Notes under the pieces: generated by a model
The model's input: the letters and a program-made list of their open reading frames with translations, nothing else
What the model was told of the DNA's origin: nothing
The model's database searches: none
Assembly: GCF_040253635.1 (NCBI RefSeq)
Contig: NZ_JBEJGX010000003.1
Coordinates: forward strand, 2,604,001 to 2,668,000
DNA length: 64,000 nucleotides
Direction: 5' to 3'
DNA from: Streptomyces sp. Edi2
GTDB lineage: Bacteria; Actinomycetota; Actinomycetes; Streptomycetales; Streptomycetaceae
Position numbers and translations under genes: made by a program
Shown here: positions 1 to 64,000 of the stretch, in pieces
How the letters are laid out: each line of letters starts with the position of its first letter
How positions within the stretch are numbered: the stretch's first letter is position 1

Positions 1-398
1 TCGGGCGTGATCGTGCGGTAGACCAGGCGGTATGCGGCGACGCCGTGCCGGGCGGTGCCGGCCTCCAGGCCTTGCTTTTGCGCCTGGGCAACGACCTCGG
101 CCCGATTTTGCCGGCCGAGGGGCGTGAGGGAGAGGAGCGTCCCGCGTTTCTGGCCTGTTCTTGGCGCGGAGTCGGTGGTCGCCCCTGAGGCGGTGCCGGC
201 TCCCTGTGCGGCACCCGCAGGCAGATGTGCCGGTGCCGCCGACGCGGCCGGGGCCGTCGTCAGCGCGGCCAGCAGGAGAGCGGCGCCGGCGGCCAGTGCA
301 CGCGGCACGCGCCGTCGTCCGCGTGAGGTCCGCGGCTCGACCGGCGCACCGGACGCGGAGGACTGCGCATGCTGTTGCGGCGAGGCGTTCTTCGTCAT
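1..398 (-). CDS. Secreted alpha/beta-hydrolase (lipase-like), 3' truncated by the window edge
   Basis: The first 132 codons are visible and the end lies outside the window. The ATG at 398-396 is followed by an Arg-rich n-region (SRGRRRVPRA) and a hydrophobic Ala/Leu stretch ending near ASAAPA, a convincing export signal. The mature part contains RGTLLSLTPLG and GVAAYRLVYRTITP, which resembles the N-terminus of Streptomyces secretory lipases and other exported alpha/beta-hydrolases. The Ser-His-Asp triad would lie beyond the edge, so the enzymatic role is inferred from resemblance only. No clear ribosome-binding site precedes this ATG. The gene runs in the same direction as the thiolase upstream, with a 166-bp gap, so it may have its own promoter. 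Confidence 0.6.
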   Translation of the reverse strand, partial: MTKNASPQQHAQSSASGAPVEPRTSRGRRRVPRALAAGAALLLAALTTAPAASAAPAHLPAGAAQGAGTASGATTDSAPRTGQKRGTLLSLTPLGRQNRAEVVAQAQKQGLEAGTARHGVAAYRLVYRTITP

Positions 399-564
399 GT
401 CGTCGACGCTACGGAGATCGCGGACTCCGCAGAATGCGGTTTGCCACCCAACCGCCCTGTGGTTTTCCTCAGGTTGAGGAGGAGGCCCCCCGCAGCCCCG
501 CACCCTCGGCGCAACCGTCCTTGCCAACGACACCGGCACTCATCGGCACCCGCTGCGTCGGCCC

Positions 565-3214
<2,650 letters not shown>

Positions 3215-3293
3215 GCGGCGCGACGGCCGACGGGGGGTGCCGACTGCCGGCCGGCGGCAGCCCGCTGTCGGCGGCGAGCCGCGGGCGACGGGC

Positions 3294-3335
3294 GGTGAGC
3301 TGCGGGCGGTGAGCTGCGGGCGGTGAGCTGCGGGC
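3294..3335. repeat. Tandem repeat, three copies of a 14-bp unit
   Basis: Three perfect copies of GGTGAGCTGCGGGC follow the P450 stop in the 412-bp gap before the DUF6230 gene. Upstream at about 3243-3260 is a CTGCCG/CGGCAG stem that may help terminate the P450 transcript. A weak promoter-like pair, TTCAAC and TAGTTC with a 17-bp spacer at 3412-3440, may serve the next gene. Nothing coding is seen in the gap. Confidence 0.7.
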
Positions 3336-3626
3336 GGCTAAAGCCGGACCGGCGGTATGTCCGAAAACGGTTCCGCCCTCAAGCTTGCCAGCCGTCATGG
3401 GCAGACTTACATTCAACTCGCCGGTAACAATTGGTAGTTCGGCATTTTCGCGCACCGCTCGACACCGCGCACCCCCGAGCCGCACGACATCCCCCATGGA
3501 TGCACAGGCCGGCTCCCCCGCGCGACTTCAGCACCACCCGCACCTTGCGGCATCCGCACCTCGCACCTCCGCACCCCCACACGTTCGACAGTGCGCTCCA
3601 CCGCTCTTCGAAGGGGACACACCAAC

Positions 3627-5586
<1,960 letters not shown>

Positions 5587-5674
5587 GCGGCGGAGGGGGC
5601 ACGGGTTTCGGGTGACGGGCCGCTGTGCGCGGGCGTCACCCGTTCCGCCCCACCGCGGGCCGCCGCGGTCGCCC

Positions 5675-6154
5675 TCACCGCCAGGCCAGGCCGGCGGCCG
5701 CCGCGGTCACCAGCGCCACCACGGCCACCGTGCCGCTCAGGAGCCCGGTGACCAGCCGTCGCCGCAGAGCCCGGTAGACGCCCTCGTACTCGCTCCGCAG
5801 GGCGGTGCTGCGGACCGCGATGCGCTCCAGGTATGCCCGGGAGGTGTCGCGCTGGTCCTGGCAATAGCGCAATTCCACTTCCCACCGCTGGGAATCGGTG
5901 AGCCAGGGCAGGCCGTCGCAGAAGGCCCGCGCACGGCTGCGCGCCCGGTCCTTCTCCGCCTCCCAGAGAAGGAATCCCTCGATCTCGTTGATGGCCTGGT
6001 CCTGATCGAGCGGCACCTCCTCGCCCCTCCGTACTCCCTCGTCCCGCCATATTCCCTCGGCCGTTCCCGTTTCCCCGCCGCCGCGCATTCCTCGGTCCGC
6101 CCCCGATCCCTCGCCGCGCCACGTTCCTCCGCCCCGCCGTGCGCCCTCGTTCAT
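5675..6154 (-). CDS. Small membrane protein coupled to cytochrome oxidase subunit I
   Basis: Up to 159 residues. The conserved-looking part begins near [23 protein letters not shown], continues as a charged helical domain ([24 protein letters not shown]) and ends in one transmembrane helix ([21 protein letters not shown]), giving a C-tail-anchored topology. The ATG at 6154 overlaps the ctaD stop as ATGA, suggesting translational coupling. The first 46 residues are Gly/Arg low complexity, and an internal GTG at 6016 preceded by GGGGCGAGGAG is a serious alternative start (113 aa). Function unknown; context suggests an accessory to the terminal oxidase paralogue. Confidence 0.6.
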
Positions 6155-7797
6155 ATGCGTGCTCCGATTTCAGCCACCGGGGCTTTACCGGTATCGCCGA
6201 GGGCCCCGTTCTCCTGGGCGATCTCCGGGTGATGCAGGTCGAATGCCGGGGATTCGGAGCGAATACGCGGCAGGGTGAGGAAGTTGTGCCGCGGCGGCGG
6301 GCAGGACGTCGCCCACTCCAGCGAGCGGCCGAAGCCCCACGGGTCGTCGGCCTCGACCTTCTCGCCGTACTTCGCCGTCTTCCAGACGTTGTAGAAGAAC
6401 GGCAGCAGGGAGAGCCCGAGGAGGAAGGAGAAGATGCTGGAGACGGTGTTCAGGGCGGTGAATCCGTCCGCGGCGAGATAGTCGGGGATACGCCGCACCA
6501 TGCCCTCGGCGCCCAGCCAGTGCTGGACGAGGAAGGTGCCGTGGAAGCCCACGAACAGCGTCCAGAAGGTGATCTTCCCGAGCCGCTCGTCCAGCATCTT
6601 GCCGGTGAACTTCGGCCACCAGAAGTGGAAGCCCGCGAACATCGCGAACACGACGGTGCCGAACACCACGTAGTGGAAGTGCGCCACCACGAAGTACGAG
6701 TCCGAGACGTGGAAGTCCATCGGCGGCGAGGCCAGGATGACACCGGTCAGACCACCGAACGTGAAGGTGATCAGGAAGCCGATCGTCCACAGCATCGGCG
6801 TCTCGAAGGACAGTGAGCCCTTCCACATCGTGCCGATCCAGTTGAAGAACTTCACACCGGTCGGCACAGCGATCAGGAACGTCATGAACGAGAAGAACGG
6901 CAACAGCACGCCGCCCGTCACATACATGTGGTGCGCCCACACCGTGACCGACAGACCGGCAATCGACACCGTCGCCGCAATCAGGCCCATGTAACCGAAC
7001 ATCGGCTTCCGGGAGAACACCGGAATGACCTCGGAAATGATGCCGAAGAACGGCAGCGCGATGATGTACACCTCGGGATGCCCGAAGAACCAGAACAAAT
7101 GCTGCCAGAGCAATGCCCCGCCATTTGCGGCATCGAAGACATGCGCCCCGAATTTACGGTCCGCCTCCAGCGCGAACAGCGCCGCCGCCAGCACCGGGAA
7201 GGCCAGCAGGACCAGCACACCGGTCAGCAGCACATTCCAGGTGAAGATCGGCATCCGGAACATCGTCATGCCGGGTGCCCGCATGCAGATGATCGTCGTG
7301 ATGAAGTTGACCGAACCGAGGATCGTACCGAAGCCCGAGAAGGCCAGACCCATGATCCACATATCCCCGCCGATATTCGGGGAATGCACGGCGTCGGAGA
7401 GCGGTGCATACGCGAACCAGCCGAAGTCCGCCGCCCCTTGAGGCGTCAGAAATCCCCCCACCGCGATCAGCGAACCGAAGAGATAGAGCCAGTACGCGAA
7501 CATATTCAGCCGGGGAAAGGCGACATCGGGCGCGCCGATCTGCAGCGGCATGATCCAGTTCGCGAATCCGGCGAACAGCGGCGTCGCGAACATCAGCAGC
7601 ATGACCGTGCCGTGCATCGTGAACGCCTGGTTGAACTGCTCGTTCGACAGGAGCTGGTGGCCGGGACGGGCCAGTTCGGCGCGCATCAGCAGCGCCATCA
7701 GTCCGCCGACGCAGAAGAACGCGAAGGCGGTGACCAGGTACAGCGTGCCGATCGTCTTGTGGTCGGTGGTCGTCAGCCACTTCACGGGAGATCTCAT
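6151..7797 (-). CDS. ctaD: Cytochrome c oxidase subunit I (aa3-type), paralogue
   Basis: A 548-residue heme-copper oxidase subunit I with twelve predicted membrane helices. It reduces O2 to water at the heme a3/CuB centre in the plasma membrane. Ligand motifs are visible: [12 protein letters not shown] for heme a, [14 protein letters not shown] with the His-Tyr pair of the CuB site, WAHHMY for CuB, and [10 protein letters not shown] for hemes a3 and a. ATG 7797 gives the usual [20 protein letters not shown] start; longer upstream frames run through the divergent sigma-factor gene. Subunit II and III genes are absent here, so this is probably a second copy outside the main ctaCDE/qcr locus. 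It heads a two-gene unit with the small membrane protein. Confidence 0.95.
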
Positions 7798-7923
7798 GCC
7801 CCGTAGGTGTCCGCCGCCGCCGCGGACATCACCCCCGGCGGGGAACGGCGGCCCCGACAGCCGGTGGGAAGTCTCACCCCACCAGGGTGTGAAGATCGGG
7901 GCCATGCCGGACACCAAGGGTTC

Positions 7924-8580
7924 ATGAGCACGGACGACGCCTTCGCCGAGGCCTATCGCGCGCACTACTGGGCGGTCAGCCGCTTTGTGGCGCGACGGCT
8001 GGACGGGCAGGCACACGAGGTCGAGGAAGTAGTGGCGGAGGTCTTCTCCATAGCCTGGAGACGCCGCACCGAACTCCCCGATGCGCCACTGCCCTGGCTG
8101 TACGGGGTGGCCCGGAACTGTCTGGCCAATACGGTGCGGGGGCTGGGCCGTTACCGGCGGCTGCTGCACCGGCTCGGCAACCACGAGGCGGCGCACCGGC
8201 AGCAGACCGTGGAGAGTCCGGACGCGGAGCGGCCCGGCTCCTGGGTGCACGAGGCACTGGCCCGGCTCTCCCCCGCCGACCAGGAGTTGCTGCGCCTGAC
8301 GGCCTGGGAGGAACTGACCGTCGAGGAGTTGGCGGTGACCCTCGGATGCGGCCGGAGCGCGGCGGCCATGCGGCTGCACCGGGCGCGCGGCCGGCTCCGT
8401 ACGCAGATCGAGCGGATGCGGCAGAGAGGCGCCGCCCGCCCCGACGCGCCCCCGCCACGGCCCGACGCGCCCCGTGCACAGCCACCGTCACCTCCTGCGC
8501 AGCCGCCCTCACCACCCGCGGCGCCCAGAGTGACCCACCACCCCGTACCGAGCCGAGCCGGAGGCCGCCGCCATGACTGA
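7924..8580 (+). CDS. ECF-type RNA polymerase sigma factor
   Basis: A 218-residue extracytoplasmic-function sigma factor. Region 2 is seen in [20 protein letters not shown] and [15 protein letters not shown], and region 4 in [44 protein letters not shown] (described here as separate motifs: [34 protein letters not shown]). The Pro/Ala-rich tail after residue 175 is a low-complexity extension. ATG 7924 has AAGGG just upstream; a longer frame starting earlier has no such site. Its stop overlaps the next gene by eight bases, and that product is a membrane protein likely to act as its regulator. Divergent from ctaD with a 126-bp shared promoter region. Confidence 0.9.
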
Positions 8581-9601
8581 GGAACTGGAGCTGCTGCGGC
8601 AGGCCGACCCCGTCTCCGCCGAGGAGGGGCCCTGGCGCGACCGCCCGCTGACCGCGTCGGCCGAGGCCCGCCTGCAGGCGCTGACGGCCGGCGCCGCCCC
8701 CCGCGGCCGTCCGCGCCCCGTCCGCCGTCGCCGCCTGGTGCTGGGCCTGACCGCCGTGTCGTCGGCCGTCGCCGCCCTCGTGCTCACCTTTTCCGGGGCC
8801 GGCAGCGGCCCCGCCGTCGCGGCGCCCGTCGCCCTCGCCCTGCACGCCGATGCGCCCTCGGTCCCGCTGGACGTCCTGGCCCGCAGGGCGGAGGCCAGGG
8901 CGCGGGCGGCCGGTGCCGCGGACGGGCCGAGCCGGGGCAGCCATCTGCAGAGCTGGTACATGAGCATGGAGTCGGGCCCCGACGCCGATCCGCCCGTCAC
9001 CGTGCCCGAGGAGCGCATCACCCGCTGGCACGACGACGGCAGCGGCTCGGAACTGGTCGTGGCCACCGACCCGCAGCACCCCGGCCGCCCGGTGATCCAC
9101 GACAACGACGGCCACTGGCAGACCGTCAGCGACGGCAAGGTGCTGCACCGCAAGACCTATCCGGCGGGCTCGGAGGCCCAGCACAGCGGCCTCGCCTCCC
9201 GTACGAAGCCGTCGACCGACCCCGCGGAGCTGCGCGAACAGCTGTCATGGCTCTACGGCGGCCCCGGCGGCACCCGTACGACTCCGGAGCTCCTGTCGGC
9301 GCTCTCCTCCTTCCGCCAGGAATGGACCCCGGGGCCGCGGGAGACGGCCGCCATCGTCCGGATGCTGGCCGATGCGGGCGGGCTGCGGCAGGCGGGCGTG
9401 GTCACCGACCGGATGGGCCGGCACGGGCAGGCGTATGTCTACGACGGTCCCGACGGCGCCGCGAACTCCACCCGCCAGATGGTGATCCTCGATCCGCGCA
9501 CCGGCGAACTCCTGGGGCTGGAGATCACCTTCACCAAGGACGCACCGGAATTCAAGATCAAGTCGGGGGAGGTCATGTCGTACGAGGCGTGGATGCCGTG
9601 A
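8573..9601 (+). CDS. CU044_5270-type membrane protein, probable partner of the ECF sigma factor
   Basis: A 342-residue single-pass membrane protein. A short cytoplasmic N-terminus ([19 protein letters not shown]) is followed by an Arg-rich stop and one helix (LVLGLTAVSSAVAALVLTFSG near residues 59-79), then an exterior domain of about 260 residues. This layout and the wording of the external domain match the CU044_5270 family, which sits directly after ECF sigma genes in actinobacteria. It is believed to act in sigma-factor control or signal sensing; no zinc anti-sigma motif (HxxxCxxC) is visible. The eight-base overlap with the sigma gene implies coupled translation. Confidence 0.8.
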   Translation: MTEELELLRQADPVSAEEGPWRDRPLTASAEARLQALTAGAAPRGRPRPVRRRRLVLGLTAVSSAVAALVLTFSGAGSGPAVAAPVALALHADAPSVPLDVLARRAEARARAAGAADGPSRGSHLQSWYMSMESGPDADPPVTVPEERITRWHDDGSGSELVVATDPQHPGRPVIHDNDGHWQTVSDGKVLHRKTYPAGSEAQHSGLASRTKPSTDPAELREQLSWLYGGPGGTRTTPELLSALSSFRQEWTPGPRETAAIVRMLADAGGLRQAGVVTDRMGRHGQAYVYDGPDGAANSTRQMVILDPRTGELLGLEITFTKDAPEFKIKSGEVMSYEAWMP

Positions 9602-10142
9602 GGTGTGGCTGCCGGGAGGCGTGGGTGCCATGAAACGTGGCTGCCGGGAGGCGCGGATGGGGTGAGGCGCGGCTGCCGGGAAGCCTGTCGGTGTGCCATG
9701 GCGGCCGGCCGGGCGGGCCCACGCCCGAGTGGCGGGGCCGGCAGTCATGGCTGACCCTTGAGGGAACGCGACGATCCACATCGGCGCGGCGGTCCGAAGT
9801 GCGCCGCCGCGCCGCATTCGTGCGTGCCGCGCTCCTTTCCTGCATGCCGCGCCGCTTTCCTCCATGCCGCGCCGCATTTGCGCCCGCCGCACCTCTTTTG
9901 CGCCCCGGCGCGGCACTCCCGTCACCCCGGCCCGCCGCGACCCACCCCTCCCTCCTCCACGTGGCACACCTCACAATCCGCCGAAGGTTGCAGCGGATCA
10001 TCGCGATATGGATCACAGACATAAGCGTCGTGAATTGCTCTGCGACAGGGCGTTTCCCCAGCAAGGAGCGGGTATACGGCCACCTGCGCGGTCGTCCGCG
10101 CACTGTCCGTGATGATCCGGTCTGCCCCTATGGTCGACCTTT
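9602..10142. other. Gene-free stretch with imperfect repeats
   Basis: No gene is supported between the sigma partner and the MHS transporter. At 9604-9685 the unit GTGGCTGCCGGGAGGCG recurs three times at about 30-bp spacing with small changes. At 9800-9880 CATGCCGCGCCGC-type units recur. Around 10000-10030 there is a less GC-rich patch containing an ATCGCGAT palindrome and CATAAG, which may hold the transporter promoter, but no convincing -35/-10 pair can be fixed by eye. Confidence 0.5.
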
Positions 10143-10188
10143 GCCCGCCGCTCCGTGGCGGGCTTGGGCCCGCCGCTCCGTGGCGGGC
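10143..10188 (+). repeat. Two identical tandem hairpins in the leader of the MHS transporter gene
   Basis: A 21-bp sequence with perfect arms GCCCGCC and GGCGGGC around the loop GCTCCGT occurs twice, at 10143-10163 and 10168-10188, separated by TTGG. Each copy is a stable hairpin. They lie 44-89 bases before the proposed GTG start of the transporter, so in RNA they would form a double stem-loop in the 5' leader. The two could also pair with each other. They could be attenuator or stability elements, or a duplicated terminator. Confidence 0.65.
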
Positions 10189-10231
10189 GGAGTCATGTTG
10201 TCGTCCAAAGAGAGCGCAGGCGAGCGAGCAC

Positions 10232-11731
10232 GTGCCGACGCATTCCACCGTCGCCCCCGGGCCCCGTAACCCCGTCGGCAGCCGTGCCGACACCGCATCC
10301 GATCCGCAACGGGAGCGGGCCGGGGATCCGGCGCAGCAATCGTCGGACGCGGTGACCGTCGTCGATCCCGCGATGGTCAAACGCGCCGTGTCGGCGGCCG
10401 CGCTCGGCAATGCGATGGAGTGGTTCGACTTCGGCGTGTACAGCTACATCGCGGTCACCCTCGGACACGTCTTCTTCCCGTCCGGGAATCCGACCGCGCA
10501 GTTGCTGTCGACGTTCGGGGCGTTCGCCGCGGCGTTCCTGGTCCGCCCCATCGGCGGCATGGTCTTCGGGCCGCTCGGTGACAAGATCGGCCGCCAGAAG
10601 ATCCTCGCCATCACCATGATCATGATGGCGGCGGGCACCTTCAGCATCGGCCTGATCCCGTCCTATGCCTCCATCGGCGTCGGGGCGCCCATCCTGCTGC
10701 TCGTCGCCCGCCTGGTACAGGGCTTCTCCACCGGCGGCGAATACGGCGGCGCCTCCACCTTCATCGCCGAGTACGCGCCCGACAAGAAGCGCGGATTCCT
10801 CGGCAGCTGGCTGGAGTTCGGCACGCTGGCCGGTTACGTCGGCGGCGCCGGCCTGGTCACGCTGATGACCGCGCTGCTGTCCACCGAGGACCTGACCTCC
10901 TGGGGCTGGCGCATCCCGTTCCTGATCGCCGGACCGATGGGCATCATCGGCCTCTACCTGCGGATGCGGCTGGAAGAGACCCCGGCCTTCGCCCAGTTGG
11001 AGAAGGAGGCGCGGAACAAGGAGAAGGAGCGCCGCGAGGCCGAGAAGCGGATCGGCATCCGCGAGATGATCTTCGGTCAGTGGCGGTCGATGCTGCTCTG
11101 CGTCGGGCTGGTCCTGGTCTTCAACGTCACGGACTACATGCTGCTGTCGTACATGCCGAGCTACCTGACCTCGGAGCTCAAGTACGACGAGACGCACGGA
11201 TTGCTGGTCGTGCTCGCGGTGATGGTCCTGATGATGGGCGTCCAGCCGTTCGCGGGCCGGCTCACCGACCGCTTCGGCCGCCGTCCGGTCATCGGCGCCG
11301 GCTGCGTCGGCTTCCTGGTGCTGTCCGTGCCGGCCCTGCTGCTGATCCGGCAGGGGTCGCTGGCCGCCATCGCGCTGGGCATGGCCGCCCTCGGACTGCT
11401 GCTGGTCACCTTCACCGCGGCCATGCCGTCCACGCTGCCCGCGCTGTTCCCGACCAAGGTGCGCTACGGCTCCCTGTCGATCGGCTTCAACGTCTCCGTG
11501 TCGCTCTTCGGCGGGACGACGCCGCTGGTGGTCACCGCCCTGATCGGCGCGACCGGCAACAAGATGATGCCCGCCTACTACATGATGGCGGCGGCCGTGA
11601 TCGGCGGCATCGCCGTCCTGCTGATGTCGGAGAGCGCCCGCAAGCCGCTGCCCGGCTCCCCGCCGGCCGTCGAGACCGAGGCGGAGGCACGCGAGGTCCG
11701 CGACGCCGTCAAGGCCGGTGCGGCAGCCTGA
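10232..11731 (+). CDS. MFS transporter, metabolite:H+ symporter (ProP/ShiA-like) family
   Basis: A 499-residue, twelve-helix secondary transporter of the metabolite:H+ symporter group, which imports osmolytes such as proline/betaine or organic acids with protons. Family signatures are AALGNAMEWFDFGVYSYIA at the first helix, GDKIGRQKILAIT in loop 2-3, RLVQGFSTGGEYGGASTFIAE, and DRFGRRP between helices 8 and 9. An acidic/basic loop (EKEARNKEKERREAEKRIG) separates the two halves. The start is uncertain: GTG 10232 is chosen because relatives carry a short hydrophilic N-terminus before VDPAMVKRAV; ATG 10373 is the shorter option. The resemblance to ProP suggests compatible-solute uptake, but substrate cannot be read from sequence. 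Confidence 0.85.
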   Translation: MPTHSTVAPGPRNPVGSRADTASDPQRERAGDPAQQSSDAVTVVDPAMVKRAVSAAALGNAMEWFDFGVYSYIAVTLGHVFFPSGNPTAQLLSTFGAFAAAFLVRPIGGMVFGPLGDKIGRQKILAITMIMMAAGTFSIGLIPSYASIGVGAPILLLVARLVQGFSTGGEYGGASTFIAEYAPDKKRGFLGSWLEFGTLAGYVGGAGLVTLMTALLSTEDLTSWGWRIPFLIAGPMGIIGLYLRMRLEETPAFAQLEKEARNKEKERREAEKRIGIREMIFGQWRSMLLCVGLVLVFNVTDYMLLSYMPSYLTSELKYDETHGLLVVLAVMVLMMGVQPFAGRLTDRFGRRPVIGAGCVGFLVLSVPALLLIRQGSLAAIALGMAALGLLLVTFTAAMPSTLPALFPTKVRYGSLSIGFNVSVSLFGGTTPLVVTALIGATGNKMMPAYYMMAAAVIGGIAVLLMSESARKPLPGSPPAVETEAEAREVRDAVKAGAAA

Positions 11732-11822
11732 CCCCACCCGGCGCCGCCCGCCCGGGCAGCCGACGGCCCGACCGGGCCCTGCCACACTGCTGCTTCACCC
11801 CTGCTGCTTCATCGCAGCTCTT

Positions 11823-11859
11823 CACTGCGCCCCGCCGGTCCGACCGGCGGGGCGCAGTG
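11823..11859 (+). terminator. Strong hairpin terminator after the MHS transporter
   Basis: Perfect 17-bp arms, CACTGCGCCCCGCCGGT and its complement, around a 3-base loop, 92 bp after the transporter stop. There is no long T-run, as is usual in Streptomyces. It separates the transporter from the convergent AraC gene. Confidence 0.8.
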
Positions 11860-11986
11860 CTGCCCGGGCAGTTCCTTCCCCGCCGACGCGCAACCGGCCC
11901 GTGCCTCTCATCTGCCGCCCTCTGGCGTACGGCCTCACGTGTACAGGCTCACGTCAGCCGCCTCAGGCGTACGGCCTCACCTCGGC

Positions 11987-12042
11987 CGCCCCACATCCGA
12001 CGCCCCACATCCGACGCCCCACATCCGCCACCCCACATCCAC
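11987..12042. repeat. Tandem 14-bp repeat, about four copies
   Basis: Unit CGCCCCACATCCGA is present in two perfect copies, followed by two with one to three changes. It ends just beyond the AraC stop codon. Upstream, GCGTACGGCCTCAC also occurs twice (about 11932 and 11968). Nothing coding is seen here; it is likely replication slippage in a spacer. Confidence 0.7.
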
Positions 12043-12046
12043 TGCC

Positions 12047-12898
12047 TCACCTCTGCCCGCCGGCCCCGCGGAAGGCTCCGGGCGTGACACCGAAGCAGCG
12101 CACGAACCAGCGGTGGAAGTGCGCCTGGTCGGCGAAGCCGGCCTCGGTGGCCGCCTCGGCCGTCGGACGGCCGTCGATGAGCAGCGTGCGGGCACGGCGC
12201 AGTCGCAGCAGCCGCTGGAAGTCGCTGGGCGCCATGCCGTATTCGGCCCGGAACGCCCGGTAGAGCGCAAAGCGGCTGCAGCCCGCCGCATCGGCGAGGT
12301 CCTGGGCGGACAGCGGCTGGTCGTAGGCCGACATCAGCAGCTCGCGGACGCGCCGGGCCGCCGGTGCCTGCGCGCCCGGGGGCAGTTCGCGCGGTCCGGT
12401 GGGCGTGGCGCCGCGGGACGCATTGCGCCGCACCATGGCCTCGACGGCCGCGGTGAGCCGTTCCTCCCGCACCAACGGGTCCGCGCCGCCGACCAGTGCC
12501 GGGTGCAGCCGGCGCAGCGCGCGGGCAAGCACCGGGTCGTCGACGACCGGACGGGCGAACAGCGGCATGGCGCCCCGGCCGTCGGTGACATCGTCGAGAA
12601 CGTCGCGGACCACGTCCGGCCCGATGTGCATGATCCGGTAGGTAAAGCCGAGTTCGACGGCGGACTCCCCGTCGTGCGGGTCGTCCGGGTTGAACGCCAT
12701 CACCATGCCGGCCGTACTGGTGTGGCCCGCGCCCCGGCAGGTGAAGCGCTGAGCGCCGGTCTCCGTCACGGCGAACGAGTAGGCGTCATGACTGTGCGGG
12801 TGGAAGACATGGCGGACGAAGTGCGCGTGCATCGCTTCCAGGGGCCGCTCGGGGTCGCGCCAGTAGCGCGCCCAGTCCCCGCCGTGCTGCCTGATCAT
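12047..12898 (-). CDS. AraC-family transcriptional regulator
   Basis: A 283-residue regulator with an N-terminal cupin-like sensing domain (HVFHPHSHDAYSFAVTETGAQRF, NPDDPHDG) and a C-terminal double helix-turn-helix. The second part is recognisable from LSAQDLADAAGCSRFALYRAF and LRLRRARTLLIDGRPTAEAATEAGFADQAHFHRWFVRCFGVTPGAFR (read as separate helices). ATG 12898 is chosen; the preceding GTG codon is an alternative. It is divergent from a DUF2000 gene with a 46-bp gap, so it probably controls that gene and itself. Confidence 0.9.
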   Translation of the reverse strand: MIRQHGGDWARYWRDPERPLEAMHAHFVRHVFHPHSHDAYSFAVTETGAQRFTCRGAGHTSTAGMVMAFNPDDPHDGESAVELGFTYRIMHIGPDVVRDVLDDVTDGRGAMPLFARPVVDDPVLARALRRLHPALVGGADPLVREERLTAAVEAMVRRNASRGATPTGPRELPPGAQAPAARRVRELLMSAYDQPLSAQDLADAAGCSRFALYRAFRAEYGMAPSDFQRLLRLRRARTLLIDGRPTAEAATEAGFADQAHFHRWFVRCFGVTPGAFRGAGGQR

Positions 12899-12944
12899 CA
12901 CTCCAGTCTGCCGCGCCGCACCAGCGTTCAAGACGGCGGTCCGG

Positions 12945-13475
12945 ATGCCGGACGACACTCCCCGTATGACGACTGCACCAACCGCATCCGCCGGCACGAC
13001 CGCACCCGCTGACCCGACCACGTCCGCTGACACGACAACGTCCGCCGACACCGCCCCGGCAGCGCCCCGTTTCGACACCAAGATCGCCGTGATCGTCCGG
13101 GACGACCTCGCCGTCTGGCAGAAGCTGAACGTCACCGCCTTCCTCGCCAGCGGTATCGCGCACGCCACCGACGACATCATGGGCAAGCCCTACGAGGACG
13201 CCTCCGGGCAGAACTACCTGGCACTGCTCCGCGAGCCCGTGCTCTGCTACACCGCCGATTCCCGGGCACTGTCCCGCACCCACGCCCGCGCGCTCAGCCG
13301 CGGCGTACCGACCGCGCTGTACACCGCCGACATGTTCCGCACGGGGAACGACGACGACAACCGGGCCGCGGTCCGCGCGGTGGCCGTCACCGACCTCGAC
13401 CTGGTGGGACTCGCCGTCCACGGCCCACGCGGCATCATCGACAAAATCACCAAGGGCCTGAAACTGCACAACTGA
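12945..13475 (+). CDS. DUF2000 domain protein
   Basis: A 176-residue protein. The first 40 residues are a Thr/Ala/Asp repeat (TTSADTTTSADTAP), and the conserved domain begins at RFDTKIAVIVRDDLAVWQKLNVTAFL. DUF2000 proteins are small alpha/beta proteins related to peptidyl-tRNA hydrolase 2 folds but with unknown activity. A conserved FDTKIAVIVRDDL motif and GQNYLALL are visible. ATG 12945 is used; ATG 12966 is equally possible and would trim seven residues. The divergent AraC regulator is a common neighbour for this family and suggests induction by a small molecule. Confidence 0.75.
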   Translation: MPDDTPRMTTAPTASAGTTAPADPTTSADTTTSADTAPAAPRFDTKIAVIVRDDLAVWQKLNVTAFLASGIAHATDDIMGKPYEDASGQNYLALLREPVLCYTADSRALSRTHARALSRGVPTALYTADMFRTGNDDDNRAAVRAVAVTDLDLVGLAVHGPRGIIDKITKGLKLHN

Positions 13476-13641
13476 ACAACCAAGCGCGCGGGGCTTGCCG
13501 GACCTGCCGGGCCTGCCGGGCCTGCCGGGCTCCTTGATACGGCCCCTCCGCCGAGCCGCCGCAGTTACCCAAGGATTCGCTGTCGCGGAGGCGGCACGCC
13601 TCGCTCGTCGCCGCGGGCCGCCCGTGCGGCAAGATGGAGCC

Positions 13642-13971
13642 ATGAGCGTAGTCAAGATCAATGTACTGACCGTGCCCGCCGAGCAGCGCGAGGTTCTGGA
13701 GAAGCGCTTCGCGTCGCGTGCCGGCACCGTGGATTCCTCGGACGGCTTCGAGTGGTTCGAGCTGCTGCGCCCCGTGGAGGGCACCGAGCAGTACCTCGTC
13801 TACACCCGGTGGCGGGACGAGGAGTCGTTCCAGGCGTGGATGGAGGGTCCCATGAAGGCCGCGCACCAGCAGGGCGGCGACGGGGGCGGCGAGCGGCCCA
13901 AGCCCGCCGCGTCCGGATCCACCCTGTGGTCCTTTGAGGTGGTGCAGCAGACCGGCCCGAAGCAGGGCTGA
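13642..13971 (+). CDS. Antibiotic biosynthesis monooxygenase (ABM) domain protein
   Basis: A 109-residue ferredoxin-like protein of the ABM superfamily. Members include small cofactor-free monooxygenases and heme-degrading enzymes. Visible features are MSVVKINVLTVP on the first strand, AEQREVLEKRFASRAGTVDS on the first helix, and LVYTRWRDEESFQAWMEG on the central strand-helix. A Gly/Glu-rich insertion (HQQGGDGGGERPKPAASG) precedes the last strand. A relation to heme-degrading members is possible from the RWRDEESFQAW pattern, but the substrate is unknown. ATG 13642 has GGAG close upstream. It stands alone between DUF2000 and GNAT genes on the same strand. Confidence 0.75.
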   Translation: MSVVKINVLTVPAEQREVLEKRFASRAGTVDSSDGFEWFELLRPVEGTEQYLVYTRWRDEESFQAWMEGPMKAAHQQGGDGGGERPKPAASGSTLWSFEVVQQTGPKQG

Positions 13972-14038
13972 CCGGCCTCGGCGGCGTCACTCGGAAAACC
14001 GTTGCGCCTCGCGCCGCACCGGCCGCCACAATGACGGC

Positions 14039-14566
14039 ATGAGTGACGCCGCCGCCCTCCGCCTCCCCTGGGCCGTCTCCGCGGAGCCGGTCGGCTCGCC
14101 GGCTGCCGAGGCGCTGCTGCGCGAGTACTACACCGAGGTGGCGGACCGCTACTTCGCGCTGCACGAGGGCCGCCGCTCGACTCCGGAGGAGATCGACGAG
14201 GGGGTGGCGGAGTACCCCAGCACCGATCTGACGCCGCCGCACGGCACGCTGCTGGTGGCGCGTCACGGCGAGGTGGTGGCGGGCTGCGTCGGCGTGCGGA
14301 TGCTGGACGCACGGACCGCGGAGCTCAAGCAGATGTTCGTACGGGCCGCCCGGCGCGGCCGGGGCGGTGCGGACGTGCTGCTCGCGGCCGCCGAGCGGGT
14401 CGCGGCGCAGCTGGGCGCCGAGCGGATCCGGCTGGACACCCGGCGGGATCTGGTGGAGGCCGTCGCGCTCTACCGGCGGCATGGCTTCGTGGAGATCGAT
14501 CCGTACCACGAGGACCCTTACGCGGAGATCTTCTTCGAGAAGCGGCTGGAGGGCGGGGGACGTTGA
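14039..14566 (+). CDS. GNAT-family N-acetyltransferase
   Basis: A 175-residue GNAT enzyme, which transfers acetyl from acetyl-CoA to an amine. Motif A is seen as LKQMFVRAARRGRGGADVLLAAAE (core R-G-R-G-G-A), and motif B as LYRRHGFVEIDPYHEDPYAEIFFEKRL. The substrate is not predictable. ATG 14039 gives MSDAAALRLPW; earlier frames run into the ABM gene. It is 67 bp downstream of the ABM gene and possibly co-transcribed. Confidence 0.85.
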   Translation: MSDAAALRLPWAVSAEPVGSPAAEALLREYYTEVADRYFALHEGRRSTPEEIDEGVAEYPSTDLTPPHGTLLVARHGEVVAGCVGVRMLDARTAELKQMFVRAARRGRGGADVLLAAAERVAAQLGAERIRLDTRRDLVEAVALYRRHGFVEIDPYHEDPYAEIFFEKRLEGGGR

Positions 14567-14684
14567 CCGGCCGGGAGGGTGCTGTGACTGAGCGCTCCAC
14601 CTGGGGGCTGAGCGTCCGAGTGGGCAGATCAGCACTTGAGTTGGCGGGCCTGAGAGGAACGGCTGGCCCAGGGCCTGTTCATGA

Positions 14685-16892
14685 TCAAGGTCTCCGACGG
14701 TGCCTGCGCTCGCGCCGTCCGTACAGCGCCGCGCAGACCCCTGCGGCGATTATCGCTCCGGGAGACGCGGTGCTCATGCCCAGGGGCAGCTCGCCCAGCC
14801 GCCACAGCATGTGGCAGGCGTCTGTGCCCGCCGCGCAGCTGACGAGGGCGATCTGCGCAGCCCAGCTGACCGTCGCGACAAGGCCGGCGCCGTAGGCGGC
14901 GAGGGTGGCCCGCGCGACAGGCAGCAGGGCGGGTCCGCGCCCGGCCCACAGGGCAGCCGTCAGCTGCGCGGCGGCGATCAGCGTCCAGAGCGCGGCCTGC
15001 GTACTCAGCAGTGCCACGGGGGTGAGGAGTACGGAGGCTGCCAGGCCAGTAGGGATGCCGAGCCGTGCCCACAGCCACCCGGGTGGCCTGACCGGACCGA
15101 ACTCACCGCGCACGGCTGCGGCCGACAGCCGCCAGGACCACCACCGTCCGGCGAGCGGAAGCATGCATGCGGCCGGGATCGCCAGCGATACCCAGGCGGT
15201 CGTGCTCACCTGACTCATGCGCTGTGCACTCAACAAGAGCACGACGGCACCGGGCCAATCCGGGGCCACGAACGAGGCGGCGTACAGCGTCCATTGGGGG
15301 AGTCTCAGCAAGTACAGCAACGCGGGCCATGTCCCTGCCGCAGAGAGAACCAGCACTGCGCACAGCAGCAGCCGCGACCTTCGGCTTTCGCACACTGCCA
15401 GGGTCCAGGCCGTTGCCACCCGCTCCAGCCAGCACACCACGCCCCAGCCTGCTGCAGCGCACAGGGCGGCGTAAGGCAGCACCATGGAGAGGCCGCGTCC
15501 GCTGACCATCACCGTCGAGGAGGCGAGTGTCGGGGAGAGGATGCGTGCCGTGCACAGGCCGAGCCCGAGACCGATCCCTGCTCTGCGCAGTGTGCGTTTC
15601 CGCTGTACCGAGCGCACTTCTCCGTGGCGCAGTCCGCGCGGTTCCGCACTGCTCCACACCGTCGCGGCCACCGCACCGACCAGGAGCAGCGTGGCCACGA
15701 AGGCAGCGACGGCCTCGGTCGCCGTGCTCACACCGGTCCCGCCGCCGAGCGGGCCCAGTTTCATCAGGTCGTACAGGTAGGCCGTGATCAGTCCGACTGC
15801 GAAGAGATCCAGTGGCGCGATGCGGACGTCCGCACTGGGCTGCGCAGCTGCGCGCGCACGCGTAGCGGGAGGGGGATGCACCTTGAGCAGGCGCCAGCAG
15901 CCGCGGGCGCCGCCCGCTGCGGCCGGTGGTCCGGTGCCATGGGCGAGTAGGCGCTGCAGCGGGGCTGCAGCGCCCAGCCACTTCACGGCCCGGGCATCAG
16001 CGTCCAGTTCGCGGCTCCTGAGGACGGCGTTGCGCAGCAGCAGGACCACTGCTCCCAGGAACAGGCCCCCCAAGCTGCCACTGATGGAGGAGGCGAGGAC
16101 GGCCGTCGGCACCGGCCCCATGGTCGGCGGCATCTGCACCGTCCCCGCAGACTCAGTGATCGCGCTGGTGCCGCTTAAGCCGGCCAGGATCAGGATCGGC
16201 ATCAGCGGCACGCAGCACCTGCAGACGAGCAACGTGAGGAATCCGATGTCCAGATCACGGTTGCGTACGTGGGCCAACTCGTGCAGTACCACCGTGTCGA
16301 AGGAGTCTCGATCGCGGGAGTAAAGCGTGAGCAGCCCACTGCTGAGGACCACATGACGCCTTCCGACCCGTCCGAAGGCGAGCCCCTGGACCCGCGGGTT
16401 GAGCGGCTCGACGAGGAAAGTGACCCGCCCCGCAACCCCCGCCTGCTCCACCAGGAAGGCCAGCCGGCACTCCACTTCCCGGTCTGCTGCTCCGGACAGC
16501 GCCACGTAGCCGCGGCGCCGCGTGCGCCACCCAGGCAGCAACCAGTAGGCGGCCGCGATCACGAGGACGAAGACCGCCGCAACCAGAACCGGCAGCAGCG
16601 ACCCCATCCCGGCGCGTGGGTCATGGCACAGCGAGGCGTCCACGTCCCCGGCCAAGCCAGCAGCGGCCCCCTCGCCGGACCGCCTGCGCGCGCCCTCCTC
16701 GACCGCCCGCTGGTGGCACTCGTAGAACGCGAGGATCTCATCCAGCCGCACGCTGCTGATAGCTACGCTGGAGACAGCTGTGGCGAACAGCGTGACCGCA
16801 TAGGCGGCGACCACAATCAGCAGGATGAACCGGATGGTCGTTCCCGTTGGGAGGGCGAAGGCGCGGGACGGGGTGAGCCTCGGACGCCTCAC
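14685..16892 (-). CDS. Membrane-bound M48-family zinc metalloprotease with a TTA codon
   Basis: A 735-residue polytopic protein. Helices lie near 20-45 and 97-120, followed by a cytoplasmic M48 peptidase core with the zinc site HELAH (204-208) and the third ligand region SRELDADARAVKWLG, then roughly ten more membrane segments. M48 proteins (HtpX/Ste24/BlaR-like) degrade membrane or signalling proteins; the long C-terminal membrane part is unlike HtpX. Leu239 is encoded by TTA (16178-16176), the rare codon read only by the bldA tRNA in Streptomyces, so expression is probably tied to development. The next gene upstream overlaps by four bases (ATGA), making a two-gene operon. Confidence 0.85.
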   Translation of the reverse strand: MRRPRLTPSRAFALPTGTTIRFILLIVVAAYAVTLFATAVSSVAISSVRLDEILAFYECHQRAVEEGARRRSGEGAAAGLAGDVDASLCHDPRAGMGSLLPVLVAAVFVLVIAAAYWLLPGWRTRRRGYVALSGAADREVECRLAFLVEQAGVAGRVTFLVEPLNPRVQGLAFGRVGRRHVVLSSGLLTLYSRDRDSFDTVVLHELAHVRNRDLDIGFLTLLVCRCCVPLMPILILAGLSGTSAITESAGTVQMPPTMGPVPTAVLASSISGSLGGLFLGAVVLLLRNAVLRSRELDADARAVKWLGAAAPLQRLLAHGTGPPAAAGGARGCWRLLKVHPPPATRARAAAQPSADVRIAPLDLFAVGLITAYLYDLMKLGPLGGGTGVSTATEAVAAFVATLLLVGAVAATVWSSAEPRGLRHGEVRSVQRKRTLRRAGIGLGLGLCTARILSPTLASSTVMVSGRGLSMVLPYAALCAAAGWGVVCWLERVATAWTLAVCESRRSRLLLCAVLVLSAAGTWPALLYLLRLPQWTLYAASFVAPDWPGAVVLLLSAQRMSQVSTTAWVSLAIPAACMLPLAGRWWSWRLSAAAVRGEFGPVRPPGWLWARLGIPTGLAASVLLTPVALLSTQAALWTLIAAAQLTAALWAGRGPALLPVARATLAAYGAGLVATVSWAAQIALVSCAAGTDACHMLWRLGELPLGMSTASPGAIIAAGVCAALYGRRERRHRRRP

Positions 16893-17482
16893 CCCGCCGC
16901 CTCGCCGCCGTCGTCAGTCTGGTCACAACGGCCGGTGGGCGCGTCCAGGGCCCCGCCCGCTCCTGTCCCTCCCGCCGAGGCTGTAGCCAGTTCCGCGACG
17001 ATTCCGTCCGCCACAGCCTGCGCCGTCGGTTCCGCGAGCCGCTGACGCAGTCCCGACTGCACGGCGAGTTGTCGCACCTGCGCGAGCTGATCTGGGGTGA
17101 GCGTCGGCAGCGGTTCCACGACCGCTCCCCGTACATCGCCACCACCTTCACCGCTTCGACGGCGGGCGCGCCACCGCTGCCACCACGCCCGCACCCCTTG
17201 TCCGGTGGCATTCACACCGCGCTCGACCAGCTCCTTGGCCAGATGGTCGCTCACCTTCGCCGCCACCGCGAGCACTGCGGTGGTAAGCACCACCGCAGCA
17301 CCCTCCAGCCCCAGCCCGAGCGGCTCCGCCCGTCGCATCGCTCGCTGCCGCTGCGCCTCCGACGCAGCGAGGTATGCCTGGGACACCACCGCGAACTGTG
17401 GTAATTCGTCCGGCACGACGTCCTGCACGGCCCTTCGGGCCAATTGCACCGTCCAGGCCGGTCTTCCCCCGCCTCCGGTCAT
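16889..17482 (-). CDS. Hypothetical protein coupled to the M48 protease
   Basis: A 197-residue protein not recognised as a named family. One hydrophobic segment (LGLGLEGAAVVLTTAVLAVAAKV, about residues 54-76) is followed by a basic stretch (WWQRWRARRRSGEG). The C-terminal part is helical and Ala/Gln-rich (LTPDQLAQVRQLAVQSGLRQRLAEPTAQAVADGIV). It precedes the M48 gene and overlaps it by four bases (ATGA), so the two are very likely made together. It could be an activator, substrate or inhibitor of the protease. The ATG at 17482 has a G-rich site upstream. Confidence 0.7.
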   Translation of the reverse strand: MTGGGGRPAWTVQLARRAVQDVVPDELPQFAVVSQAYLAASEAQRQRAMRRAEPLGLGLEGAAVVLTTAVLAVAAKVSDHLAKELVERGVNATGQGVRAWWQRWRARRRSGEGGGDVRGAVVEPLPTLTPDQLAQVRQLAVQSGLRQRLAEPTAQAVADGIVAELATASAGGTGAGGALDAPTGRCDQTDDGGEAAG

Positions 17483-17876
17483 CCGCCCCCCTGCTCCTCC
17501 AACTCCATGGTCCCGCCGCAAAAATAGGCGCGGACCGCGAAATCCTCCCCGAATACCCCAGTTTCGCCGTCCGTCTGTCCACGGAGACGGACACCGAGCC
17601 ACGGGGCACTGCCTGTGGTCAGCTTGCCCCACGGGAGACCTGCTCACGCCGTACAACAAACGGGATCAGGGCCGCGTGCATGGCGGCAGTACGCTGGACG
17701 AGCGCTGCAGTTGGCGAACCTCGCCAGTTGAAGCGCTCAGTCACAGGTGCGGTGCCGCCGTCAGCTCCGTGCCGGATGTGCGCACACCTCTCACCTTCCC
17801 CGGGCGCCGACCCTCGACGGCGGCCTTGAGCCGCCGAGCCGGCGGCCCTGAGCCGGTAACTCGCCTTCGGATGTGT
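17483..17876. other. 394-bp gene-free gap
   Basis: The spacer lies between the DHA2 exporter gene's stop and the start of the M48 operon, both on the minus strand. It should hold the M48 operon promoter on the minus strand and the exporter terminator. No clear -35/-10 pair, repeat or stem longer than 8 bp was found by eye. Composition is slightly less GC-rich than the neighbouring genes. Confidence 0.4.
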
Positions 17877-19955
17877 TCACTTCGCCAGGTCCGGTGGCTG
17901 TGGCGTGTGCGGTGGGGTGCGGGGCAGCGGCCGGCGGGCGGCGCCGTGATGGGGCTCCTCCGCGTCCGAGCCGCACAGCTGCTCCGTCAGCTCCCGGACG
18001 AGTGCGGTGAGATCGGTGGGCCGGTCCTGGGTCCACCAGTCGCCCAGCATCTCCGCGAGCGACTGCCGGCGGGCCGCCGCGAGCCGGTCGGCAGTCTCCC
18101 GTCCGCTGCCGGTGAGCCGCAGGAACCGCCCGTCACGGGTGGCGAGTCCGCGCTCCTCGATCTGGTGGATGCTCTCGGCGAGCACCCCGGGCGGGACGGT
18201 GCTGCACTCGGCGAGCAGCGCCGGTTCCACCGCGCCGTGGCGGTTGATGCGCAGGATCAGCCAGCCGGCCGCCGGTCTGAGGTCCAGCCCGGCCCGGGCG
18301 ATGATCTTCTCGTAGATGCGCTTACGGCCTTCCCTGCTGCCGAGTTTGGACAGCGCGCGGGCGCATTCGTCGTGTGAGGACCGCTCGACGGGGTTGGAGG
18401 AGAGCACCTCGCTGGTGTCGGGGGCGGTGACGCTGCTGCGCAGTGGCTCCTCCTTGAGGAACCAGGCCAGCACGAACGCGGCCAGGACGACCGGGACGGC
18501 GTAGAGGAAGACATCGGTGATCGAGACGGCGTAGGCGTTGAGGACCCCGGCGGCCTGCCCGGACGGCAGCCGGGCGACGGTCCGCGGATCCTCGGCGATC
18601 CTGGACGGGTCGACGCCCGGCGGCAGGTGCGCTCCGGCGACGGCGTCGGCGATCCGCGGCCGGAGCCGGCTGGTGAAGAGCGTGCCGAAGAGGGACACCC
18701 CGAACGAGGCGCCGATGGAGCGGAAGAACGTGGCGCCGGAGGTGGCGACGCCCAGGTCCCGGTAGGGGACGGCGTTCTGCGCGATGAGCACCAGCACCTG
18801 CATGACCAGCCCGAGCCCGAAGCCGAAGACGAAGAGGCAGGCGCTCATCCCCGCGACGCCGCTGGACGGTTCGAGCCGGTGCAGGAGCAGCAGCCCCAGC
18901 GCCGTGACGCCGGTGCCGGCGATCGGGAAGACCTTGTAGTGGCCCGTGTGGCTGACGAGCTGCCCGGAGCCGGTGGAGGCGAGCAGCATGCCGACCACCA
19001 TCGGCAGCATGTGCACCCCGGACATGGTCGGCGTCACCCCCTGCACGACCTGCAGGAACGTCGGCAGATACGTCATCGATCCGAACATCGCGAAGCCCAC
19101 GACGAAGCCGATGGCGGCGGTCAGCGTAAAGGTGCGGCTGCGGAACAGACGCAGCGGCAGGACGGGTTCGGCGGCCCGGCGCTCGACGACGAGGAACGCG
19201 CCCAGCAGTACGACGCCCAGGACGCCGCATCCCACGATCTGCCACGAGGCCCAGGGGTAGGTGACACCACCGAGCGAGGTCATCAGGACGAGGCAGGCGG
19301 CGACCGCGGCGATCAGGGCGGTGCCCCGGTAGTCGATCAGGTGCGGGGTGCGGCGGCGCGGGATGTGCAGCACGGCGGCGATGACGGCGAGCGCGACGAT
19401 GCCGACGGGGACGTTGATGTAGAACACCCAGCGCCAGCTGAGGTGGTCCACGAACAGCCCGCCGAGCAGCGGCCCGAGGACGCTGCTACCGCCGAAGACG
19501 GCGCCGAACAGGCCCTGGTACTTCCCGCGTTCGCGGGGCGGCACGATATCGCCGACGATCGCCATCGACAGCACGATCAGGCCGCCGCCGCCCAGCCCCT
19601 GGAGGGCCCGGAAGGCGACCAGCTGGCCCATGTTCTGCGCGATGCCGCACAGCACCGATCCGATCAGGAAGATCACGATGGCGGTCTGGAACAGCTTCTT
19701 GCGGCCGTACTGGTCACCGAGCTTGCCCCACAGGGGAGTCGCGGCCGTCGAGGCCAGGAGGTAGGCGGTGACCACCCAGGAGAGGTGGTCGAGGCCGCCG
19801 AGCTCGCTGACGATCGTGGGCAGCGCGGTGGCGACGATGGTCTGGTCGAGCGCCGCGATGAGCAGGCCGAGCAGCAGCGCGCCGATCGCGACGAGGATCG
19901 TCCGCCGTGCCCCCTCCTCGCGTGGAGCGGCAGGAGCGCCGGTGTCCTGCGCCAT
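17877..19955 (-). CDS. DHA2-family MFS drug exporter with C-terminal MarR-like winged-helix domain
   Basis: A 692-residue protein. Residues 1-510 form a fourteen-helix exporter of the EmrB/QacA type: [19 protein letters not shown] in helix 1, [14 protein letters not shown] in loop 2-3, and [22 protein letters not shown] as motif C. Residues about 520-665 form a soluble helical domain that reads like a MarR winged helix ([50 protein letters not shown]). Fusion of a drug pump to a DNA-binding-like domain is unusual in bacteria generally, though similar long forms occur in Streptomyces. The domain might bind DNA or act only as a ligand-sensing cap. It ends in a Pro/Thr tail. It is divergent from the peptidoglycan-binding gene. 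Confidence 0.85.
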
Positions 19956-20256
19956 GAGCGTCTCCCTCTGTTCCGCTCCTTCGGTTTGGCTCCCGCTGTT
20001 CCGCCAGGCCGCCCTTTCCGTCGCGGGTCGTCCTTTCCGTCGCGGTGGTCATTCCGTCGCGTCGCGGAGCTTCCTTCGGGCTCCTCCCATCCTGGGCGGT
20101 TCGGCCGGATATGGCCCGCCGGGCGGCGTTCGGCATCCGGGGCCGTTCGGGGGACACCCGGGGTATGCCGTACGGATGTCTTCGAGCGCCTGCGCGAACG
20201 GGTGCGCCCTTTGGATAATCGCTGCCGCTTCGATGCCTCCAGGGAGGGGACCGCTC
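19956..20256. other. 301-bp divergent promoter region
   Basis: The region lies between the exporter (minus) and the peptidoglycan-binding protein (plus). Near 20031-20060, CTTTCCGTCGCGG occurs twice and a shortened form follows, giving short direct repeats close to the exporter start. A TTTGGATAATCG patch at about 20209-20220 is the most AT-rich part and could contain a -10 for the plus-strand gene. No clear long palindrome is present. Confidence 0.4.
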
Positions 20257-21345
20257 GTGACGGCACCGATATGCCCGCACTGCTCTGCCCCCGTACGCGG
20301 CCACGGCCGGCCGGCCTGCCTGTGCGCGGCGGTCGGTGCGGACGGCTTTGATCCGCTGCGCGTTCGGCCGTACGTGTCACTGCCCGGCGACACGGACGGG
20401 GAGGGGGACAGGGACGAGGGCGTGGGCGAGGACACGGGCGCCGGCGCGCGGGAGGTCTACGGCGGGCCGGACGCCACCTTTGTGAGCCGGGGCGACCGGC
20501 TGGACGACTTACCCGGAGTGGACGCCGCCGTGCACCGGGCGGACAGTCCCGTACCCGCGGAAGGCCCCGTGACCACGGAAGGCCCCATGACTGCGGAAGG
20601 CCCCGTACCCTCGCAAGGCTTCACACCCGCCGACGGCTTCACGGCGACCCCCGCTTCCGCGGCCTCCCGGACGTGCAGTGCCTCGGAAGGGACACCGGCC
20701 ACCGGCGCCTCCCCCTCCGCTCCCGGCCGTCGGCGTGCTCTGCCCGCCGTACTCGCGGCCGCCGGGGCCGCGCTGGCCGCCGCCGCGGTCCTGATCACCA
20801 CCGATGCCCTGTCCGGCGACACCCGGGACCGGGCGGCGAGGCCCGACCACGGCGCCGCCTCCCCCGACGCCGGCCTCCCCAGCGACGACGCCTCCGCCCC
20901 CGCGCGGGACAGCGCCGCCCCCTCCCGCTCCGCGGTGCGCACCCCGTCGCCGGGCGCGACCGGCCTCCCCCGCCCCACGGCCGGCGGGAACCGCTACCGG
21001 ACCGGCGGGCCACCTGCCCCCGCCCCCACCCGGGCCTCCGGCAGCGTCACTCATTTCCCGACACGCTCCCCCGGAAGGGGAACCCCCAGCGCCCCGCCCA
21101 CGGGGCCGATCGTGCTGCGCGAAGGGGCGGGCGGCCCGGAAGTGGCCGAACTGCAGGAGCGGCTGCGGCAACTGGCTCTCTACGCGGGCCCGGACGACGG
21201 CCACTACGGCACGGCGGTGCAGGCCGCCGTATCGCGCTACCAGCGGGCCTACGGGGTGACGGGTGACCGGGACGGCGTCTACGGCGCGCCGACCCGGGCA
21301 TCCCTGGAGTCCCGCACCCGCGAGCCGGAAAGCGGCACGTCCTGA
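20257..21345 (+). CDS. Peptidoglycan-binding membrane protein with N-terminal zinc-ribbon-like motif
   Basis: A 362-residue protein. The N-terminus has CPHCSAPVRGHGRPACLC, a zinc-ribbon-like cysteine pattern, followed by an acidic and then repetitive Pro/Glu region (EGPVTTEGPMTAEGPVPSQG). One membrane helix follows (ALPAVLAAAGAALAAAAVLI, about residues 165-184), then a Ser/Ala/Pro-rich exterior linker. The C-terminal 80 residues are a PG_binding_1 domain (VLREGAGGPEVAELQERLRQL, YGTAVQAAVSRYQRAYGVTGDR, YGAPTRASLES). The protein would tether a cytoplasmic zinc module to the cell wall. GTG 20257 is chosen because AGGGAGGGGA ends seven bases upstream. Confidence 0.8.
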   Translation: MTAPICPHCSAPVRGHGRPACLCAAVGADGFDPLRVRPYVSLPGDTDGEGDRDEGVGEDTGAGAREVYGGPDATFVSRGDRLDDLPGVDAAVHRADSPVPAEGPVTTEGPMTAEGPVPSQGFTPADGFTATPASAASRTCSASEGTPATGASPSAPGRRRALPAVLAAAGAALAAAAVLITTDALSGDTRDRAARPDHGAASPDAGLPSDDASAPARDSAAPSRSAVRTPSPGATGLPRPTAGGNRYRTGGPPAPAPTRASGSVTHFPTRSPGRGTPSAPPTGPIVLREGAGGPEVAELQERLRQLALYAGPDDGHYGTAVQAAVSRYQRAYGVTGDRDGVYGAPTRASLESRTREPESGTS

Positions 21346-21418
21346 TCCGGTGAGCCGGAGGGCGGCCCGTCTGATCCGGCGAGCCGGCCCCGACGGATCA
21401 GGGCGCTGACCAGCCCGG

Positions 21419-21497
21419 TTGTCGACACCCGGATGCGTTTTGTATCGTGAAGGAACAAAGTGGTTCCGCCCGCACTCCCTGACCGGCGGGCGGAACC
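21419..21497 (+). promoter_or_regulatory. Promoter-like pair and leader hairpin before the HAD phosphatase gene
   Basis: A TTGTCG (21419-21424) and TATCGT (21443-21448) pair with an 18-bp spacer resembles a vegetative promoter. Starting about 14 bases further, perfect 12-bp arms GGTTCCGCCCGC (21462-21473) and its complement (21486-21497) enclose a 12-base loop, followed by GCTTGTGTTCTTC. The hairpin would form near the 5' end of the transcript, about 115 bases before the start codon. It could be an attenuator or the end of the upstream transcript. Three CCATCCGTA/CCGTCCGCATA-type repeats follow to 21580. Confidence 0.5.
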
Positions 21498-21612
21498 GCT
21501 TGTGTTCTTCGTGCGATCCGCACCGTCCGCATACGGCGGCACCATCCGTATGACCGTCCGCATACGCGGCACCATCCGTACACGTATGCCCGTAGCGCTC
21601 AGGAGCCCGCCG

Positions 21613-22275
21613 ATGCCGGCCACCACCACGCTCACCGCCCGCGCCCTGCTGCTGGACATGGACAGCACGATCGTGAACTCCGAGGCGGTCGTCGAGCGCT
21701 GCTGGCGCCGCTGGGCCGACGAGCAGGGGCTGGACGCGGACGAGGTCCTCAAGATCGTCCACGGCCGGCAGGGCTGGGCCACCATGGCCGCGCTGCTGCC
21801 GGACCGCCCCATGGAACGCAACCTGGCCGACAACCGCCGGATGCTGGCGCAGGAGACCTCCGACACGGACGGCGTGGTGCCGGTGCCCGGCGCGCCCGCC
21901 TTCATGGCCGCCCTCGCCACCCTCCCGCACGCCCTGGTGACCTCCGCCGACATCCCGCTCTCCGACGCGCGGATGGGCGCGGCGGGGCTGCCCATGCCCG
22001 CCGTGCGGATCACGGCGGAGAGCGTGAGCGCCAGCAAGCCCGACCCGGAGGGCTTCCTCAAGGGCGCGGCCGAGCTGGGTTACGCGCCCGAGGACTGCCT
22101 GGTCTTCGAGGACTCCGAGGCCGGCATCGAGGCGGGCCGGGCGGCCGGCATGCGGGTGGTCGGCGTCGGCGACCGGGCCGCGGCTTTCGCCCCCACCGTG
22201 CAGGTGCGCGACCTCACCGGCGTCCGCGTCGAGGCACTGGCGGACGGCGTGATCGCGGTGCATCTCACGAGCTGA
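21613..22275 (+). CDS. HAD-family sugar-phosphatase-like hydrolase
   Basis: A 220-residue HAD phosphatase with a helical cap (subfamily IA). Motif I is LLLDMDSTIVNSE with the nucleophile Asp, motif II is LVTSADIP, the Lys is in SASKPDPEGFL, and motif IV is LVFEDSEAGIEAG. These enzymes dephosphorylate sugar phosphates such as 2-deoxyglucose-6-phosphate or act as beta-phosphoglucomutase relatives. ATG 21613 is preceded by AGGAG with seven bases between. It appears monocistronic, converging on the UPF0016 gene; CCCGGG arms at about 22317-22332 may terminate transcription in the gap. Confidence 0.9.
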   Translation: MPATTTLTARALLLDMDSTIVNSEAVVERCWRRWADEQGLDADEVLKIVHGRQGWATMAALLPDRPMERNLADNRRMLAQETSDTDGVVPVPGAPAFMAALATLPHALVTSADIPLSDARMGAAGLPMPAVRITAESVSASKPDPEGFLKGAAELGYAPEDCLVFEDSEAGIEAGRAAGMRVVGVGDRAAAFAPTVQVRDLTGVRVEALADGVIAVHLTS

Positions 22276-22362
22276 GCCCCCGCGCGGGGCGAAGAGGGCG
22301 GAGGGCGGAGTGAGCCCCCGGGCGCCCCCGGGAGCCCCCGCCCGCCCCGTCCCGCGTACGAC

Positions 22363-22944
22363 TCAGCCCGAAACCGCCTCGTACAGACTGAAGCCCGCCA
22401 GCACCAGCATCACACCCGCCGCGATCTTGGTGATGAGCTTCAGCGGCACGTACTTCATGAGCGTCCGGCCGCCCAGGATGCCCAGGCCGGCCACCGCCCA
22501 CAGGGCCAGGACGGCGCCGGTGCCGACCGAGAGCGGGTCGTCGTAACGGGCCGCGAGGTTGGCGGTCATGATCTGGGTCAGATCACCGAACTCGGCGACC
22601 AGGATCATCATGAAACCCGCCCCGGAGACCTTCCAGAAGCTCTGGTCGGCGGGCTTCTTCACTTCTTCCTCGTCGTCGTCCTTCCTGAACAGCAGCACGG
22701 CGGCGCCCGCCAGGAAGAGGACACCGACCACGCCCTGGACCCAGCGGTGCGGGAGCAGCGTCAGCACGCTGCCCGCGGCGATGGCGAGCGCCACATGCAC
22801 CAGGAAGGCCGCGGCGACGCCTGCGAAGACGTACGACGCGCGGTAGCGGGTGCCGAGCATCAGCCCGGCGAGGGCGGTCTTGTCGGGCAGTTCGGCGAGG
22901 AAGACGACGCCGAAGACGACTGCGGCGACGGTAAGGCTGAACAC
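22363..22944 (-). CDS. TMEM165/GDT1 (UPF0016) family manganese exporter
   Basis: A 193-residue membrane protein with six helices arranged as two related halves. Each half should carry an E-x-G-D-(K/R)-(T/S) motif. Here they read AELPDKTALAG and AEFGDLTQIM, so the first has Pro in place of Gly and the second has Leu in place of Lys/Arg, as in several bacterial Mn exporters (MneA-like). The family moves Mn2+ or Ca2+ out of the cytosol. A charged loop (RKDDDEEEVKKPAD) connects the halves. The start is GTG 22944 with GAGG upstream. A probable manganese riboswitch lies in the leader, fitting an exporter induced by excess Mn. Confidence 0.88.
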   Translation of the reverse strand: MFSLTVAAVVFGVVFLAELPDKTALAGLMLGTRYRASYVFAGVAAAFLVHVALAIAAGSVLTLLPHRWVQGVVGVLFLAGAAVLLFRKDDDEEEVKKPADQSFWKVSGAGFMMILVAEFGDLTQIMTANLAARYDDPLSVGTGAVLALWAVAGLGILGGRTLMKYVPLKLITKIAAGVMLVLAGFSLYEAVSG

Positions 22945-23000
22945 GGGGCGGGATACCTCGATCGGTCGGGCCGCACCAAAGGGGCCCGGAAGAGGGTTCG

Positions 23001-23110
23001 CTTCGGCACGGCAGCGTCAGACACTGCGGCCGAAGGTCTCGCTGGCTCGGTACGCGTACGTACCGGGCTCCGGGCGCCGGCTCCCCCGTCTCCCAGCGCC
23101 GGTCAGGCGC
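23001..23110 (-). promoter_or_regulatory. Probable yybP-ykoY (Mn2+) riboswitch upstream of the UPF0016 gene
   Basis: On the minus strand the leader contains GGGGGAGCCGGC (near 23088-23077) and GCGAGACCTTCGGC (23042-23029). These resemble the GGGGAGUAGC and GCGAGACC elements of the yybP-ykoY aptamer, with a GGTACG/CGTACC hairpin between. Immediately 3', GCCGAAG (23007-23001) can pair with the CTTCGGC of the aptamer's closing strand and form an alternative hairpin, a plausible expression platform. The associated gene is a known regulon member in actinobacteria. The P1 pairing is imperfect by eye, so this is a probable rather than certain call. Confidence 0.6.
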
Positions 23111-23169
23111 TCCGCCAAGAATGGCGGCCGGGTAACGGGAGGGCAGTATGTCGACGGTCCGGCAGAGAG

Positions 23170-23928
23170 CTACTCCCCTTCTGCTGCCGTCAAGGGTACG
23201 CGGTGCAGCCGTCCGCGCGCGACCAGCTCCAGCACCGTCGCGCAGGCCGCCGCCTGCACCGCCAGCAGGGCGACCAGCACGAACAGCTGCACCGCGCCCG
23301 CCTGTACGGGGGAGGCGCCGCCCAGCAGCATCCCGACGAAGGCGCCGGGCAGCGTGACCAATCCCACGGTCCGGGTCTGGTCGAGCCCCGGCAGCAGGGC
23401 GTCCGAGGCGGCCGGGCGGGCGACCTCCATCCGGGCGTCGCGGTCCGGCAGCCCCAGCGCGAGGCCCGCCTCGAACTCGCCGTGCCGGGTCTTCAGCTCG
23501 TCCAGCGCCCGCCGCCCGCCCAGGACGGTGGCGGTCAGCGCGCCGCCGATCAGGATGCCCGCGACGGGGATGAGGGTCAGGCCGCGCGGCGGGACCAGGC
23601 CGGTGAGCAGCAGCAGGCCGACGACCGGCACGACCCCGGCGGCGATCGGTGCGGCGGCCCACCACCAGGTGCGGTTCCGGGTGATCCGGCGGCCGGCGGT
23701 TCGTACCGCCACCGCGAACATCAGCACGAGGAAGCTCAGCAGCCAGGGGAGGGCGTGCACCACCCAGCCGATGAGGTAGGAGACGGCGGCGAGTTGGGCG
23801 GCGGCGCGCACTCCGGCGATGGCGATGGCCCGGGCATGGCCGAGGCGCGCCAGCGCGGCGAGGGCCACCGCGGCGGCCAGCAGGACGGCGAGGACGACCC
23901 CGAGGGTGACGTTGACCGGCAGCAGCAC
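23170..23928 (-). CDS. FetB/UPF0014-family ABC transporter permease
   Basis: A 252-residue permease with about seven helices, of the YbbM/FetB group (UPF0014). In E. coli FetAB exports iron under oxidative stress. Family-like segments are IAIAGVRAAAQLAAVSYLIGW, IPVAGILIGGALTATVL, the cytoplasmic LALGLPDRDARMEVARPA, and TRTVGLVTLPGAFVGMLLGGASPVQAG. The start is GTG at 23928. No ATP-binding partner (FetA) is adjacent, so either the ATPase is encoded elsewhere or the protein works alone. It ends about 60 bp upstream of the riboswitch for the Mn exporter, making a small metal-efflux neighbourhood. Confidence 0.8.
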   Translation of the reverse strand: MLLPVNVTLGVVLAVLLAAAVALAALARLGHARAIAIAGVRAAAQLAAVSYLIGWVVHALPWLLSFLVLMFAVAVRTAGRRITRNRTWWWAAAPIAAGVVPVVGLLLLTGLVPPRGLTLIPVAGILIGGALTATVLGGRRALDELKTRHGEFEAGLALGLPDRDARMEVARPAASDALLPGLDQTRTVGLVTLPGAFVGMLLGGASPVQAGAVQLFVLVALLAVQAAACATVLELVARGRLHRVPLTAAEGE

Positions 23929-24048
23929 GCGCTCACTGTAGGGCGGCGACAGGGGCGCACACGCGGGAGCGGTTCAACCGGAGTGCCGTGATGTATTTGT
24001 GGTGCCCCGTCAACTCCCCTTGAACTGACGTGAGCATGTCGCCACTCT

Positions 24049-24112
24049 GTTACCTGGTGCCCATCCCCTGGAAACCCCACATCGTCACCATGGGGCGGCA
24101 CCGCACGGTAAC
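24049..24112 (+). promoter_or_regulatory. Structured leader before the secreted HNH nuclease gene
   Basis: Nested complementary segments can form a long stem: GTTACC (24049-24054) with GGTAAC (24107-24112), GGTGCC (24056-24061) with GGCACC (24097-24102), and CAT with ATG inside. The structure ends 25 bases before the ATG, leaving GGGAG free. It does not match any riboswitch I can name. A TTGAAC at about 24020 may be part of the promoter. Confidence 0.45.
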
Positions 24113-24137
24113 TTCCCCCCACATTCCGGGAGTTTCG

Positions 24138-24782
24138 ATGAAAAAGGTCTACGCGCGTCGAGTTTCCCTCGCCGCGGGATCGGCGGCGGCGCTGGTCTGC
24201 ACGCTGGCGCTCAGCAGCCAGTCCGCCCAGGCGGCACCGCCCAGCCCGCCGGACGCGGCCACCGCACGGACGTACCTGACCCAGATCAAGGAACAGGCCG
24301 AGGGCCCGCAGGACGGCTACAGCCGCGACAAGTTCCCGCACTGGATCGACCAGGGCAAGAACTGCAACACCCGCGAGGTGGTGCTCAAGCGCGACGGCAC
24401 GGACGTGCAGCAGGACGGCAGCTGCGCGGCGACCAGCGGCAAGTGGGTCTCGGCCTACGACGGCGCGACCTGGACCAAACCGGCCGACCTCGACATCGAT
24501 CACGTCGTACCGCTGTCGGAGGCCTGGAAGTCGGGCGCCGCACAGTGGACCACCGCGCGCCGCCAGGAGCTGGCCAACGACCTCACCCACTCCCAGCTGA
24601 TCGCCGTCACCGACAACGTCAACCAGGAGAAGGGTGACAAGGACCCGGCGAAGTGGCTGCCGCCGAAGGCCTCCTACCACTGCGAGTACGCCCGGATGTG
24701 GGTGTCGGTGAAGCATGAGTACGGCATGACCGCGGACTCCGCGGAGAAGGCAGCGCTGAAGAAGATCCTGGACGGCTGCTGA
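24138..24782 (+). CDS. Secreted HNH nuclease (DUF1524/GmrSD C-terminal type)
   Basis: A 214-residue exported nuclease. The signal peptide is clear: MKKVYARRVSLAAGSAAALV, then LSSQSAQAA with cleavage near AQA. The catalytic beta-beta-alpha-metal motif reads DLDIDHVVPLSEAWKSGA, and the downstream THSQLIAVTDNVNQEKGDKDPAKWLPP carries the Asn and Lys/Asp typical of HNH nucleases of the DUF1524 group. Cysteines (NCNTRE, GSCAAT, YHCEYA, DGC at the end) probably form two disulfides, as expected outside the cell. Streptomyces secrete such enzymes to scavenge DNA. ATG 24138 has GGGAG upstream. It is followed by a strong terminator and appears monocistronic. Confidence 0.9.
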   Translation: MKKVYARRVSLAAGSAAALVCTLALSSQSAQAAPPSPPDAATARTYLTQIKEQAEGPQDGYSRDKFPHWIDQGKNCNTREVVLKRDGTDVQQDGSCAATSGKWVSAYDGATWTKPADLDIDHVVPLSEAWKSGAAQWTTARRQELANDLTHSQLIAVTDNVNQEKGDKDPAKWLPPKASYHCEYARMWVSVKHEYGMTADSAEKAALKKILDGC

Positions 24783-24819
24783 GCGACCCCGTTCCGCGGA
24801 TGCCCGCGGAGCCGGTCCC

Positions 24820-24858
24820 GCGCGCCCGTCGGCCGAAACCACCGGCCGGCGGGCGCGC
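24820..24858 (+). terminator. Hairpin terminator after the HNH nuclease
   Basis: Arms of 16 bases (GCGCGCCCGTCGGCCG and its near-complement, one G-U pair in RNA) around the loop AAACCAC, 38 bp after the nuclease stop. It isolates the nuclease from the PhoD-like gene that begins at 24928. Confidence 0.8.
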
Positions 24859-24927
24859 CGCCGCCCCGGTCCCCCGCCGCGCCCGTCGTGCTCCTATCCT
24901 CTGACCACGACGAGTGGGGAGACACCG

Positions 24928-26676
24928 ATGGCCGGACTGCGCTTGGGCCCGCTGCTGCGCTACGTCGACGCACGGAGCGCGACGGTGTGGGTGGAGACCG
25001 ATGAGCCGTGCGTGGTGCACATCCGCTGCGACGGCGGTGCGGCCGGCGCGGAACGGACCTGGCAGGTGGCCGGGCACCACTATGCGCTGGTCCCGGTGAC
25101 CGGCCTCGCGCCCGGCACCGAGACGCCCTACGAGGTCCTGCTGGAAGAGCTGGGGGCGCCTCCCGGAGGTGACCCGGGGACGGTCTGGCCGCCGCCCGGC
25201 AGCCGCTTCCCGGCGAGCACGATCCGTACGCTGCCCGCCTCCCCCGACCAGCCGCTGCATTTCGCCTTCGGCTCCTGCCGCTGGTCGGCGACGCCCTCGA
25301 ACGCGGCGCACGACCCGGTGGGTCCGGACGCCCTGGACACCCTCGCCGCCACGCTGGCCGCCGATCCCGGCCGGCCGCGCCCCGACGTGCTGCTCCTGCT
25401 GGGCGACCAGGTCTACGCCGACCAGACCTCCGAGGCGACCGCCCGTGTGCTGGCCGGCCGCCGCGATATCAGCGAGCCGCCCTGGAAGCAGGTCGCGGAC
25501 TTCGAGGAGTACACCCACCTCTACTACGAGTCCTGGCTCGACCCGGAGGTCCGCTGGCTGCTGTCCACGGTCCCCAGCTGCATGATCTTCGACGACCACG
25601 ATGTGATCGACGACTGGAACACCTCGGCGGCCTGGGTGGCCCGGATGCGGGCGACCCCCTGGTGGCGGGAGCGGATACTCGGCGGCCTGATGTCGTACTG
25701 GGTCCACCAGCACCTGGGCAACCTCTCGCCCGCCGAGCTGGCCGCCGACGAGCTGTACGCGCGGGTGCGGGCGCTGCCGGACGCGACGGACGCGGTACGG
25801 GAGTTCGCGGCCGGCGCGGAGGCCGATCCGGCGTGCGCACGCTGGAGTTACCGCCGCGACTTCGGCCGGGTGCGGCTCGTCATGATCGACACCCGGGCCA
25901 CCCGCGTGCTGGACGAGAGCAACCGCGCGATGCTCGACAAGGCCGAGGGCGAATGGCTGCGGCAGGCGGTGCTGGAGGGGCGCGGCGGCTACGACCACCT
26001 GCTGCTGGGCAGTTCGCTGCCCTGGCTGCTGCCCCATCTCATCCATGCCGCGGAGGGCTGGAACGCCGCGCTGTGCGCCGGCGAGCGCGGCCCCCGCTGG
26101 GCCCGCAGGAGCGAATCCCTGCGCCAGCGCGCCGACCTGGAGCACTGGGCGGCCTTCCCCGGTTCGTTCACCGCGCTCACCGAGCTGATCGCCGAGGCCG
26201 GCGGCGGTGCGGACGCGCCGGCGACGGTCTGTGTGCTGTCCGGGGATGTGCACCACGCCTATGTGGCCGAGCCGCACTGGCGCGGCGCCGGGCCGCACCC
26301 CACGAGCCGGGTGCTGCAACTGACCTGCTCCCCCGTTCACAACAGCATCCCCGGCTCGCTGCAGGCCGGTTTCCGCTTCGGCTGGAGCCGGTCGGGCCGC
26401 TGGCTGGGCAAGCTGCTGGCCCGGCACGGGCGGCTGGCCCGCCCGGTGGTGAAGTGGCGGCGTACGGGCGGCCCGTGGTTCGGCAATCAGCTGATGACGC
26501 TGACCCTGGCGGGCCGGACGGCGCGCCTCGCCCTGGACCAGACCCGCCGGGAGAAGCGGGGCGGCGTCCGGCTCGTCACGGTCTGGCGGGCGGCGTTGTC
26601 CGATGCGCGGGTTGCCGGGAAATCCGGTGATGCGGGCGGGCGTGCCCCGGGAACCGAACGACCGAAGACCGGATGA
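24928..26676 (+). CDS. PhoD-like metallophosphatase (alkaline phosphatase D family), no signal peptide
   Basis: A 582-residue protein. An N-terminal fibronectin-like domain (TVWVETDEPCVVHIRC) is followed by a PhoD-type metallophosphatase core: FAFGSCRW, LLLLGDQVYAD, MIFDDHDVIDDW, LVMIDTRATR, LGSSLPWLLP and VLSGDVHHAY, matching the metal ligands of the family (Cys/Asp, Asp, Asn/His, His). Secreted PhoD enzymes hydrolyse phosphodiesters and teichoic acids, but this member lacks a signal peptide and is longer, so it is probably cytoplasmic with an unknown phosphoester substrate. ATG 24928 has GGGGAG upstream. The basic C-terminal region is variable. Confidence 0.88.
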   Translation: MAGLRLGPLLRYVDARSATVWVETDEPCVVHIRCDGGAAGAERTWQVAGHHYALVPVTGLAPGTETPYEVLLEELGAPPGGDPGTVWPPPGSRFPASTIRTLPASPDQPLHFAFGSCRWSATPSNAAHDPVGPDALDTLAATLAADPGRPRPDVLLLLGDQVYADQTSEATARVLAGRRDISEPPWKQVADFEEYTHLYYESWLDPEVRWLLSTVPSCMIFDDHDVIDDWNTSAAWVARMRATPWWRERILGGLMSYWVHQHLGNLSPAELAADELYARVRALPDATDAVREFAAGAEADPACARWSYRRDFGRVRLVMIDTRATRVLDESNRAMLDKAEGEWLRQAVLEGRGGYDHLLLGSSLPWLLPHLIHAAEGWNAALCAGERGPRWARRSESLRQRADLEHWAAFPGSFTALTELIAEAGGGADAPATVCVLSGDVHHAYVAEPHWRGAGPHPTSRVLQLTCSPVHNSIPGSLQAGFRFGWSRSGRWLGKLLARHGRLARPVVKWRRTGGPWFGNQLMTLTLAGRTARLALDQTRREKRGGVRLVTVWRAALSDARVAGKSGDAGGRAPGTERPKTG

Positions 26677-26891
26677 TCCGGACGCTCCGGTTCCGGTAGC
26701 TGCCGGGCAGGCGTCCCGAAGGGCGCGGCGGCCGGGCAGCCACCCCGGGATTCCGGCGCATTCTTTGCTCACCCCGGGTGCCGCAACGGCGGATCGGGCG
26801 GTGATGATGGGGCGCACCTTTGCCCGTCGCCCGCACTCTCGGGCGGCCGCGCCCGCGCGCCGGCCGTCCGCCGCCCCAGGGAGAGCCCCTT

Positions 26892-28982
26892 TTGGCCGCC
26901 GACCATCTCGCCGACTGCCAACCACGACCCGCTCTCGCCCTCGTCGGTGCGGGGCCGCGCGGGACGAGCGTGCTGGAGCGGATCTGCGCCTCGGCCGCCG
27001 AACTGGCCCCGGGCGCCCGGCTGACGGTCCATGTCATCGACCCCGCCCCGCCCGGCGCCGGCCAGGTGTGGCGCACCGCCCAGCCCCCCGAGCTGCTGAT
27101 GAACACCGTGGCCTCACAGGTCACGCTGTTCACCGACGACAGCGTCGAGTGCGCGGGTCCGATACGTACCGGGCCGAGCCTGTACGCCTGGGAGGGCTGC
27201 GAGGTCGGCCCGGACGACTATCCGGGGCGTGCGCTGTACGGCCGCTATCTGGAGTGGGTCTTCGGCCGTACCGTGCGCACCGCTCCCGACGGGGTGACGG
27301 TGGTGGTGCACCGGTCCCGCGCGGTGCACCTGGCCGAGACCCCCGACGGCTCGCAGTCGCTCGCCCTCGACGACGGCCGGACGCTGCACGGGCTGGGGGC
27401 GGTCGTGCTCGCCCAGGGCCATCTGCCGGCCGCGGCCGGCCCGGAGCAACGACGCCTGGCCGGCTACGCCGCCGGGCACGGCCTGCACTACCTCCCGCCC
27501 GCCAACCCCGCCGACCTCTCCGCCCCTCTGGCGGCACTGGCCCCGGGCCGCCCGGTACTGCTGCGCGGTCTCGGCCTCAACTTCTTCGATCACATGGCGC
27601 TGCTGACCACGGCCCGCGGCGGGCGGTTCGTGGACGGTGCCGACGGGGCGCTGACCTATCTGCCGTCCGGCCGCGAGCCCCGGCTGTACGCGGGCTCCCG
27701 CCGCGGCATCCCGTACCACGCACGCGGCGACAACGCGAAGGGCGCACACGGCCGTCATCTGCCGCTGCTGCTGACGCCGGACGTGATAGCGGCCTTCCGC
27801 AAGCGCGCGGACTCCGGCGATCTGCCCGACTTCCTGACGGAGGTCTGGCCCCTGGTGGCCAAGGAGGTGGAGGCGGTCTACTACGAGGCGCTGCTGAGGC
27901 GGCGCGGTGCGGGCGGCGGGGCAGGAAGTGCGGGCAGCGCGGACGGCGCCGGCGGTGAGCCGGGCCACCGCTTCCTGGAGCGCTTCCGGGAGCGCTTCCT
28001 GAGCAGCGCACACCGCGGCACCGACGAGGCCGACGTCCTGGACGCCTTCGGGATCGCCCCGGCCGAACGCTGGGACTGGGACCGGATCGCCCGGCCGCAC
28101 GCGGAGCGGTCGTTCGCCGACCGGGCCGCGTTCCGGGAGTGGCTGCTGGGACACCTGCGCCAGGACATCGCGCACGCCCGCCAGGACAATGTGTCCGGCC
28201 CGCTCAAGGCGGCCCTCGACGTGCTGCGGGACCTGCGCAACGAGCTGCGGCAGATCGTCGACCACGGCGGGCTGGCCGGTGCCTCCCGTCACCGGCACCT
28301 GGACCGCTGGTACACCCCGCTGAACGCCTTCTTGTCCATCGGACCGCCGCGGCGCCGGATCGAGGAGATGACCGCGCTGATCGAGGCGGGGGTGCTGGAG
28401 GTGATTGGCCCCCGGATGACCGTCCGGCTCGGCGGCGCCGACGGCCGCGGGCCCGGTTTCACGGCCCATTCGCCGGATGTCGCGGGCTCGGAGGTGACGG
28501 CGACGGCGCTGATCGAGGCGCGGCTGCCGGAACCGGATCTGCGGCACACCGCGGACCCGCTGCTGGCCCGGCTGCTGGCCGAGGGCGGCTGCCGGCCGCA
28601 CACCGCGGACGGCTACGAAACGGGCGGCCTCGATGTGTCGCCGAGCCCGTACCACCTCATCGCGGCGGACGGCGCACGCCACCCGCGGCGCTTCGCGGTC
28701 GGGGTACCCACGGAGGGGGTGCACTGGGTGACGGCGGCGGGGGCCCGTCCAGGGGTGGGGTCGGTCACATTGGCCGACACGGACGCCGTGGCACGGGCGG
28801 CGCTGCGGGCTGTGATGACGGGTGCGGCGACGGGGGCACGGATGGCCGCGACGGGGCCGGAGACGGGAAGCAGGCCGGGGACGGGAAGCAGGCCGGAAAC
28901 GGGAAGCGGGCCGGGAACGCGCGCGGCCACGGTGGCCGGCTCGGCGGTTTCCGGCCCAAGGTCCGATTCGGCCAGAAGTTGA
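26892..28982 (+). CDS. FAD/NAD(P)-binding protein, large
   Basis: A 696-residue protein of the NAD_binding_9 type seen in actinobacteria. The Rossmann motif LALVGAGPRGTSVLERI lies near the N-terminus. Further nucleotide-binding segments include VVLAQGHLP and RPVLLRGLGLNFFDHM, and a long alpha-helical middle (LERFRERFLSSAHRGTDEAD) follows. Related proteins occur with siderophore, lantibiotic or natural-product genes, but no activity is established here. TTG 26892 is chosen because GGGAGAG ends six bases upstream; an earlier TTG at 26820 has no such site. The last 40 residues are a low-complexity repeat (TGSRPGTGSRPETGSGPGT). No ATG or GTG start is near. Confidence 0.75.
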   Translation: MAADHLADCQPRPALALVGAGPRGTSVLERICASAAELAPGARLTVHVIDPAPPGAGQVWRTAQPPELLMNTVASQVTLFTDDSVECAGPIRTGPSLYAWEGCEVGPDDYPGRALYGRYLEWVFGRTVRTAPDGVTVVVHRSRAVHLAETPDGSQSLALDDGRTLHGLGAVVLAQGHLPAAAGPEQRRLAGYAAGHGLHYLPPANPADLSAPLAALAPGRPVLLRGLGLNFFDHMALLTTARGGRFVDGADGALTYLPSGREPRLYAGSRRGIPYHARGDNAKGAHGRHLPLLLTPDVIAAFRKRADSGDLPDFLTEVWPLVAKEVEAVYYEALLRRRGAGGGAGSAGSADGAGGEPGHRFLERFRERFLSSAHRGTDEADVLDAFGIAPAERWDWDRIARPHAERSFADRAAFREWLLGHLRQDIAHARQDNVSGPLKAALDVLRDLRNELRQIVDHGGLAGASRHRHLDRWYTPLNAFLSIGPPRRRIEEMTALIEAGVLEVIGPRMTVRLGGADGRGPGFTAHSPDVAGSEVTATALIEARLPEPDLRHTADPLLARLLAEGGCRPHTADGYETGGLDVSPSPYHLIAADGARHPRRFAVGVPTEGVHWVTAAGARPGVGSVTLADTDAVARAALRAVMTGAATGARMAATGPETGSRPGTGSRPETGSGPGTRAATVAGSAVSGPRSDSARS

Positions 28983-29016
28983 ACTTGCAAGTACTGCTTA
29001 GGTGTCCCTAACCTCT
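28983..29016 (+). promoter_or_regulatory. Two palindromes upstream of the DoxX gene
   Basis: A perfect 10-bp palindrome ACTTGCAAGT (28983-28992) and, six bases on, TTAGGTGTCCCTAACCTCT (28998-29016), which matches the DmdR/IdeR iron-box consensus TTAGGTTAGGCTAACCTAA at 13 of 19 positions. They lie 46-79 bases upstream of the DoxX start, the right place for operators. The first resembles sites of MarR-type regulators. Both assignments are by eye. Confidence 0.45.
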
Positions 29017-29061
29017 GTCTCCGACGGTTACCTCGTCCCCAGAAACCGTAGGAGTCCCCAC

Positions 29062-29526
29062 ATGTCCGCACCCCTGCCCTCGCTCATCCAGAGATCAGCC
29101 CCGCACGTGCACGCGCTCTTCCGCATCGTCGTCGGGCTGCTCTTCGCCTGCCACGGCGCGTCCTCCCTCTTCGGCGTCCTCGGTGGCGCCATGGGCCAGG
29201 GCGGCACCATCCCCACCGGCACCTGGCCGGGCTGGTACGCCGCCGTGATCCAGCTGGCGGGCGGCATCCTCGTGATGCTCGGCCTGGGCACCCGCCCCGC
29301 GGCGTTCATCAGCTCCGGCTCGATGGCGTACGCGTACTTCTCCATGCACCAGGGCTCGGCGCTGTGGCCGATACAGAACGGCGGTGAGGCCGCCGCGATG
29401 TTCTGCTGGGCCTTCCTGCTGATCTTCTTCTCCGGCCCCGGGACGTGGGCACTCGACCGGGTCTTCTTCGGCGAGGGCCGGCAGGAGCAGGCTTCGACCG
29501 CGCGCCAGGAGCCTTCCGCCGCCTGA
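29062..29526 (+). CDS. DoxX family membrane protein
   Basis: A 154-residue protein with four membrane helices (ALFRIVVGLLFACHGASSLFG, WYAAVIQLAGGILVMLGLG, PAAFISSGSMAYAYFSMHQ, GEAAAMFCWAFLLIFFSGPG). DoxX proteins belong to a quinol/thiosulfate oxidoreductase-related superfamily; in mycobacteria a DoxX protein works with superoxide dismutase and a thiosulfate sulfurtransferase in redox protection. The RIVVGLLFACHG and NGGEAA motifs are typical. ATG 29062 has AGGAG seven bases upstream. It has its own promoter with two candidate operators and a terminator, so it is monocistronic. Confidence 0.9.
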   Translation: MSAPLPSLIQRSAPHVHALFRIVVGLLFACHGASSLFGVLGGAMGQGGTIPTGTWPGWYAAVIQLAGGILVMLGLGTRPAAFISSGSMAYAYFSMHQGSALWPIQNGGEAAAMFCWAFLLIFFSGPGTWALDRVFFGEGRQEQASTARQEPSAA

Positions 29527-29538
29527 CCCACGCGCGCC

Positions 29539-29569
29539 GGCGGGGCCCGGCGCACCACCGGCCCCGCCC
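29539..29569 (+). terminator. Terminator after DoxX
   Basis: GC-rich stem: GGCGGGGCC pairs with GGCCCCGCC, extended by CGG/CCG across one bulge, loop about 7 bases, then CCCTTCAC. It starts 12 bp after the DoxX stop. The 250 bp that follow carry imperfect CCCCCGTAC-type repeats and no gene. Confidence 0.7.
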
Positions 29570-29825
29570 CTTCACACGGCCCGTACGGCATCGCCGCTGT
29601 ACGGGCCGTGCGACATCTCCGCCGTGCGCGGCGCCCGGCATCTCCCCCGTACACGGAGCCCGCCCCTCGTACGCGCCGCGCGGCACCTCCCCCGTACGCC
29701 CGCGGGCGCTGCGCCGTGCACCCGGGCCCGGCGCCCGCGAGGCCCAGGCGTACGCTGTATGGCTGTAGGGCCGCCCCTGCCGCACCGAGCGACGTCGCGG
29801 CGGGGTTCGGACCGGGAGCAGGGCG

Positions 29826-30476
29826 TTGCTGGAAAAGCTGGGGTCCCTCAGCGGCACCCCTTGGGTGTATGTGATCGTCAGTCTCTCGATCGTTCTCGAT
29901 GTGTTCGTGCCGATACTGCCCAGCGGATTCCTGGTGATCGCCGCGGCCACCACGGCCGCCGGCACCGGCACCGCGGCGGCGGTGGGCGGTGCCGAGGTCA
30001 CCTCGTCCGTCCACGCCGGCAGCCACCCGGCCGAGATCTTCTCCCTGATGTTGTGCGCGGCCAGCGCCTCGGTGCTCGGCGACATGGCCGCCTACCGGCT
30101 CGCCTGGCGCGGCGGCGACCGCTTCGACCGCGCCATCGGCCGCTCCCGCCGCCTGACGGCGGCGCAGAAACGTCTCGGCACGGCGCTGACGCGAGGCGGC
30201 GGCGGCATCGTCGTGCTGGCCCGCTTCGCACCCGCCGGACGCTCGGTGGTCAGCCTCGGTGCCGGAGTTGCGCACCGTACGGTCCGCGAATTCCTCCCCT
30301 GGTCCGCGCTGGCCTCCCTCGCCTGGGCCGCCTACAGCGTCAGCCTCGGCTACTTCGGCGGGCAATGGCTCGGCACATCCTGGGTGAGCACTGCCCTCTC
30401 CGTGCTGGCCCTCTTCGCCGCCGGCTCCGCGGCCGCCTACCTGATGCGCCGTCCGGACCACGCTGCCGCCGACTGA
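29826..30476 (+). CDS. DedA-family membrane protein
   Basis: A 216-residue membrane protein of the DedA/SNARE-associated family, whose members flip lipids such as undecaprenyl phosphate or phosphatidylethanolamine and support membrane potential. Features are the N-terminal re-entrant region (YVIVSLSIVLDVFVPILPSGFLVIAAA), VLARFAPAGRSVVSLGAGVAHRTVREFLPW, which corresponds to the family's F/YxxxR and GxxxxPG region, and two C-terminal helices. The usual PG of the motif is replaced by GA here. The start is TTG 29826 with GGGAG upstream. A second DedA gene lies at 56812. Function beyond family is inferred. Confidence 0.8.
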   Translation: MLEKLGSLSGTPWVYVIVSLSIVLDVFVPILPSGFLVIAAATTAAGTGTAAAVGGAEVTSSVHAGSHPAEIFSLMLCAASASVLGDMAAYRLAWRGGDRFDRAIGRSRRLTAAQKRLGTALTRGGGGIVVLARFAPAGRSVVSLGAGVAHRTVREFLPWSALASLAWAAYSVSLGYFGGQWLGTSWVSTALSVLALFAAGSAAAYLMRRPDHAAAD

Positions 30477-30610
30477 CGGGGACCGTGGCGACCGGCAGGC
30501 CCGGGCCCCGGGGCCTCGGCTGCCCGCGGGGGCCACCAGCCGGCGCCGGCCGTCCGCCGACCACCGGCCGCCGGCCACCGCTCCGTCGCCCGCCGACCAC
30601 CGCCTGTCGC

Positions 30611-30661
30611 CCACGGGCCACCGGCCACGGGCCACCGGCCACCGGCCACCGGCCACCGGCA
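30611..30661. repeat. Tandem 7-bp repeat (CCACCGG)
   Basis: CCACCGG recurs about six times, with CCACGGG variants at the start, within the 232-bp gap between DedA and the GNAT reading frame. It continues a looser set of CGCC/CCACC repeats from 30540 on. There is no coding signal. Confidence 0.75.
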
Positions 30662-30708
30662 CGGAATCCCTTGGCCCGCTGTCAGACCCCGGTGCGACGA
30701 TGGAGCGC

Positions 30709-31316
30709 ATGAGCGGCACCCACGACAGCGACGGCTCACTCACCCCTGGCGGCACCGCCCCCGGCGGCACCCCTCCCGGCGCCGCGGCCCCCCGCACCCC
30801 GGCCCGCGGCACCTGGCGTCCCCGCCCCGAAACCGCCCGGGACATACCGGCCGTCCGCCGGATCAACCTCGCCGCCTTCGAGACGGCCGGTGAGGCGGAC
30901 CTCGTCGACGCGTTGCGCCGCGACCCGGCGGCCTGGCTGCCGGGGCTGTCCTTCGTCACCGAGGCACCGGACGGCACCCCCGTCGCCCATGCGCTGCTGA
31001 CGCGCTGTCATGTCGACGACGTCCCCGCCGTGGCACTCGCCCCTGCGCGGTGCTGCCCGGGTACCAGAAGCGCGGTGCGGGCGGCGCGGTGATCAGGGCG
31101 CTCCTTCGGGCGGCGCGGGAAGCCGGCGAGCAGACCGCGATCGTGCTCGGCCATCCGCCGTATTACCCACGCTTCGGATTCGCCCCGGCCGCCACCCGGT
31201 TCGGCATCCTGCCCCCGCAGCCCTGGCCGGACGATGCCTTCATGGCACTGTCCCTGGACGGCTCCCCGCCCCCGCGCGGCACGGTGCGCTACGCCACGGC
31301 GTTCGGCATCACCTGA
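30709..31316 (+). pseudogene. GNAT acetyltransferase gene with a -1 frameshift
   Basis: Two overlapping frames together give one GNAT protein. The first (MSGTHDSDGS... to HVDDVPAVALAP) covers motifs C and D; the second (VLPGYQKRGAGGAVIRALLRAA... YYPRFGFAPAATRFGI) carries the acetyl-CoA loop Q-K-R-G-A-G-G and the C-terminal half. The break lies at about 31037-31047, where one extra base in CCCCTGCGCGGTG would restore LAPCAVLPGYQKRG, the usual sequence of this family. It is either a recent frameshift or a sequencing/assembly error in a C-run. The start is uncertain between ATG 30700 and 30709. The intact protein would be about 200 residues. Confidence 0.8.
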
Positions 31317-31631
31317 CCCCTGCCCTGCCCCCCTGCATCGCCTGCCCCAGGCCCTGCCCGCCCCGTCACTACTCTGCCCTGCCCTACCCGGGCCCGCGTT
31401 GCCCGCCGTCGGCCGTGCACTGCGGACACCGGCCGCGCGCTGCCGAGGCCGGCTGTGCGCTGCCGACGCCGGGCAGGGGGCAGGGCGCGAGACCGATACG
31501 GAGTAAAGTCGACCGTCACCACCCCGCCCACCGTCTTCCGCGAGCGCCTGCCGCTCCCCCGGCGCCGGACCGGCGCCACCACAGCGGCACCCTTGGGACG
31601 GGCCCCCACCACACACACGAGGCACACTTCG
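31317..31631. other. 315-bp gap with CTGCC repeats
   Basis: The first half is built of CCTGCCC/GCCCTGC units (31320-31390), then GCCGAGGCCGGCTGTGCGCTGCC-type near-repeats. A TAAAGT at 31504-31509, after a purine-rich GGGCGCGAG stretch, may be the -10 of the methyltransferase promoter, without a clear -35. No gene is seen here. Confidence 0.4.
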
Positions 31632-32876
31632 GTGAACCAACCGCCGGTCGTCGAATGGACCGAGGCCGACCAGCCCCGTTCCGCCCGTTGGCGCTCCGAG
31701 AACGGCACCCCGCCACCGCGCCGCGTCGTCATCGCGGACGACCGGACGAAGGCCGACGACGCCTACAGATCCGCCTGCGAGGGCACCGCCCTGCTGTGGC
31801 GCGGCGACTTCCACAACGCCCGCCAGCTGCTGACGGCGCTGGCCCGCCGCATCGACCGCCGCCCCCGCAAGGCACCGCCCGCCGATGTCACCCAGGCCTT
31901 CCATCTGCACCGCGCCGCGCAGAACCACCGCGCCCGCATCCTGGGCATGCTGCTGGTCCCGCTCGATGCGACCCTCGCCGTCCCGCTGCACCGCGCCCCC
32001 GATGTCCGCGAGGCCTGCACCAGGGCGTACGGTCCCGTCGAGTCCGCCACCGGAGAGGCCGCCGGGAAGAACGCAGGCGAGACCACCGGGGAAACCTCCG
32101 GGGAGACCGGGGACACCACCGAGGGCTCGGATCCGACCGCCTCGCTCGTCTCGCTGCGCGAACTCCTCGGTCTCATCGGCGCCAACGAATGGCGCAGGAA
32201 AGGCGTCGAGATCCCGGCGCTCGGCGGCGACCGCATCCATCCGCACTACGGCGTCTTCTCCCCGGCCCGCGGCGAGTACGTCGACCTGGTGGCCGAGGCT
32301 CCGCTGCCCGGCGAAGAGCTGGCGTTCGACATCGGCACCGGTACCGGCGTACTGGCCTCGGTCCTCGCCCGGCGCGGCGTCCGCCGGGTCGTGGCCACCG
32401 ACCAGGACCCGCGTGCGCTGGCCTGTGCCCGTGAGAACACCGAACGGCTGGGCGTCGCCGGACAGGTGGAGGTGGTCGAGGCCGATCTGTTCCCGGCCGG
32501 CCGCGCCCCGCTGATCGTCTGCAACCCCCCATGGGTGCCCGCGAAGCCGACCTCACCCGTCGAGTACGCGGTGTACGACCCGGGAAACCGGATGCTGTAC
32601 GGCTTCCTGAGCGGTCTGGCGGACCATCTGACACCGGACGGCGAGGGCTGGCTGATCCTCTCCGACCTGGCCGAACACCTCGGCCTGCGCACGCACGACG
32701 AGCTGCTGGACGCCTTCACCAAGGCCGGCCTGACGATCCTGGGCCGGCACGACATCACCCCGCGCCATCCGCGTGCCCGCGACACCTCCGACCCCCTCCA
32801 TGTGGCCCGCGCGGCCGAGGTCACTTCCCTGTGGCGCCTGGGCACCGCGGACCGGGGTGCGTCCGGTAGCTCCTAG
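31632..32876 (+). CDS. Class I SAM-dependent methyltransferase (HemK/PrmC-like, NPPW motif)
   Basis: A 414-residue protein. The C-terminal half is a Rossmann methyltransferase: motif I is FDIGTGTGVLASVLARRG, VVATDQDPRALACA binds ribose, and VCNPPWVPA is the NPPW signature of enzymes that methylate planar amide or amino groups (glutamine in release factors, or adenine/guanine). The N-terminal half (to about residue 200) is helical and contains a Gly/Glu/Thr low-complexity insert (AAGKNAGETTGETSGETGD). The family is common in Streptomyces with no assigned substrate. GTG 31632 is used, with GAGG upstream. Confidence 0.8.
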   Translation: MNQPPVVEWTEADQPRSARWRSENGTPPPRRVVIADDRTKADDAYRSACEGTALLWRGDFHNARQLLTALARRIDRRPRKAPPADVTQAFHLHRAAQNHRARILGMLLVPLDATLAVPLHRAPDVREACTRAYGPVESATGEAAGKNAGETTGETSGETGDTTEGSDPTASLVSLRELLGLIGANEWRRKGVEIPALGGDRIHPHYGVFSPARGEYVDLVAEAPLPGEELAFDIGTGTGVLASVLARRGVRRVVATDQDPRALACARENTERLGVAGQVEVVEADLFPAGRAPLIVCNPPWVPAKPTSPVEYAVYDPGNRMLYGFLSGLADHLTPDGEGWLILSDLAEHLGLRTHDELLDAFTKAGLTILGRHDITPRHPRARDTSDPLHVARAAEVTSLWRLGTADRGASGSS

Positions 32877-32937
32877 GAGGCCCGCCCCCGCCGGCTCGCA
32901 TGTTCCGACCGGGGGGAGCGAGAGCGAGCTGCTTGCC

Positions 32938-32961
32938 GCCGGGGGTCTGCAGCCCCCCGGC
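32938..32961. terminator. Hairpin between convergent methyltransferase and MerR genes
   Basis: Perfect 8-bp arms GCCGGGGG and CCCCCGGC around an 8-base loop. A second GC-rich partial stem (GCCGG/CCGGC) follows at 32965-32995. It probably works in both directions. Confidence 0.65.
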
Positions 32962-32999
32962 AGTGAGAACCGTCGGCCGGCCCGGTCAGCCCGGCCGGC

Positions 33000-33767
33000 T
33001 CAGCTCAGCCGGGCCTCGGCGTAGACGACCATCGCCTGCTGCTGGTAGACGGCCAGCCCCTCGGCGATCGAGTCGTAGTTCGCCCGCATCTGCGGGTCGT
33101 CGACGTAGGTCTGGGCCAACCCCTTGTAGGCGACCGCGTTCGGGGTCCAGAACCGGCAGATGCCCTGGTAGTGGGCGTGCATCTCGGCTTGCACCGCGGC
33201 ATCGGCAACCGGTGTGCCGGCGACCATGAACTCCGCTGTGCGGATCATCTGCGCCGTCACCTCACGCTGCCACCGCTCCTGGTCCTCGGCGGTCATGGCC
33301 TCTCTGGCCTGCCGGGCCTGCTCCCAGTGCTCCGGCCACCGTTCGCGCGCCTCGGCCTCGGCCTCGTCTCCGGCCGAGGCCTCGAAGCCCTCGAACAGGT
33401 TCTCCGGCCTGTTGATCCTTGCCATGTCGTTGTCCTTGCCTTCCTCCAGTTCGGCGAGGGTCCGCCCGACCGTGCGGACCAGCGTCTCCAGCCGGTCCCG
33501 TTCCTTCAGCAGGCGCCGGTGGTGCTCACGCAGTACGGCCACTTGGTCAACCTGGCTGTCCAGAACCGCCTGGATCTCCCGCAGCCCCAGGTCCAACTCC
33601 CGCATCAGCAGGATCTGCTGCAACCGCAGCAGGTCCGCCTCCTCGTAGTAGCGGTGCCCGTTACTTCCGATCCACGCAGGCGGCAGCAGACCGACCTCGT
33701 CGTAATGCCGCAGCGTCCGGGACGTCACCCCGGACATCCGGGCCACTTCCGCGATCGACCAGGCCAT
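33000..33767 (-). CDS. MerR-family regulator with TipAS-type ligand domain
   Basis: A 255-residue regulator like TipAL. Residues 1-70 are the MerR winged helix (SIAEVARMSGVTSRTLRHYDEVGLLPPAW). A coiled coil follows (about 75-120, LREHHRRLLKERDRLETLVRT), then a TipAS domain beginning near NLFEGF with WPEHWEQARQAREAM and ending QQQAMVVYAEARL. TipAS domains trap thiopeptides and other drugs, and TipAL activates its own promoter. ATG 33767 follows GGGGAG; an earlier frame is unlikely. The gene's own promoter shows the 19-bp spacer expected for MerR control, so autoregulation is likely. Confidence 0.92.
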   Translation of the reverse strand: MAWSIAEVARMSGVTSRTLRHYDEVGLLPPAWIGSNGHRYYEEADLLRLQQILLMRELDLGLREIQAVLDSQVDQVAVLREHHRRLLKERDRLETLVRTVGRTLAELEEGKDNDMARINRPENLFEGFEASAGDEAEAEARERWPEHWEQARQAREAMTAEDQERWQREVTAQMIRTAEFMVAGTPVADAAVQAEMHAHYQGICRFWTPNAVAYKGLAQTYVDDPQMRANYDSIAEGLAVYQQQAMVVYAEARLS

Positions 33768-33813
33768 TGCCGTGACTCCCCTCGCCGGGCCGGTCTCTCC
33801 GGCCCCACTGATG

Positions 33814-33844
33814 ACCGTAGGAGTTGACGCGGCGGCAACCGCAA
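33814..33844 (-). promoter_or_regulatory. MerR-type promoter of the TipA-like regulator gene
   Basis: On the minus strand, -35 TTGCGG (33844-33839) and -10 TACGGT (33819-33814) are separated by exactly 19 bases, the overlong spacer typical of MerR-activated promoters. Within it lies a 17-bp dyad, GTTG..CGC/GCG..CAAC (33823-33839), seven of eight pairs matching. The predicted transcription start is about 40 bases before the ATG. Confidence 0.75.
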
Positions 33845-33955
33845 GCCCGAATCGGCACCCCGTCCCGGGCACGAGAAGCGCACCCCGCCGTCAGGCACCT
33901 GGGGCCACCCCGTCAGACACCGGGATCGCACCTCGTCAGGCACGATGGACGCACC

Positions 33956-34612
33956 ATGGATCCCCGGCTCCTCCTCTCCCGCGCCCGCCGGCTCGCCGCC
34001 TCCGCGGCCCCCGGCCGACGACGGCTGCTCGGCATCGCCGGCCCGCCCGGCGCCGGCAAGTCCACCCTCGCCGCCCACCTCGTGGCGGAGCTGGCCGGTC
34101 AGGCGGCGCTCGTCCCGATGGACGGCTTCCACCTCGCCGAGGCGGAGCTGCGCCGCCTGGGCCGTACGGACCGCAAGGGCGCGCCGGACACCTTCGACCC
34201 GGCCGGCTACGCCGCGCTGCTGGCGCGCCTGCGCTCCCCGGAGCCGGACACCGCCGTCTACGCCCCGGCGTTCGACCGCCGTATCGAGGAGCCGGTGGCC
34301 GGCAGCATCCCCGTGGCGCCGCATATCCCCCTCGTCGTCACCGAGGGCAACTACCTCCTCCTCGACTCCGCCCCGTGGCCGCGGGTCCGGGCATTGCTCG
34401 ACGAGGTCTGGTACGTGGAGCTGGAGACCCCGGAACGGATCCGGCGGCTGGTCGGCCGGCATGAGCGGTTCGGGCGTCCGCGCGCCGACGCCGAGCGGTT
34501 CGTACGCACCTCGGACGAGGCCAACGCCCGTGTGGTGGCGGCCACCCGGGACCGCGCCGACCTCGTCATCACCTTCGCACCCGGAGAGGCCCCACCTCCA
34601 CCGAGCGCATGA
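33956..34612 (+). CDS. Nucleoside/nucleotide (uridine-type) kinase family protein
   Basis: A 218-residue P-loop kinase. Walker A is LLGIAGPPGAGKSTLAAHLVAEL, followed by VPMDGFHLAEAELRRLGRTDRKGAPDTFDPAGY, typical of uridine kinase/phosphoribulokinase/pantothenate kinase relatives. The lid YAPAFDRRIEEPVAGSIPV and IPLVVTEGNYLLLD complete the core. Similar proteins in other bacteria (FrcK-like) phosphorylate an unknown sugar or nucleoside. ATG 33956 is used. Its last 44 bases overlap the convergent DUF4267-like gene on the other strand, an unusual tail-to-tail overlap. Confidence 0.85.
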   Translation: MDPRLLLSRARRLAASAAPGRRRLLGIAGPPGAGKSTLAAHLVAELAGQAALVPMDGFHLAEAELRRLGRTDRKGAPDTFDPAGYAALLARLRSPEPDTAVYAPAFDRRIEEPVAGSIPVAPHIPLVVTEGNYLLLDSAPWPRVRALLDEVWYVELETPERIRRLVGRHERFGRPRADAERFVRTSDEANARVVAATRDRADLVITFAPGEAPPPPSA

Positions 34613-34994
34613 CCCCGCTCCCCCACCGCCGCCGGTCGGCGAGCAGCCCGGCCACCGACAGCGCACCCCACCCGACGGACACCGCCACCGCCGACAGCTT
34701 CCGGCCGCGCCCCGGCAGCGTCGCACCGAGCAGGACGGCGTCCCCGAAGTCCGCAGCGATCCGCACATACGCGGCGGTGCGCAGGGCCGGCCCTTCCGGA
34801 GCCAGCACCATCGCCAGCCCGCTCGCCGTGTCCCGCCAGGCCAGCGGGCGCAGCGCGGTGCGGGTCGCCGGCGCGGTCCGCCCTTTGGTGTCGACCAGCC
34901 CCGAGGGCCGAGCCAGCAGATCGGGCAGCGCCGCCACCGCCACCCCGTACACGGCCGTGGCCACCCCCACCGCACGCAACAGACCAACCTTCAT
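34569..34994 (-). CDS. Small integral membrane protein (DUF4267-like)
   Basis: A 141-residue protein with four hydrophobic segments (LRAVGVATAVYGVAVAALP, DTASGLAMVLAPEG, IAADFGDAVLLGATLP, LSAVAVSVGWGALSVAGLL). The pattern and the RDTASGLAMVLAP and RIAADFGDAVLLG segments resemble DUF4267 proteins, often found beside TetR/MarR regulators. Function unknown. ATG 34994 has AAGGGGA upstream. It is divergent from the MarR gene, and the shared promoter region carries that regulator's presumed operators. Its 3' end overlaps the kinase gene by 44 bases. Confidence 0.7.
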   Translation of the reverse strand: MKVGLLRAVGVATAVYGVAVAALPDLLARPSGLVDTKGRTAPATRTALRPLAWRDTASGLAMVLAPEGPALRTAAYVRIAADFGDAVLLGATLPGRGRKLSAVAVSVGWGALSVAGLLADRRRWGSGVMRSVEVGPLRVRR

Positions 34995-35108
34995 CCGCCA
35001 TCCCCTTTCCTCGTCTTTCCTCGTCTCTTCTCCCGTCGACCGGCCGCACGAGCCCCCTCGCGCCCGCCGCCTTCTCCATTCCTTTCCGCGACAGCCCCCT
35101 TCCCAAAC

Positions 35109-35134
35109 GACATCAGCGATGTCATCATGACATC
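35109..35134. promoter_or_regulatory. Overlapping palindromes abutting the MarR start codon
   Basis: GACATC-AGC-GATGTC (35109-35123) and GATGTCA-TCA-TGACATC (35118-35134) are both perfect inverted repeats with 3-base spacers, sharing a half-site. The second ends on the base before the MarR ATG at 35135. Such an array fits autorepression by MarR, and it also lies in the promoter shared with the divergent membrane-protein gene. Confidence 0.75.
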
Positions 35135-35749
35135 ATGAGTGTCAGCGAGGAGAAGCGTGCCGGAGTGGCGAAAGACGCCGGCGGCGGAGAACCGTCGCCC
35201 ACCGAAGACCTGCTGTACGGCGTCATCCGGCGCCTGTGGCCGCTGCACCGCACGGTCGTCCGCGCGGTGGAACACGAACTGGCGGGCACGGGCATGACCG
35301 CCGGCGAACACGCGCTGCTGGACGCACTGCGCACTGAAGGCCCGCGCACCGTTCCGCAGTTGGCGCGCGGGATGGGGCTCGACCGGCAGCCGGTGCAGCG
35401 CTGGGTGAACCACGCCTTGGAGCTGGGCCTGGTCGTGACCGCCCCGAACCCCGCGCACCGCCGCTCGTCCCTGATCCGGCTCACCGACGAGGGCACGGAA
35501 GCGATACGCGACGTCCGGGAATCCGAGGCAGCGGCGCTGAGGCAACGGCTGGCCGACCTGTCCGCCGAGGACGTCCGTACCGCGCTGCACGTACTGGACC
35601 GGCTCGGCGAGGAGTTCCGGCAGCTGGCGGACGGCTCACGCGTGACACCGGAGGAAACCGGCAGTTGCGGCACCACCGGCAAGAGCGACGACAATGGCAT
35701 CACGCCCACCTCATCGCATCCGGTACACAAAGGACGGCCCGCAAGATGA
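35135..35749 (+). CDS. MarR-family transcriptional regulator
   Basis: A 204-residue MarR protein. The winged helix is recognisable in GMTAGEHALLDALRTEGPRTVPQLARGMGLDRQPVQRWVNHALELGLV, with the wing in NPAHRRSSLIRLTDEG. A flexible C-terminal tail of about 45 residues is not conserved. No Shine-Dalgarno sequence precedes ATG 35135, because the operator palindrome ends directly at it, so translation may be leaderless. The stop overlaps the start of the hydrolase gene (ATGA), so the two form an operon, and the hydrolase is probably the regulated enzyme. Confidence 0.9.
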   Translation: MSVSEEKRAGVAKDAGGGEPSPTEDLLYGVIRRLWPLHRTVVRAVEHELAGTGMTAGEHALLDALRTEGPRTVPQLARGMGLDRQPVQRWVNHALELGLVVTAPNPAHRRSSLIRLTDEGTEAIRDVRESEAAALRQRLADLSAEDVRTALHVLDRLGEEFRQLADGSRVTPEETGSCGTTGKSDDNGITPTSSHPVHKGRPAR

Positions 35750-36594
35750 CCCGAGGAATCACCGACTGGTCCGAGATCGACAACGGGCTCGTGCCGGTCG
35801 ACGACGGTGAGCTGTTCTACGAAACGGCCGGCTCGGGCCCCGCGGTGGTGCTGCTCCACGGCGGCATGCTCGACCAGCACATGTGGGACGAGCAGTTCGC
35901 CTGGCTGGTGAACTCCGGCCTGCGCGCGATCCGTTACGACTTCCGCGGCCATGGCCTGTCCTCCACCGTGACCGGGGACTACGCGAACCACGACGATCTG
36001 TGCGCCCTGCTGGACACGCTCGATGTTCCCGGCGCCGTCCTCGTCGGCCTCTCCCATGGCGCGCGGGTCGCGCTCGACACCGCCATAGCCCGCCCGGAGC
36101 GGGTGACGGCCCTCGCACTCGCCTCCCCCGGCATCAGCGGCCGCGCCTTCACCGACCCCTTCCTCCTGGAGCACATCAAGGAGCAGGTGGCGGCGATCGG
36201 CGCACCGGACGGCGCGGAACGCTATGTCGAGCACTTCCTGCGGATGTGGGTGGACGGACCGCACCGCGCGCCCTCCACGGTGCACCCGGGCTTCCGTGAG
36301 CGGATGCGCGCCTCGGCCGAGGCCAATGTGGAGGTACATGCCGAGGGTGCGGGTGCCGGTATGGCCCTTGAGGCCGGCGCCGCCGACCGCCTGGACGAGA
36401 TACGGGTGCCCACCGTCGTGTTCGACGGCGACCTCGACAGCAGGGACATCTCCGCCAACGCCCATGCGATCACCCTGACCGTTCCCGGCGCCCGAAGAGT
36501 CCGGATACCGGGCGCGGCACATATGGTCAACCTGGAGAACACCGCACTCTTCGACCGCGAACTCCACGCCTTCCTCTCGTCCCTGGACTATTGA
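35746..36594 (+). CDS. Alpha/beta-hydrolase of the MarR operon
   Basis: A 282-residue soluble alpha/beta-hydrolase. The oxyanion region is VVLLHGGMLDQHMW, the nucleophile elbow is LVGLSHGARVALD (Ser in G-L-S-H-G), the acid residue lies in VVFDGDLDSRD and the catalytic His is in PGAAHMVNLENTALF. The lid region is around HFLRMWVDGPHR. It is similar to haloperoxidase/esterase-type enzymes that clear small esters or peroxides. ATG 35746 overlaps the MarR stop by four bases and AAAGGA lies upstream. It probably detoxifies or processes the ligand sensed by MarR. Confidence 0.88.
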   Translation: MTRGITDWSEIDNGLVPVDDGELFYETAGSGPAVVLLHGGMLDQHMWDEQFAWLVNSGLRAIRYDFRGHGLSSTVTGDYANHDDLCALLDTLDVPGAVLVGLSHGARVALDTAIARPERVTALALASPGISGRAFTDPFLLEHIKEQVAAIGAPDGAERYVEHFLRMWVDGPHRAPSTVHPGFRERMRASAEANVEVHAEGAGAGMALEAGAADRLDEIRVPTVVFDGDLDSRDISANAHAITLTVPGARRVRIPGAAHMVNLENTALFDRELHAFLSSLDY

Positions 36595-36721
36595 GGGCTG
36601 CTGAGGCCGTGCGGACTGCTGAGGTCTGCTGCACCGCCGCGGGCCACGCCCCCGGGGCCGTCGGCGCGAAAGAACGACCGGGGCGGCAGCGACCACCCCG
36701 TGGCAGCTAGAGTGACCGGGC

Positions 36722-36902
36722 CGTGGTGTTCGGGAAGCCGGTGACGGACCTTTGGGTCCCAGACCGGAGCGGCCCTCGCCACTGTGATCGGGGAGTTTCC
36801 GCCCCTTCCGCAGACGCACGGCGCGTCTGCGGCGCCACTGACCGCGACCGCGGCCGGGAAGGCGGGGCGGGCGCGCGCACCCGTAAGCCAGGAGACCGGC
36901 CA
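36722..36902 (+). promoter_or_regulatory. Cobalamin (B12) riboswitch
   Basis: Conserved elements appear in order: GGGAAGCCGGTG (36731 on), GCCCTCGCCACTGTGATC (36773 on), GCCACTG, GGGAAGGC (36855 on), and the B12 box AGCCAGGAGACCGGCC (36884-36899). The RNA ends about 50 bases before the proposed start of the Ni/Co permease. High cobalamin would turn off translation or transcription. Such RNAs control cobalt uptake and B12 genes across actinobacteria. Confidence 0.92.
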
Positions 36903-36949
36903 CGGCATCTCACGAAGTGATCCACGAGGTGCTGGAGCGTGACCGCCGG

Positions 36950-38185
36950 ATGGCCCTGTCCACCGATACCCGTACCACCCCTGCCTCCGCGGCGTTCCGC
37001 TGGCGCCGGCAGGACACCGTCCGCACCGCGGGCCTGATGGCCGTCATAGCCGGTCTGCACGTCATCGCCTTCGGCGTGCTCTTCCTGCTCGTGGTGCCGC
37101 ATCACTACGCCGTGGGCAGCCAGGTCTTCGGCGTGGGACTCGGTGTCACCGCCTACACCCTCGGGATGCGGCACGCCTTCGACGCCGACCACATCGCCGC
37201 CATCGACAACACCACCCGCAAGCTGATGGCCGACGGCAAGCGGCCGGTCTCGGTCGGCTTCTGGTTCGCCCTGGGCCACTCCAGCGTGGTCGTCGCGATG
37301 GCGGCCCTGGTGGCGGGCGGCGCCCAGCTGGCGGGCACCTTGCTCAACGACGAGTCCCGTACGCACCAGATCCTCGGCACGATCGGTACCACGATCTCGG
37401 GGAGCTTTCTCTACCTCATCGCCGCCCTCAACCTGATCGCGCTGGCCGGGATCTGGCGGGTCTTCCGCGGTATGCGCAACGGCCACTACGACGAGGCCGA
37501 GCTGGAGCAGCGCCTCGATGCGCGCGGCTTCATGAACCGCTTCCTGGGACGGTTCACCCGCTCGATCTCCCGCCCCGGCCAGATGTTCCCGCTCGGCTTC
37601 CTCTTCGGACTCGGCTTCGACACCGCGACCGAAGTGACGCTGATGGTGATGGCGGGCAGCGGCGCCGCGGCCGGCCTGCCCTGGTACGCCGTGCTGTGCC
37701 TGCCGCTGCTCTTCGCCGCCGGCATGAGCCTGTTCGACACCCTCGACGGCACCTTCATGAACTTCGCCTACCAGTGGGCGTTCTCCAACCCGGTGCGCAA
37801 GGTCTACTACAACCTCACCATCACCGGCCTGTCGATCGCGGTCGCCTTCTTCATCGGCACGATCGAGCTGGTCACCGTGCTGCACGAGAAGCTTGCCCTC
37901 AACGACCCGCTGACCGGCTGGATTTCCGGCCTCGACCTCGACAACGTCGGCTTCCTCATCGTCGGCCTGTTCGTGGTGGTGTGGGCCGCGGCGCTGGCGT
38001 ACTGGCGACTGACCGGCGTCGAGAAGCGCTGGGCGGAGCGGGCAGAGCGCGCGGAGCTGGCCGGGCGAACCCAGCCCGCGGAGCAGGCGGGGCCGACGGG
38101 GCCGACGGGGCCGACGGGGCCGACGGGGCCGACGGGGCCGACGGGGCCGACGGGGCCGACGGAGTGTGCCACGCCGGACTCCTGA
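36950..38185 (+). CDS. HoxN/NixA-family nickel/cobalt permease
   Basis: A 411-residue, eight-helix metal permease (NiCoT family) that imports Co2+ or Ni2+. The signature GMRHAFDADHIAAIDNTTR in helix II is present, as are LGHSSVVVAMA and GFDTATEV in helix V; the HAFDADH motif and the LGHSS region bind the metal. The riboswitch upstream points to cobalt for cobalamin synthesis. ATG 36950 is chosen, with GGAG 12 bases upstream; GTG 36917 or 36929 could extend it. The C-terminal tail contains (GPT)8, encoded by a 9-bp tandem repeat, and is likely free of function. Monocistronic. Confidence 0.9.
   Translation: MALSTDTRTTPASAAFRWRRQDTVRTAGLMAVIAGLHVIAFGVLFLLVVPHHYAVGSQVFGVGLGVTAYTLGMRHAFDADHIAAIDNTTRKLMADGKRPVSVGFWFALGHSSVVVAMAALVAGGAQLAGTLLNDESRTHQILGTIGTTISGSFLYLIAALNLIALAGIWRVFRGMRNGHYDEAELEQRLDARGFMNRFLGRFTRSISRPGQMFPLGFLFGLGFDTATEVTLMVMAGSGAAAGLPWYAVLCLPLLFAAGMSLFDTLDGTFMNFAYQWAFSNPVRKVYYNLTITGLSIAVAFFIGTIELVTVLHEKLALNDPLTGWISGLDLDNVGFLIVGLFVVVWAAALAYWRLTGVEKRWAERAERAELAGRTQPAEQAGPTGPTGPTGPTGPTGPTGPTGPTECATPDS
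38090..38161 (+). repeat. In-frame 9-bp tandem repeat, eight copies
   Basis: GGGCCGACG repeats eight times without change, encoding (Gly-Pro-Thr)8 in the tail of the Ni/Co permease. Perfect identity at DNA level shows recent slippage expansion; copy number probably varies between strains. Confidence 0.9.
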
Positions 38186-38260
38186 GGCGCGTGAGCCCCA
38201 CGCCCCGCAGAAGTCCCCAGCGCCCGAATGGGCGCCGGGACACCGCCCCCCTGGCTCCCC

Positions 38261-38761
38261 TCAGGTGGCCGAACCGGCTGCCGCCCCCGTCGCCAGATCC
38301 GGCCCCCAGCGCTGCAGCGCCTCCGCCAGATCGAGGGGGCGCAGCCGCTCCGGCTGGTCCGGTCCCGGCCAGTCCTCCCGCGGGACCCGCCACATCACCT
38401 CGAACTCGTTGCCGTCCGGGTCCTTGGCGTACAGCGACTTGGCGACGAGGTGATCACTCGACCCCACCAGCGCGCCCCGCTCGACGAGCTGCGCATGGGC
38501 CGCGACCAGCTCGCCGAGCGTGCCGATCTCCCAGGCCAGGTGGTAGAGCCCGACCCGCCCGGCCTCGGGCCCCGGTGCCTCCACCCCCACCGAGAACAGC
38601 GCCAAATCATGATCGTTGAGTGAGCCGGGAGCGCGAAGAAAAGCGGCCTGTCCCGGCACCTCCATCCCCACCGTGAGCCCCAGAGCCTCGGTATAGAAAG
38701 CAACCGACCGGGCCACATCACGGACGTAAAGCACCGCGTGGTTCAGACGTCTTACGGACAT
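38261..38761 (-). CDS. VOC-superfamily protein (glyoxalase / extradiol dioxygenase-like)
   Basis: A 166-residue vicinal-oxygen-chelate protein with two beta-alpha-beta-beta-beta modules: RLNHAVLYVRDVARSVAFYTEALGLTVGM and LYHLAWEIGTLGELVAAHAQL. The metal ligands His8 (LNHAVLY), His in LYHLAWE and Glu in GNEFEVMW are visible. Members act as catechol dioxygenases, glyoxalases or resistance proteins, so the substrate is open. ATG 38761 follows GGAGAG. It lies between the B12-controlled permease (convergent) and the catabolic operon end, and is probably expressed alone. Confidence 0.88.
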   Translation of the reverse strand: MSVRRLNHAVLYVRDVARSVAFYTEALGLTVGMEVPGQAAFLRAPGSLNDHDLALFSVGVEAPGPEAGRVGLYHLAWEIGTLGELVAAHAQLVERGALVGSSDHLVAKSLYAKDPDGNEFEVMWRVPREDWPGPDQPERLRPLDLAEALQRWGPDLATGAAAGSAT

Positions 38762-38973
38762 GCAGCCTGCTCTCCGATCTCCTGCCACGACACCACCAGG
38801 GGCCACCGCGCCCTCCCCACCTCTGATCTACCCCACCGGCCCCGCCACTGCCCAGCGTCCTTGGGCCGGTATCCGGCCGTTTTCCGTCCCGCTTTCCGGC
38901 CCTGGTGCCCGAGGTCCCCAGACCGGCGACCCCCAGACCGGCGCAGGAGGGACGCGCGGGCCGACGCCGGTCT

Positions 38974-39765
38974 TCAGCCGGCGGGCGGGGCGGGTGCGGT
39001 GGCCGACCGCTGCCCGAGGAAGGCGGTGATCGCCCGGTCGAAGTGGGGCCGCGCCACCGCCGGTCGCGGATTGACGGCGGCGGCCTGCCGCTGTGGTGCC
39101 AGCGCGGCGGTCACCGCCAGCTTGGCGGCCCGGATCGCCGCGGGTGGCTGCCCGGCGATCGCGGTGGCGAGATCGCGGGTGCGGGCGGTGAGTTGCTCCT
39201 CGGGCACGCTGTCCTCCGCGAGTCCGCGGGCCACCGCGGTGTGGGCGGCGAGCAGCCGGCCGGTGTAGAGCAGCTCCCGCGCCGCAGCAGGTCCGGCCAG
39301 AGCGACCAGGCGTGCGGCGAAGGCCGGACTGGCGAGGATGCCGAGCCGGGCGATCGGCATCCCGATCCGTGCCCCGTCCGCCATGAGCCGCAGATCGCAG
39401 GCGAGGGCGAGTTGGCATCCCGCGCCGGCGGCGACACCGCGGATCTCGGCGATCACCGGAACGGGGCAGTCCTCGATCGCGGTGAACGCCGCTTCCATAT
39501 GGGCGAAGGACTCCTCGACGTAGCCGGTGTCCGCATCCACCCAGTCAGTCATGTTCGAACCGGCGCAGAACGTGTCGCCCTGCCCGCGGATCACCAGCGC
39601 CCGCAGCGACCGGTCCTCCCCGAGCTCCCCGACCTCCCGGGCCAGCCGCGCCCAGGCCCGGCCGGGAAGGGCGTTGCGCCGGTGGCCGTCACCGATACGG
39701 ATCTCGGCGACCGGTCCGGACCGGGAGGTCCGAAGGGCCGGGTCGGGGGCGGGTACGGGGGTCAC
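38974..39765 (-). CDS. Enoyl-CoA hydratase/isomerase family protein
   Basis: A 263-residue crotonase-fold protein. The oxyanion-hole segments are DTFCAGSNMTDWV and EIRGVAAGAGCQLALACDLRLM (core G-V-A-A-G-A-G). The two usual acid/base glutamates are not obvious; the position after the hole reads ARLGILASPA, so it may be an isomerase, hydratase or CoA hydrolase. It is the last gene of the operon and overlaps the CoA-transferase gene by four bases (ATGA). It would act on a CoA ester produced by that enzyme. Confidence 0.85.
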   Translation of the reverse strand: MTPVPAPDPALRTSRSGPVAEIRIGDGHRRNALPGRAWARLAREVGELGEDRSLRALVIRGQGDTFCAGSNMTDWVDADTGYVEESFAHMEAAFTAIEDCPVPVIAEIRGVAAGAGCQLALACDLRLMADGARIGMPIARLGILASPAFAARLVALAGPAAARELLYTGRLLAAHTAVARGLAEDSVPEEQLTARTRDLATAIAGQPPAAIRAAKLAVTAALAPQRQAAAVNPRPAVARPHFDRAITAFLGQRSATAPAPPAG

Positions 39766-40994
39766 TTCACGGCCTTTCGCGCGCGGAGCCCGGCCAGTTG
39801 CCGCGGGCCGACCCCGAGGGCGGTCAAAATCTGCGCGGTGTGCTCCCCGTGGCGGGGCGGCGGGGTGCGCACCGTGGCCGGACTGCCGGACAGCTTGAGG
39901 GGAGAGGCGACGGTGCGCAGGGTGCCGGCGTCGGGGTGCTCGACTTCGGCGACCATGCCGCGCGCGAGGACTTGGGGATGCCGCAGAGCCTGGTCAACGG
40001 TGTTGATCGGGCCAACCGGTACCTTCGCCTCGGTGAGGATCTCGGCCCACTCCTGGGCGCCGCGTGCCCGCAGCGCACGCTCGATGAGCGGGAGCAGTTC
40101 CCCGCGATGGCGGACCCGGTCGGGGTTGGTCGCGAACCGTGGATCGTCCGCCAGCCCGGAGCATCCGATCGCGGTGGCGAAGCGGCGCCACAGGCCGTCG
40201 TTTCCGGCGGCGACCATGAGGTGACCATCGGCGGTGGGAAACGCCTGGTAAGGCACGATCGTCGGGTGGGCCGAGCCGTAGCGCTGCGGGACATTGCCGG
40301 AGGCGAAGTACCCGCCGGCGACATAGCTCAGCCACGCCACCTGGCCGTCCAGCAGCGAGACATCGACCCACTCGCCGCTGCCGGTGTACTCACGGTTGCG
40401 CAGGGCGGCCAGGACGCCGATGGCGGCCCACATCCCGGCGGCGAGATCGGCCGGGGACACCCCGAACCGCACGGGCGGGCCTCCGGGCTCTCCGGTCACG
40501 CTCATGACGCCGCTGACCGCCTGGGCAATCGCGTCATAGCCCGGTTCGCTCCGGTACGGACCGGTCTGCCCGTAACCGCTGATGGAGGCGTACACGACGC
40601 CGGGATTACGGTCGCGGACGTCCTGATAGCCCAGGCCGAGGCGGGCCGCGGTGCCGGGCCGGAAGTTCTCCACGATCACATCGGCGCCGGCGGCCAGCTC
40701 CTGTATCAGGCGCAGGCAGTCAGGGTCCTTGAGGTCGACGGCAATACCGCGCTTGTTGCGGTTAACGCTGTGGAAGTACGCCGCATCCTCACCCTGGAAG
40801 GGGGGACCCCAGGCGCGGGTGTCATCGCCGGAGGCGGTGTCCTCGACCTTGATCACATCAGCGCCCAGATCGGCCAGCATCATGCTGCAGAACGGCCCGG
40901 ACAGGATGCGGGACAGATCGAGGACCTTCAGACCGCTCAGTACGCCGTCGTGGACGAGCCAGGGCGGGGGGTGTGGTGTGGGTGTAGTGCGCAT
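39762..40994 (-). CDS. CaiB/BaiF-type (class III) CoA-transferase
   Basis: A 410-residue family III CoA-transferase. It moves CoA between carboxylates, for example from succinyl-CoA to an organic acid. Visible signatures are GLKVLDLSRILSGPFCSMMLADLGADVIKVED, NRNKRGIAVDLKD, GADVIVENFRPG with the catalytic Asp region at the strand before it, YASISGYGQTGPY and the GVPVGPINTV-like KVPVGPINTVDQAL near the end. It is third in the operon, 45 bp after the M20 peptidase gene and overlapping the hydratase gene by four bases. It likely activates the acid released by the peptidase; the acid is unknown. Confidence 0.9.
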   Translation of the reverse strand: MRTTPTPHPPPWLVHDGVLSGLKVLDLSRILSGPFCSMMLADLGADVIKVEDTASGDDTRAWGPPFQGEDAAYFHSVNRNKRGIAVDLKDPDCLRLIQELAAGADVIVENFRPGTAARLGLGYQDVRDRNPGVVYASISGYGQTGPYRSEPGYDAIAQAVSGVMSVTGEPGGPPVRFGVSPADLAAGMWAAIGVLAALRNREYTGSGEWVDVSLLDGQVAWLSYVAGGYFASGNVPQRYGSAHPTIVPYQAFPTADGHLMVAAGNDGLWRRFATAIGCSGLADDPRFATNPDRVRHRGELLPLIERALRARGAQEWAEILTEAKVPVGPINTVDQALRHPQVLARGMVAEVEHPDAGTLRTVASPLKLSGSPATVRTPPPRHGEHTAQILTALGVGPRQLAGLRARKAVK

Positions 40995-41039
40995 TGCGGT
41001 GTCGCCTCTGTTTCTGTGGTGTGGCGGGGAGCCGGAGGG

Positions 41040-42410
41040 TCAGGCGCCCAGTTCGAGCAGCAGCTCCATGCAGATCGCGGTGGCGTCGAGGAAGCAGTCG
41101 ACGCGCAGATTCTCGTTGGGCGCGTGGTTGGCCTGGTCAGCGTTGGCCAGTGGCAGGCCGATGCTGGGCACGCCGAGGACCCCGGTGAAGATCCAGTCGG
41201 GAAGAGTGCCGCCGTACGCGGGGACCAGCAGGGGGTCGCGCCCGGTGACCCGGGAGATGGCCCGCGCCACCCTGGGCGTATACGGATTGCCGATCGGGGT
41301 CCTGGAGGCCGGCACGCCGCCGGACTTGGTGACAGTCACCTCGGGAGCATGGGTACGCAGGTGCGCGGCCACACGCTCGAAGACGGCCTGGGGGTCCTGG
41401 CCCGCCGTCAGCCGGATGTCGACGCCCGCCTCCGCGGTGTCGGGGATGATGGTCCGGGCCACATCGCCGGTGGTGATCCCGTTGATCGTCAGCGTGGGGC
41501 GGTCGGCCAGCCGCTCGTAGAAGGACAGCCCGTTGAAGGCCGGGTCCATTTCGGTCAGCCCGATCTCGCCGAGAACCTGCGGCAGATCGAGCGGGAGAGC
41601 GGTGAACGCGGCACGGTCCACTTCGGACAGCGGTTCCCGGCCGTCCTCGAAGCCCTCGACGAGGACCCGGCCGCTGGGGTCCTTGAGGCTGGCCAGCGCC
41701 TGGACCAGCTGCCATGCCGGATTGGGCGCGACATTGCCGAAGTTGCCGGAATGCAGCGGGCGGCTGGCCCCGGTCGCCCGGAGCCGGAGCCGGAGCATGC
41801 CACGCACGCCGTGCGAGACGCACCATTCACCGGACTCGTGCACCGAACGGTCGCTCCAGACGACGAGATCGCCGTCGAACCGCTCGGAGTGCGCGCGCAG
41901 GATGCCTGCCAGCGACGGGCTGCCGATCTCTTCCTCACCGTCGAGCAGCACCGTGACCGAGCACGGGAGCGCGCCGGCCTGCTCCTCGAAGAGGCGCAAC
42001 GCCTGCAGGTGCGCGTAATGCTGCCCCTTGTTGTCACCGGTGCCGCGCCCCCAGATCCGTCCGTCGCGCACGACCGGAGCAAAGGGTTCGGAATCCCACA
42101 GCTCGCGCGGCCCGGTCGGCTGGACGTCGTAATGCCCGTAGATCAGGACGTGTGGCGTTCCGGCGGGCCCGGCGCGGTGGCCGGTCACCAGCGGCCGGCC
42201 GTCGCCGACGAGTACCGACGGGGTCAGGCCGGCCCGCTTGACTTCTTCGACCGCACGGTCGGTCGCGGCAGGGAACCCTTCGCCGGTCGCGCTCACACTG
42301 GGCTGGCTGACGTAGTCCATCAGTCCGGCGATGAGTTCCTCCTGGCGCTCGTGCACCAGATCACGCGGGGTGCCGGAGAGTTGGGCGCGGATTGTGGAAG
42401 CGTCCGTCAT
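41040..42410 (-). CDS. M20-family dipeptidase/amidohydrolase
   Basis: A 456-residue M20 metallopeptidase, the length of bacterial dipeptidases and N-acyl amino-acid hydrolases. Metal ligands are in VLIYGHYDVQP (His, with catalytic Asp two on), GTGDNKGQHYAH (bridging Asp), LLDGEEEIGSP (catalytic Glu and ligand Glu), WSDRSVHESG, and NHAPNENLRVD near the C-terminus (last His). The dimerisation domain occupies about 200-350. It is second in the operon after the MHS transporter. In this context it probably cleaves an imported N-acyl or peptide compound to free an acid for the CoA-transferase. Confidence 0.9.
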   Translation of the reverse strand: MTDASTIRAQLSGTPRDLVHERQEELIAGLMDYVSQPSVSATGEGFPAATDRAVEEVKRAGLTPSVLVGDGRPLVTGHRAGPAGTPHVLIYGHYDVQPTGPRELWDSEPFAPVVRDGRIWGRGTGDNKGQHYAHLQALRLFEEQAGALPCSVTVLLDGEEEIGSPSLAGILRAHSERFDGDLVVWSDRSVHESGEWCVSHGVRGMLRLRLRATGASRPLHSGNFGNVAPNPAWQLVQALASLKDPSGRVLVEGFEDGREPLSEVDRAAFTALPLDLPQVLGEIGLTEMDPAFNGLSFYERLADRPTLTINGITTGDVARTIIPDTAEAGVDIRLTAGQDPQAVFERVAAHLRTHAPEVTVTKSGGVPASRTPIGNPYTPRVARAISRVTGRDPLLVPAYGGTLPDWIFTGVLGVPSIGLPLANADQANHAPNENLRVDCFLDATAICMELLLELGA

Positions 42411-42602
42411 GCTGGGCCTCGTTCTTTCGTGGGGCGCCGGCGGGCCTGGGGCCCGTCAGTTGGGGGTGTGCCGGACACCGGGCGCGGGAGCTGCCCGGTG
42501 CGTCAGGCACCGGCTCCGGGATCCGGCCGATGCGTCGGGTGCAGGGTTCGGGCCCGGTCCGACCGGGCCGCCGGATACGGGTTCGGGGATCCGACGGGTG
42601 CG

Positions 42603-43907
42603 TCAGCGCAGGGAGAGGAAGCGCCTGCTCGCCAGCAGGGCGGCGATGCTCAGGGCGCCGGCCGCCATGATGTAGAAGCTCGGTGAGAGGTGACTGCCGG
42701 TCGCGGTGATCATCCAGGTGATGATCACGGGAGCGAAGCCGCCGAAGGACATCACGCCGATGTTGTAGCTCAGCGACAGTCCGGTGCTGCGCGTACCCGT
42801 CGGGAAAGCCTCGGACATCAACGCGGGCAGCGCGCCGAAGTAGCAGGCCTTCACGACGCCGAGCGTAAACATCACCACACCCATGACCAGCAGCGACGGG
42901 CTGCCCGACAGCAGCAGGAACAGCGGGTAGATGCTGAGCACCATCGCGATCCCGGCAATGAGCATGATCTTGATACGGCCGACCCGGTCCGAGAGATGAC
43001 CGGCCAGGGGCGTCACTGCCGTCAGCGCCACGCCGGACACCGCTGCCCCGATGAAGCCGGCGGAGGGCGGCAGACCGAGGACCTCCTGCGCATAGGTCGG
43101 CATATAGACGATCACATAGGTCACCGCGGTGGACATCACCAGTGCGCCCACCATGAGGAGCACCCGCAGCTTCTGGTCGCGGAGCACCTGCCGGACCGGG
43201 GTCGTCGCGGCTTCCCCCGCCTCGGCGGCTTCCGCGAATTCGGGAGACTCCGGGATCTGACGACGGATCACATACCCGACCGGACCGATCAGCAGGCCGA
43301 CGAGGAAGGGGATGCGCCAGCCCCATGAATCCAGCTGCGCTCCGGACAGCGTCAGGCTCAGCACGGTGCCGAATGTCGCGGCCAGCAACGTCGCCAGGCC
43401 CTGAGAGGCAAACTGCCAACTCGCCATGAAGCCACGCCGGTCGGGCGCCTGCTCGGCCAGGAATGCGGTCGCGCTGCCGAACTCGCCACCCGCCGAGAAT
43501 CCCTGCAGCAGACGGGCCACCAGGATCAGGACCGGTGCGGCAAGGCCGATGGATTCGTATGTCGGCATCACTGCGATCAGCAAAGTGCCGACCATCATGA
43601 GCCGAATCGTGAGAAGCAGTGCAGCCTTACGTCCGGTGCGATCCGCGAATTGCCCCAAGACGAGTGCACCCAATGGCCGGACCAGATACGACACCCCGAA
43701 CACGCCGAAGGCGAGCATCAGGGAAACCGTCGGGTCGCCGGCGGGGAAGAACGCTTTGGAGATCGAACCCGCGAAGAACCCGTATGTGGTCAGATCGAAC
43801 CACTCCAGCGTGTTTCCCGCCGTGGCCGCGAGCACGGCACGCCGCGCACGGCTTTTGCCGAGGGGCTTCTCCACAATCATCTGGCCTGTCTCTCTAGCGG
43901 TCGTCAT
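42603..43907 (-). CDS. MHS-family MFS transporter, first gene of the catabolic operon
   Basis: A 434-residue, twelve-helix proton symporter of the metabolite:H+ symporter type. Signatures are TAGNTLEWFDLTTYGFFAGSI, GQFADRTGRKAALL, RLLQGFSAGGEFGSATAF and DRVGRIK. Family members take up dicarboxylates, shikimate, aromatic acids or osmolytes. ATG 43907 follows GGAG by eight bases. The gene after it begins 192 bp further on, longer than the other spacings. It faces a LysR regulator across the segment holding the RsbW-like gene, and a copy of the 49-bp repeat lies 125 bases upstream. Confidence 0.88.
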   Translation of the reverse strand: MTTARETGQMIVEKPLGKSRARRAVLAATAGNTLEWFDLTTYGFFAGSISKAFFPAGDPTVSLMLAFGVFGVSYLVRPLGALVLGQFADRTGRKAALLLTIRLMMVGTLLIAVMPTYESIGLAAPVLILVARLLQGFSAGGEFGSATAFLAEQAPDRRGFMASWQFASQGLATLLAATFGTVLSLTLSGAQLDSWGWRIPFLVGLLIGPVGYVIRRQIPESPEFAEAAEAGEAATTPVRQVLRDQKLRVLLMVGALVMSTAVTYVIVYMPTYAQEVLGLPPSAGFIGAAVSGVALTAVTPLAGHLSDRVGRIKIMLIAGIAMVLSIYPLFLLLSGSPSLLVMGVVMFTLGVVKACYFGALPALMSEAFPTGTRSTGLSLSYNIGVMSFGGFAPVIITWMITATGSHLSPSFYIMAAGALSIAALLASRRFLSLR

Positions 43908-44031
43908 GAGTGATACTCCCTCGAATCGAGCAGGCGAGCTGTCGCGCAGGGTGGAACCGCCGATGGGTGAGTCCAAAGCGGAAGACGGGGACTCGTGAAC
44001 TCGCTGAGCGATGACGCTAGGGCCACCAAGC

Positions 44032-44080
44032 CGTTCGCACAATCGCAACTTCTAGAACACCTAATTGCCTCAATAGCAAC
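44032..44080. promoter_or_regulatory. 49-bp direct repeat copy 1, putative LysR operator
   Basis: The element contains the dyad ATTGC-N7-GCAAC (44064-44080) and the direct repeat TCGCA-CAA-TCGCA. About three quarters of its bases match copy 2 at 44707-44755. It lies 125-173 bases upstream of the MHS transporter start. The dyad has the T-N11-A shape of LysR-family sites. Confidence 0.65.
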
Positions 44081-44095
44081 GCTGTGCTGACGCCC

Positions 44096-44542
44096 TCACA
44101 CCGCCCGGAGATCCACCCACCGCGTGATCCAGCCGCGGTGCACGCGGATGCCGTGCCGGACGGTCAGCGCGGTGACGATGCCGCTCCCACGGCCGTGCTC
44201 CTCGGCCTGCGGGCTGCCCTCCGGCTGCCGGGCGTCCGCCGCCGGCCCCGCATCGGTGACCTCGATACGCAGGGAGCAGGGCCCTTCGTCCCCCGACCGG
44301 GACAGCTGCAGCAGGGCCGGCGGCAGGGCATGAGTGACCGCATTGGTGACCATTTCCGAAATCACCAAAACTGCGTCCTCAATGGTGGCGGGAGGAAGAT
44401 TCCAGCTGGTCAGGACCGCGTACGCACGGCGGCGCACCACGCCGACGGCCTCCGGGATGTGCGGCAGCGGGCAGAGAAAATCCGCGCCCGGGTGCGGCAT
44501 CGCGGACGAGCCGGTGAATTCGCTAAGGGCTACCGCATTCAT
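44096..44542 (-). CDS. RsbW-like ATP-binding protein (anti-sigma/serine-kinase family)
   Basis: A 148-residue HATPase_c protein of the kind numerous in Streptomyces. The N box is AVLVISEMVTNAVTHA, and the G1 region is IEVTDAGPAADARQPEGSPQAEEHGRGSGIVTAL (core D-A-G and G-R-G-S-G). It would bind ATP and phosphorylate or sequester an anti-anti-sigma factor or sigma factor, but no partner gene is adjacent. ATG 44542 follows GGGGA. The gene sits between the LysR regulator and its probable operon, and is bracketed by the two 49-bp repeats, suggesting later insertion. Confidence 0.85.
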   Translation of the reverse strand: MNAVALSEFTGSSAMPHPGADFLCPLPHIPEAVGVVRRRAYAVLTSWNLPPATIEDAVLVISEMVTNAVTHALPPALLQLSRSGDEGPCSLRIEVTDAGPAADARQPEGSPQAEEHGRGSGIVTALTVRHGIRVHRGWITRWVDLRAV

Positions 44543-44706
44543 CGTTTTCCCCTGCCTCGGCGGCCTGCGGGGAGGATGCACACCTGAGCGGCTGGGAGGA
44601 CCCTGGCCAACCGCCGACGAGGGCGCCGCAGTGGGGCACTTCGTCGTGCGGTCCGCCCGGCCGGGTGAGCCCACAGGACATATGAAGAACGTAGGCACAA
44701 CCCGAC

Positions 44707-44755
44707 CATTCGCACAATCGCAATTTATAGAACAAACCATTGCCCAGAATGCAAT
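44707..44755. promoter_or_regulatory. 49-bp direct repeat copy 2, LysR promoter operator
   Basis: The element holds a perfect dyad ATTGC-N7-GCAAT (44739-44755), of T-N11-A form, and the same TCGCA-CAA-TCGCA direct repeat as copy 1. It lies 20-68 bases before the LysR start and 165 bases before the RsbW-like start on the other strand. It is in the same orientation as copy 1. Confidence 0.7.
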
Positions 44756-44774
44756 GGCTCCTTATGCTGGCGCC

Positions 44775-45674
44775 ATGCTGAACAGTCCGGCTCTTGAGTA
44801 CTTCCTCGAAGTTGTCCGCACCGGCTCGATCAACGAGGCGTCCAGGCGATTGCTGGTCGCGGGCTCGGCCATCAGCCGGCAGATCGGCAAACTCGAGCAG
44901 GAAATCGGCGTGCCGCTCTTCGAGCGCCGACCGCGCGGAATGGTGCCGAGCGAGGCCGGTGCCCTGCTCGCCACCTATGCGCGCCGAGCCGCACTGGAAA
45001 CCGACCAGGTGCTTGCTGATATCCGCGGCCGCGGCCGGATGGGAAGCGTCGTCCGGGTGGCCAGTTCGCAGGGCGCCGCACAGGAATTCCTCCCGCACGC
45101 CATGGCCGCTTTCCGCAGGGAACACCCGGGCACGACCTTTCAACTGCCCGTGGTGACTCCCTCATTGGCCACGCAAATGGTCCAGGACGGCTCGGTCGAC
45201 CTGGGAGTCACTTTCAGCCTCGCCCCCGCTCCCGACGTCCGCGTCGTACACGCCCAGCGAGCTCCGATCCAAGCCCTGGTCAGATCAGACCACCCACTGG
45301 CCCAACGAGACGAAATCCACCTCCACGACCTCCTCCCCTACCCGGTCGCCCTCACCGAAGAAGGCACCACGAACAGACGTCTCTTCGACCTCTGCTGCTC
45401 CATCGAGGGAATCACCTTCGAACCGCTGCTGGTCAGCTCGAATTCCGCCGCCCTGTCCACCTTCGTCAATGAGACGAACGCCGTCTCCTTGACCGGCCAC
45501 ATCAGTGTGCACGGACGCCTGCACCGCGAAGGGCTGAAAGCCATCGCCCTTCTCAACCCGGAAATGCACCTCCGCACCATCCAGATCCAGGCCATGGCAG
45601 GCCGTCAGCTCCCCGCAGTGGTCACCGCATTCGCCGATCACCTGATCCGGCAACTAGCGGAAACGGAGGTGTAG
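44775..45674 (+). CDS. LysR-family transcriptional regulator
   Basis: A 299-residue LysR protein. The N-terminal helix-turn-helix is ALEYFLEVVRTGSINEASRRLLVAGSAISRQIGKLEQEIGVPLFERRP, and the effector domain follows (VRVASSQGAAQEFLPHAMAAF, QMVQDGSVDLGVTFSLAPAPDV). ATG 44775 is used; ATG 44754 would add seven residues but overlaps the operator. It probably activates the divergent transporter-peptidase-CoA-transferase-hydratase operon, with the substrate or its CoA ester as inducer. Codon use looks slightly less GC-biased than in neighbouring genes, in keeping with transfer. Confidence 0.9.
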   Translation: MLNSPALEYFLEVVRTGSINEASRRLLVAGSAISRQIGKLEQEIGVPLFERRPRGMVPSEAGALLATYARRAALETDQVLADIRGRGRMGSVVRVASSQGAAQEFLPHAMAAFRREHPGTTFQLPVVTPSLATQMVQDGSVDLGVTFSLAPAPDVRVVHAQRAPIQALVRSDHPLAQRDEIHLHDLLPYPVALTEEGTTNRRLFDLCCSIEGITFEPLLVSSNSAALSTFVNETNAVSLTGHISVHGRLHREGLKAIALLNPEMHLRTIQIQAMAGRQLPAVVTAFADHLIRQLAETEV

Positions 45675-45755
45675 GGGCACGGCTGCCAGGCTTGGCCCGC
45701 GAGGGAGCGCACCCACGCTCACCACGCGACCACCTGCTCTCCCACGACGCGGATG

Positions 45756-46130
45756 TCACCGAGCCTTGCCACCGGTGTCTCTTACTTCACAGAAGCCCCG
45801 GGCGCCTCGTGCCGTGGCGGCCGGCATCGCCGTCGCCCCGGAAGGATGCCACTCCAGTACGGAGCTGACCGGCTGGACGTGCTCGGCGGTGAGCGTCAGA
45901 GCAAAAGGGCCCAGGCGGTCGCGCACGGCATCGGCGGGGGGTTCGCCGTCGAGGCCGGGGCCGGCGACCAGAAGCCGTACGGAGTAGTTGAGTTCGCAGC
46001 ACGCCGCGAGGATAAGGGCGTCGGCGAGGGGGCCGAGGAGTGTCGGTTCGCCGCCCCGGGCGAGGATGTCGCCGCCCACGTCCAGGAGGTCGACAGCGGG
46101 TGCGCGCGGCGGCATCTGCCGGAGACCTTC
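45756..46130 (-). pseudogene. DUF1152 gene remnant
   Basis: A minus-strand reading frame contains LLDVGGDILARGGEPTLLGPLADALILAAC, RLLVAGPGLDGEPPADAVRDRLG and VSSVLEWHPSGATAMPAATARGARGFCEVRDTG. This is the C-terminal half of a DUF1152 protein (conserved D-V-G-G-D and the acidic A-G-P-G-L-D-G motif). The upstream half is lost, and translation stops soon after the last conserved segment, so it is a fragment. It lies between the LysR gene and a decayed integrase. Confidence 0.55.
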
Positions 46131-46229
46131 GGGGAGTCGCACGCCACCGCGCACCGCCAGTTCGCCGTCTGGACGAGGGCGGTCCTGTGGCGCCGGCTGC
46201 ACCGCCGCCGATCTCGGACAGCTCGGCGT

Positions 46230-46500
46230 CAGCCCCACAAGCTGCGGCACACCGCGGCCTCCATGGCCATCGCCGGCGGCGCCGACGTCCATGTGGTCCA
46301 AGCCATGCTGGTTCACAAGTCGGCGAAGAGTGACGCTCGGCATCTACGGCCGCCTCTTCCCCGACCGCCTGGACGAGGTGTCCGAGAAGATGCACAAGCG
46401 CCGTGCACACGACCTGGCCAAACCGAAGGCCAAGGCGAAGAAGGCGGAGAAGGCGCTCGCCGAGCTGGTGCAGGAATCGGCAGGGGAAGCGGCTGCCTGA
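46230..46500 (+). pseudogene. Tyrosine integrase remnant (C-terminal part, frameshifted)
   Basis: One frame reads PHKLRHTAASMAIAGGADVHVVQAMLVHKSAK, the box II region (H-x-L-R-H) of a tyrosine recombinase. After about 46325 the match continues in another frame as TLGIYGRLFPDRLDEVSEKMHKRR with the catalytic Tyr, ending in a Lys/Ala-rich tail and a stop at 46498-46500. The N-terminal core-binding and catalytic Arg I regions are missing. Its position beside the 3' end of a tRNA gene is that of an integrase from an integrated element, now dead. Confidence 0.75.
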
Positions 46501-46535
46501 CAGTGCCCGCATGTACGGAATGTGTACCGCCAGCC

Positions 46536-46571
46536 AGAGAGCCCTCCGCGCGCCAGCACGGAGGGCCCTCT
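46536..46571 (+). terminator. Hairpin between the integrase remnant and tRNA-Val
   Basis: GCCCTCCG (46541-46548) pairs with CGGAGGGC (46559-46566), extended by AGAG/CTCT with one mismatch; loop 10 bases, followed by a T-rich TGCTATTTCT stretch. On the minus strand it follows the tRNA gene and may end its transcript. Confidence 0.65.
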
Positions 46572-46588
46572 GACCTGCTATTTCTCTG

Positions 46589-46660
46589 TGGGCACAACAG
46601 GATTTGAACCTGTGACATCTGCTTTGTAAGAGCAGCGCTCTACCGCTGAGCTATGCGCCC
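46589..46660 (-). tRNA. tRNA-Val (anticodon UAC)
   Basis: The cloverleaf folds fully: acceptor GGGCGCA/TGTGCCC, D-arm GCTC/GAGC with loop AGCGGTA, anticodon stem CTGCT/AGCAG with loop CTTACAA (anticodon TAC, reading GUA), T-arm ACAGG/CCTGT with loop TTCAAAT, discriminator A. CCA is not encoded. The 3' end faces the decayed integrase, fitting use as an attachment site. Confidence 0.95.
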
Positions 46661-46802
46661 TGGCCGAGCCGACAGACTACCTTGCCTTTGGGGCTGAACG
46701 GCAAACCCGTACTCGAAGTCCGAACTTACCGGCCGGTGTGTTCGTTTCCGGTGAGTGGGAGAATGACATTCGGTCCTGGGGCGATCCGATCGGGAGAGGG
46801 AA

Positions 46803-48188
46803 GTGACGGCGACAGAGACGCAGCCGCATGAGCAGCGAGAACGCCGTCGCGTCCGTGGAGGTCCGCTCCGGGATGTGGTGGGGCTCGTGCTGCTGCCGTT
46901 GCCGTTGTTGGCGGCGATGGTGCCGATGTCGTTCGCGGGCGGGGGGACCCGTCGCTGGTTCGGGCGCGGGGAGAGCCAGCGGGCCGATGCGCAGGCCGCG
47001 AAGGATGCCGCGGCGGCGGCGTTCTACGAGCTGGACACCGCACACCGTGACCTGCGGATCTCCATAGAGACGATCACCGCGGTCGACAATTCGCCGGCCG
47101 CGCGGAAGGCCGCAGCGGATTACGAGGGCTTCGGCCGGCGGATCGACGAGGTGAGTCAGCAGTACATCACCGCGGTCGACTCCCACGATCTGGACCGTGA
47201 CGATCTGGACGGTGCCGCGGTGGCGCGGGCGCGCGCGGACCTGACGCGGGCCAAGGAGGAGCTGGACCGCGTCCGGAGCGAGCTGGAGCGGTTCGCGCAA
47301 GGGCTCGGGCCGTTGCTGCAGACCGCCGAGACGCAGCTGGCGCGGCTGGCTCCGGCCGTGGAGCGGGCGCGGCAGGCGCTGCTGGCGGCGAGCAACGCGC
47401 TGGACGCGGTCCGTGCGCAGGGGCTGCGGGCCGATGATCTCGCGACCCGGCTGGCGGCGCTCGGGCCCGAGCTGACCAAGCTCAATCAGGGTGCCGGGCA
47501 GCACGGCGTACAGGAGACGATCCGGCGCGCCGACGACATGCTGCGCAAGGCCGAGGACGTACGGACCGAGGCCGAGCGGCTGCCGGGGAAGGCAGCGGAG
47601 ATCGACAAGCGGCTGGTGTCGCTGCGGACCCGGGCACAGGCGATCACGACGCGTGCCGGGAAGGTCGACCCGGTCCTCAGCGAGCTGCGGCGGCGGTACA
47701 GCGCGGCATGCTGGCAGGACCTGCAGCAGGTACCGGAACAGGCCGCGCAGTCCGTCCAGCAGGCCGAGGTCAAACTGCGGGAGGCGCAGCAGGCGCGCGA
47801 CGAGCAGCGCTGGGCGGATGCCACGAGCCTGCTGGCGACCGTACGGGCGCTGCTGGACGGCACCGACGAGGCGGTCTCGGCGGCCGGTGACCGGCTGCAG
47901 CGGCTCGATGCGGTGTCGTTCGACCGGCAGAAGGAGGTCGAACGGACGCGCTTCGCGATCCGCGATGCGCAGCGGCTGGCGATGGCCGGGCGCAGCACCC
48001 CCGATCCGCGGCATGCCGGTCCCCTGGACGAGGCGGTGGCGCGGCTGGATCGCGCGGTCGCGGGCCTGGAGGGGCGGCATCCGGACTGGTGGCATTTCCT
48101 GACGGAGACCGAGGCGGTACGGGAGACGGCGGCCCGAGTGGTGCAGGAGATCCGTGGGGCCAGGGGCGGCGCGGGGGGCGGGGGCTGA
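46803..48188 (+). CDS. Membrane-anchored coiled-coil protein, unknown function
   Basis: A 461-residue protein. One N-terminal helix (VVGLVLLPLPLLAAMVPMSFAGGG, about residues 25-48) anchors a long, highly charged, Ala-rich helical domain predicted as coiled coils (ADLTRAKEELDRVRSELERF, LRKAEDVRTEAERLPGKAAEI, LREAQQARDEQRWADATSLL). It has a short Gly-rich C-terminal tail. It is common in Streptomyces and not assigned to a function. A role as a cell-envelope scaffold is possible. The start is GTG 46803, with AGAGGGAA upstream. Transcribed away from the tRNA. Confidence 0.8.
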   Translation: MTATETQPHEQRERRRVRGGPLRDVVGLVLLPLPLLAAMVPMSFAGGGTRRWFGRGESQRADAQAAKDAAAAAFYELDTAHRDLRISIETITAVDNSPAARKAAADYEGFGRRIDEVSQQYITAVDSHDLDRDDLDGAAVARARADLTRAKEELDRVRSELERFAQGLGPLLQTAETQLARLAPAVERARQALLAASNALDAVRAQGLRADDLATRLAALGPELTKLNQGAGQHGVQETIRRADDMLRKAEDVRTEAERLPGKAAEIDKRLVSLRTRAQAITTRAGKVDPVLSELRRRYSAACWQDLQQVPEQAAQSVQQAEVKLREAQQARDEQRWADATSLLATVRALLDGTDEAVSAAGDRLQRLDAVSFDRQKEVERTRFAIRDAQRLAMAGRSTPDPRHAGPLDEAVARLDRAVAGLEGRHPDWWHFLTETEAVRETAARVVQEIRGARGGAGGGG

Positions 48189-48584
48189 GAACTCCGGGTG
48201 ACAGCTGAGGCTCCGGAGGGCGGCTGTGACCGCCAGGCATGACTGGGACTCCGGAGGGCGGCTGGGACCGCCGGGCACGGCTGGGACTCCGCACGGCCCC
48301 TGATACTCCGGCTGAGACCTCCAGGCGGCCGCTGGGACCGCGGGCCGGCTGGTGCTCCCAGCCCGGATAGCACACAGGTACTTACCCGTCGTCGGGGCCG
48401 TCACCAGGGATGTCATCCGGAATGTCACCGGGCTGTCCGGGTTCCGTACTCGTCACCTGGGTCATGCTCAGGTCACCGCGGCTACGTGCCCGTCACCCAG
48501 GGTGCAATGGCGTGATCTCGCACGTGGGCGGATCCTGGAGGGAAGTACGGCCCAGGCGGCACACCTGCGCGAAGGAGGCCGGAG
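48189..48584. other. 396-bp gap with GTCACC array and imperfect tandem repeats
   Basis: 48200-48300 contains GGGACTCCGGAGGGCGGCTG-type imperfect repeats. From 48400 to 48497, GTCACC occurs five times (48400, 48424, 48452, 48472, 48492), with GTCATC/GTCATG at 48412 and 48461, all in the same orientation. The spacing is mostly 9-12 or 20 bases. It lies just upstream of the DUF4383 gene and may be an operator array. There is no gene. Confidence 0.5.
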
Positions 48585-49337
48585 ATGGCTACTGGGGCTA
48601 CTGGCCAGACCCTGCACGGGCCCTCGAACCCCTTTCACCGGACGAAGACGCATCACACCCGGCTCGATGAGCATCTGCCCGTGGACCACCGGCTCAGCAA
48701 GGTCTACCGCATCGGTGCGGGGCTGATGGGCTTGGTGCTGATCGCCTTCGGCATCCTCGGGCTGACCCACCACATCGGCTTCTTCGACACCGGCGGCGAC
48801 ACCGTTGCCGGGCTGAACACCAACGGCTCCCTGAGCATCCTCTCCATCGTCGTCGGCGCGATCCTCGTCGCCGGCATGGTGATCGGCGGGAACTTCGCCT
48901 CCACCCTCAACATCGTGTTCGGCATCCTGTTCCTCCTGAGCGGCTTCGTGAACCTGGCGCTGCTGGACACCGACGCGAACTTCCTCGCCTTCCGGCTCCA
49001 GAACGTCCTCTTCAGCTTTGTGGTCGGACTGTTGCTGCTGGTCTTCGGGATGTACGGACGGGTCAGCGGCGGCCTCTCGCACGACAATCCGTACTGGCGC
49101 GCCCGGCACCCGGAGGAAGCGGAGCGGTTCGACCGCGGCCAGCTGCATCCCGTCTCCGGCATGACGGCCGCCCGGCAGGCGGCGCGGGTCAAGGTCCAGG
49201 GCGCCTCGCACGCCGGGCGCGGTTCGATCGGCGCCGGCACCAGCGGGAGCAGATCCCGCACGGGCATGAGCATGGATACGGATACGAGTGCAAGTACGGA
49301 TACGGGTACTGCCTCCTCCGGTGGCAGGAGGCCCTGA
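48585..49337 (+). CDS. DUF4383 membrane protein
   Basis: A 250-residue protein with four hydrophobic segments (VYRIGAGLMGLVLIAFGILGL, LSILSIVVGAILVAGMVIGG, LNIVFGILFLLSGFVNLALL, VLFSFVVGLLLLVFGMYG), matching DUF4383 proteins of actinobacteria. The N-terminal HxxxH-rich region (HGPSNPFHRTKTHHTRLDEHLPVDH) may bind metal. The last 60 residues are Ser/Thr/Gly low complexity (TGMSMDTDTSASTDTGTASS). Function unknown. ATG 48585 follows GGAGGCCGGAG. It is followed by a strong terminator. Confidence 0.85.
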   Translation: MATGATGQTLHGPSNPFHRTKTHHTRLDEHLPVDHRLSKVYRIGAGLMGLVLIAFGILGLTHHIGFFDTGGDTVAGLNTNGSLSILSIVVGAILVAGMVIGGNFASTLNIVFGILFLLSGFVNLALLDTDANFLAFRLQNVLFSFVVGLLLLVFGMYGRVSGGLSHDNPYWRARHPEEAERFDRGQLHPVSGMTAARQAARVKVQGASHAGRGSIGAGTSGSRSRTGMSMDTDTSASTDTGTASSGGRRP

Positions 49338-49354
49338 GCCGGGGCGAGGAGAGA

Positions 49355-49402
49355 CGTCAGGGCGTACCGAGGTGGGAATGGGGTGCTCGGTACGCCCTGA
49401 CG
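49355..49402 (+). terminator. Strong hairpin terminator after DUF4383
   Basis: Perfect 17-bp arms (CGTCAGGGCGTACCGAG and its complement) around a 14-base loop, 17 bp after the DUF4383 stop. It lies upstream of the galactonate regulator and could also serve as an operator, but hairpin geometry favours termination. Confidence 0.75.
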
Positions 49403-49620
49403 GCTGATGACGGGTGGTGTTGGATCACGGCGGCCTGAGTTACAGGTGCGTGGGTGACAGGGGGCTGCCAGGCCCGGGGCTGCATGGCCCGAGGGGGACG
49501 GCGTCGACAGCAGCCGTAGCCGGGCGGGAAGTGGACAGGCCGGAGCAACAGCCGAGTGGCACCAGGTGGGTTGGCGGGGGCCGGCAGGTCGGCGAACACG
49601 GGGAGAGCTGGGAGCACACG

Positions 49621-50328
49621 ATGAGCCGTTCGGGGCACACCGCTTCCTCCGTCGGCGGGCACGGGGTGCACCACGAGGCGGTCGAAGCGCTCGCCGGGCG
49701 GATCATCAAGGGCACTTACGGTGAGGGTGACAGCCTCGTCATGGCGGAGGTGATGGCACAGCTGGACGTGACACAGACCGTGCTGCGCGAGGCGGTCAAG
49801 GTGCTGACGATGAAGGGCCTTCTCGATACCGACAAGGCGCGTGGCACGTTCGTCCGCCCCCGGGAGGACTGGAACCTGCTGGATGCGGACGTCCTGCGCT
49901 GGAAGCTCGCGGCCGGTGTCTCGTCCGACTTCTTCGCCGATGTGCTCGAACTGCGCCGTTCCATCGAACCCGCGGCGGCCGCGCTCGCCGCGGAACGCCG
50001 TACGGATGACGATCTGGCGGCGCTGAACGCCGCGCTCGGTGCGATGGCCGGGGCCGACACCGATCCGGCACTGCTCGTCCGCGCCGATGCGTCGTTCCAC
50101 ACGGCGATGCTGATCGCCTCGAACAATCGCTTCTACGCGCAGATGCACCGGGTGATCGTGCCGGTGCTCGTCCAGCGCGACCGGGCCGTGCTCGCCGCGG
50201 ACGGCGCGTTCGAGCATCCTCATGCGGCCCACGCCGCGGTGGTCGAGGCCGTACGGGACCGGGACGTCGACGGCGCCTACATGGCGATGCTCGAACTGCT
50301 TGATCAGTCGGCGCGGGAGCATCCGTAG
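49621..50328 (+). CDS. dgoR: GntR-family (FadR subfamily) regulator of galactonate catabolism
   Basis: A 235-residue regulator. The winged helix occupies about 18-85 (LAGRIIKGTYGEGDSLVMAEVMAQLDVTQTVLREAVKVLTMKGLL), and the FCD effector domain follows (VLELRRSIEPAAAALAAERR, RADASFHTAMLIASNNRFY, HAAVVEAVRDRDVDGAYMAMLELLD) with the metal-binding Asp/His residues typical of DgoR/GntR proteins. ATG 49621 follows GGGAG. It precedes galactonate dehydratase on the same strand, so it probably represses the operon until galactonate arrives. Two TAG-ending GGGGCATCC-type repeats follow the stop. Confidence 0.85.
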   Translation: MSRSGHTASSVGGHGVHHEAVEALAGRIIKGTYGEGDSLVMAEVMAQLDVTQTVLREAVKVLTMKGLLDTDKARGTFVRPREDWNLLDADVLRWKLAAGVSSDFFADVLELRRSIEPAAAALAAERRTDDDLAALNAALGAMAGADTDPALLVRADASFHTAMLIASNNRFYAQMHRVIVPVLVQRDRAVLAADGAFEHPHAAHAAVVEAVRDRDVDGAYMAMLELLDQSAREHP

Positions 50329-50468
50329 GGGCATCCGTAGGGGCTTGGGGGAGCATCCGGGCTTGGGGAGCATCCTTAGGGGCTTGGGGGAAAGGCTTCG
50401 GGCCGGTAAAGCGGACTGCGCCCGTAGGCGGCGCGCCGCCCCGCACCCCGACAGGACGGAGCCGGTCC

Positions 50469-51614
50469 ATGAAGATCAGCCGCATCGAGACGTTTCTCGC
50501 GCCGCCGCGCTGGCTGTTCGTCCGGGTGGAGACCGATGAGGGCGTCGTCGGCTGGGGCGAGCCGGTGGTCGAGGGGCGGGCCGAGCCGGTCCGGGCGGCG
50601 GTGGAGGTGCTGTCCGAATACCTTCTGGGCCAGGATCCGGCGCGTATCGAGGACCACTGGCAGGTCATGACCAAAGGCGGCTTCTACCGCGGCGGGCCCG
50701 TCCTGTCGTCCGCCGTCGCCGGCCTGGACCAGGCCTTGTGGGACATCAAGGGGAAGCGGCACGGTGTCCCCGTCCACCAGCTGCTGGGCGGGCCGGTCCG
50801 CGAGAAGATCCGCGCCTACGCATGGGTGGGCGGCGACGAGCCGCACGCCGTCCGCGACGCGGTCACCGCCCAGGTCGAGGCGGGTTTCACCGCCGTCAAG
50901 ATGAACGGCTGCGGCCGGATGACGCCGGTGGCCACCCGCGCGGAGGTACGAGACTGCCTGCTGCGCGCCGAGACCGCACGTGAAGTCCTCGGCGACGAAC
51001 GGGACTTCGGCCTCGATTTCCACGGCCGGGTCTCGCCCGCCAACGCCCGCAGGCTCCTCCCCCTGCTGGCCGACTACGCACCGATGTTCGTCGAGGAGCC
51101 GGTTCTCCCCGACTACCCGGAAGCCCTCCCCGGCCTCGTCAACGCCTCCAGCATTCCCCTCGCACTCGGTGAACGTCTCTTCACCCGGCGAGAGTTCCTG
51201 GCTCCCCTGCAAGCCGGCGTGGCGATCCTCCAGCCCGATATCTCGCATGCGGGCGGCGTCTCCGAGCTGCGCCGGATCGCCGCGCTCGCGGAGGTGTACG
51301 GGGCGCAGCTCGCCCCGCACTGCCCGCTCGGCCCGGTCGCACTCGCCGCCAGTCTCCAAGTCGCCTTCACCACCCCGAACTTCCTCATCCAGGAGCAGTC
51401 CATCGGGATCCACTACCACCAGGGCGCCGAGCTGCTGGACTACGTGGTGGACCCGGAGCCGTTCCGCTTCCACGGGGGTTCACTGCTGCGGACCGACCGC
51501 CCCGGGCTCGGTGTGGAAGTGGACGAGGACGCGGTGCGGGCGGCGGATGAACGGGGCCACGCCTGGCGGAACCCCGTGTGGCGCCATGAGGACGGGTCGT
51601 TCGCCGAATGGTGA
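50469..51614 (+). CDS. dgoD: D-galactonate dehydratase
   Basis: A 381-residue enolase-superfamily enzyme, the same length as E. coli DgoD (382). It dehydrates D-galactonate to 2-keto-3-deoxygalactonate (De Ley-Doudoroff pathway). Metal ligands are in GLDFHGRVS (Asp and base His), MFVEEPVLPD (Glu) and IPLALGERLF (Glu). The catalytic His follows in LQPDISHAGGVSEL and LAPHCPLGPVALAA. The C-terminal RTDRPGLGVEVDEDAVR is typical of the family. ATG 50469 has GGACGGAG upstream. It is second in the galactonate operon. Confidence 0.95.
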   Translation: MKISRIETFLAPPRWLFVRVETDEGVVGWGEPVVEGRAEPVRAAVEVLSEYLLGQDPARIEDHWQVMTKGGFYRGGPVLSSAVAGLDQALWDIKGKRHGVPVHQLLGGPVREKIRAYAWVGGDEPHAVRDAVTAQVEAGFTAVKMNGCGRMTPVATRAEVRDCLLRAETAREVLGDERDFGLDFHGRVSPANARRLLPLLADYAPMFVEEPVLPDYPEALPGLVNASSIPLALGERLFTRREFLAPLQAGVAILQPDISHAGGVSELRRIAALAEVYGAQLAPHCPLGPVALAASLQVAFTTPNFLIQEQSIGIHYHQGAELLDYVVDPEPFRFHGGSLLRTDRPGLGVEVDEDAVRAADERGHAWRNPVWRHEDGSFAEW

Positions 51615-51817
51615 GGGGACGGGGGCTGCCGGCCCCCCCAGCGCACACAGCGCACCCAGTCCCCCCGGGCACACCCGGCCCCCCCCCAGGCGCACCCTGC
51701 ACACCCGGTACACCTGTCAGCGCGGCCCGGAATAATCGAAGGTGTCACCCGAGCGCCCGAACGACCCAGCCGCGCAGTCACACACGCGGCGGGGTGCAGG
51801 AGAAAGCAGGAATCGCC

Positions 51818-52438
51818 ATGGACCTCAGCACAGCGCTCCGGACCGAGCGGCTGGTCGCCATCATCCGGGGCAGAGATGCGGAGGCGTCCTTCCGTACCGT
51901 CATGGCGCTTGTGGAGGCGGGACTTCCGCTGATCGAGATCTCGCTCAGCGGGAAGGACGCCCTCACCGTGATCCGGCGGGCGCGCGCCGAGCTCGGCGAC
52001 GCGGCCTGGCTCGGCGCGGGCACCGTCCTGACCGCAGCTGACGCCCGGCGCGCCGCCGAAGCCGGGGCGAATCTCATCGTCACCCCCGGACTCGGGGCCG
52101 GTCTGGAGGAGTCCGTACGCCAGGGGCTGCCGACGCTCGCCGGCGTGATGACGCCGTCCGAGGTGATCGCGGCGGACGCGCTGGGCGTCTCGGCCCTGAA
52201 GCTGTTCCCGGCGTCGGCCGGCGGGCCCGCGTATCTGCAGGCGCTGCGTGCGCCCTTCCCCGAGCTGCCGTTCGTGCCGGTCGGTGGCGTGGACGCGGCC
52301 GCTGCGCAGGCGTACTTCGCCGCCGGGGCGGTGGCGGTGGGTGTCGGCTCGCCGCTGGTCGGGGACGCGGCGGACGGCGGCGACCTGGACGGACTGCGCA
52401 AGCGCGCGGCGGAGTTCAGGGCGGTGTGCGCGCGATGA
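51818..52438 (+). CDS. dgoA: 2-dehydro-3-deoxy-6-phosphogalactonate aldolase
   Basis: A 206-residue class I aldolase of the KDPG/KDPGal type. It cleaves KDPGal to pyruvate and glyceraldehyde-3-phosphate. Signature segments are LVAIIRGRDAEASFRTVMALVEAGLPLIEIS (Glu in the active site), WLGAGTVLTAADARRAAEAGANLIVTPG, and SALKLFPASAGGP, where the Lys forms the Schiff base. FVPVGGVDAAAAQAYFAAGAVAVGVGS completes the phosphate site. The spacer from dgoD (203 bp) is CA/CC-rich. ATG 51818 is preceded by GCAGGA. Its stop overlaps the kinase start (ATGA), indicating coupling. Confidence 0.92.
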   Translation: MDLSTALRTERLVAIIRGRDAEASFRTVMALVEAGLPLIEISLSGKDALTVIRRARAELGDAAWLGAGTVLTAADARRAAEAGANLIVTPGLGAGLEESVRQGLPTLAGVMTPSEVIAADALGVSALKLFPASAGGPAYLQALRAPFPELPFVPVGGVDAAAAQAYFAAGAVAVGVGSPLVGDAADGGDLDGLRKRAAEFRAVCAR

Positions 52439-53763
52439 CGGGGAGGCGGTCGGCTGCCGGGGGCGGCGAAGCACAGCGGGACGGGGACGATCACAGGGAC
52501 GGAGACGGGCACGGAGACGGGGACGGGCACGGAGACGGGCACGGGGGCGGAGACGGGCACGGAGACGGGCACGGGGGCGGAGACGGGCACGGAGACGGAG
52601 ACGGGCACGGGGACGGGCACAAGCACAGGCACGGGGACGAGGGTGGGCACGCGCAGCACGACGGCGCCGACCCCCGCCCTGGCCTCCGCCCCGACGGCCT
52701 CCCCGGCCCCCGCCCCGGTGCCGCCCCGGGCCGTCCATCGGCTCCCCGGCAGCCGGGCCGTCCGGACGTCTTCACCTTCGGCGAGACCATGGTCGCGCTG
52801 CGCGGCAGCGGCCCGCTGAAGCTCGGCGGCACGATGCAGGTCTCCATCGCCGGAGCGGAGAGCAATGTCGCGATCGGGCTGGCCCGGCTCGGGCACGAGG
52901 TGCGCTGGGCGGGTGCGGTCGGCGAGGACGAGGCCGGGGAGCTGGTGCTGCGTACGCTGCGCGCCGAGGGCGTCGAGGTATCCGGCGCCTCGACCGATCC
53001 CGGAGCCCCGACCGGGCTGCTGCTGTTCGAGCCGCGGCTGCCCGACGTCACCCGGGTGCACTACTACCGTGCGGGATCGGCCGGCTCGCGGCTCACGGCA
53101 GGCATGGTCGAGCGCGCCTTCCGCGCAGCCCCGCCCCGCGTCCTGCACCTGACGGGCATCACCCCCTCCCTGAGCCCCACGGCTCGCTCGGCAGCCCTGC
53201 AGTCCCTCCGACTGGCCCGCGAGTACGGCTCCTTGGTCTGCCTCGATGTCAACTTCCGCGCGCGGCTGTGGACGGCCGAGGAAGCGGCCGTGGTCCTGGA
53301 CGAGTGGATCCCCTACCTGGACCTCCTGATCGCCTCCGATGACGAGCTTCCGCTGTGCCTGCCGCCCCCGGAAGCCGGCAGCGGCTCAGACAGCGGCTGC
53401 GGCGGTGGCTCCGACGGTGGCTCCGCCGCCGGTATCGCGTCGCAGGCCGGGCTGCTGAGGGAGCGGGGCGTCGGCGAGATCGTGGTCAAGCTCGGCGCGG
53501 ACGGGGCGACGGCCTTCACACACGACGGCTCCCTGCACCGGTCCGCCAAGTCCGTACGGGCCGTCGATGCCGTAGGGGCCGGCGATGCCTTCGTGGCCGG
53601 CTATCTGTCGGCGCTGCTGGACGGTGAGGGGGCGGCCGAGTGCCTGGAGCGGGCCGTCACCACGGGAGCGTTCGCCGTCGCCTCCCCCGGCGACTGGGAG
53701 GGCGCGCCGACCCGTGCGGAGCTGGGGATGCTGGGCGCGCCGCCCGGCACCGTCGTCCGCTGA
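52435..53763 (+). CDS. PfkB-family 2-keto-3-deoxysugar kinase with N-terminal His/Asp/Gly repeat
   Basis: A 442-residue ribokinase-family enzyme that should phosphorylate 2-keto-3-deoxygalactonate to feed the aldolase. The catalytic domain starts near residue 113 (DVFTFGETMVALRGSGPL), continues with AGAESNVAIGLARLG and LVCLDVNFRARLW, and ends with VDAVGAGDAFVAGYLSALL, the PfkB signature with the catalytic Asp. E. coli uses a different kinase (DgoK) here. The first 110 residues are a low-complexity DGHGDGHG-type repeat rich in His and Asp, not part of normal ribokinases, and an interruption around SGSDSGCGGGSDGGS also occurs. ATG 52435 overlaps the aldolase stop; no later start is available in frame. 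Confidence 0.85.
   Translation: MTGRRSAAGGGEAQRDGDDHRDGDGHGDGDGHGDGHGGGDGHGDGHGGGDGHGDGDGHGDGHKHRHGDEGGHAQHDGADPRPGLRPDGLPGPRPGAAPGRPSAPRQPGRPDVFTFGETMVALRGSGPLKLGGTMQVSIAGAESNVAIGLARLGHEVRWAGAVGEDEAGELVLRTLRAEGVEVSGASTDPGAPTGLLLFEPRLPDVTRVHYYRAGSAGSRLTAGMVERAFRAAPPRVLHLTGITPSLSPTARSAALQSLRLAREYGSLVCLDVNFRARLWTAEEAAVVLDEWIPYLDLLIASDDELPLCLPPPEAGSGSDSGCGGGSDGGSAAGIASQAGLLRERGVGEIVVKLGADGATAFTHDGSLHRSAKSVRAVDAVGAGDAFVAGYLSALLDGEGAAECLERAVTTGAFAVASPGDWEGAPTRAELGMLGAPPGTVVR
52478..52650 (+). repeat. Tandem 6/12/18-bp repeat inside the sugar kinase gene
   Basis: Units GGGCACGGAGAC and GGGGACGGGCAC-like alternate more than ten times, encoding a His-Asp-Gly stretch (about residues 22-70 of the kinase). 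It is in frame throughout. It is the longest coding repeat in the window and probably arose by slippage. Confidence 0.85.
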
Positions 53764-53788
53764 GCGACGCCACGGCTAACCTGTGCCC

Positions 53789-53998
53789 ATGCCTCGTTAC
53801 GAATACCGGTGCCGCCCCTGCGGCTCCACCTTCGAGCTGAACCGGCCGATGGCCGAGTCCTCCGCCCCGGCCGTGTGCCCCGAGGGCCATGAGGACACCG
53901 TGAAGCTCCTCTCCACGGTCGCCGTCGGCGGCTCCGCGACGCCTGCTGCCCCGCAGGGCGGGGGCGGCGGCTGCTGCGGGGGCGGCTGCTGCGGCTAG
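53789..53998 (+). CDS. FmdB-family zinc-ribbon protein
   Basis: A 69-residue protein beginning MPRYEYRCRPCGSTFELNRPM, the FmdB/CxxC regulatory zinc ribbon, with the second pair in VCPEGH (Cys plus His rather than two Cys). The C-terminal tail GGGGGCCGGGCCG adds four cysteines in a flexible Gly chain. FmdB proteins are often placed near formamidase or amidase genes; here none is evident. ATG 53789 is used, 26 bases after the kinase stop. Function unknown; possible metal-responsive role inferred. Confidence 0.8.
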   Translation: MPRYEYRCRPCGSTFELNRPMAESSAPAVCPEGHEDTVKLLSTVAVGGSATPAAPQGGGGGCCGGGCCG

Positions 53999-54009
53999 TA
54001 CTCACGGCA

Positions 54010-54049
54010 ACTGCGGGGGGCATGGGGGCCCCGGCCCTCGCCCCGCAGT
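54010..54049 (+). terminator. Terminator after FmdB, before the convergent O-methyltransferase
   Basis: Perfect 9-bp arms ACTGCGGGG (54010-54018) and CCCCGCAGT (54041-54049) with a 22-base loop that itself contains GGGGCC/GGCCCC-type pairing. It begins 12 bp after the FmdB stop and lies between convergent genes. Confidence 0.65.
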
Positions 54050-54109
54050 ACGCCACGGCCTCAGGACCCTGCCCCGGCTTTGCGGCCGACTCCGATGCCT
54101 CGGCCGCCG

Positions 54110-54769
54110 CTACCTCTTGCGCGCCAGCGTCAGCCCGTCGGCCACCGTGAGAATGACCGCCTCCATACGTGAGTCCTCCACGACGTGGTCGTTGAAGGCC
54201 CTGATCGCCAGGGCCGACCCGGTCGCCGCCGGGTCGGCAACCTCCCCGTGGTAAAGGACGTTGTCCGCAACGATCAGGCCGCCCGGCCGCATCCGGGGCA
54301 CCAGCTCTTCCCAGTACGCGATATAGCCGCCCTTGTCCGCGTCGAGGTAGGCAAGGTCGATATGCGGCTCCGCCGGCATCGCCCGCAGCGTTTCCAGCGC
54401 GGGCGCGATCCGCAGCTCGACACGGTCCCCGACACCGGCCTTCTCCCATGCCTCCCGGCCGTACGCCGTCCACTCCTCGGAAACATCGCAGGCGATCAGC
54501 GTGCCGTCCACGGGCAGCGCCTGCGCCATGGACAGCGCCGAAAACCCGGTGAACGTCCCCACCTCGACGACATTCCGGGCCCCGATCAGCCGCACCAGGA
54601 ACGCCAGCAGGGGCCCCTGCTCCTCCGCCGACTGCATCCCCGCCGCCTCGGGGAACTGCTGGCGGGTGATCTCCACGATGTCCCGCTGCGCGGCGTTCAA
54701 CGGTGGGTTGTGGGCGAGGACGTAGTCGTACATCTCCGCCGTGATCGGCGTGCTCTTGGACTCGGTCAC
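54110..54769 (-). CDS. Caffeoyl-CoA-type O-methyltransferase
   Basis: A 219-residue class I SAM-dependent O-methyltransferase. Motif I is NVVEVGTFTGFSALSMAQALP. DLAYLDADKGGYIAYWEEL carries the metal-binding Asp typical of cation-dependent catechol O-methyltransferases, and GGLIVADNVLYHGEVADP holds the second Asp-Asn metal ligands. Substrates are catechol-like compounds; here the natural one is unknown. The start is GTG 54769, with GGGAG upstream. It follows the two-component genes on the same strand after a 140-bp gap. Confidence 0.9.
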   Translation of the reverse strand: MTESKSTPITAEMYDYVLAHNPPLNAAQRDIVEITRQQFPEAAGMQSAEEQGPLLAFLVRLIGARNVVEVGTFTGFSALSMAQALPVDGTLIACDVSEEWTAYGREAWEKAGVGDRVELRIAPALETLRAMPAEPHIDLAYLDADKGGYIAYWEELVPRMRPGGLIVADNVLYHGEVADPAATGSALAIRAFNDHVVEDSRMEAVILTVADGLTLARKR

Positions 54770-54913
54770 TGGCTCTCCCCTGGTTCAAGGATCGCGGTCT
54801 CGGCCGATCACCGGACGATGCGGCCACCGCCTCGGCGAGAGTAACCGAGCCTTCACCTTCACCGACTGCTTTCCATGCCTCCCTTCCCACACGCCTCGCT
54901 CCCCGCCCCGGTC

Positions 54914-55573
54914 TCACGTCCCCAGATAGCGCAACACCGCCAGAACCCGGCGCGAGTATCCGGACGTGCCGACCAGATCGAGCTTGTCGAAGATCGCGTT
55001 GATGTGTTTCTCCACGGCGCTCAGCGAGATGTGCAGCCGGACGGCGATCGCCGCGTTGGTGTAGCCCTGCGCCATCTCACCCAGCACCTCCCGCTCACGT
55101 GCGGTGAGGGTGCCCAGCGGATCCGTGCGGCGGCTGCGCCTCAGTAACTGCCGTACGACTTCGGGGTCGAAGGCCGCCTGGCCGGCGGCCACCCGATCCA
55201 GCGCGTCCAGGAACTCGTCCACCTGGAGCACCCGGTCCTTGAGCAGATATCCCACTCCCTCGCTGTCGTCGGTCAGCAGCTCCGTCGCATAACGACGCTC
55301 GACGTACTGCGAGAGCACCAGCACGCCGATCTCGGGCCAGAGCTCCCGGATCTGCACGGCGGCGCGCAATCCTTCATCGGTGTGTGTGGGTGGCATCCGG
55401 ACGTCCACGACCACCGCGTCCGGTTTCTCGCCCTGCTCCCCCGCCTGCTCCAGCACGGCGATCAGCTGATCGGCGTCGCCGACCGCTGCCGCGACCTCAT
55501 GTCCTTCTTCGGCGAGAAGGCGCACCAGGCCCTCCCGCAGCAGGGTCGAATCGTCGGCAAGCACTACGCGCAC
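54914..55573 (-). CDS. NarL/LuxR-type response regulator
   Basis: A 219-residue response regulator. Receiver domain: RVVLADDSTLLREGL (acidic pair), VVVDVRMPPTHTDEGL with the phosphoacceptor Asp, LVLSQYVERRY (Ser), LLKDRV (Lys). The C-terminal LuxR helix-turn-helix is LTAREREVLGEMAQGYTNAAIAVRLHISLSAVEKHINAIFDKLDL. The start is GTG 55573, overlapping the histidine-kinase stop by 10 bases, so the two are coupled. Its probable target is the shared promoter with the divergent DedA gene. Confidence 0.95.
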   Translation of the reverse strand: MRVVLADDSTLLREGLVRLLAEEGHEVAAAVGDADQLIAVLEQAGEQGEKPDAVVVDVRMPPTHTDEGLRAAVQIRELWPEIGVLVLSQYVERRYATELLTDDSEGVGYLLKDRVLQVDEFLDALDRVAAGQAAFDPEVVRQLLRRSRRTDPLGTLTAREREVLGEMAQGYTNAAIAVRLHISLSAVEKHINAIFDKLDLVGTSGYSRRVLAVLRYLGT

Positions 55574-56703
55574 GGCAGCTCCGCGGTGATGATGGTCGGT
55601 CCGCCGGCCGGGCTGTCCACCTGGAACCGGCCGTCGAGGGCGGCGACCCGGCGCGCCAGCCCGAACAGGCCGGTGCCGGAGGAATCCGCGCCGCCCGATC
55701 CATCGTCCTCGATGTGCACGAGCACGGCGTCCTCGCCAGGGGCGACGCGGACCGTTATCCGTCCGGCGTCGGAATGCTTGACGGCATTGGTGACGGCTTC
55801 GGAGACCACGAAGTAGGCGACCGTTGCCACGGCGGTGTCGGGTTCGGTGACAAGTTCGTAGTCGAGGCGTATAGCGATGGCCGAGCGTTCCGCGACCGTT
55901 TCCAGGGCTGCGCGCAGCCCCGCTTCGTCCAGCACCGTCGGATAGACCCGCCAGGCCACCTCGCGCAGCTCGGTCAGTGCCTGGCTGCTCTCCTCATGGG
56001 CCTGGCGCAGGAGTTGGTCCGCCCGCTGCGCGTCCCGGCTGCGCAGCGCGCGGCCGAGCAGCATCCCCAGGGCCACCAGCCGCTGCTGCACACCGTCGTG
56101 CAGATCGCGCTCGATACGGCGGCGCTCATCGTTGACCGCGGCGATGACGCCGGCGCGGCTGGTGGCCAGTTGCTCGATGCGGCGCTCCAGCGCTTCTTGG
56201 TGGCTGGGGCCCAGGAAGTGCCGTGCCAGCTTGGCCTCCAGCCCTGCGACGCCGAAGCTGCCCTGCAAGCTGAGGAAAAGGAGGAAGAGGCCGCCGACCG
56301 TCGACAACGCGAGGTCACCGGGTCGGCGGACGCCGTGAAGCGGCAGGATGAAGATCCATGAGGTGCCGTAAGCCGCTCCGATCAGTGCCGCGCTCAGGAC
56401 GAGAGCGCTCAGCAGGCCCAATCCCCAGCGCAGGGAGAGATATTGGAGCGCGCGGCGGTCGGTGTATGCGTCTGATGTGTCGGCCGCGACATAGACGCGG
56501 AGACGGCTTCGATTGTTCTCGGTCAGGAGCCGCGCCGCGCCGCACACGTGCTTGAGGACCATGCGGCGGCCAAGCGGCCAGGCGAGGACGAGCAGGAGGG
56601 AGAGGCCGGAGAGTACGACGAAGGGGAGCTCGGCCGCCGCCATCGCGGCACCGAGCACCAGCCCTGTCGCCAAGCGCAATCCGCGCCGTGCCATTCCCAA
56701 CAT
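55564..56703 (-). CDS. NarL-family sensor histidine kinase
   Basis: A 379-residue membrane histidine kinase. Helix pairs lie near residues 10-45 and 85-145, with no large extracellular domain, so it probably senses within the membrane. The HisKA_3 phosphoacceptor is in ERDLHDGVQQRLVALGM (His), the N box is VVSEAVTNAVKHSDAG, and the G2-type region is DDGSGGADSSGTGLFGLARRVAALDG. ATG 56703 is chosen; TTG 56709 and ATG 56694 are alternatives. It forms an operon with the response regulator and is divergent from DedA. The target could be envelope stress. Confidence 0.9.
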   Translation of the reverse strand: MLGMARRGLRLATGLVLGAAMAAAELPFVVLSGLSLLLVLAWPLGRRMVLKHVCGAARLLTENNRSRLRVYVAADTSDAYTDRRALQYLSLRWGLGLLSALVLSAALIGAAYGTSWIFILPLHGVRRPGDLALSTVGGLFLLFLSLQGSFGVAGLEAKLARHFLGPSHQEALERRIEQLATSRAGVIAAVNDERRRIERDLHDGVQQRLVALGMLLGRALRSRDAQRADQLLRQAHEESSQALTELREVAWRVYPTVLDEAGLRAALETVAERSAIAIRLDYELVTEPDTAVATVAYFVVSEAVTNAVKHSDAGRITVRVAPGEDAVLVHIEDDGSGGADSSGTGLFGLARRVAALDGRFQVDSPAGGPTIITAELPCA

Positions 56704-56721
56704 GATCAAAACGCTAGTCGC

Positions 56722-56776
56722 ACCGCACGTCCTCGCGCACTGCGGAAAACCGCAGTCTTTTGTGCGGTGTACCGCA
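56722..56776. promoter_or_regulatory. Tandem TGCGG/CCGCA dyads between histidine kinase and DedA genes
   Basis: ACTGCGG-AAAA-CCGCAGT (56739-56756) and TGCGGT-GT-ACCGCA (56763-56776) are perfect inverted repeats; an extra ACCGCA half-site is at 56722-56727. All lie in the 108-bp divergent region and share one half-site motif, as expected for a response-regulator binding array. Confidence 0.7.
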
Positions 56777-56811
56777 ATGTGCTGCGAGGAGCGAATTCAT
56801 AGCGTTGAATC

Positions 56812-57450
56812 ATGATCGAGAGCATCGGAAACACCGCCCCTGGCTGGATCACCGGCCTCATGGACACCCTCGGCGCACCCGGCGCAGGTGTGGCCATCGC
56901 CGCGGAAAATCTCTTCCCGCCTCTGCCGAGCGAGGTGATCCTGCCGCTGGCGGGCTTCGCCTCCGCCCGCGGCAGCATGCATCTGGCGTCCGCGCTCGCG
57001 TGGACGACGCTCGGCTCGGTGAGCGGCGCCCTGGCGCTGTATGGCGTGGGAGCGTTGCTCGGGCACGAGCGAACTGTCGCGATCGCATCGAAACTGCCGC
57101 TGGTAAGGGTGTCGGACATCGAGAAGACGGAGCACTGGTTCCGACGACACGGAACGAAGGCAGTGTTCTTCGGCCGGATGATCCCCCTCTCCCGCAGCCT
57201 CATCTCGATACCCGCCGGCATCGAGCGCATGCCGATACCGGTCTTCCTCGCCCTGACCACCCTCGGCAGCCTCGTCTGGAACACGATCTTCGTCCTCGCC
57301 GGCTATCTGCTCGGCGACAACTGGGAGGAGGTGACGGGGTATATGGACGTCTATTCGAAGGTGGCCCTCGCGGCAACTGCGCTGGCGGTGGCGGTCTTTG
57401 TCGTTGCCCGCGTCAGCCGGTGCGGCCCGGGCGCACGGCGCCGCGGATGA
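56812..57450 (+). CDS. DedA-family membrane protein, second copy
   Basis: A 212-residue DedA-family lipid-flippase-like protein. The N-terminal re-entrant region is NLFPPLPSEVILPLAGFASARG, and FFGRMIPLSRSLISIPAGIERM carries the conserved F-x-x-R and P-x-G motifs. C-terminal helices follow. It resembles YngC-type DedA proteins. ATG 56812 has GAGG roughly 20 bases upstream. It is divergent from the two-component system and may be its target. Its end overlaps the convergent HAD gene by 38 bases. Confidence 0.88.
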   Translation: MIESIGNTAPGWITGLMDTLGAPGAGVAIAAENLFPPLPSEVILPLAGFASARGSMHLASALAWTTLGSVSGALALYGVGALLGHERTVAIASKLPLVRVSDIEKTEHWFRRHGTKAVFFGRMIPLSRSLISIPAGIERMPIPVFLALTTLGSLVWNTIFVLAGYLLGDNWEEVTGYMDVYSKVALAATALAVAVFVVARVSRCGPGARRRG

Positions 57451-58288
57451 AGGCCCGTACGATTTCCTCGCCCGCGGCGACGCCCCGTTCGTCGAGGGCC
57501 GTGACATGAGGGGCCTGCCAGCCGGAGTCCGCCAGTTCGCCGTGGCCGGGCCGCCATGCACGGTCCGCGGCCAGCAGCAGATCGGCGTCGAGGAGGGAAT
57601 CGCCGGCCGCAAGGATCTCGGACGCTCCGGTGCGGCGGGCCACTTCCGCCACGGCTGCGCTCTTGGTCAGCGGCTTCGGCACGGCGTAGATCTTGCGGCC
57701 CTGCAGGGACACGGTCCAGCCGCGTTCGCCGGCCCAGCCGGTCAGGTCCTTCACCCAGGTGTCCGGCAAGAGCGGCCGCTCCACGACGAGATAGGCGAAA
57801 AGGTCCTCGGCAACGCGTTCCTTGCGCAGCCAGGCCGGGTCGGCGGTGCGGACCAGGTGCGCGCGGACCTCGTCCAGGGGCGCGCACTGCGCGGAGAGCC
57901 GCCCGGCGACGGTGCGCTGCCAGTCGGGGTCCGACTCACCGCGTACGAGCAGATGGCCGCCGTTGGCGCAGATGGCGAACTCGGGGGCGGGCCCGGGGAG
58001 GTGGATGCGGCGGTACTGCTCGCGGGTGCGGGTGGTGGCCGGGACAAAGGTGGTGGTGGCGGCCAGTTCGGCGAGCAGGGCGGCGGCCGTCTCCGTCATA
58101 TAGGACAGCGGCTTGCGCTCATAGGTCTCGACGCACAGGAGCCGGGGAGCCTCGGCGTCCGGCATGGCGAGGCCCAGGGCGGGGGCCGAATAGATCAGGG
58201 TGCGGTCGAGGTCGCTGGCGACCAAAAGAGGGGCAGCGCGCAGCGCTTCCAGGGAAGGGTGGTGGTGGGCGAGGGGCCGGCCGCTCAT
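57413..58288 (-). CDS. HAD-family phosphatase of the Ter biosynthetic operon
   Basis: A 291-residue HAD hydrolase with a cap of the phosphomannomutase/Cof type. Motif I is LLVASDLDRTLIYSAPAL, motif II TTFVPATTRTR, the Lys is in PKPLTKSAAVAEV and motif IV ILAAGDSLLDADLLLAA. The start ATG 58288 shares one base with the stop of the PRTase gene (TGATG), so it is translationally coupled. In published Ter-linked biosynthetic modules a HAD enzyme acts with PRTases and an aldolase-like lyase to form a nucleoside-like compound; here it would remove phosphate. It converges on DedA with a 38-base overlap. Confidence 0.85.
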   Translation of the reverse strand: MSGRPLAHHHPSLEALRAAPLLVASDLDRTLIYSAPALGLAMPDAEAPRLLCVETYERKPLSYMTETAAALLAELAATTTFVPATTRTREQYRRIHLPGPAPEFAICANGGHLLVRGESDPDWQRTVAGRLSAQCAPLDEVRAHLVRTADPAWLRKERVAEDLFAYLVVERPLLPDTWVKDLTGWAGERGWTVSLQGRKIYAVPKPLTKSAAVAEVARRTGASEILAAGDSLLDADLLLAADRAWRPGHGELADSGWQAPHVTALDERGVAAGEEIVRAFIRGAVRPGRTG

Positions 58289-60990
58289 CAAGAGGCCACC
58301 GCCTTGCCGTCGGCACCCGTGGCCCCGCGGGTGAAGCGGGGGTGGATCAACCCCACACAGCTGTAGGGCAGTTCGTCGACCTCTTCGACGGGCACACCCC
58401 GTTGTTCCGCCAGGAGGCGCACATGATCGAGGTCGGGCCCGGCCCCCTGCCGGGCCAGGATCTTCCAGGGGACCCGGCGCAGCAGCACGCGCGTGGTCTC
58501 GCCGACACCGGGCTTCACGAGATTGACGTCGTGGATGCCGTACTCCTCGCTGATCCGCTCGACGGCCGCCCAGCCCTCCCAGGTCGGCGCCCGGTCGGCG
58601 CCGGCCAGCTCCTTCGCCTCCGCGGCGACCTCCGCGGCCACCTCGTCGAAGCGGGCACTGACCGCGTCCAGGAACGCGCGCGACACATCCGCCGAGGCCA
58701 GGTCGCGGTAGAACTTCGCGCCGTGGAAGTCGTCCGGCCCCACGAGGTCGTCGCGCAGGACGGTGCGGGATATGAGGCCGGAGACGGTGGAGTTCAGGCA
58801 GGCGGACGGGATGAGGAAGTCGTCCCGGGTGCCGTAGGTCTCGACACAGCCACCGGGGTCGGCGAGCACGGCGATCCGGGGGTCAAAGCCCGGGAAGTCC
58901 GCCAGGGCCTGGGCGAGTTCGCGAGTGATGGCGCCCTTGCCGGTCCAGCCGTCCACGAAGACGACATCCGCCGGATCGTGACGGTCGGCCAGCCAGCGCA
59001 GCGCGGTGGTGTCGATGCCCCGGCCGCGGACGATCGAGAGGGTGTAGTGCGGCAGCTCCAGGCCGTGCGCGTGCAGCGCCCAGCGGCGCATCAGCACCCC
59101 GACGGGGGTGCCGGCCCGGGCCAGCGACACCAGCACGGGGCGCGGGCTGCGTTCGGCGAGCACGGTCTCGGTGACGGTCCCGACCGCCCGCGCGATACGG
59201 CTCGCGGAGGTCTGCAGCGCACTGTGAAAGAGCGCCTGGTACTGCTCGCTCGGCTGGTATTCGACCGGCAGCGACTCGGCGTAGTGGGCGCCACCGCGCT
59301 GAATCGCCTCCTCGCGCTCCTCGGTCGGCGCCTCGAGGGTCACGTCGGAGAGGTCCTGCAGCAGCCAGCCGACCTCGTCAGCGGTGTAGGAGGAGAAGGC
59401 GGGGCCGCGCAGCGGCTCGGGGAGGGGCATGGGCCGGGCCTGTGGTTCGGGATGCGGCGTGGACGGGGCCTGTGGCTGCGGGGCGTACGAGGGGATGACG
59501 GCGAGCAGCAGCCGGCCGGTGTGCTCGGCAAGCCGGTGCAGCAGACCGTCGGTGGCGTGCAGTTCCGGGGAGTCTCCGTGCGAGTCCACGACGGCCACGA
59601 TGGCGTCGAAGCCGCGCTCCGGGTCGGCGCCTGCCGCCACGTTGTAGGCATACCGCTCCCCCGGGCCGTCGGCCGGCTTGTCGTGAGCAGGGAAGGACAG
59701 CCGGGTCCGTATCGCGTAACCGGGGTCGTCGACGGCGAGCACCGGCGACCGGGTGGTGGTGGAGAAGAAGACGCCCGGCCCCGCTGTCGTCGCGGACAGC
59801 CGGCCGCGCCGGAGCCCAGGGGCGCCATCCCCCGCATCGATGCCGTCAGGGTTCGGCGTCGGCCCGGCGCCGCCCGCCTCCTCGACCAGGAGGGCGTCCA
59901 GGGCCTCGGCTATCCGCAGCGGCGCGTACATCAATTCCTCGCTGCCGAGGACGAGGATGCGGCGGGCGCCGTCCAGCTGCCGGGCGATCCGGGTCGCCAT
60001 GTGGGGCAGAGCGGCCTCCAGCCGGGCGCGGTGTGCCGGTGTGAAGCCGTGCCGACCGCCGTCCGGCAGCCCGGCGGGCCAGTCGAAAGCGACCCGCACG
60101 ACGTCCGCGCCGCCACCGGGCGCCGGCGGTGCGTCGGCCGGCCCGGGGCCGCGGTCGGTGCGCTCGGAACCAGCGGCGTCGTGCCCGGAACCCGCTCCGT
60201 CGGAGCTCGCTCCCTCGGACGCGGTCCCCGTGACGGGCGCAGTGGCCCGTGCCGCCGCAAGGGCCTCCTGGGCGGCGACGAGTTCCTGGCCGCGGGTCAG
60301 GACGTCCGCCGGCAGACGTACGCCGCCCGCGGCCAGCGCCACGAGGTCGACGCGGGCGCCCAGTTCCGCCGCGAACTTCTCCAGGTGGCCGCGGTCCGCG
60401 TCGGAGCGCATGTCGACCAGGGCGACGACCACGTAGCGCTCGCGCGGGAAGTGCGCATGCAGCGCGGTGATCGTGTTCAGGACGGTCCGGCCGGTGGAGA
60501 ACTCGTCGTCGACGAGCACCAGCGGCCCGTCCCCGGCGAGGAGTGCGCGGTTCTCCGGGAGCAGCAGATGCGAGGTCGCGTGGCTGTGCTCCTCCTCGAA
60601 CCCGCCCACCTGCGCCACGCCCGCGACCGGCCGGCGGGTGGAGTGCAGATACGGCGCGAGGGCCAGGCCGTCGGCCACCGAATGTCCCAGGCCGGTGGCG
60701 GTTTCGGCGTAGCCGAGGACGACGGAGCGGGCAGCGGCCTCGTCGCCCAGCAGCTTCCGCACCCGGCGACCCAGCCCGACGCCGGCGCCATGGACCACGT
60801 CCGGCCGCTGGGGCACGTGCTTGCCGAGCACGTTCGACACGAGCAAATGGGCCCGCTTGGGGTTACGCCGCAGCGCCAGCCCCAGCAGTTCCGGCAGCTC
60901 GTCCCCGCCGCTCAGCGAGACATCGAGCCGTCCGGCGACCCATTCTCCCGTCCAGACCACGTGTTCCGTCTCCTTCGTCGTACCGGTCAT
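58288..60990 (-). CDS. Fused phosphoribosyltransferase / TRSP / PRTase-1 (StiP-type) protein of the Ter module
   Basis: A 900-residue protein. Residues about 30-245 form a PRTase domain with PRPP motif PLVLVDDEFSTGRTVLN (157-171). An acidic linker follows (246-295), then a TRSP domain (about 300-500; RHGFTPAHRARLE, VLGSEELMYAPLR, DSHGDSPEL). Residues about 530-885 form a second PRTase-like (StiP, PRTase-1) domain with VVFVDGWTGKGAITREL (676-691). In many bacteria these are separate genes; here both lie in one chain. ATG 60990 is chosen because GGGGA precedes it by six bases; a longer start at 61029 is weaker. It should add ribose-phosphate groups in making a nucleoside-like product. The product is unknown. 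Confidence 0.85.
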   Translation of the reverse strand: MTGTTKETEHVVWTGEWVAGRLDVSLSGGDELPELLGLALRRNPKRAHLLVSNVLGKHVPQRPDVVHGAGVGLGRRVRKLLGDEAAARSVVLGYAETATGLGHSVADGLALAPYLHSTRRPVAGVAQVGGFEEEHSHATSHLLLPENRALLAGDGPLVLVDDEFSTGRTVLNTITALHAHFPRERYVVVALVDMRSDADRGHLEKFAAELGARVDLVALAAGGVRLPADVLTRGQELVAAQEALAAARATAPVTGTASEGASSDGAGSGHDAAGSERTDRGPGPADAPPAPGGGADVVRVAFDWPAGLPDGGRHGFTPAHRARLEAALPHMATRIARQLDGARRILVLGSEELMYAPLRIAEALDALLVEEAGGAGPTPNPDGIDAGDGAPGLRRGRLSATTAGPGVFFSTTTRSPVLAVDDPGYAIRTRLSFPAHDKPADGPGERYAYNVAAGADPERGFDAIVAVVDSHGDSPELHATDGLLHRLAEHTGRLLLAVIPSYAPQPQAPSTPHPEPQARPMPLPEPLRGPAFSSYTADEVGWLLQDLSDVTLEAPTEEREEAIQRGGAHYAESLPVEYQPSEQYQALFHSALQTSASRIARAVGTVTETVLAERSPRPVLVSLARAGTPVGVLMRRWALHAHGLELPHYTLSIVRGRGIDTTALRWLADRHDPADVVFVDGWTGKGAITRELAQALADFPGFDPRIAVLADPGGCVETYGTRDDFLIPSACLNSTVSGLISRTVLRDDLVGPDDFHGAKFYRDLASADVSRAFLDAVSARFDEVAAEVAAEAKELAGADRAPTWEGWAAVERISEEYGIHDVNLVKPGVGETTRVLLRRVPWKILARQGAGPDLDHVRLLAEQRGVPVEEVDELPYSCVGLIHPRFTRGATGADGKAVAS

Positions 60991-61065
60991 CTGTTTCCCC
61001 GCAGGCCGCGTCTGCTCACGGCCGCTCATGCCTGCTCATGCCTGCCCACACCTGCCCACACCTGT

Positions 61066-62238
61066 TCATGCCTGCGGCAGGCTCGCCGTCAGCAGCTCCA
61101 CGAACCCGATGCCTTCCCGGGCGACCCCGAACGCCTCGGCGCGCAGCAGGGTCCGCTCGGCCCAGGCGCGGTGCGGCTTCACCTCGTTCATCTTGTTCGT
61201 ATAGGCGGAGCGCAGCACCCCGCCGTCGCCCCGTTCGGGACGCAGGATGTCGACCGCGTCGCTGAACTCCTCATGGCTGACGACCGAGAGGGCGTGCACC
61301 GGCGCGACATGCGAGGGGTGAATGCAGGTCTTGCCCTGCAGACCGTTCGCGCGGTCGAGTTCGATCTCCCGCAGCAGGCCGTCCATGTCGTGCTCGATCA
61401 GGGCCGTCCGCAACTCCTCGGCGCGGCCGAGGAACGGGCTGCGGCGCAGCTGCGGCTTGAACATCCGCTCCTGCAGCCGGAAGTACTCCCACACCGGGCC
61501 GGTGACCGTGAAGCCCGTGCCGTCCGCCCGCCCCAGCACATTCACCACATCGGCGATCACGGAGGCGACGATCTGGACGTCGTAGGCCGTCATGTCGGGA
61601 GCTCTGCGCAGTCCGTAGGCGGAGCAGAAGTCCGTGACGCCGAGCCGCAGGGCGAGCACCCGGTCCCGGTATTTGTCCACGGTCCGGGCGATGCCCGCCA
61701 GGGTCTCGGCGCGGCTCTCCAGATGCAGCAGCTGCGGCGATTCCAGCACCGGCATCACAAACAGCCGCCGGGCGCAGTCGCCCTCGGCCGCGTTCAGCGC
61801 TTCGAGGAACGGGATGCCACGCTCCTCGGTGAACTTCGGAAGTACAAAACCGGACAGCCTGTGTACGGCAGTGCCCATCCGGCGGACCAGGTCCGGTATT
61901 TGGCCGGGTGTGCGGACACGGACGAACAGCAGGGGAAGATCCGCACCCGCATCGGCCGCCTCGTCGAGCAGGGCGAGCTGCCGCACCAGGTTCTCCTCGC
62001 CGGCCTCGACGTCCCCGTCGCTTATGGAGTCCTCGAGGCACAGGACCATGGAAGTCACGCCACGAGCGGCCTGCTTGAGGACATCGGCGGCGAGTCGCGG
62101 GCGGGTGGCGGGGCTGTAGAGCGTCGCCCCCAGAGCGACCGCGAGCGTGCGGGCCGGGGAGTCGGCGGTGAACTCCACCGGCTCCTGGTGGAACAGTGTC
62201 TTCCGGATATCGGGCGAAAGGTGCCCAAAATGACGCAT
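61066..62238 (-). CDS. HpcH/HpaI aldolase/citrate lyase-family protein of the Ter module
   Basis: A 390-residue TIM-barrel lyase. VTSMVLCLEDSISDGDVEAGEENL carries the metal-binding Glu-Asp motif, and LFVMPVLESPQLLHLES and LGVTDFCSAYGLRR complete the active site. A C-terminal helical extension (GLQGKTCIHPSHVAPVHAL) binds substrate phosphate in relatives. It is the first gene of the operon. In Ter-linked modules such an enzyme is predicted to cleave or condense a small carboxylate during synthesis of a nucleoside-like compound. ATG 62238 gives the usual MRHFGHLS start. It is divergent from terD. Confidence 0.88.
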   Translation of the reverse strand: MRHFGHLSPDIRKTLFHQEPVEFTADSPARTLAVALGATLYSPATRPRLAADVLKQAARGVTSMVLCLEDSISDGDVEAGEENLVRQLALLDEAADAGADLPLLFVRVRTPGQIPDLVRRMGTAVHRLSGFVLPKFTEERGIPFLEALNAAEGDCARRLFVMPVLESPQLLHLESRAETLAGIARTVDKYRDRVLALRLGVTDFCSAYGLRRAPDMTAYDVQIVASVIADVVNVLGRADGTGFTVTGPVWEYFRLQERMFKPQLRRSPFLGRAEELRTALIEHDMDGLLREIELDRANGLQGKTCIHPSHVAPVHALSVVSHEEFSDAVDILRPERGDGGVLRSAYTNKMNEVKPHRAWAERTLLRAEAFGVAREGIGFVELLTASLPQA

Positions 62239-62456
62239 ATAACTCCCCGTCTACATGCGGGATCCGGCACCCCCGCTGCGTCTCGCTGTCTGGATCCAGC
62301 CGGTAATCGTACGTGTGTGGGGGCATGGTTAGTTCCCGCGTACCGGAAAATCACGTAACCCCCACGAGGCGCGCCCGGGTATCGCGGCCGTACCCCGGAA
62401 ACGGCTGGTGGCCCCCCGCGTTGTCGCTGCGACCTCCGGGAAGGCAGGATTGCGGC

Positions 62457-63641
62457 ATGACGCACGCGATGCTGAAAGGGTCGAACGTACCCCTCGATGC
62501 CACGGCTGTCCGGGCCGTCCTGCGCTGGACCCCCGGCGCCGGTGTCCCCGACGTCGATGCCTCGGCCCTGTTGGTGGGACCCGAGGGGCGTGTGAACTCC
62601 GACGAGGACTTCGTCTTCTACAACCAACCACGGCACCCCAGCGGCCTGGTGCGGCACCTGCCCAAGACTCAGCTCGAGGAGAGTCTGACCGACACCATCG
62701 AGGCGGATCTGTCGGCGCTGGACGCATCGGTGGACCGGGTCGTGCTGGCCGCGTCGTCGGACGGTGGCGCGTTCGCGGGCGTCACGGATCTGCGGGTCGT
62801 GCTGTACGACGCGGCGCAGAGCGACGGCGAGCCGATCGCGGTCTTCGACGTGGTTCCCGAGACGGGCGAGGAGACGGCCCTGATCTGCGGGGAGTTGTAC
62901 CGGCGCGCCGACAGCTGGAAATTCCGCGCCCTGGGGCAGGGGTACGAGAGCGGTCTGGTCGGCCTGGCGACCGAGTTCGGGATCTCGGTGGACGAGAACG
63001 AAGCCGCCGCCGACGGTCCGCCGGCCTCGGAAGCGCCGGTGTCGGCGCCGCCCGGCCCCGAACCCGTGGCGGCACCCACCGGCCCGGAACCGTCGTCGAC
63101 CGCCGACCCGGCCCCGGGGAGCGATCCCGGCCCGTCCGGCGCCCCGGCGGCCCCCGGCCCGGCAGTGCCCGGCCCCGCCGCCTCCGCCGCGACCCCGCCG
63201 CCCAGCACCTGGCCCGAGGAGGCCTCCGGCCCCCCGTCCGCCGCGGGCCCCCAGGCCTCTTCGGCGTCGGATCCGGAAGCGGTCACCCAGCATGTGCCGG
63301 ACGCCATGCCCGAGCCGCTGTCGTCCGCACCGCTTCCCTCACCCCCCACCGCGGCGCCCCCGGCGCCGGGAATGGCGCCCACGAGCGGCGGCTACGGCTA
63401 TCCGCAGAACGTTCCGCCACCGCCGACGCAGCCCCCCACGCAGTTCCCGGCCCAGCCCGCCTACGGCTACCCGGGACCGCCGCCCCAGTACCAGCCGCAG
63501 CAGCCGCCGCTCCCGTACGGCGCTCCGCCCCCGGCCCAGCAACCGCCGGCCTCGACGTACGGCTACCCGGTGCAGCAGCCCTTCGTACCGGACCCGTCCT
63601 TCGTTCTGCCGCCCCAGGGCCCGCAGTTCCAGCGCCGTTAG
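62457..63641 (+). CDS. TerD-domain protein with Pro/Gln/Tyr-rich tail
   Basis: A 394-residue protein. Residues 1-180 form a TerD calcium-binding domain: LKGSNVPL, VDASALLVGPEGRVNSDEDFVFYNQPRHP with the acidic Ca2+-binding strand, AASSDGGAFAGVTDLRVVLYD and FRALGQGYESGLVGLATEFGISVDE. After that the chain is a Pro/Ala/Ser-rich linker and a repeat tail with YGYPQN, YGYPGP and YGYPVQ units. TerD proteins act in stress response and in tellurite, phage and chemical resistance; the tail is not part of standard TerD. ATG 62457 is used. Divergent from the biosynthetic operon, sharing a 218-bp promoter region. Confidence 0.92.
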   Translation: MTHAMLKGSNVPLDATAVRAVLRWTPGAGVPDVDASALLVGPEGRVNSDEDFVFYNQPRHPSGLVRHLPKTQLEESLTDTIEADLSALDASVDRVVLAASSDGGAFAGVTDLRVVLYDAAQSDGEPIAVFDVVPETGEETALICGELYRRADSWKFRALGQGYESGLVGLATEFGISVDENEAAADGPPASEAPVSAPPGPEPVAAPTGPEPSSTADPAPGSDPGPSGAPAAPGPAVPGPAASAATPPPSTWPEEASGPPSAAGPQASSASDPEAVTQHVPDAMPEPLSSAPLPSPPTAAPPAPGMAPTSGGYGYPQNVPPPPTQPPTQFPAQPAYGYPGPPPQYQPQQPPLPYGAPPPAQQPPASTYGYPVQQPFVPDPSFVLPPQGPQFQRR

Positions 63642-63654
63642 GGAGACCGGGCGG

Positions 63655-63681
63655 GTGCCGCCGGCGGCATGGCCGCGGCAC
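63655..63681 (+). terminator. Hairpin after terD
   Basis: GTGCCGC (63655-63661) pairs with GCGGCAC (63675-63681), loop 13 bases with its own CCGGCGG self-pairing. It lies 13 bp past the terD stop, before the convergent Ter-family gene. The rest of the 209-bp gap is GC-rich, with a duplicated GCCCGGCTCA (about 63828-63852) and no gene. Confidence 0.55.
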
Positions 63682-63850
63682 GGACGTAAGGCCGCGAGGG
63701 CGCCGCACGACGGGAGGCTGCGGGGCCGCAGCACCGGCGGGACCAGGGGGCCCGGAGGCAGGACAAGTGACCCGCCCCATCGTCGGCGGGCCGCTCGTCC
63801 CCGGCGCAGCACGCCCCCAGCTCAAGCACGCCCGGCTCAGCGTGCCCGGC

Positions 63851-64000
63851 TCAGGCGTTCGTCTTGTAGCCCCGCCCCCACTGCAGCCCCCAGCCGTACA
63901 GCCGGTCGAGCTCCGCCTGGAAGCCGTAGACGTACTTCACCTCGCGGCGCACCGTCAGCTCGCCCTTGACGTTCTCCAGCATGAAGATGGCGCAGGACCG
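63851..64000 (-). CDS. Ter-family protein, C-terminal end only
   Basis: The last 49 codons of a gene entering from the right edge. The sequence SCAIFMLENVKGELTVRREV followed by KYVYGFQAELDRLYGWGLQWGRGYKTNA resembles the end of Ter-family proteins (TerA/TerD-like) in Streptomyces, where this tail is well conserved. It converges on terD with a 209-bp gap. The rest of the gene is outside the window, so its exact subfamily cannot be fixed. Confidence 0.55.
   Translation of the reverse strand, partial: RSCAIFMLENVKGELTVRREVKYVYGFQAELDRLYGWGLQWGRGYKTNA

Follow-up and report, generated by a model that had tools for sequence, protein, structure and literature searches.

Three genes on the minus strand of Streptomyces sp. 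Edi2, which code in order for a C–C bond lyase, a 913-residue fusion protein and a HAD-type phosphatase, form a Ter-linked biosynthetic operon; it is not a new system but the published Ter biosynthetic module in a lineage variant. The genes lie in the window, as the whole 64,000-nucleotide stretch of DNA analysed is called here (G000:C3:2604001-2668000, in a genome of 9.8 Mb). The initial annotation had ranked the operon as the best candidate for a poorly described system; the locus is ordinary for Streptomyces. The operon probably makes a nucleoside-like compound. In the reading preferred here, to which a probability of about 0.6 is given, the PRTase_2 domain of the fusion would phosphoribosylate an acceptor, the StiP domain would act on the product, the lyase would reshape it and the phosphatase would free a nucleoside-like compound.

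Gene order, domains and Ter neighbours

The first gene of the operon (61066–62238, minus strand) matched the C–C bond lyase family PF15617, a CitE/HpcH-like TIM barrel, with an E value of 8.7e-122. Its product was 52% identical to that of a Mycolicibacterium alvei gene, and across 124 sequences the residues L-E-D, F-x-R-x-R and M-P-x-x-E were each conserved in at least 95%. The fusion gene (58288–61029, minus strand) codes for 913 residues or, from the second in-frame ATG of this frame at 60990, for 900. The spacer between the lyase and fusion genes is short and lies inside a 10-bp tandem repeat (61012–61075, minus strand; 6.4 copies with 77% matches by Tandem Repeats Finder) which spans the lyase stop, the spacer and the possible fusion starts. 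At its other end the stop codon of the fusion gene overlaps the start of the phosphatase gene (57413–58288, minus strand) in a TGATG junction read from the sequence. The grouping of the lyase, the double-PRTase/TRSP protein and the HAD phosphatase in one operon was confirmed. Genome-wide, one match each was obtained for PRTase_2 and StiP, and one strong and one weak match (29.1 bits) for the lyase.

A domain search of 58288–60990 matched PF15609, PF12500 and PF11202, all of which had been expected there. In the Pfam search PRTase_2 (PF15609) covered residues 48–235 (60325–60888, minus strand) with an E value of 1.4e-68 (2.5e-69 in the genome search), TRSP (PF12500) was matched at E 4.1e-34, StiP (PF11202) covered residues 546–790 (58660–59394, minus strand; E 2.7e-107) and PELOTA_1 (PF15608) residues 817–896 (58342–58581, minus strand; E 7e-36). 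The same four Pfam domains were present in at least 120 relatives of the fusion among the matches listed, and the relatives with an organism name were Streptomyces throughout among 120 matches listed. Comparison of the fusion with solved structures by sequence gave chance-level matches only (best E 0.07). The PRTase_2 domain carries a canonical type I PRPP motif, VDDEFSTGRT, which fits the pattern hh[DE][DE]xxxTGx[ST] found in 117 of 122 surveyed sequences; in profile comparison the domain resembled UMP synthase and PyrR only weakly.

No Pfam match was obtained for the phosphatase (57413–58288) at E 1. Its identification as a HAD-type enzyme is based on its resemblance to a trehalose phosphatase of solved structure (E 4e-10), on the gene at the same position in Mycolicibacterium alvei (48% identity) and on the HAD motifs conserved in its family (D.D.T in 120 and GD...D in all 122 of 122 sequences).

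Divergent from the lyase gene is a TerD-domain gene with a proline-rich tail (62457–63641, plus strand; PF02342, E 2e-43, scored on a longer frame from 62313). In all 14 Streptomyces loci compared, a TerD gene diverges beside the lyase gene, and the proposed promoter region common to the operon and TerD is borne out as a shared intergenic region. The gene converging at the window edge, of which the 3′ end lies at 63851–64000 (minus strand) and which continues past the window, was classed as TerA-like by similarity: no Pfam match was found at E 0.01, and its product shared 44% identity with a protein that carries the annotation 'Tellurium resistance', in keeping with the Ter-family gene foreseen there. 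Inspection of the sequence past 64000 showed, after the TerA-like gene, genes for TerC/DUF475, two TerD proteins, a peroxiredoxin and a DUF3052 protein, with no ATP-grasp gene; a further frame we take, from its translation, to be pyruvate dehydrogenase E1-like. The locus is thus linked to TerD, TerC and other Ter genes, and the genome has 13 TerD matches. The loci L069–L079 (family code f69) contain biosynthetic genes, and most of them gave no TerD match in the stretches around StiP, so that either some loci are without the Ter linkage or their Ter genes are more distant.

The Ter biosynthetic module was reportedly described by Anantharaman, Iyer and Aravind in 2012. As judged by citations and Pfam names, the present operon shares with it PRTase_2, TRSP, StiP, PELOTA, the C–C lyase, the HAD phosphatase and the linkage to TerD and TerC, but differs in the lack of an ATP-grasp gene, in the fusion of the two PRTase-type genes and in the last place of the phosphatase. 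In the IncHI2-type ter locus of an Enterobacter bugandensis plasmid (L026) all module enzymes likewise stand beside terZABCD-like genes, but this locus starts with an ATP-grasp gene, its order is PRTase_2, HAD, StiP, lyase, with the phosphatase between the two PRTase-type genes, and its StiP is about 39% identical. The Mycolicibacterium alvei plasmid pJCM12272 (L025) has the same order of lyase, PRTase_2-TRSP, StiP-PELOTA and HAD, with TerD, TerC and TerA-like genes beside it and no ATP-grasp match in the stretch; it differs from the operon in being plasmid-borne, in having the PRTase-type proteins encoded by separate genes with overlapping ends, and in a coiled-coil-like gene before the lyase. 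No description of the fusion was found in the literature searched, and the 2012 founding paper may well contain one. As had been supposed, no identified product of the module was found in that literature either; a Klebsiella paper (PMC8115787), in the portion available, describes the biosynthetic half as putative and likewise gives the prediction of a nucleoside-like product.

A helical, coiled-coil-like protein without a Pfam match (L025:5503-6543) recurs beside the operon in many actinobacterial loci. Its profile matched L024, L054-L065, L067, L080-L085 and L087-L093, and gave no match in L002, a 20-kb stretch of the present genome.

Distribution, fusion state and the ATP-grasp gene

Within the genus sample of 121 Streptomyces genomes, StiP was found in 119 and PRTase_2 in 119, each genome having at least one of them. 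The fusion classes were compared by eye: in 111 of the 121 genomes the two parts are in one open frame, and the view of the fusion as an oddity of this genome was therefore rejected. Fusion is the rule in Streptomyces and ordinary for the genus. Three genomes are split at or near the linker on one contig, G232 (TGA..ATG) and G253 (TGATG) with their own restart at the linker and G244 as judged by frame lengths alone (522 and 382 residues); the fusion is therefore not required. The halves are on different contigs in G302, G278 and G290, and no match was obtained for PRTase_2 in G246 and G267 or for StiP in G228 and G293, perhaps owing to contig breaks.

In wider samples, 93 of 394 genomes at class level (one below the cut-off) and 10 of 198 at phylum level had StiP. 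Both parts were in the stretch in 42 of 44 actinobacterial loci examined, 21 being fused, in Streptomyces and three other family codes (f3, f77 and f79), and 21 separate, two of the latter (L024 and L088) from the same three split Streptomyces genomes; none of 80 proteobacterial loci was fused, in panels which are biased, the proteobacterial loci being the best matches to an Enterobacter-led query and the actinobacterial ones hand-picked. Parsimony on a quick tree of 50 rows, with L070 uncounted as having no state, gave six changes of fusion state, of which well-supported branches force at least three, and a single fusion event is accordingly not supported. The initial annotation had expected the fusion to channel two glycosyl-transfer steps; such channelling is not required, with the halves separate in 3 of the 121 genomes and half of the 42 actinobacterial loci. 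The fusion would hold the two PRTase-type enzymes at a 1:1 ratio without being essential.

Some unusual loci were seen during the survey. In L022 (G219, contig C2) a second, unfused StiP, 56% identical, lies at 9317-10636, and the 19-kb stretch has no PRTase_2, lyase or phosphatase match beside it. L023 (G130), from another actinobacterial lineage, has a minimal set of divergent PRTase_2 and StiP with four TerD-type frames and no lyase or phosphatase match. L028 (MT836648), a 15-kb contig of uncultured origin recorded as bacteriophage, has a StiP (44% identical), a PRTase_2, a lyase and three TerD frames.

The module was also found on plasmids, 1683 of 2567 matching records being predicted conjugative, and in phage ME3, whose locus was read. 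In a review of jumbo phages (PMC7824862), in the portion available, a nucleotide-derived signal is proposed as the product of Ter PRTases and HAD enzymes; TerB/TerD might sense it, and TerC might act at the membrane. The review cites phage ME3. These data would suit an anti-phage or conflict system with its nucleotide product as the infection signal. We consider this unlikely, as the locus is chromosomal and every one of the 121 Streptomyces genomes has at least some of it, a distribution that lacks the patchiness of a defence island; PADLOC at E 0.01, which covers known defence models only, gave no match for six proteins.

An ATP-grasp gene was observed near StiP in 61 of the 80 proteobacterial loci (63 at any score) against 1 of the 44 actinobacterial loci (L068, G373), using a profile built here and seeded mainly from proteobacteria, with several of the 19 proteobacterial misses being short contigs. 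Because of this seeding, PF15632 searches of 28 actinobacterial genomes were added, and a strong match close to StiP was obtained in G373 only. No ATP-grasp gene was seen in 43 of the 44 actinobacterial and 17 of the 80 proteobacterial loci, among them six of Xenorhabdus (L106, L107, L110, L115, L116 and L121), and the gene was therefore not treated as defining the module. In the 20-kb stretch L002 of the present genome there was no ATP-grasp match, in agreement with the absence first noted for the operon; given the actinobacterial counts, this absence is not peculiar to it. From the contrast of 61/80 with 1/44, the ATP-grasp ligase is best seen as a tailoring step in most of the proteobacteria sampled and not as part of the shared core, and its ligation would be dispensed with in this operon.

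Two other placements of the gene were rejected: elsewhere in this genome, where PF15632 matches were weak (best 44.7 bits, on another contig), and as the first operon gene of M. alvei, which had no Pfam match and no similarity to support a divergent ATP-grasp. In the genus sample 47 PF15632 matches above 100 bits were among those listed, all of them, by eye, on another contig than the StiP or PRTase_2 match or at least 0.4 Mb from it. In L146 (Burkholderia sp. D-99) the ATP-grasp match extends over two frames at 6083-6863 (75 and 28 bits), perhaps of a decaying gene.

The StiP domain

The initial annotation had placed two PRTase-type domains in one chain. Their fusion in one frame stands; the nature of the second is less direct, StiP being labelled 'cysteine protease' by Pfam and NCBI, and formerly named PRTase_1. 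A predicted model of StiP (pLDDT 90) matched type I PRTases (PyrR, HGPRT), PyrR structures being numerous among the closest solved folds, and the best reading of the domain, which rests on this model and not on the Pfam name, is a PRTase-type one. The canonical PRPP loop is absent: 119 of 123 sequences have the altered loop FVDGWTGKG, and a single one of the 123 fits the canonical pattern, which makes a second transfer dependent on PRPP uncertain.

Taken at its name, StiP would be a cysteine protease and the operon would process or regulate proteins under stress. Each lineage does have a well-kept cysteine, present in 43 of 43 actinobacterial sequences and, at another position, in 91% of 80 proteobacterial ones. 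However, the best cysteine column reached 59% of 130 sequences, no column had Cys in at least half of both lineages, and the model matched PRTases; protease folds were absent from the 50 structural matches listed for it, a listing that does not exclude one. The protease function is highly improbable, and the predicted fold argues that the database name is wrong.

PyrR, a uracil PRTase and mRNA-binding attenuator, has a canonical PRPP motif and is not known to have a PELOTA domain; the identity in the comparison was 19%. The PELOTA_1 domain of the fusion has an L7Ae/YbxF-like, kink-turn RNA-binding fold and matched YbxF and the L7Ae/L30e kink-turn binders. The many PyrR structures among the closest folds, this RNA-binding-type domain and the altered PRPP loop would all be compatible with StiP-PELOTA as a nucleotide-sensing RNA regulator, and not a biosynthetic enzyme, in which the PyrR-like fold binds a pathway nucleotide and an RNA kink-turn and controls expression. 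Such a role appears doubtful. Among 47 StiP sequences, taken from two phyla and a phage, 48 columns are invariant, and these columns, in many cases H, R, D or K, suggest catalysis; StiP is joined to a PRTase whose motif is intact; and no Rfam match was found at E 0.1 in 56500–64000.

It is conceivable, and in our estimate quite unlikely, that StiP-PELOTA is a new RNA-directed enzyme of PRTase fold that, with its conserved DGWTGKG loop, departs from the usual use of PRPP and would attach, exchange or release the ribosyl-phosphate product of PRTase_2 on RNA held by PELOTA. The Ter module would then mark or sense RNA, and not only make a free metabolite, and the fusion would couple synthesis to the RNA step.

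Regulation and proposed pathway

A promoter-like element, GGAAC-N18-CGTAC (62309–62336, minus strand), conserved in Streptomyces, is located upstream of the lyase gene. When the intergenic regions of 14 Streptomyces loci were aligned, the form GGAAC-N17-19-CGTA was found on the lyase side in 13 of them, with 16 matches in the whole 280 kb of these loci, these 13 included; GTAAC was enriched, its 13 matches in 4,392 bp comparing with 88 over 280 kb. No sigma-70-type match was found in 62100–64000, and GGAAC-N15-18-CGTC occurred in none of the 14 intergenic regions.

If SCO2368 is taken as the first TerD gene and the genes are counted from there, SCO2364 would presumably be the divergent TerD gene and SCO2362 the fusion gene. 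In the portions available of the respective papers, sco2368 is listed as a sigma-E target with a product reported to increase under vancomycin (PMC6767563), sco2364 has an antisense RNA conserved in three species (PMC3765725), and Sven_2176/SCO2362 is listed as induced more than 5-fold by nitrogen starvation in S. venezuelae, in a GlnR-dependent manner (PMC3087709). This induction, if SCO2362 is the fusion gene as gene order indicates, and the near-universal presence in the genus sample would fit a housekeeping or nitrogen-stress pathway that salvages or stores nucleobases, with its Ter neighbours there by history alone. The pathway is improbable in this form: the operon stays linked to Ter genes in actinobacteria and proteobacteria, on plasmids and in one phage, most f69 loci aside, and a strict GlnR box was present in only 1 of the 14 intergenic regions.

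In the preferred nucleoside-like pathway, PRTase_2, with its intact PRPP motif, would take phosphoribose from PRPP and pass it to a small acceptor, either base-like or an amine. StiP, with its predicted PRTase fold and DGWTGKG loop, may perform a second step on the ribosyl-phosphate compound, which the PELOTA RNA-binding-type domain would help or steer. The CitE-like lyase, by analogy with its family, would form or break a C–C bond on the acceptor, and the HAD phosphatase would remove the 5′-phosphate to release the nucleoside-like compound. The divergent and linked TerD, TerA and TerC proteins would sense or use this compound at the membrane.

In the Streptomyces variant three genes make up the pathway and the ATP-grasp step is left out, and the genus, in which the locus is nearly universal, is well served by genetics and metabolomics. 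Its StiP would be a PRTase-fold enzyme with an unusual loop beside an RNA-binding-type domain, in a family whose database name is widespread.
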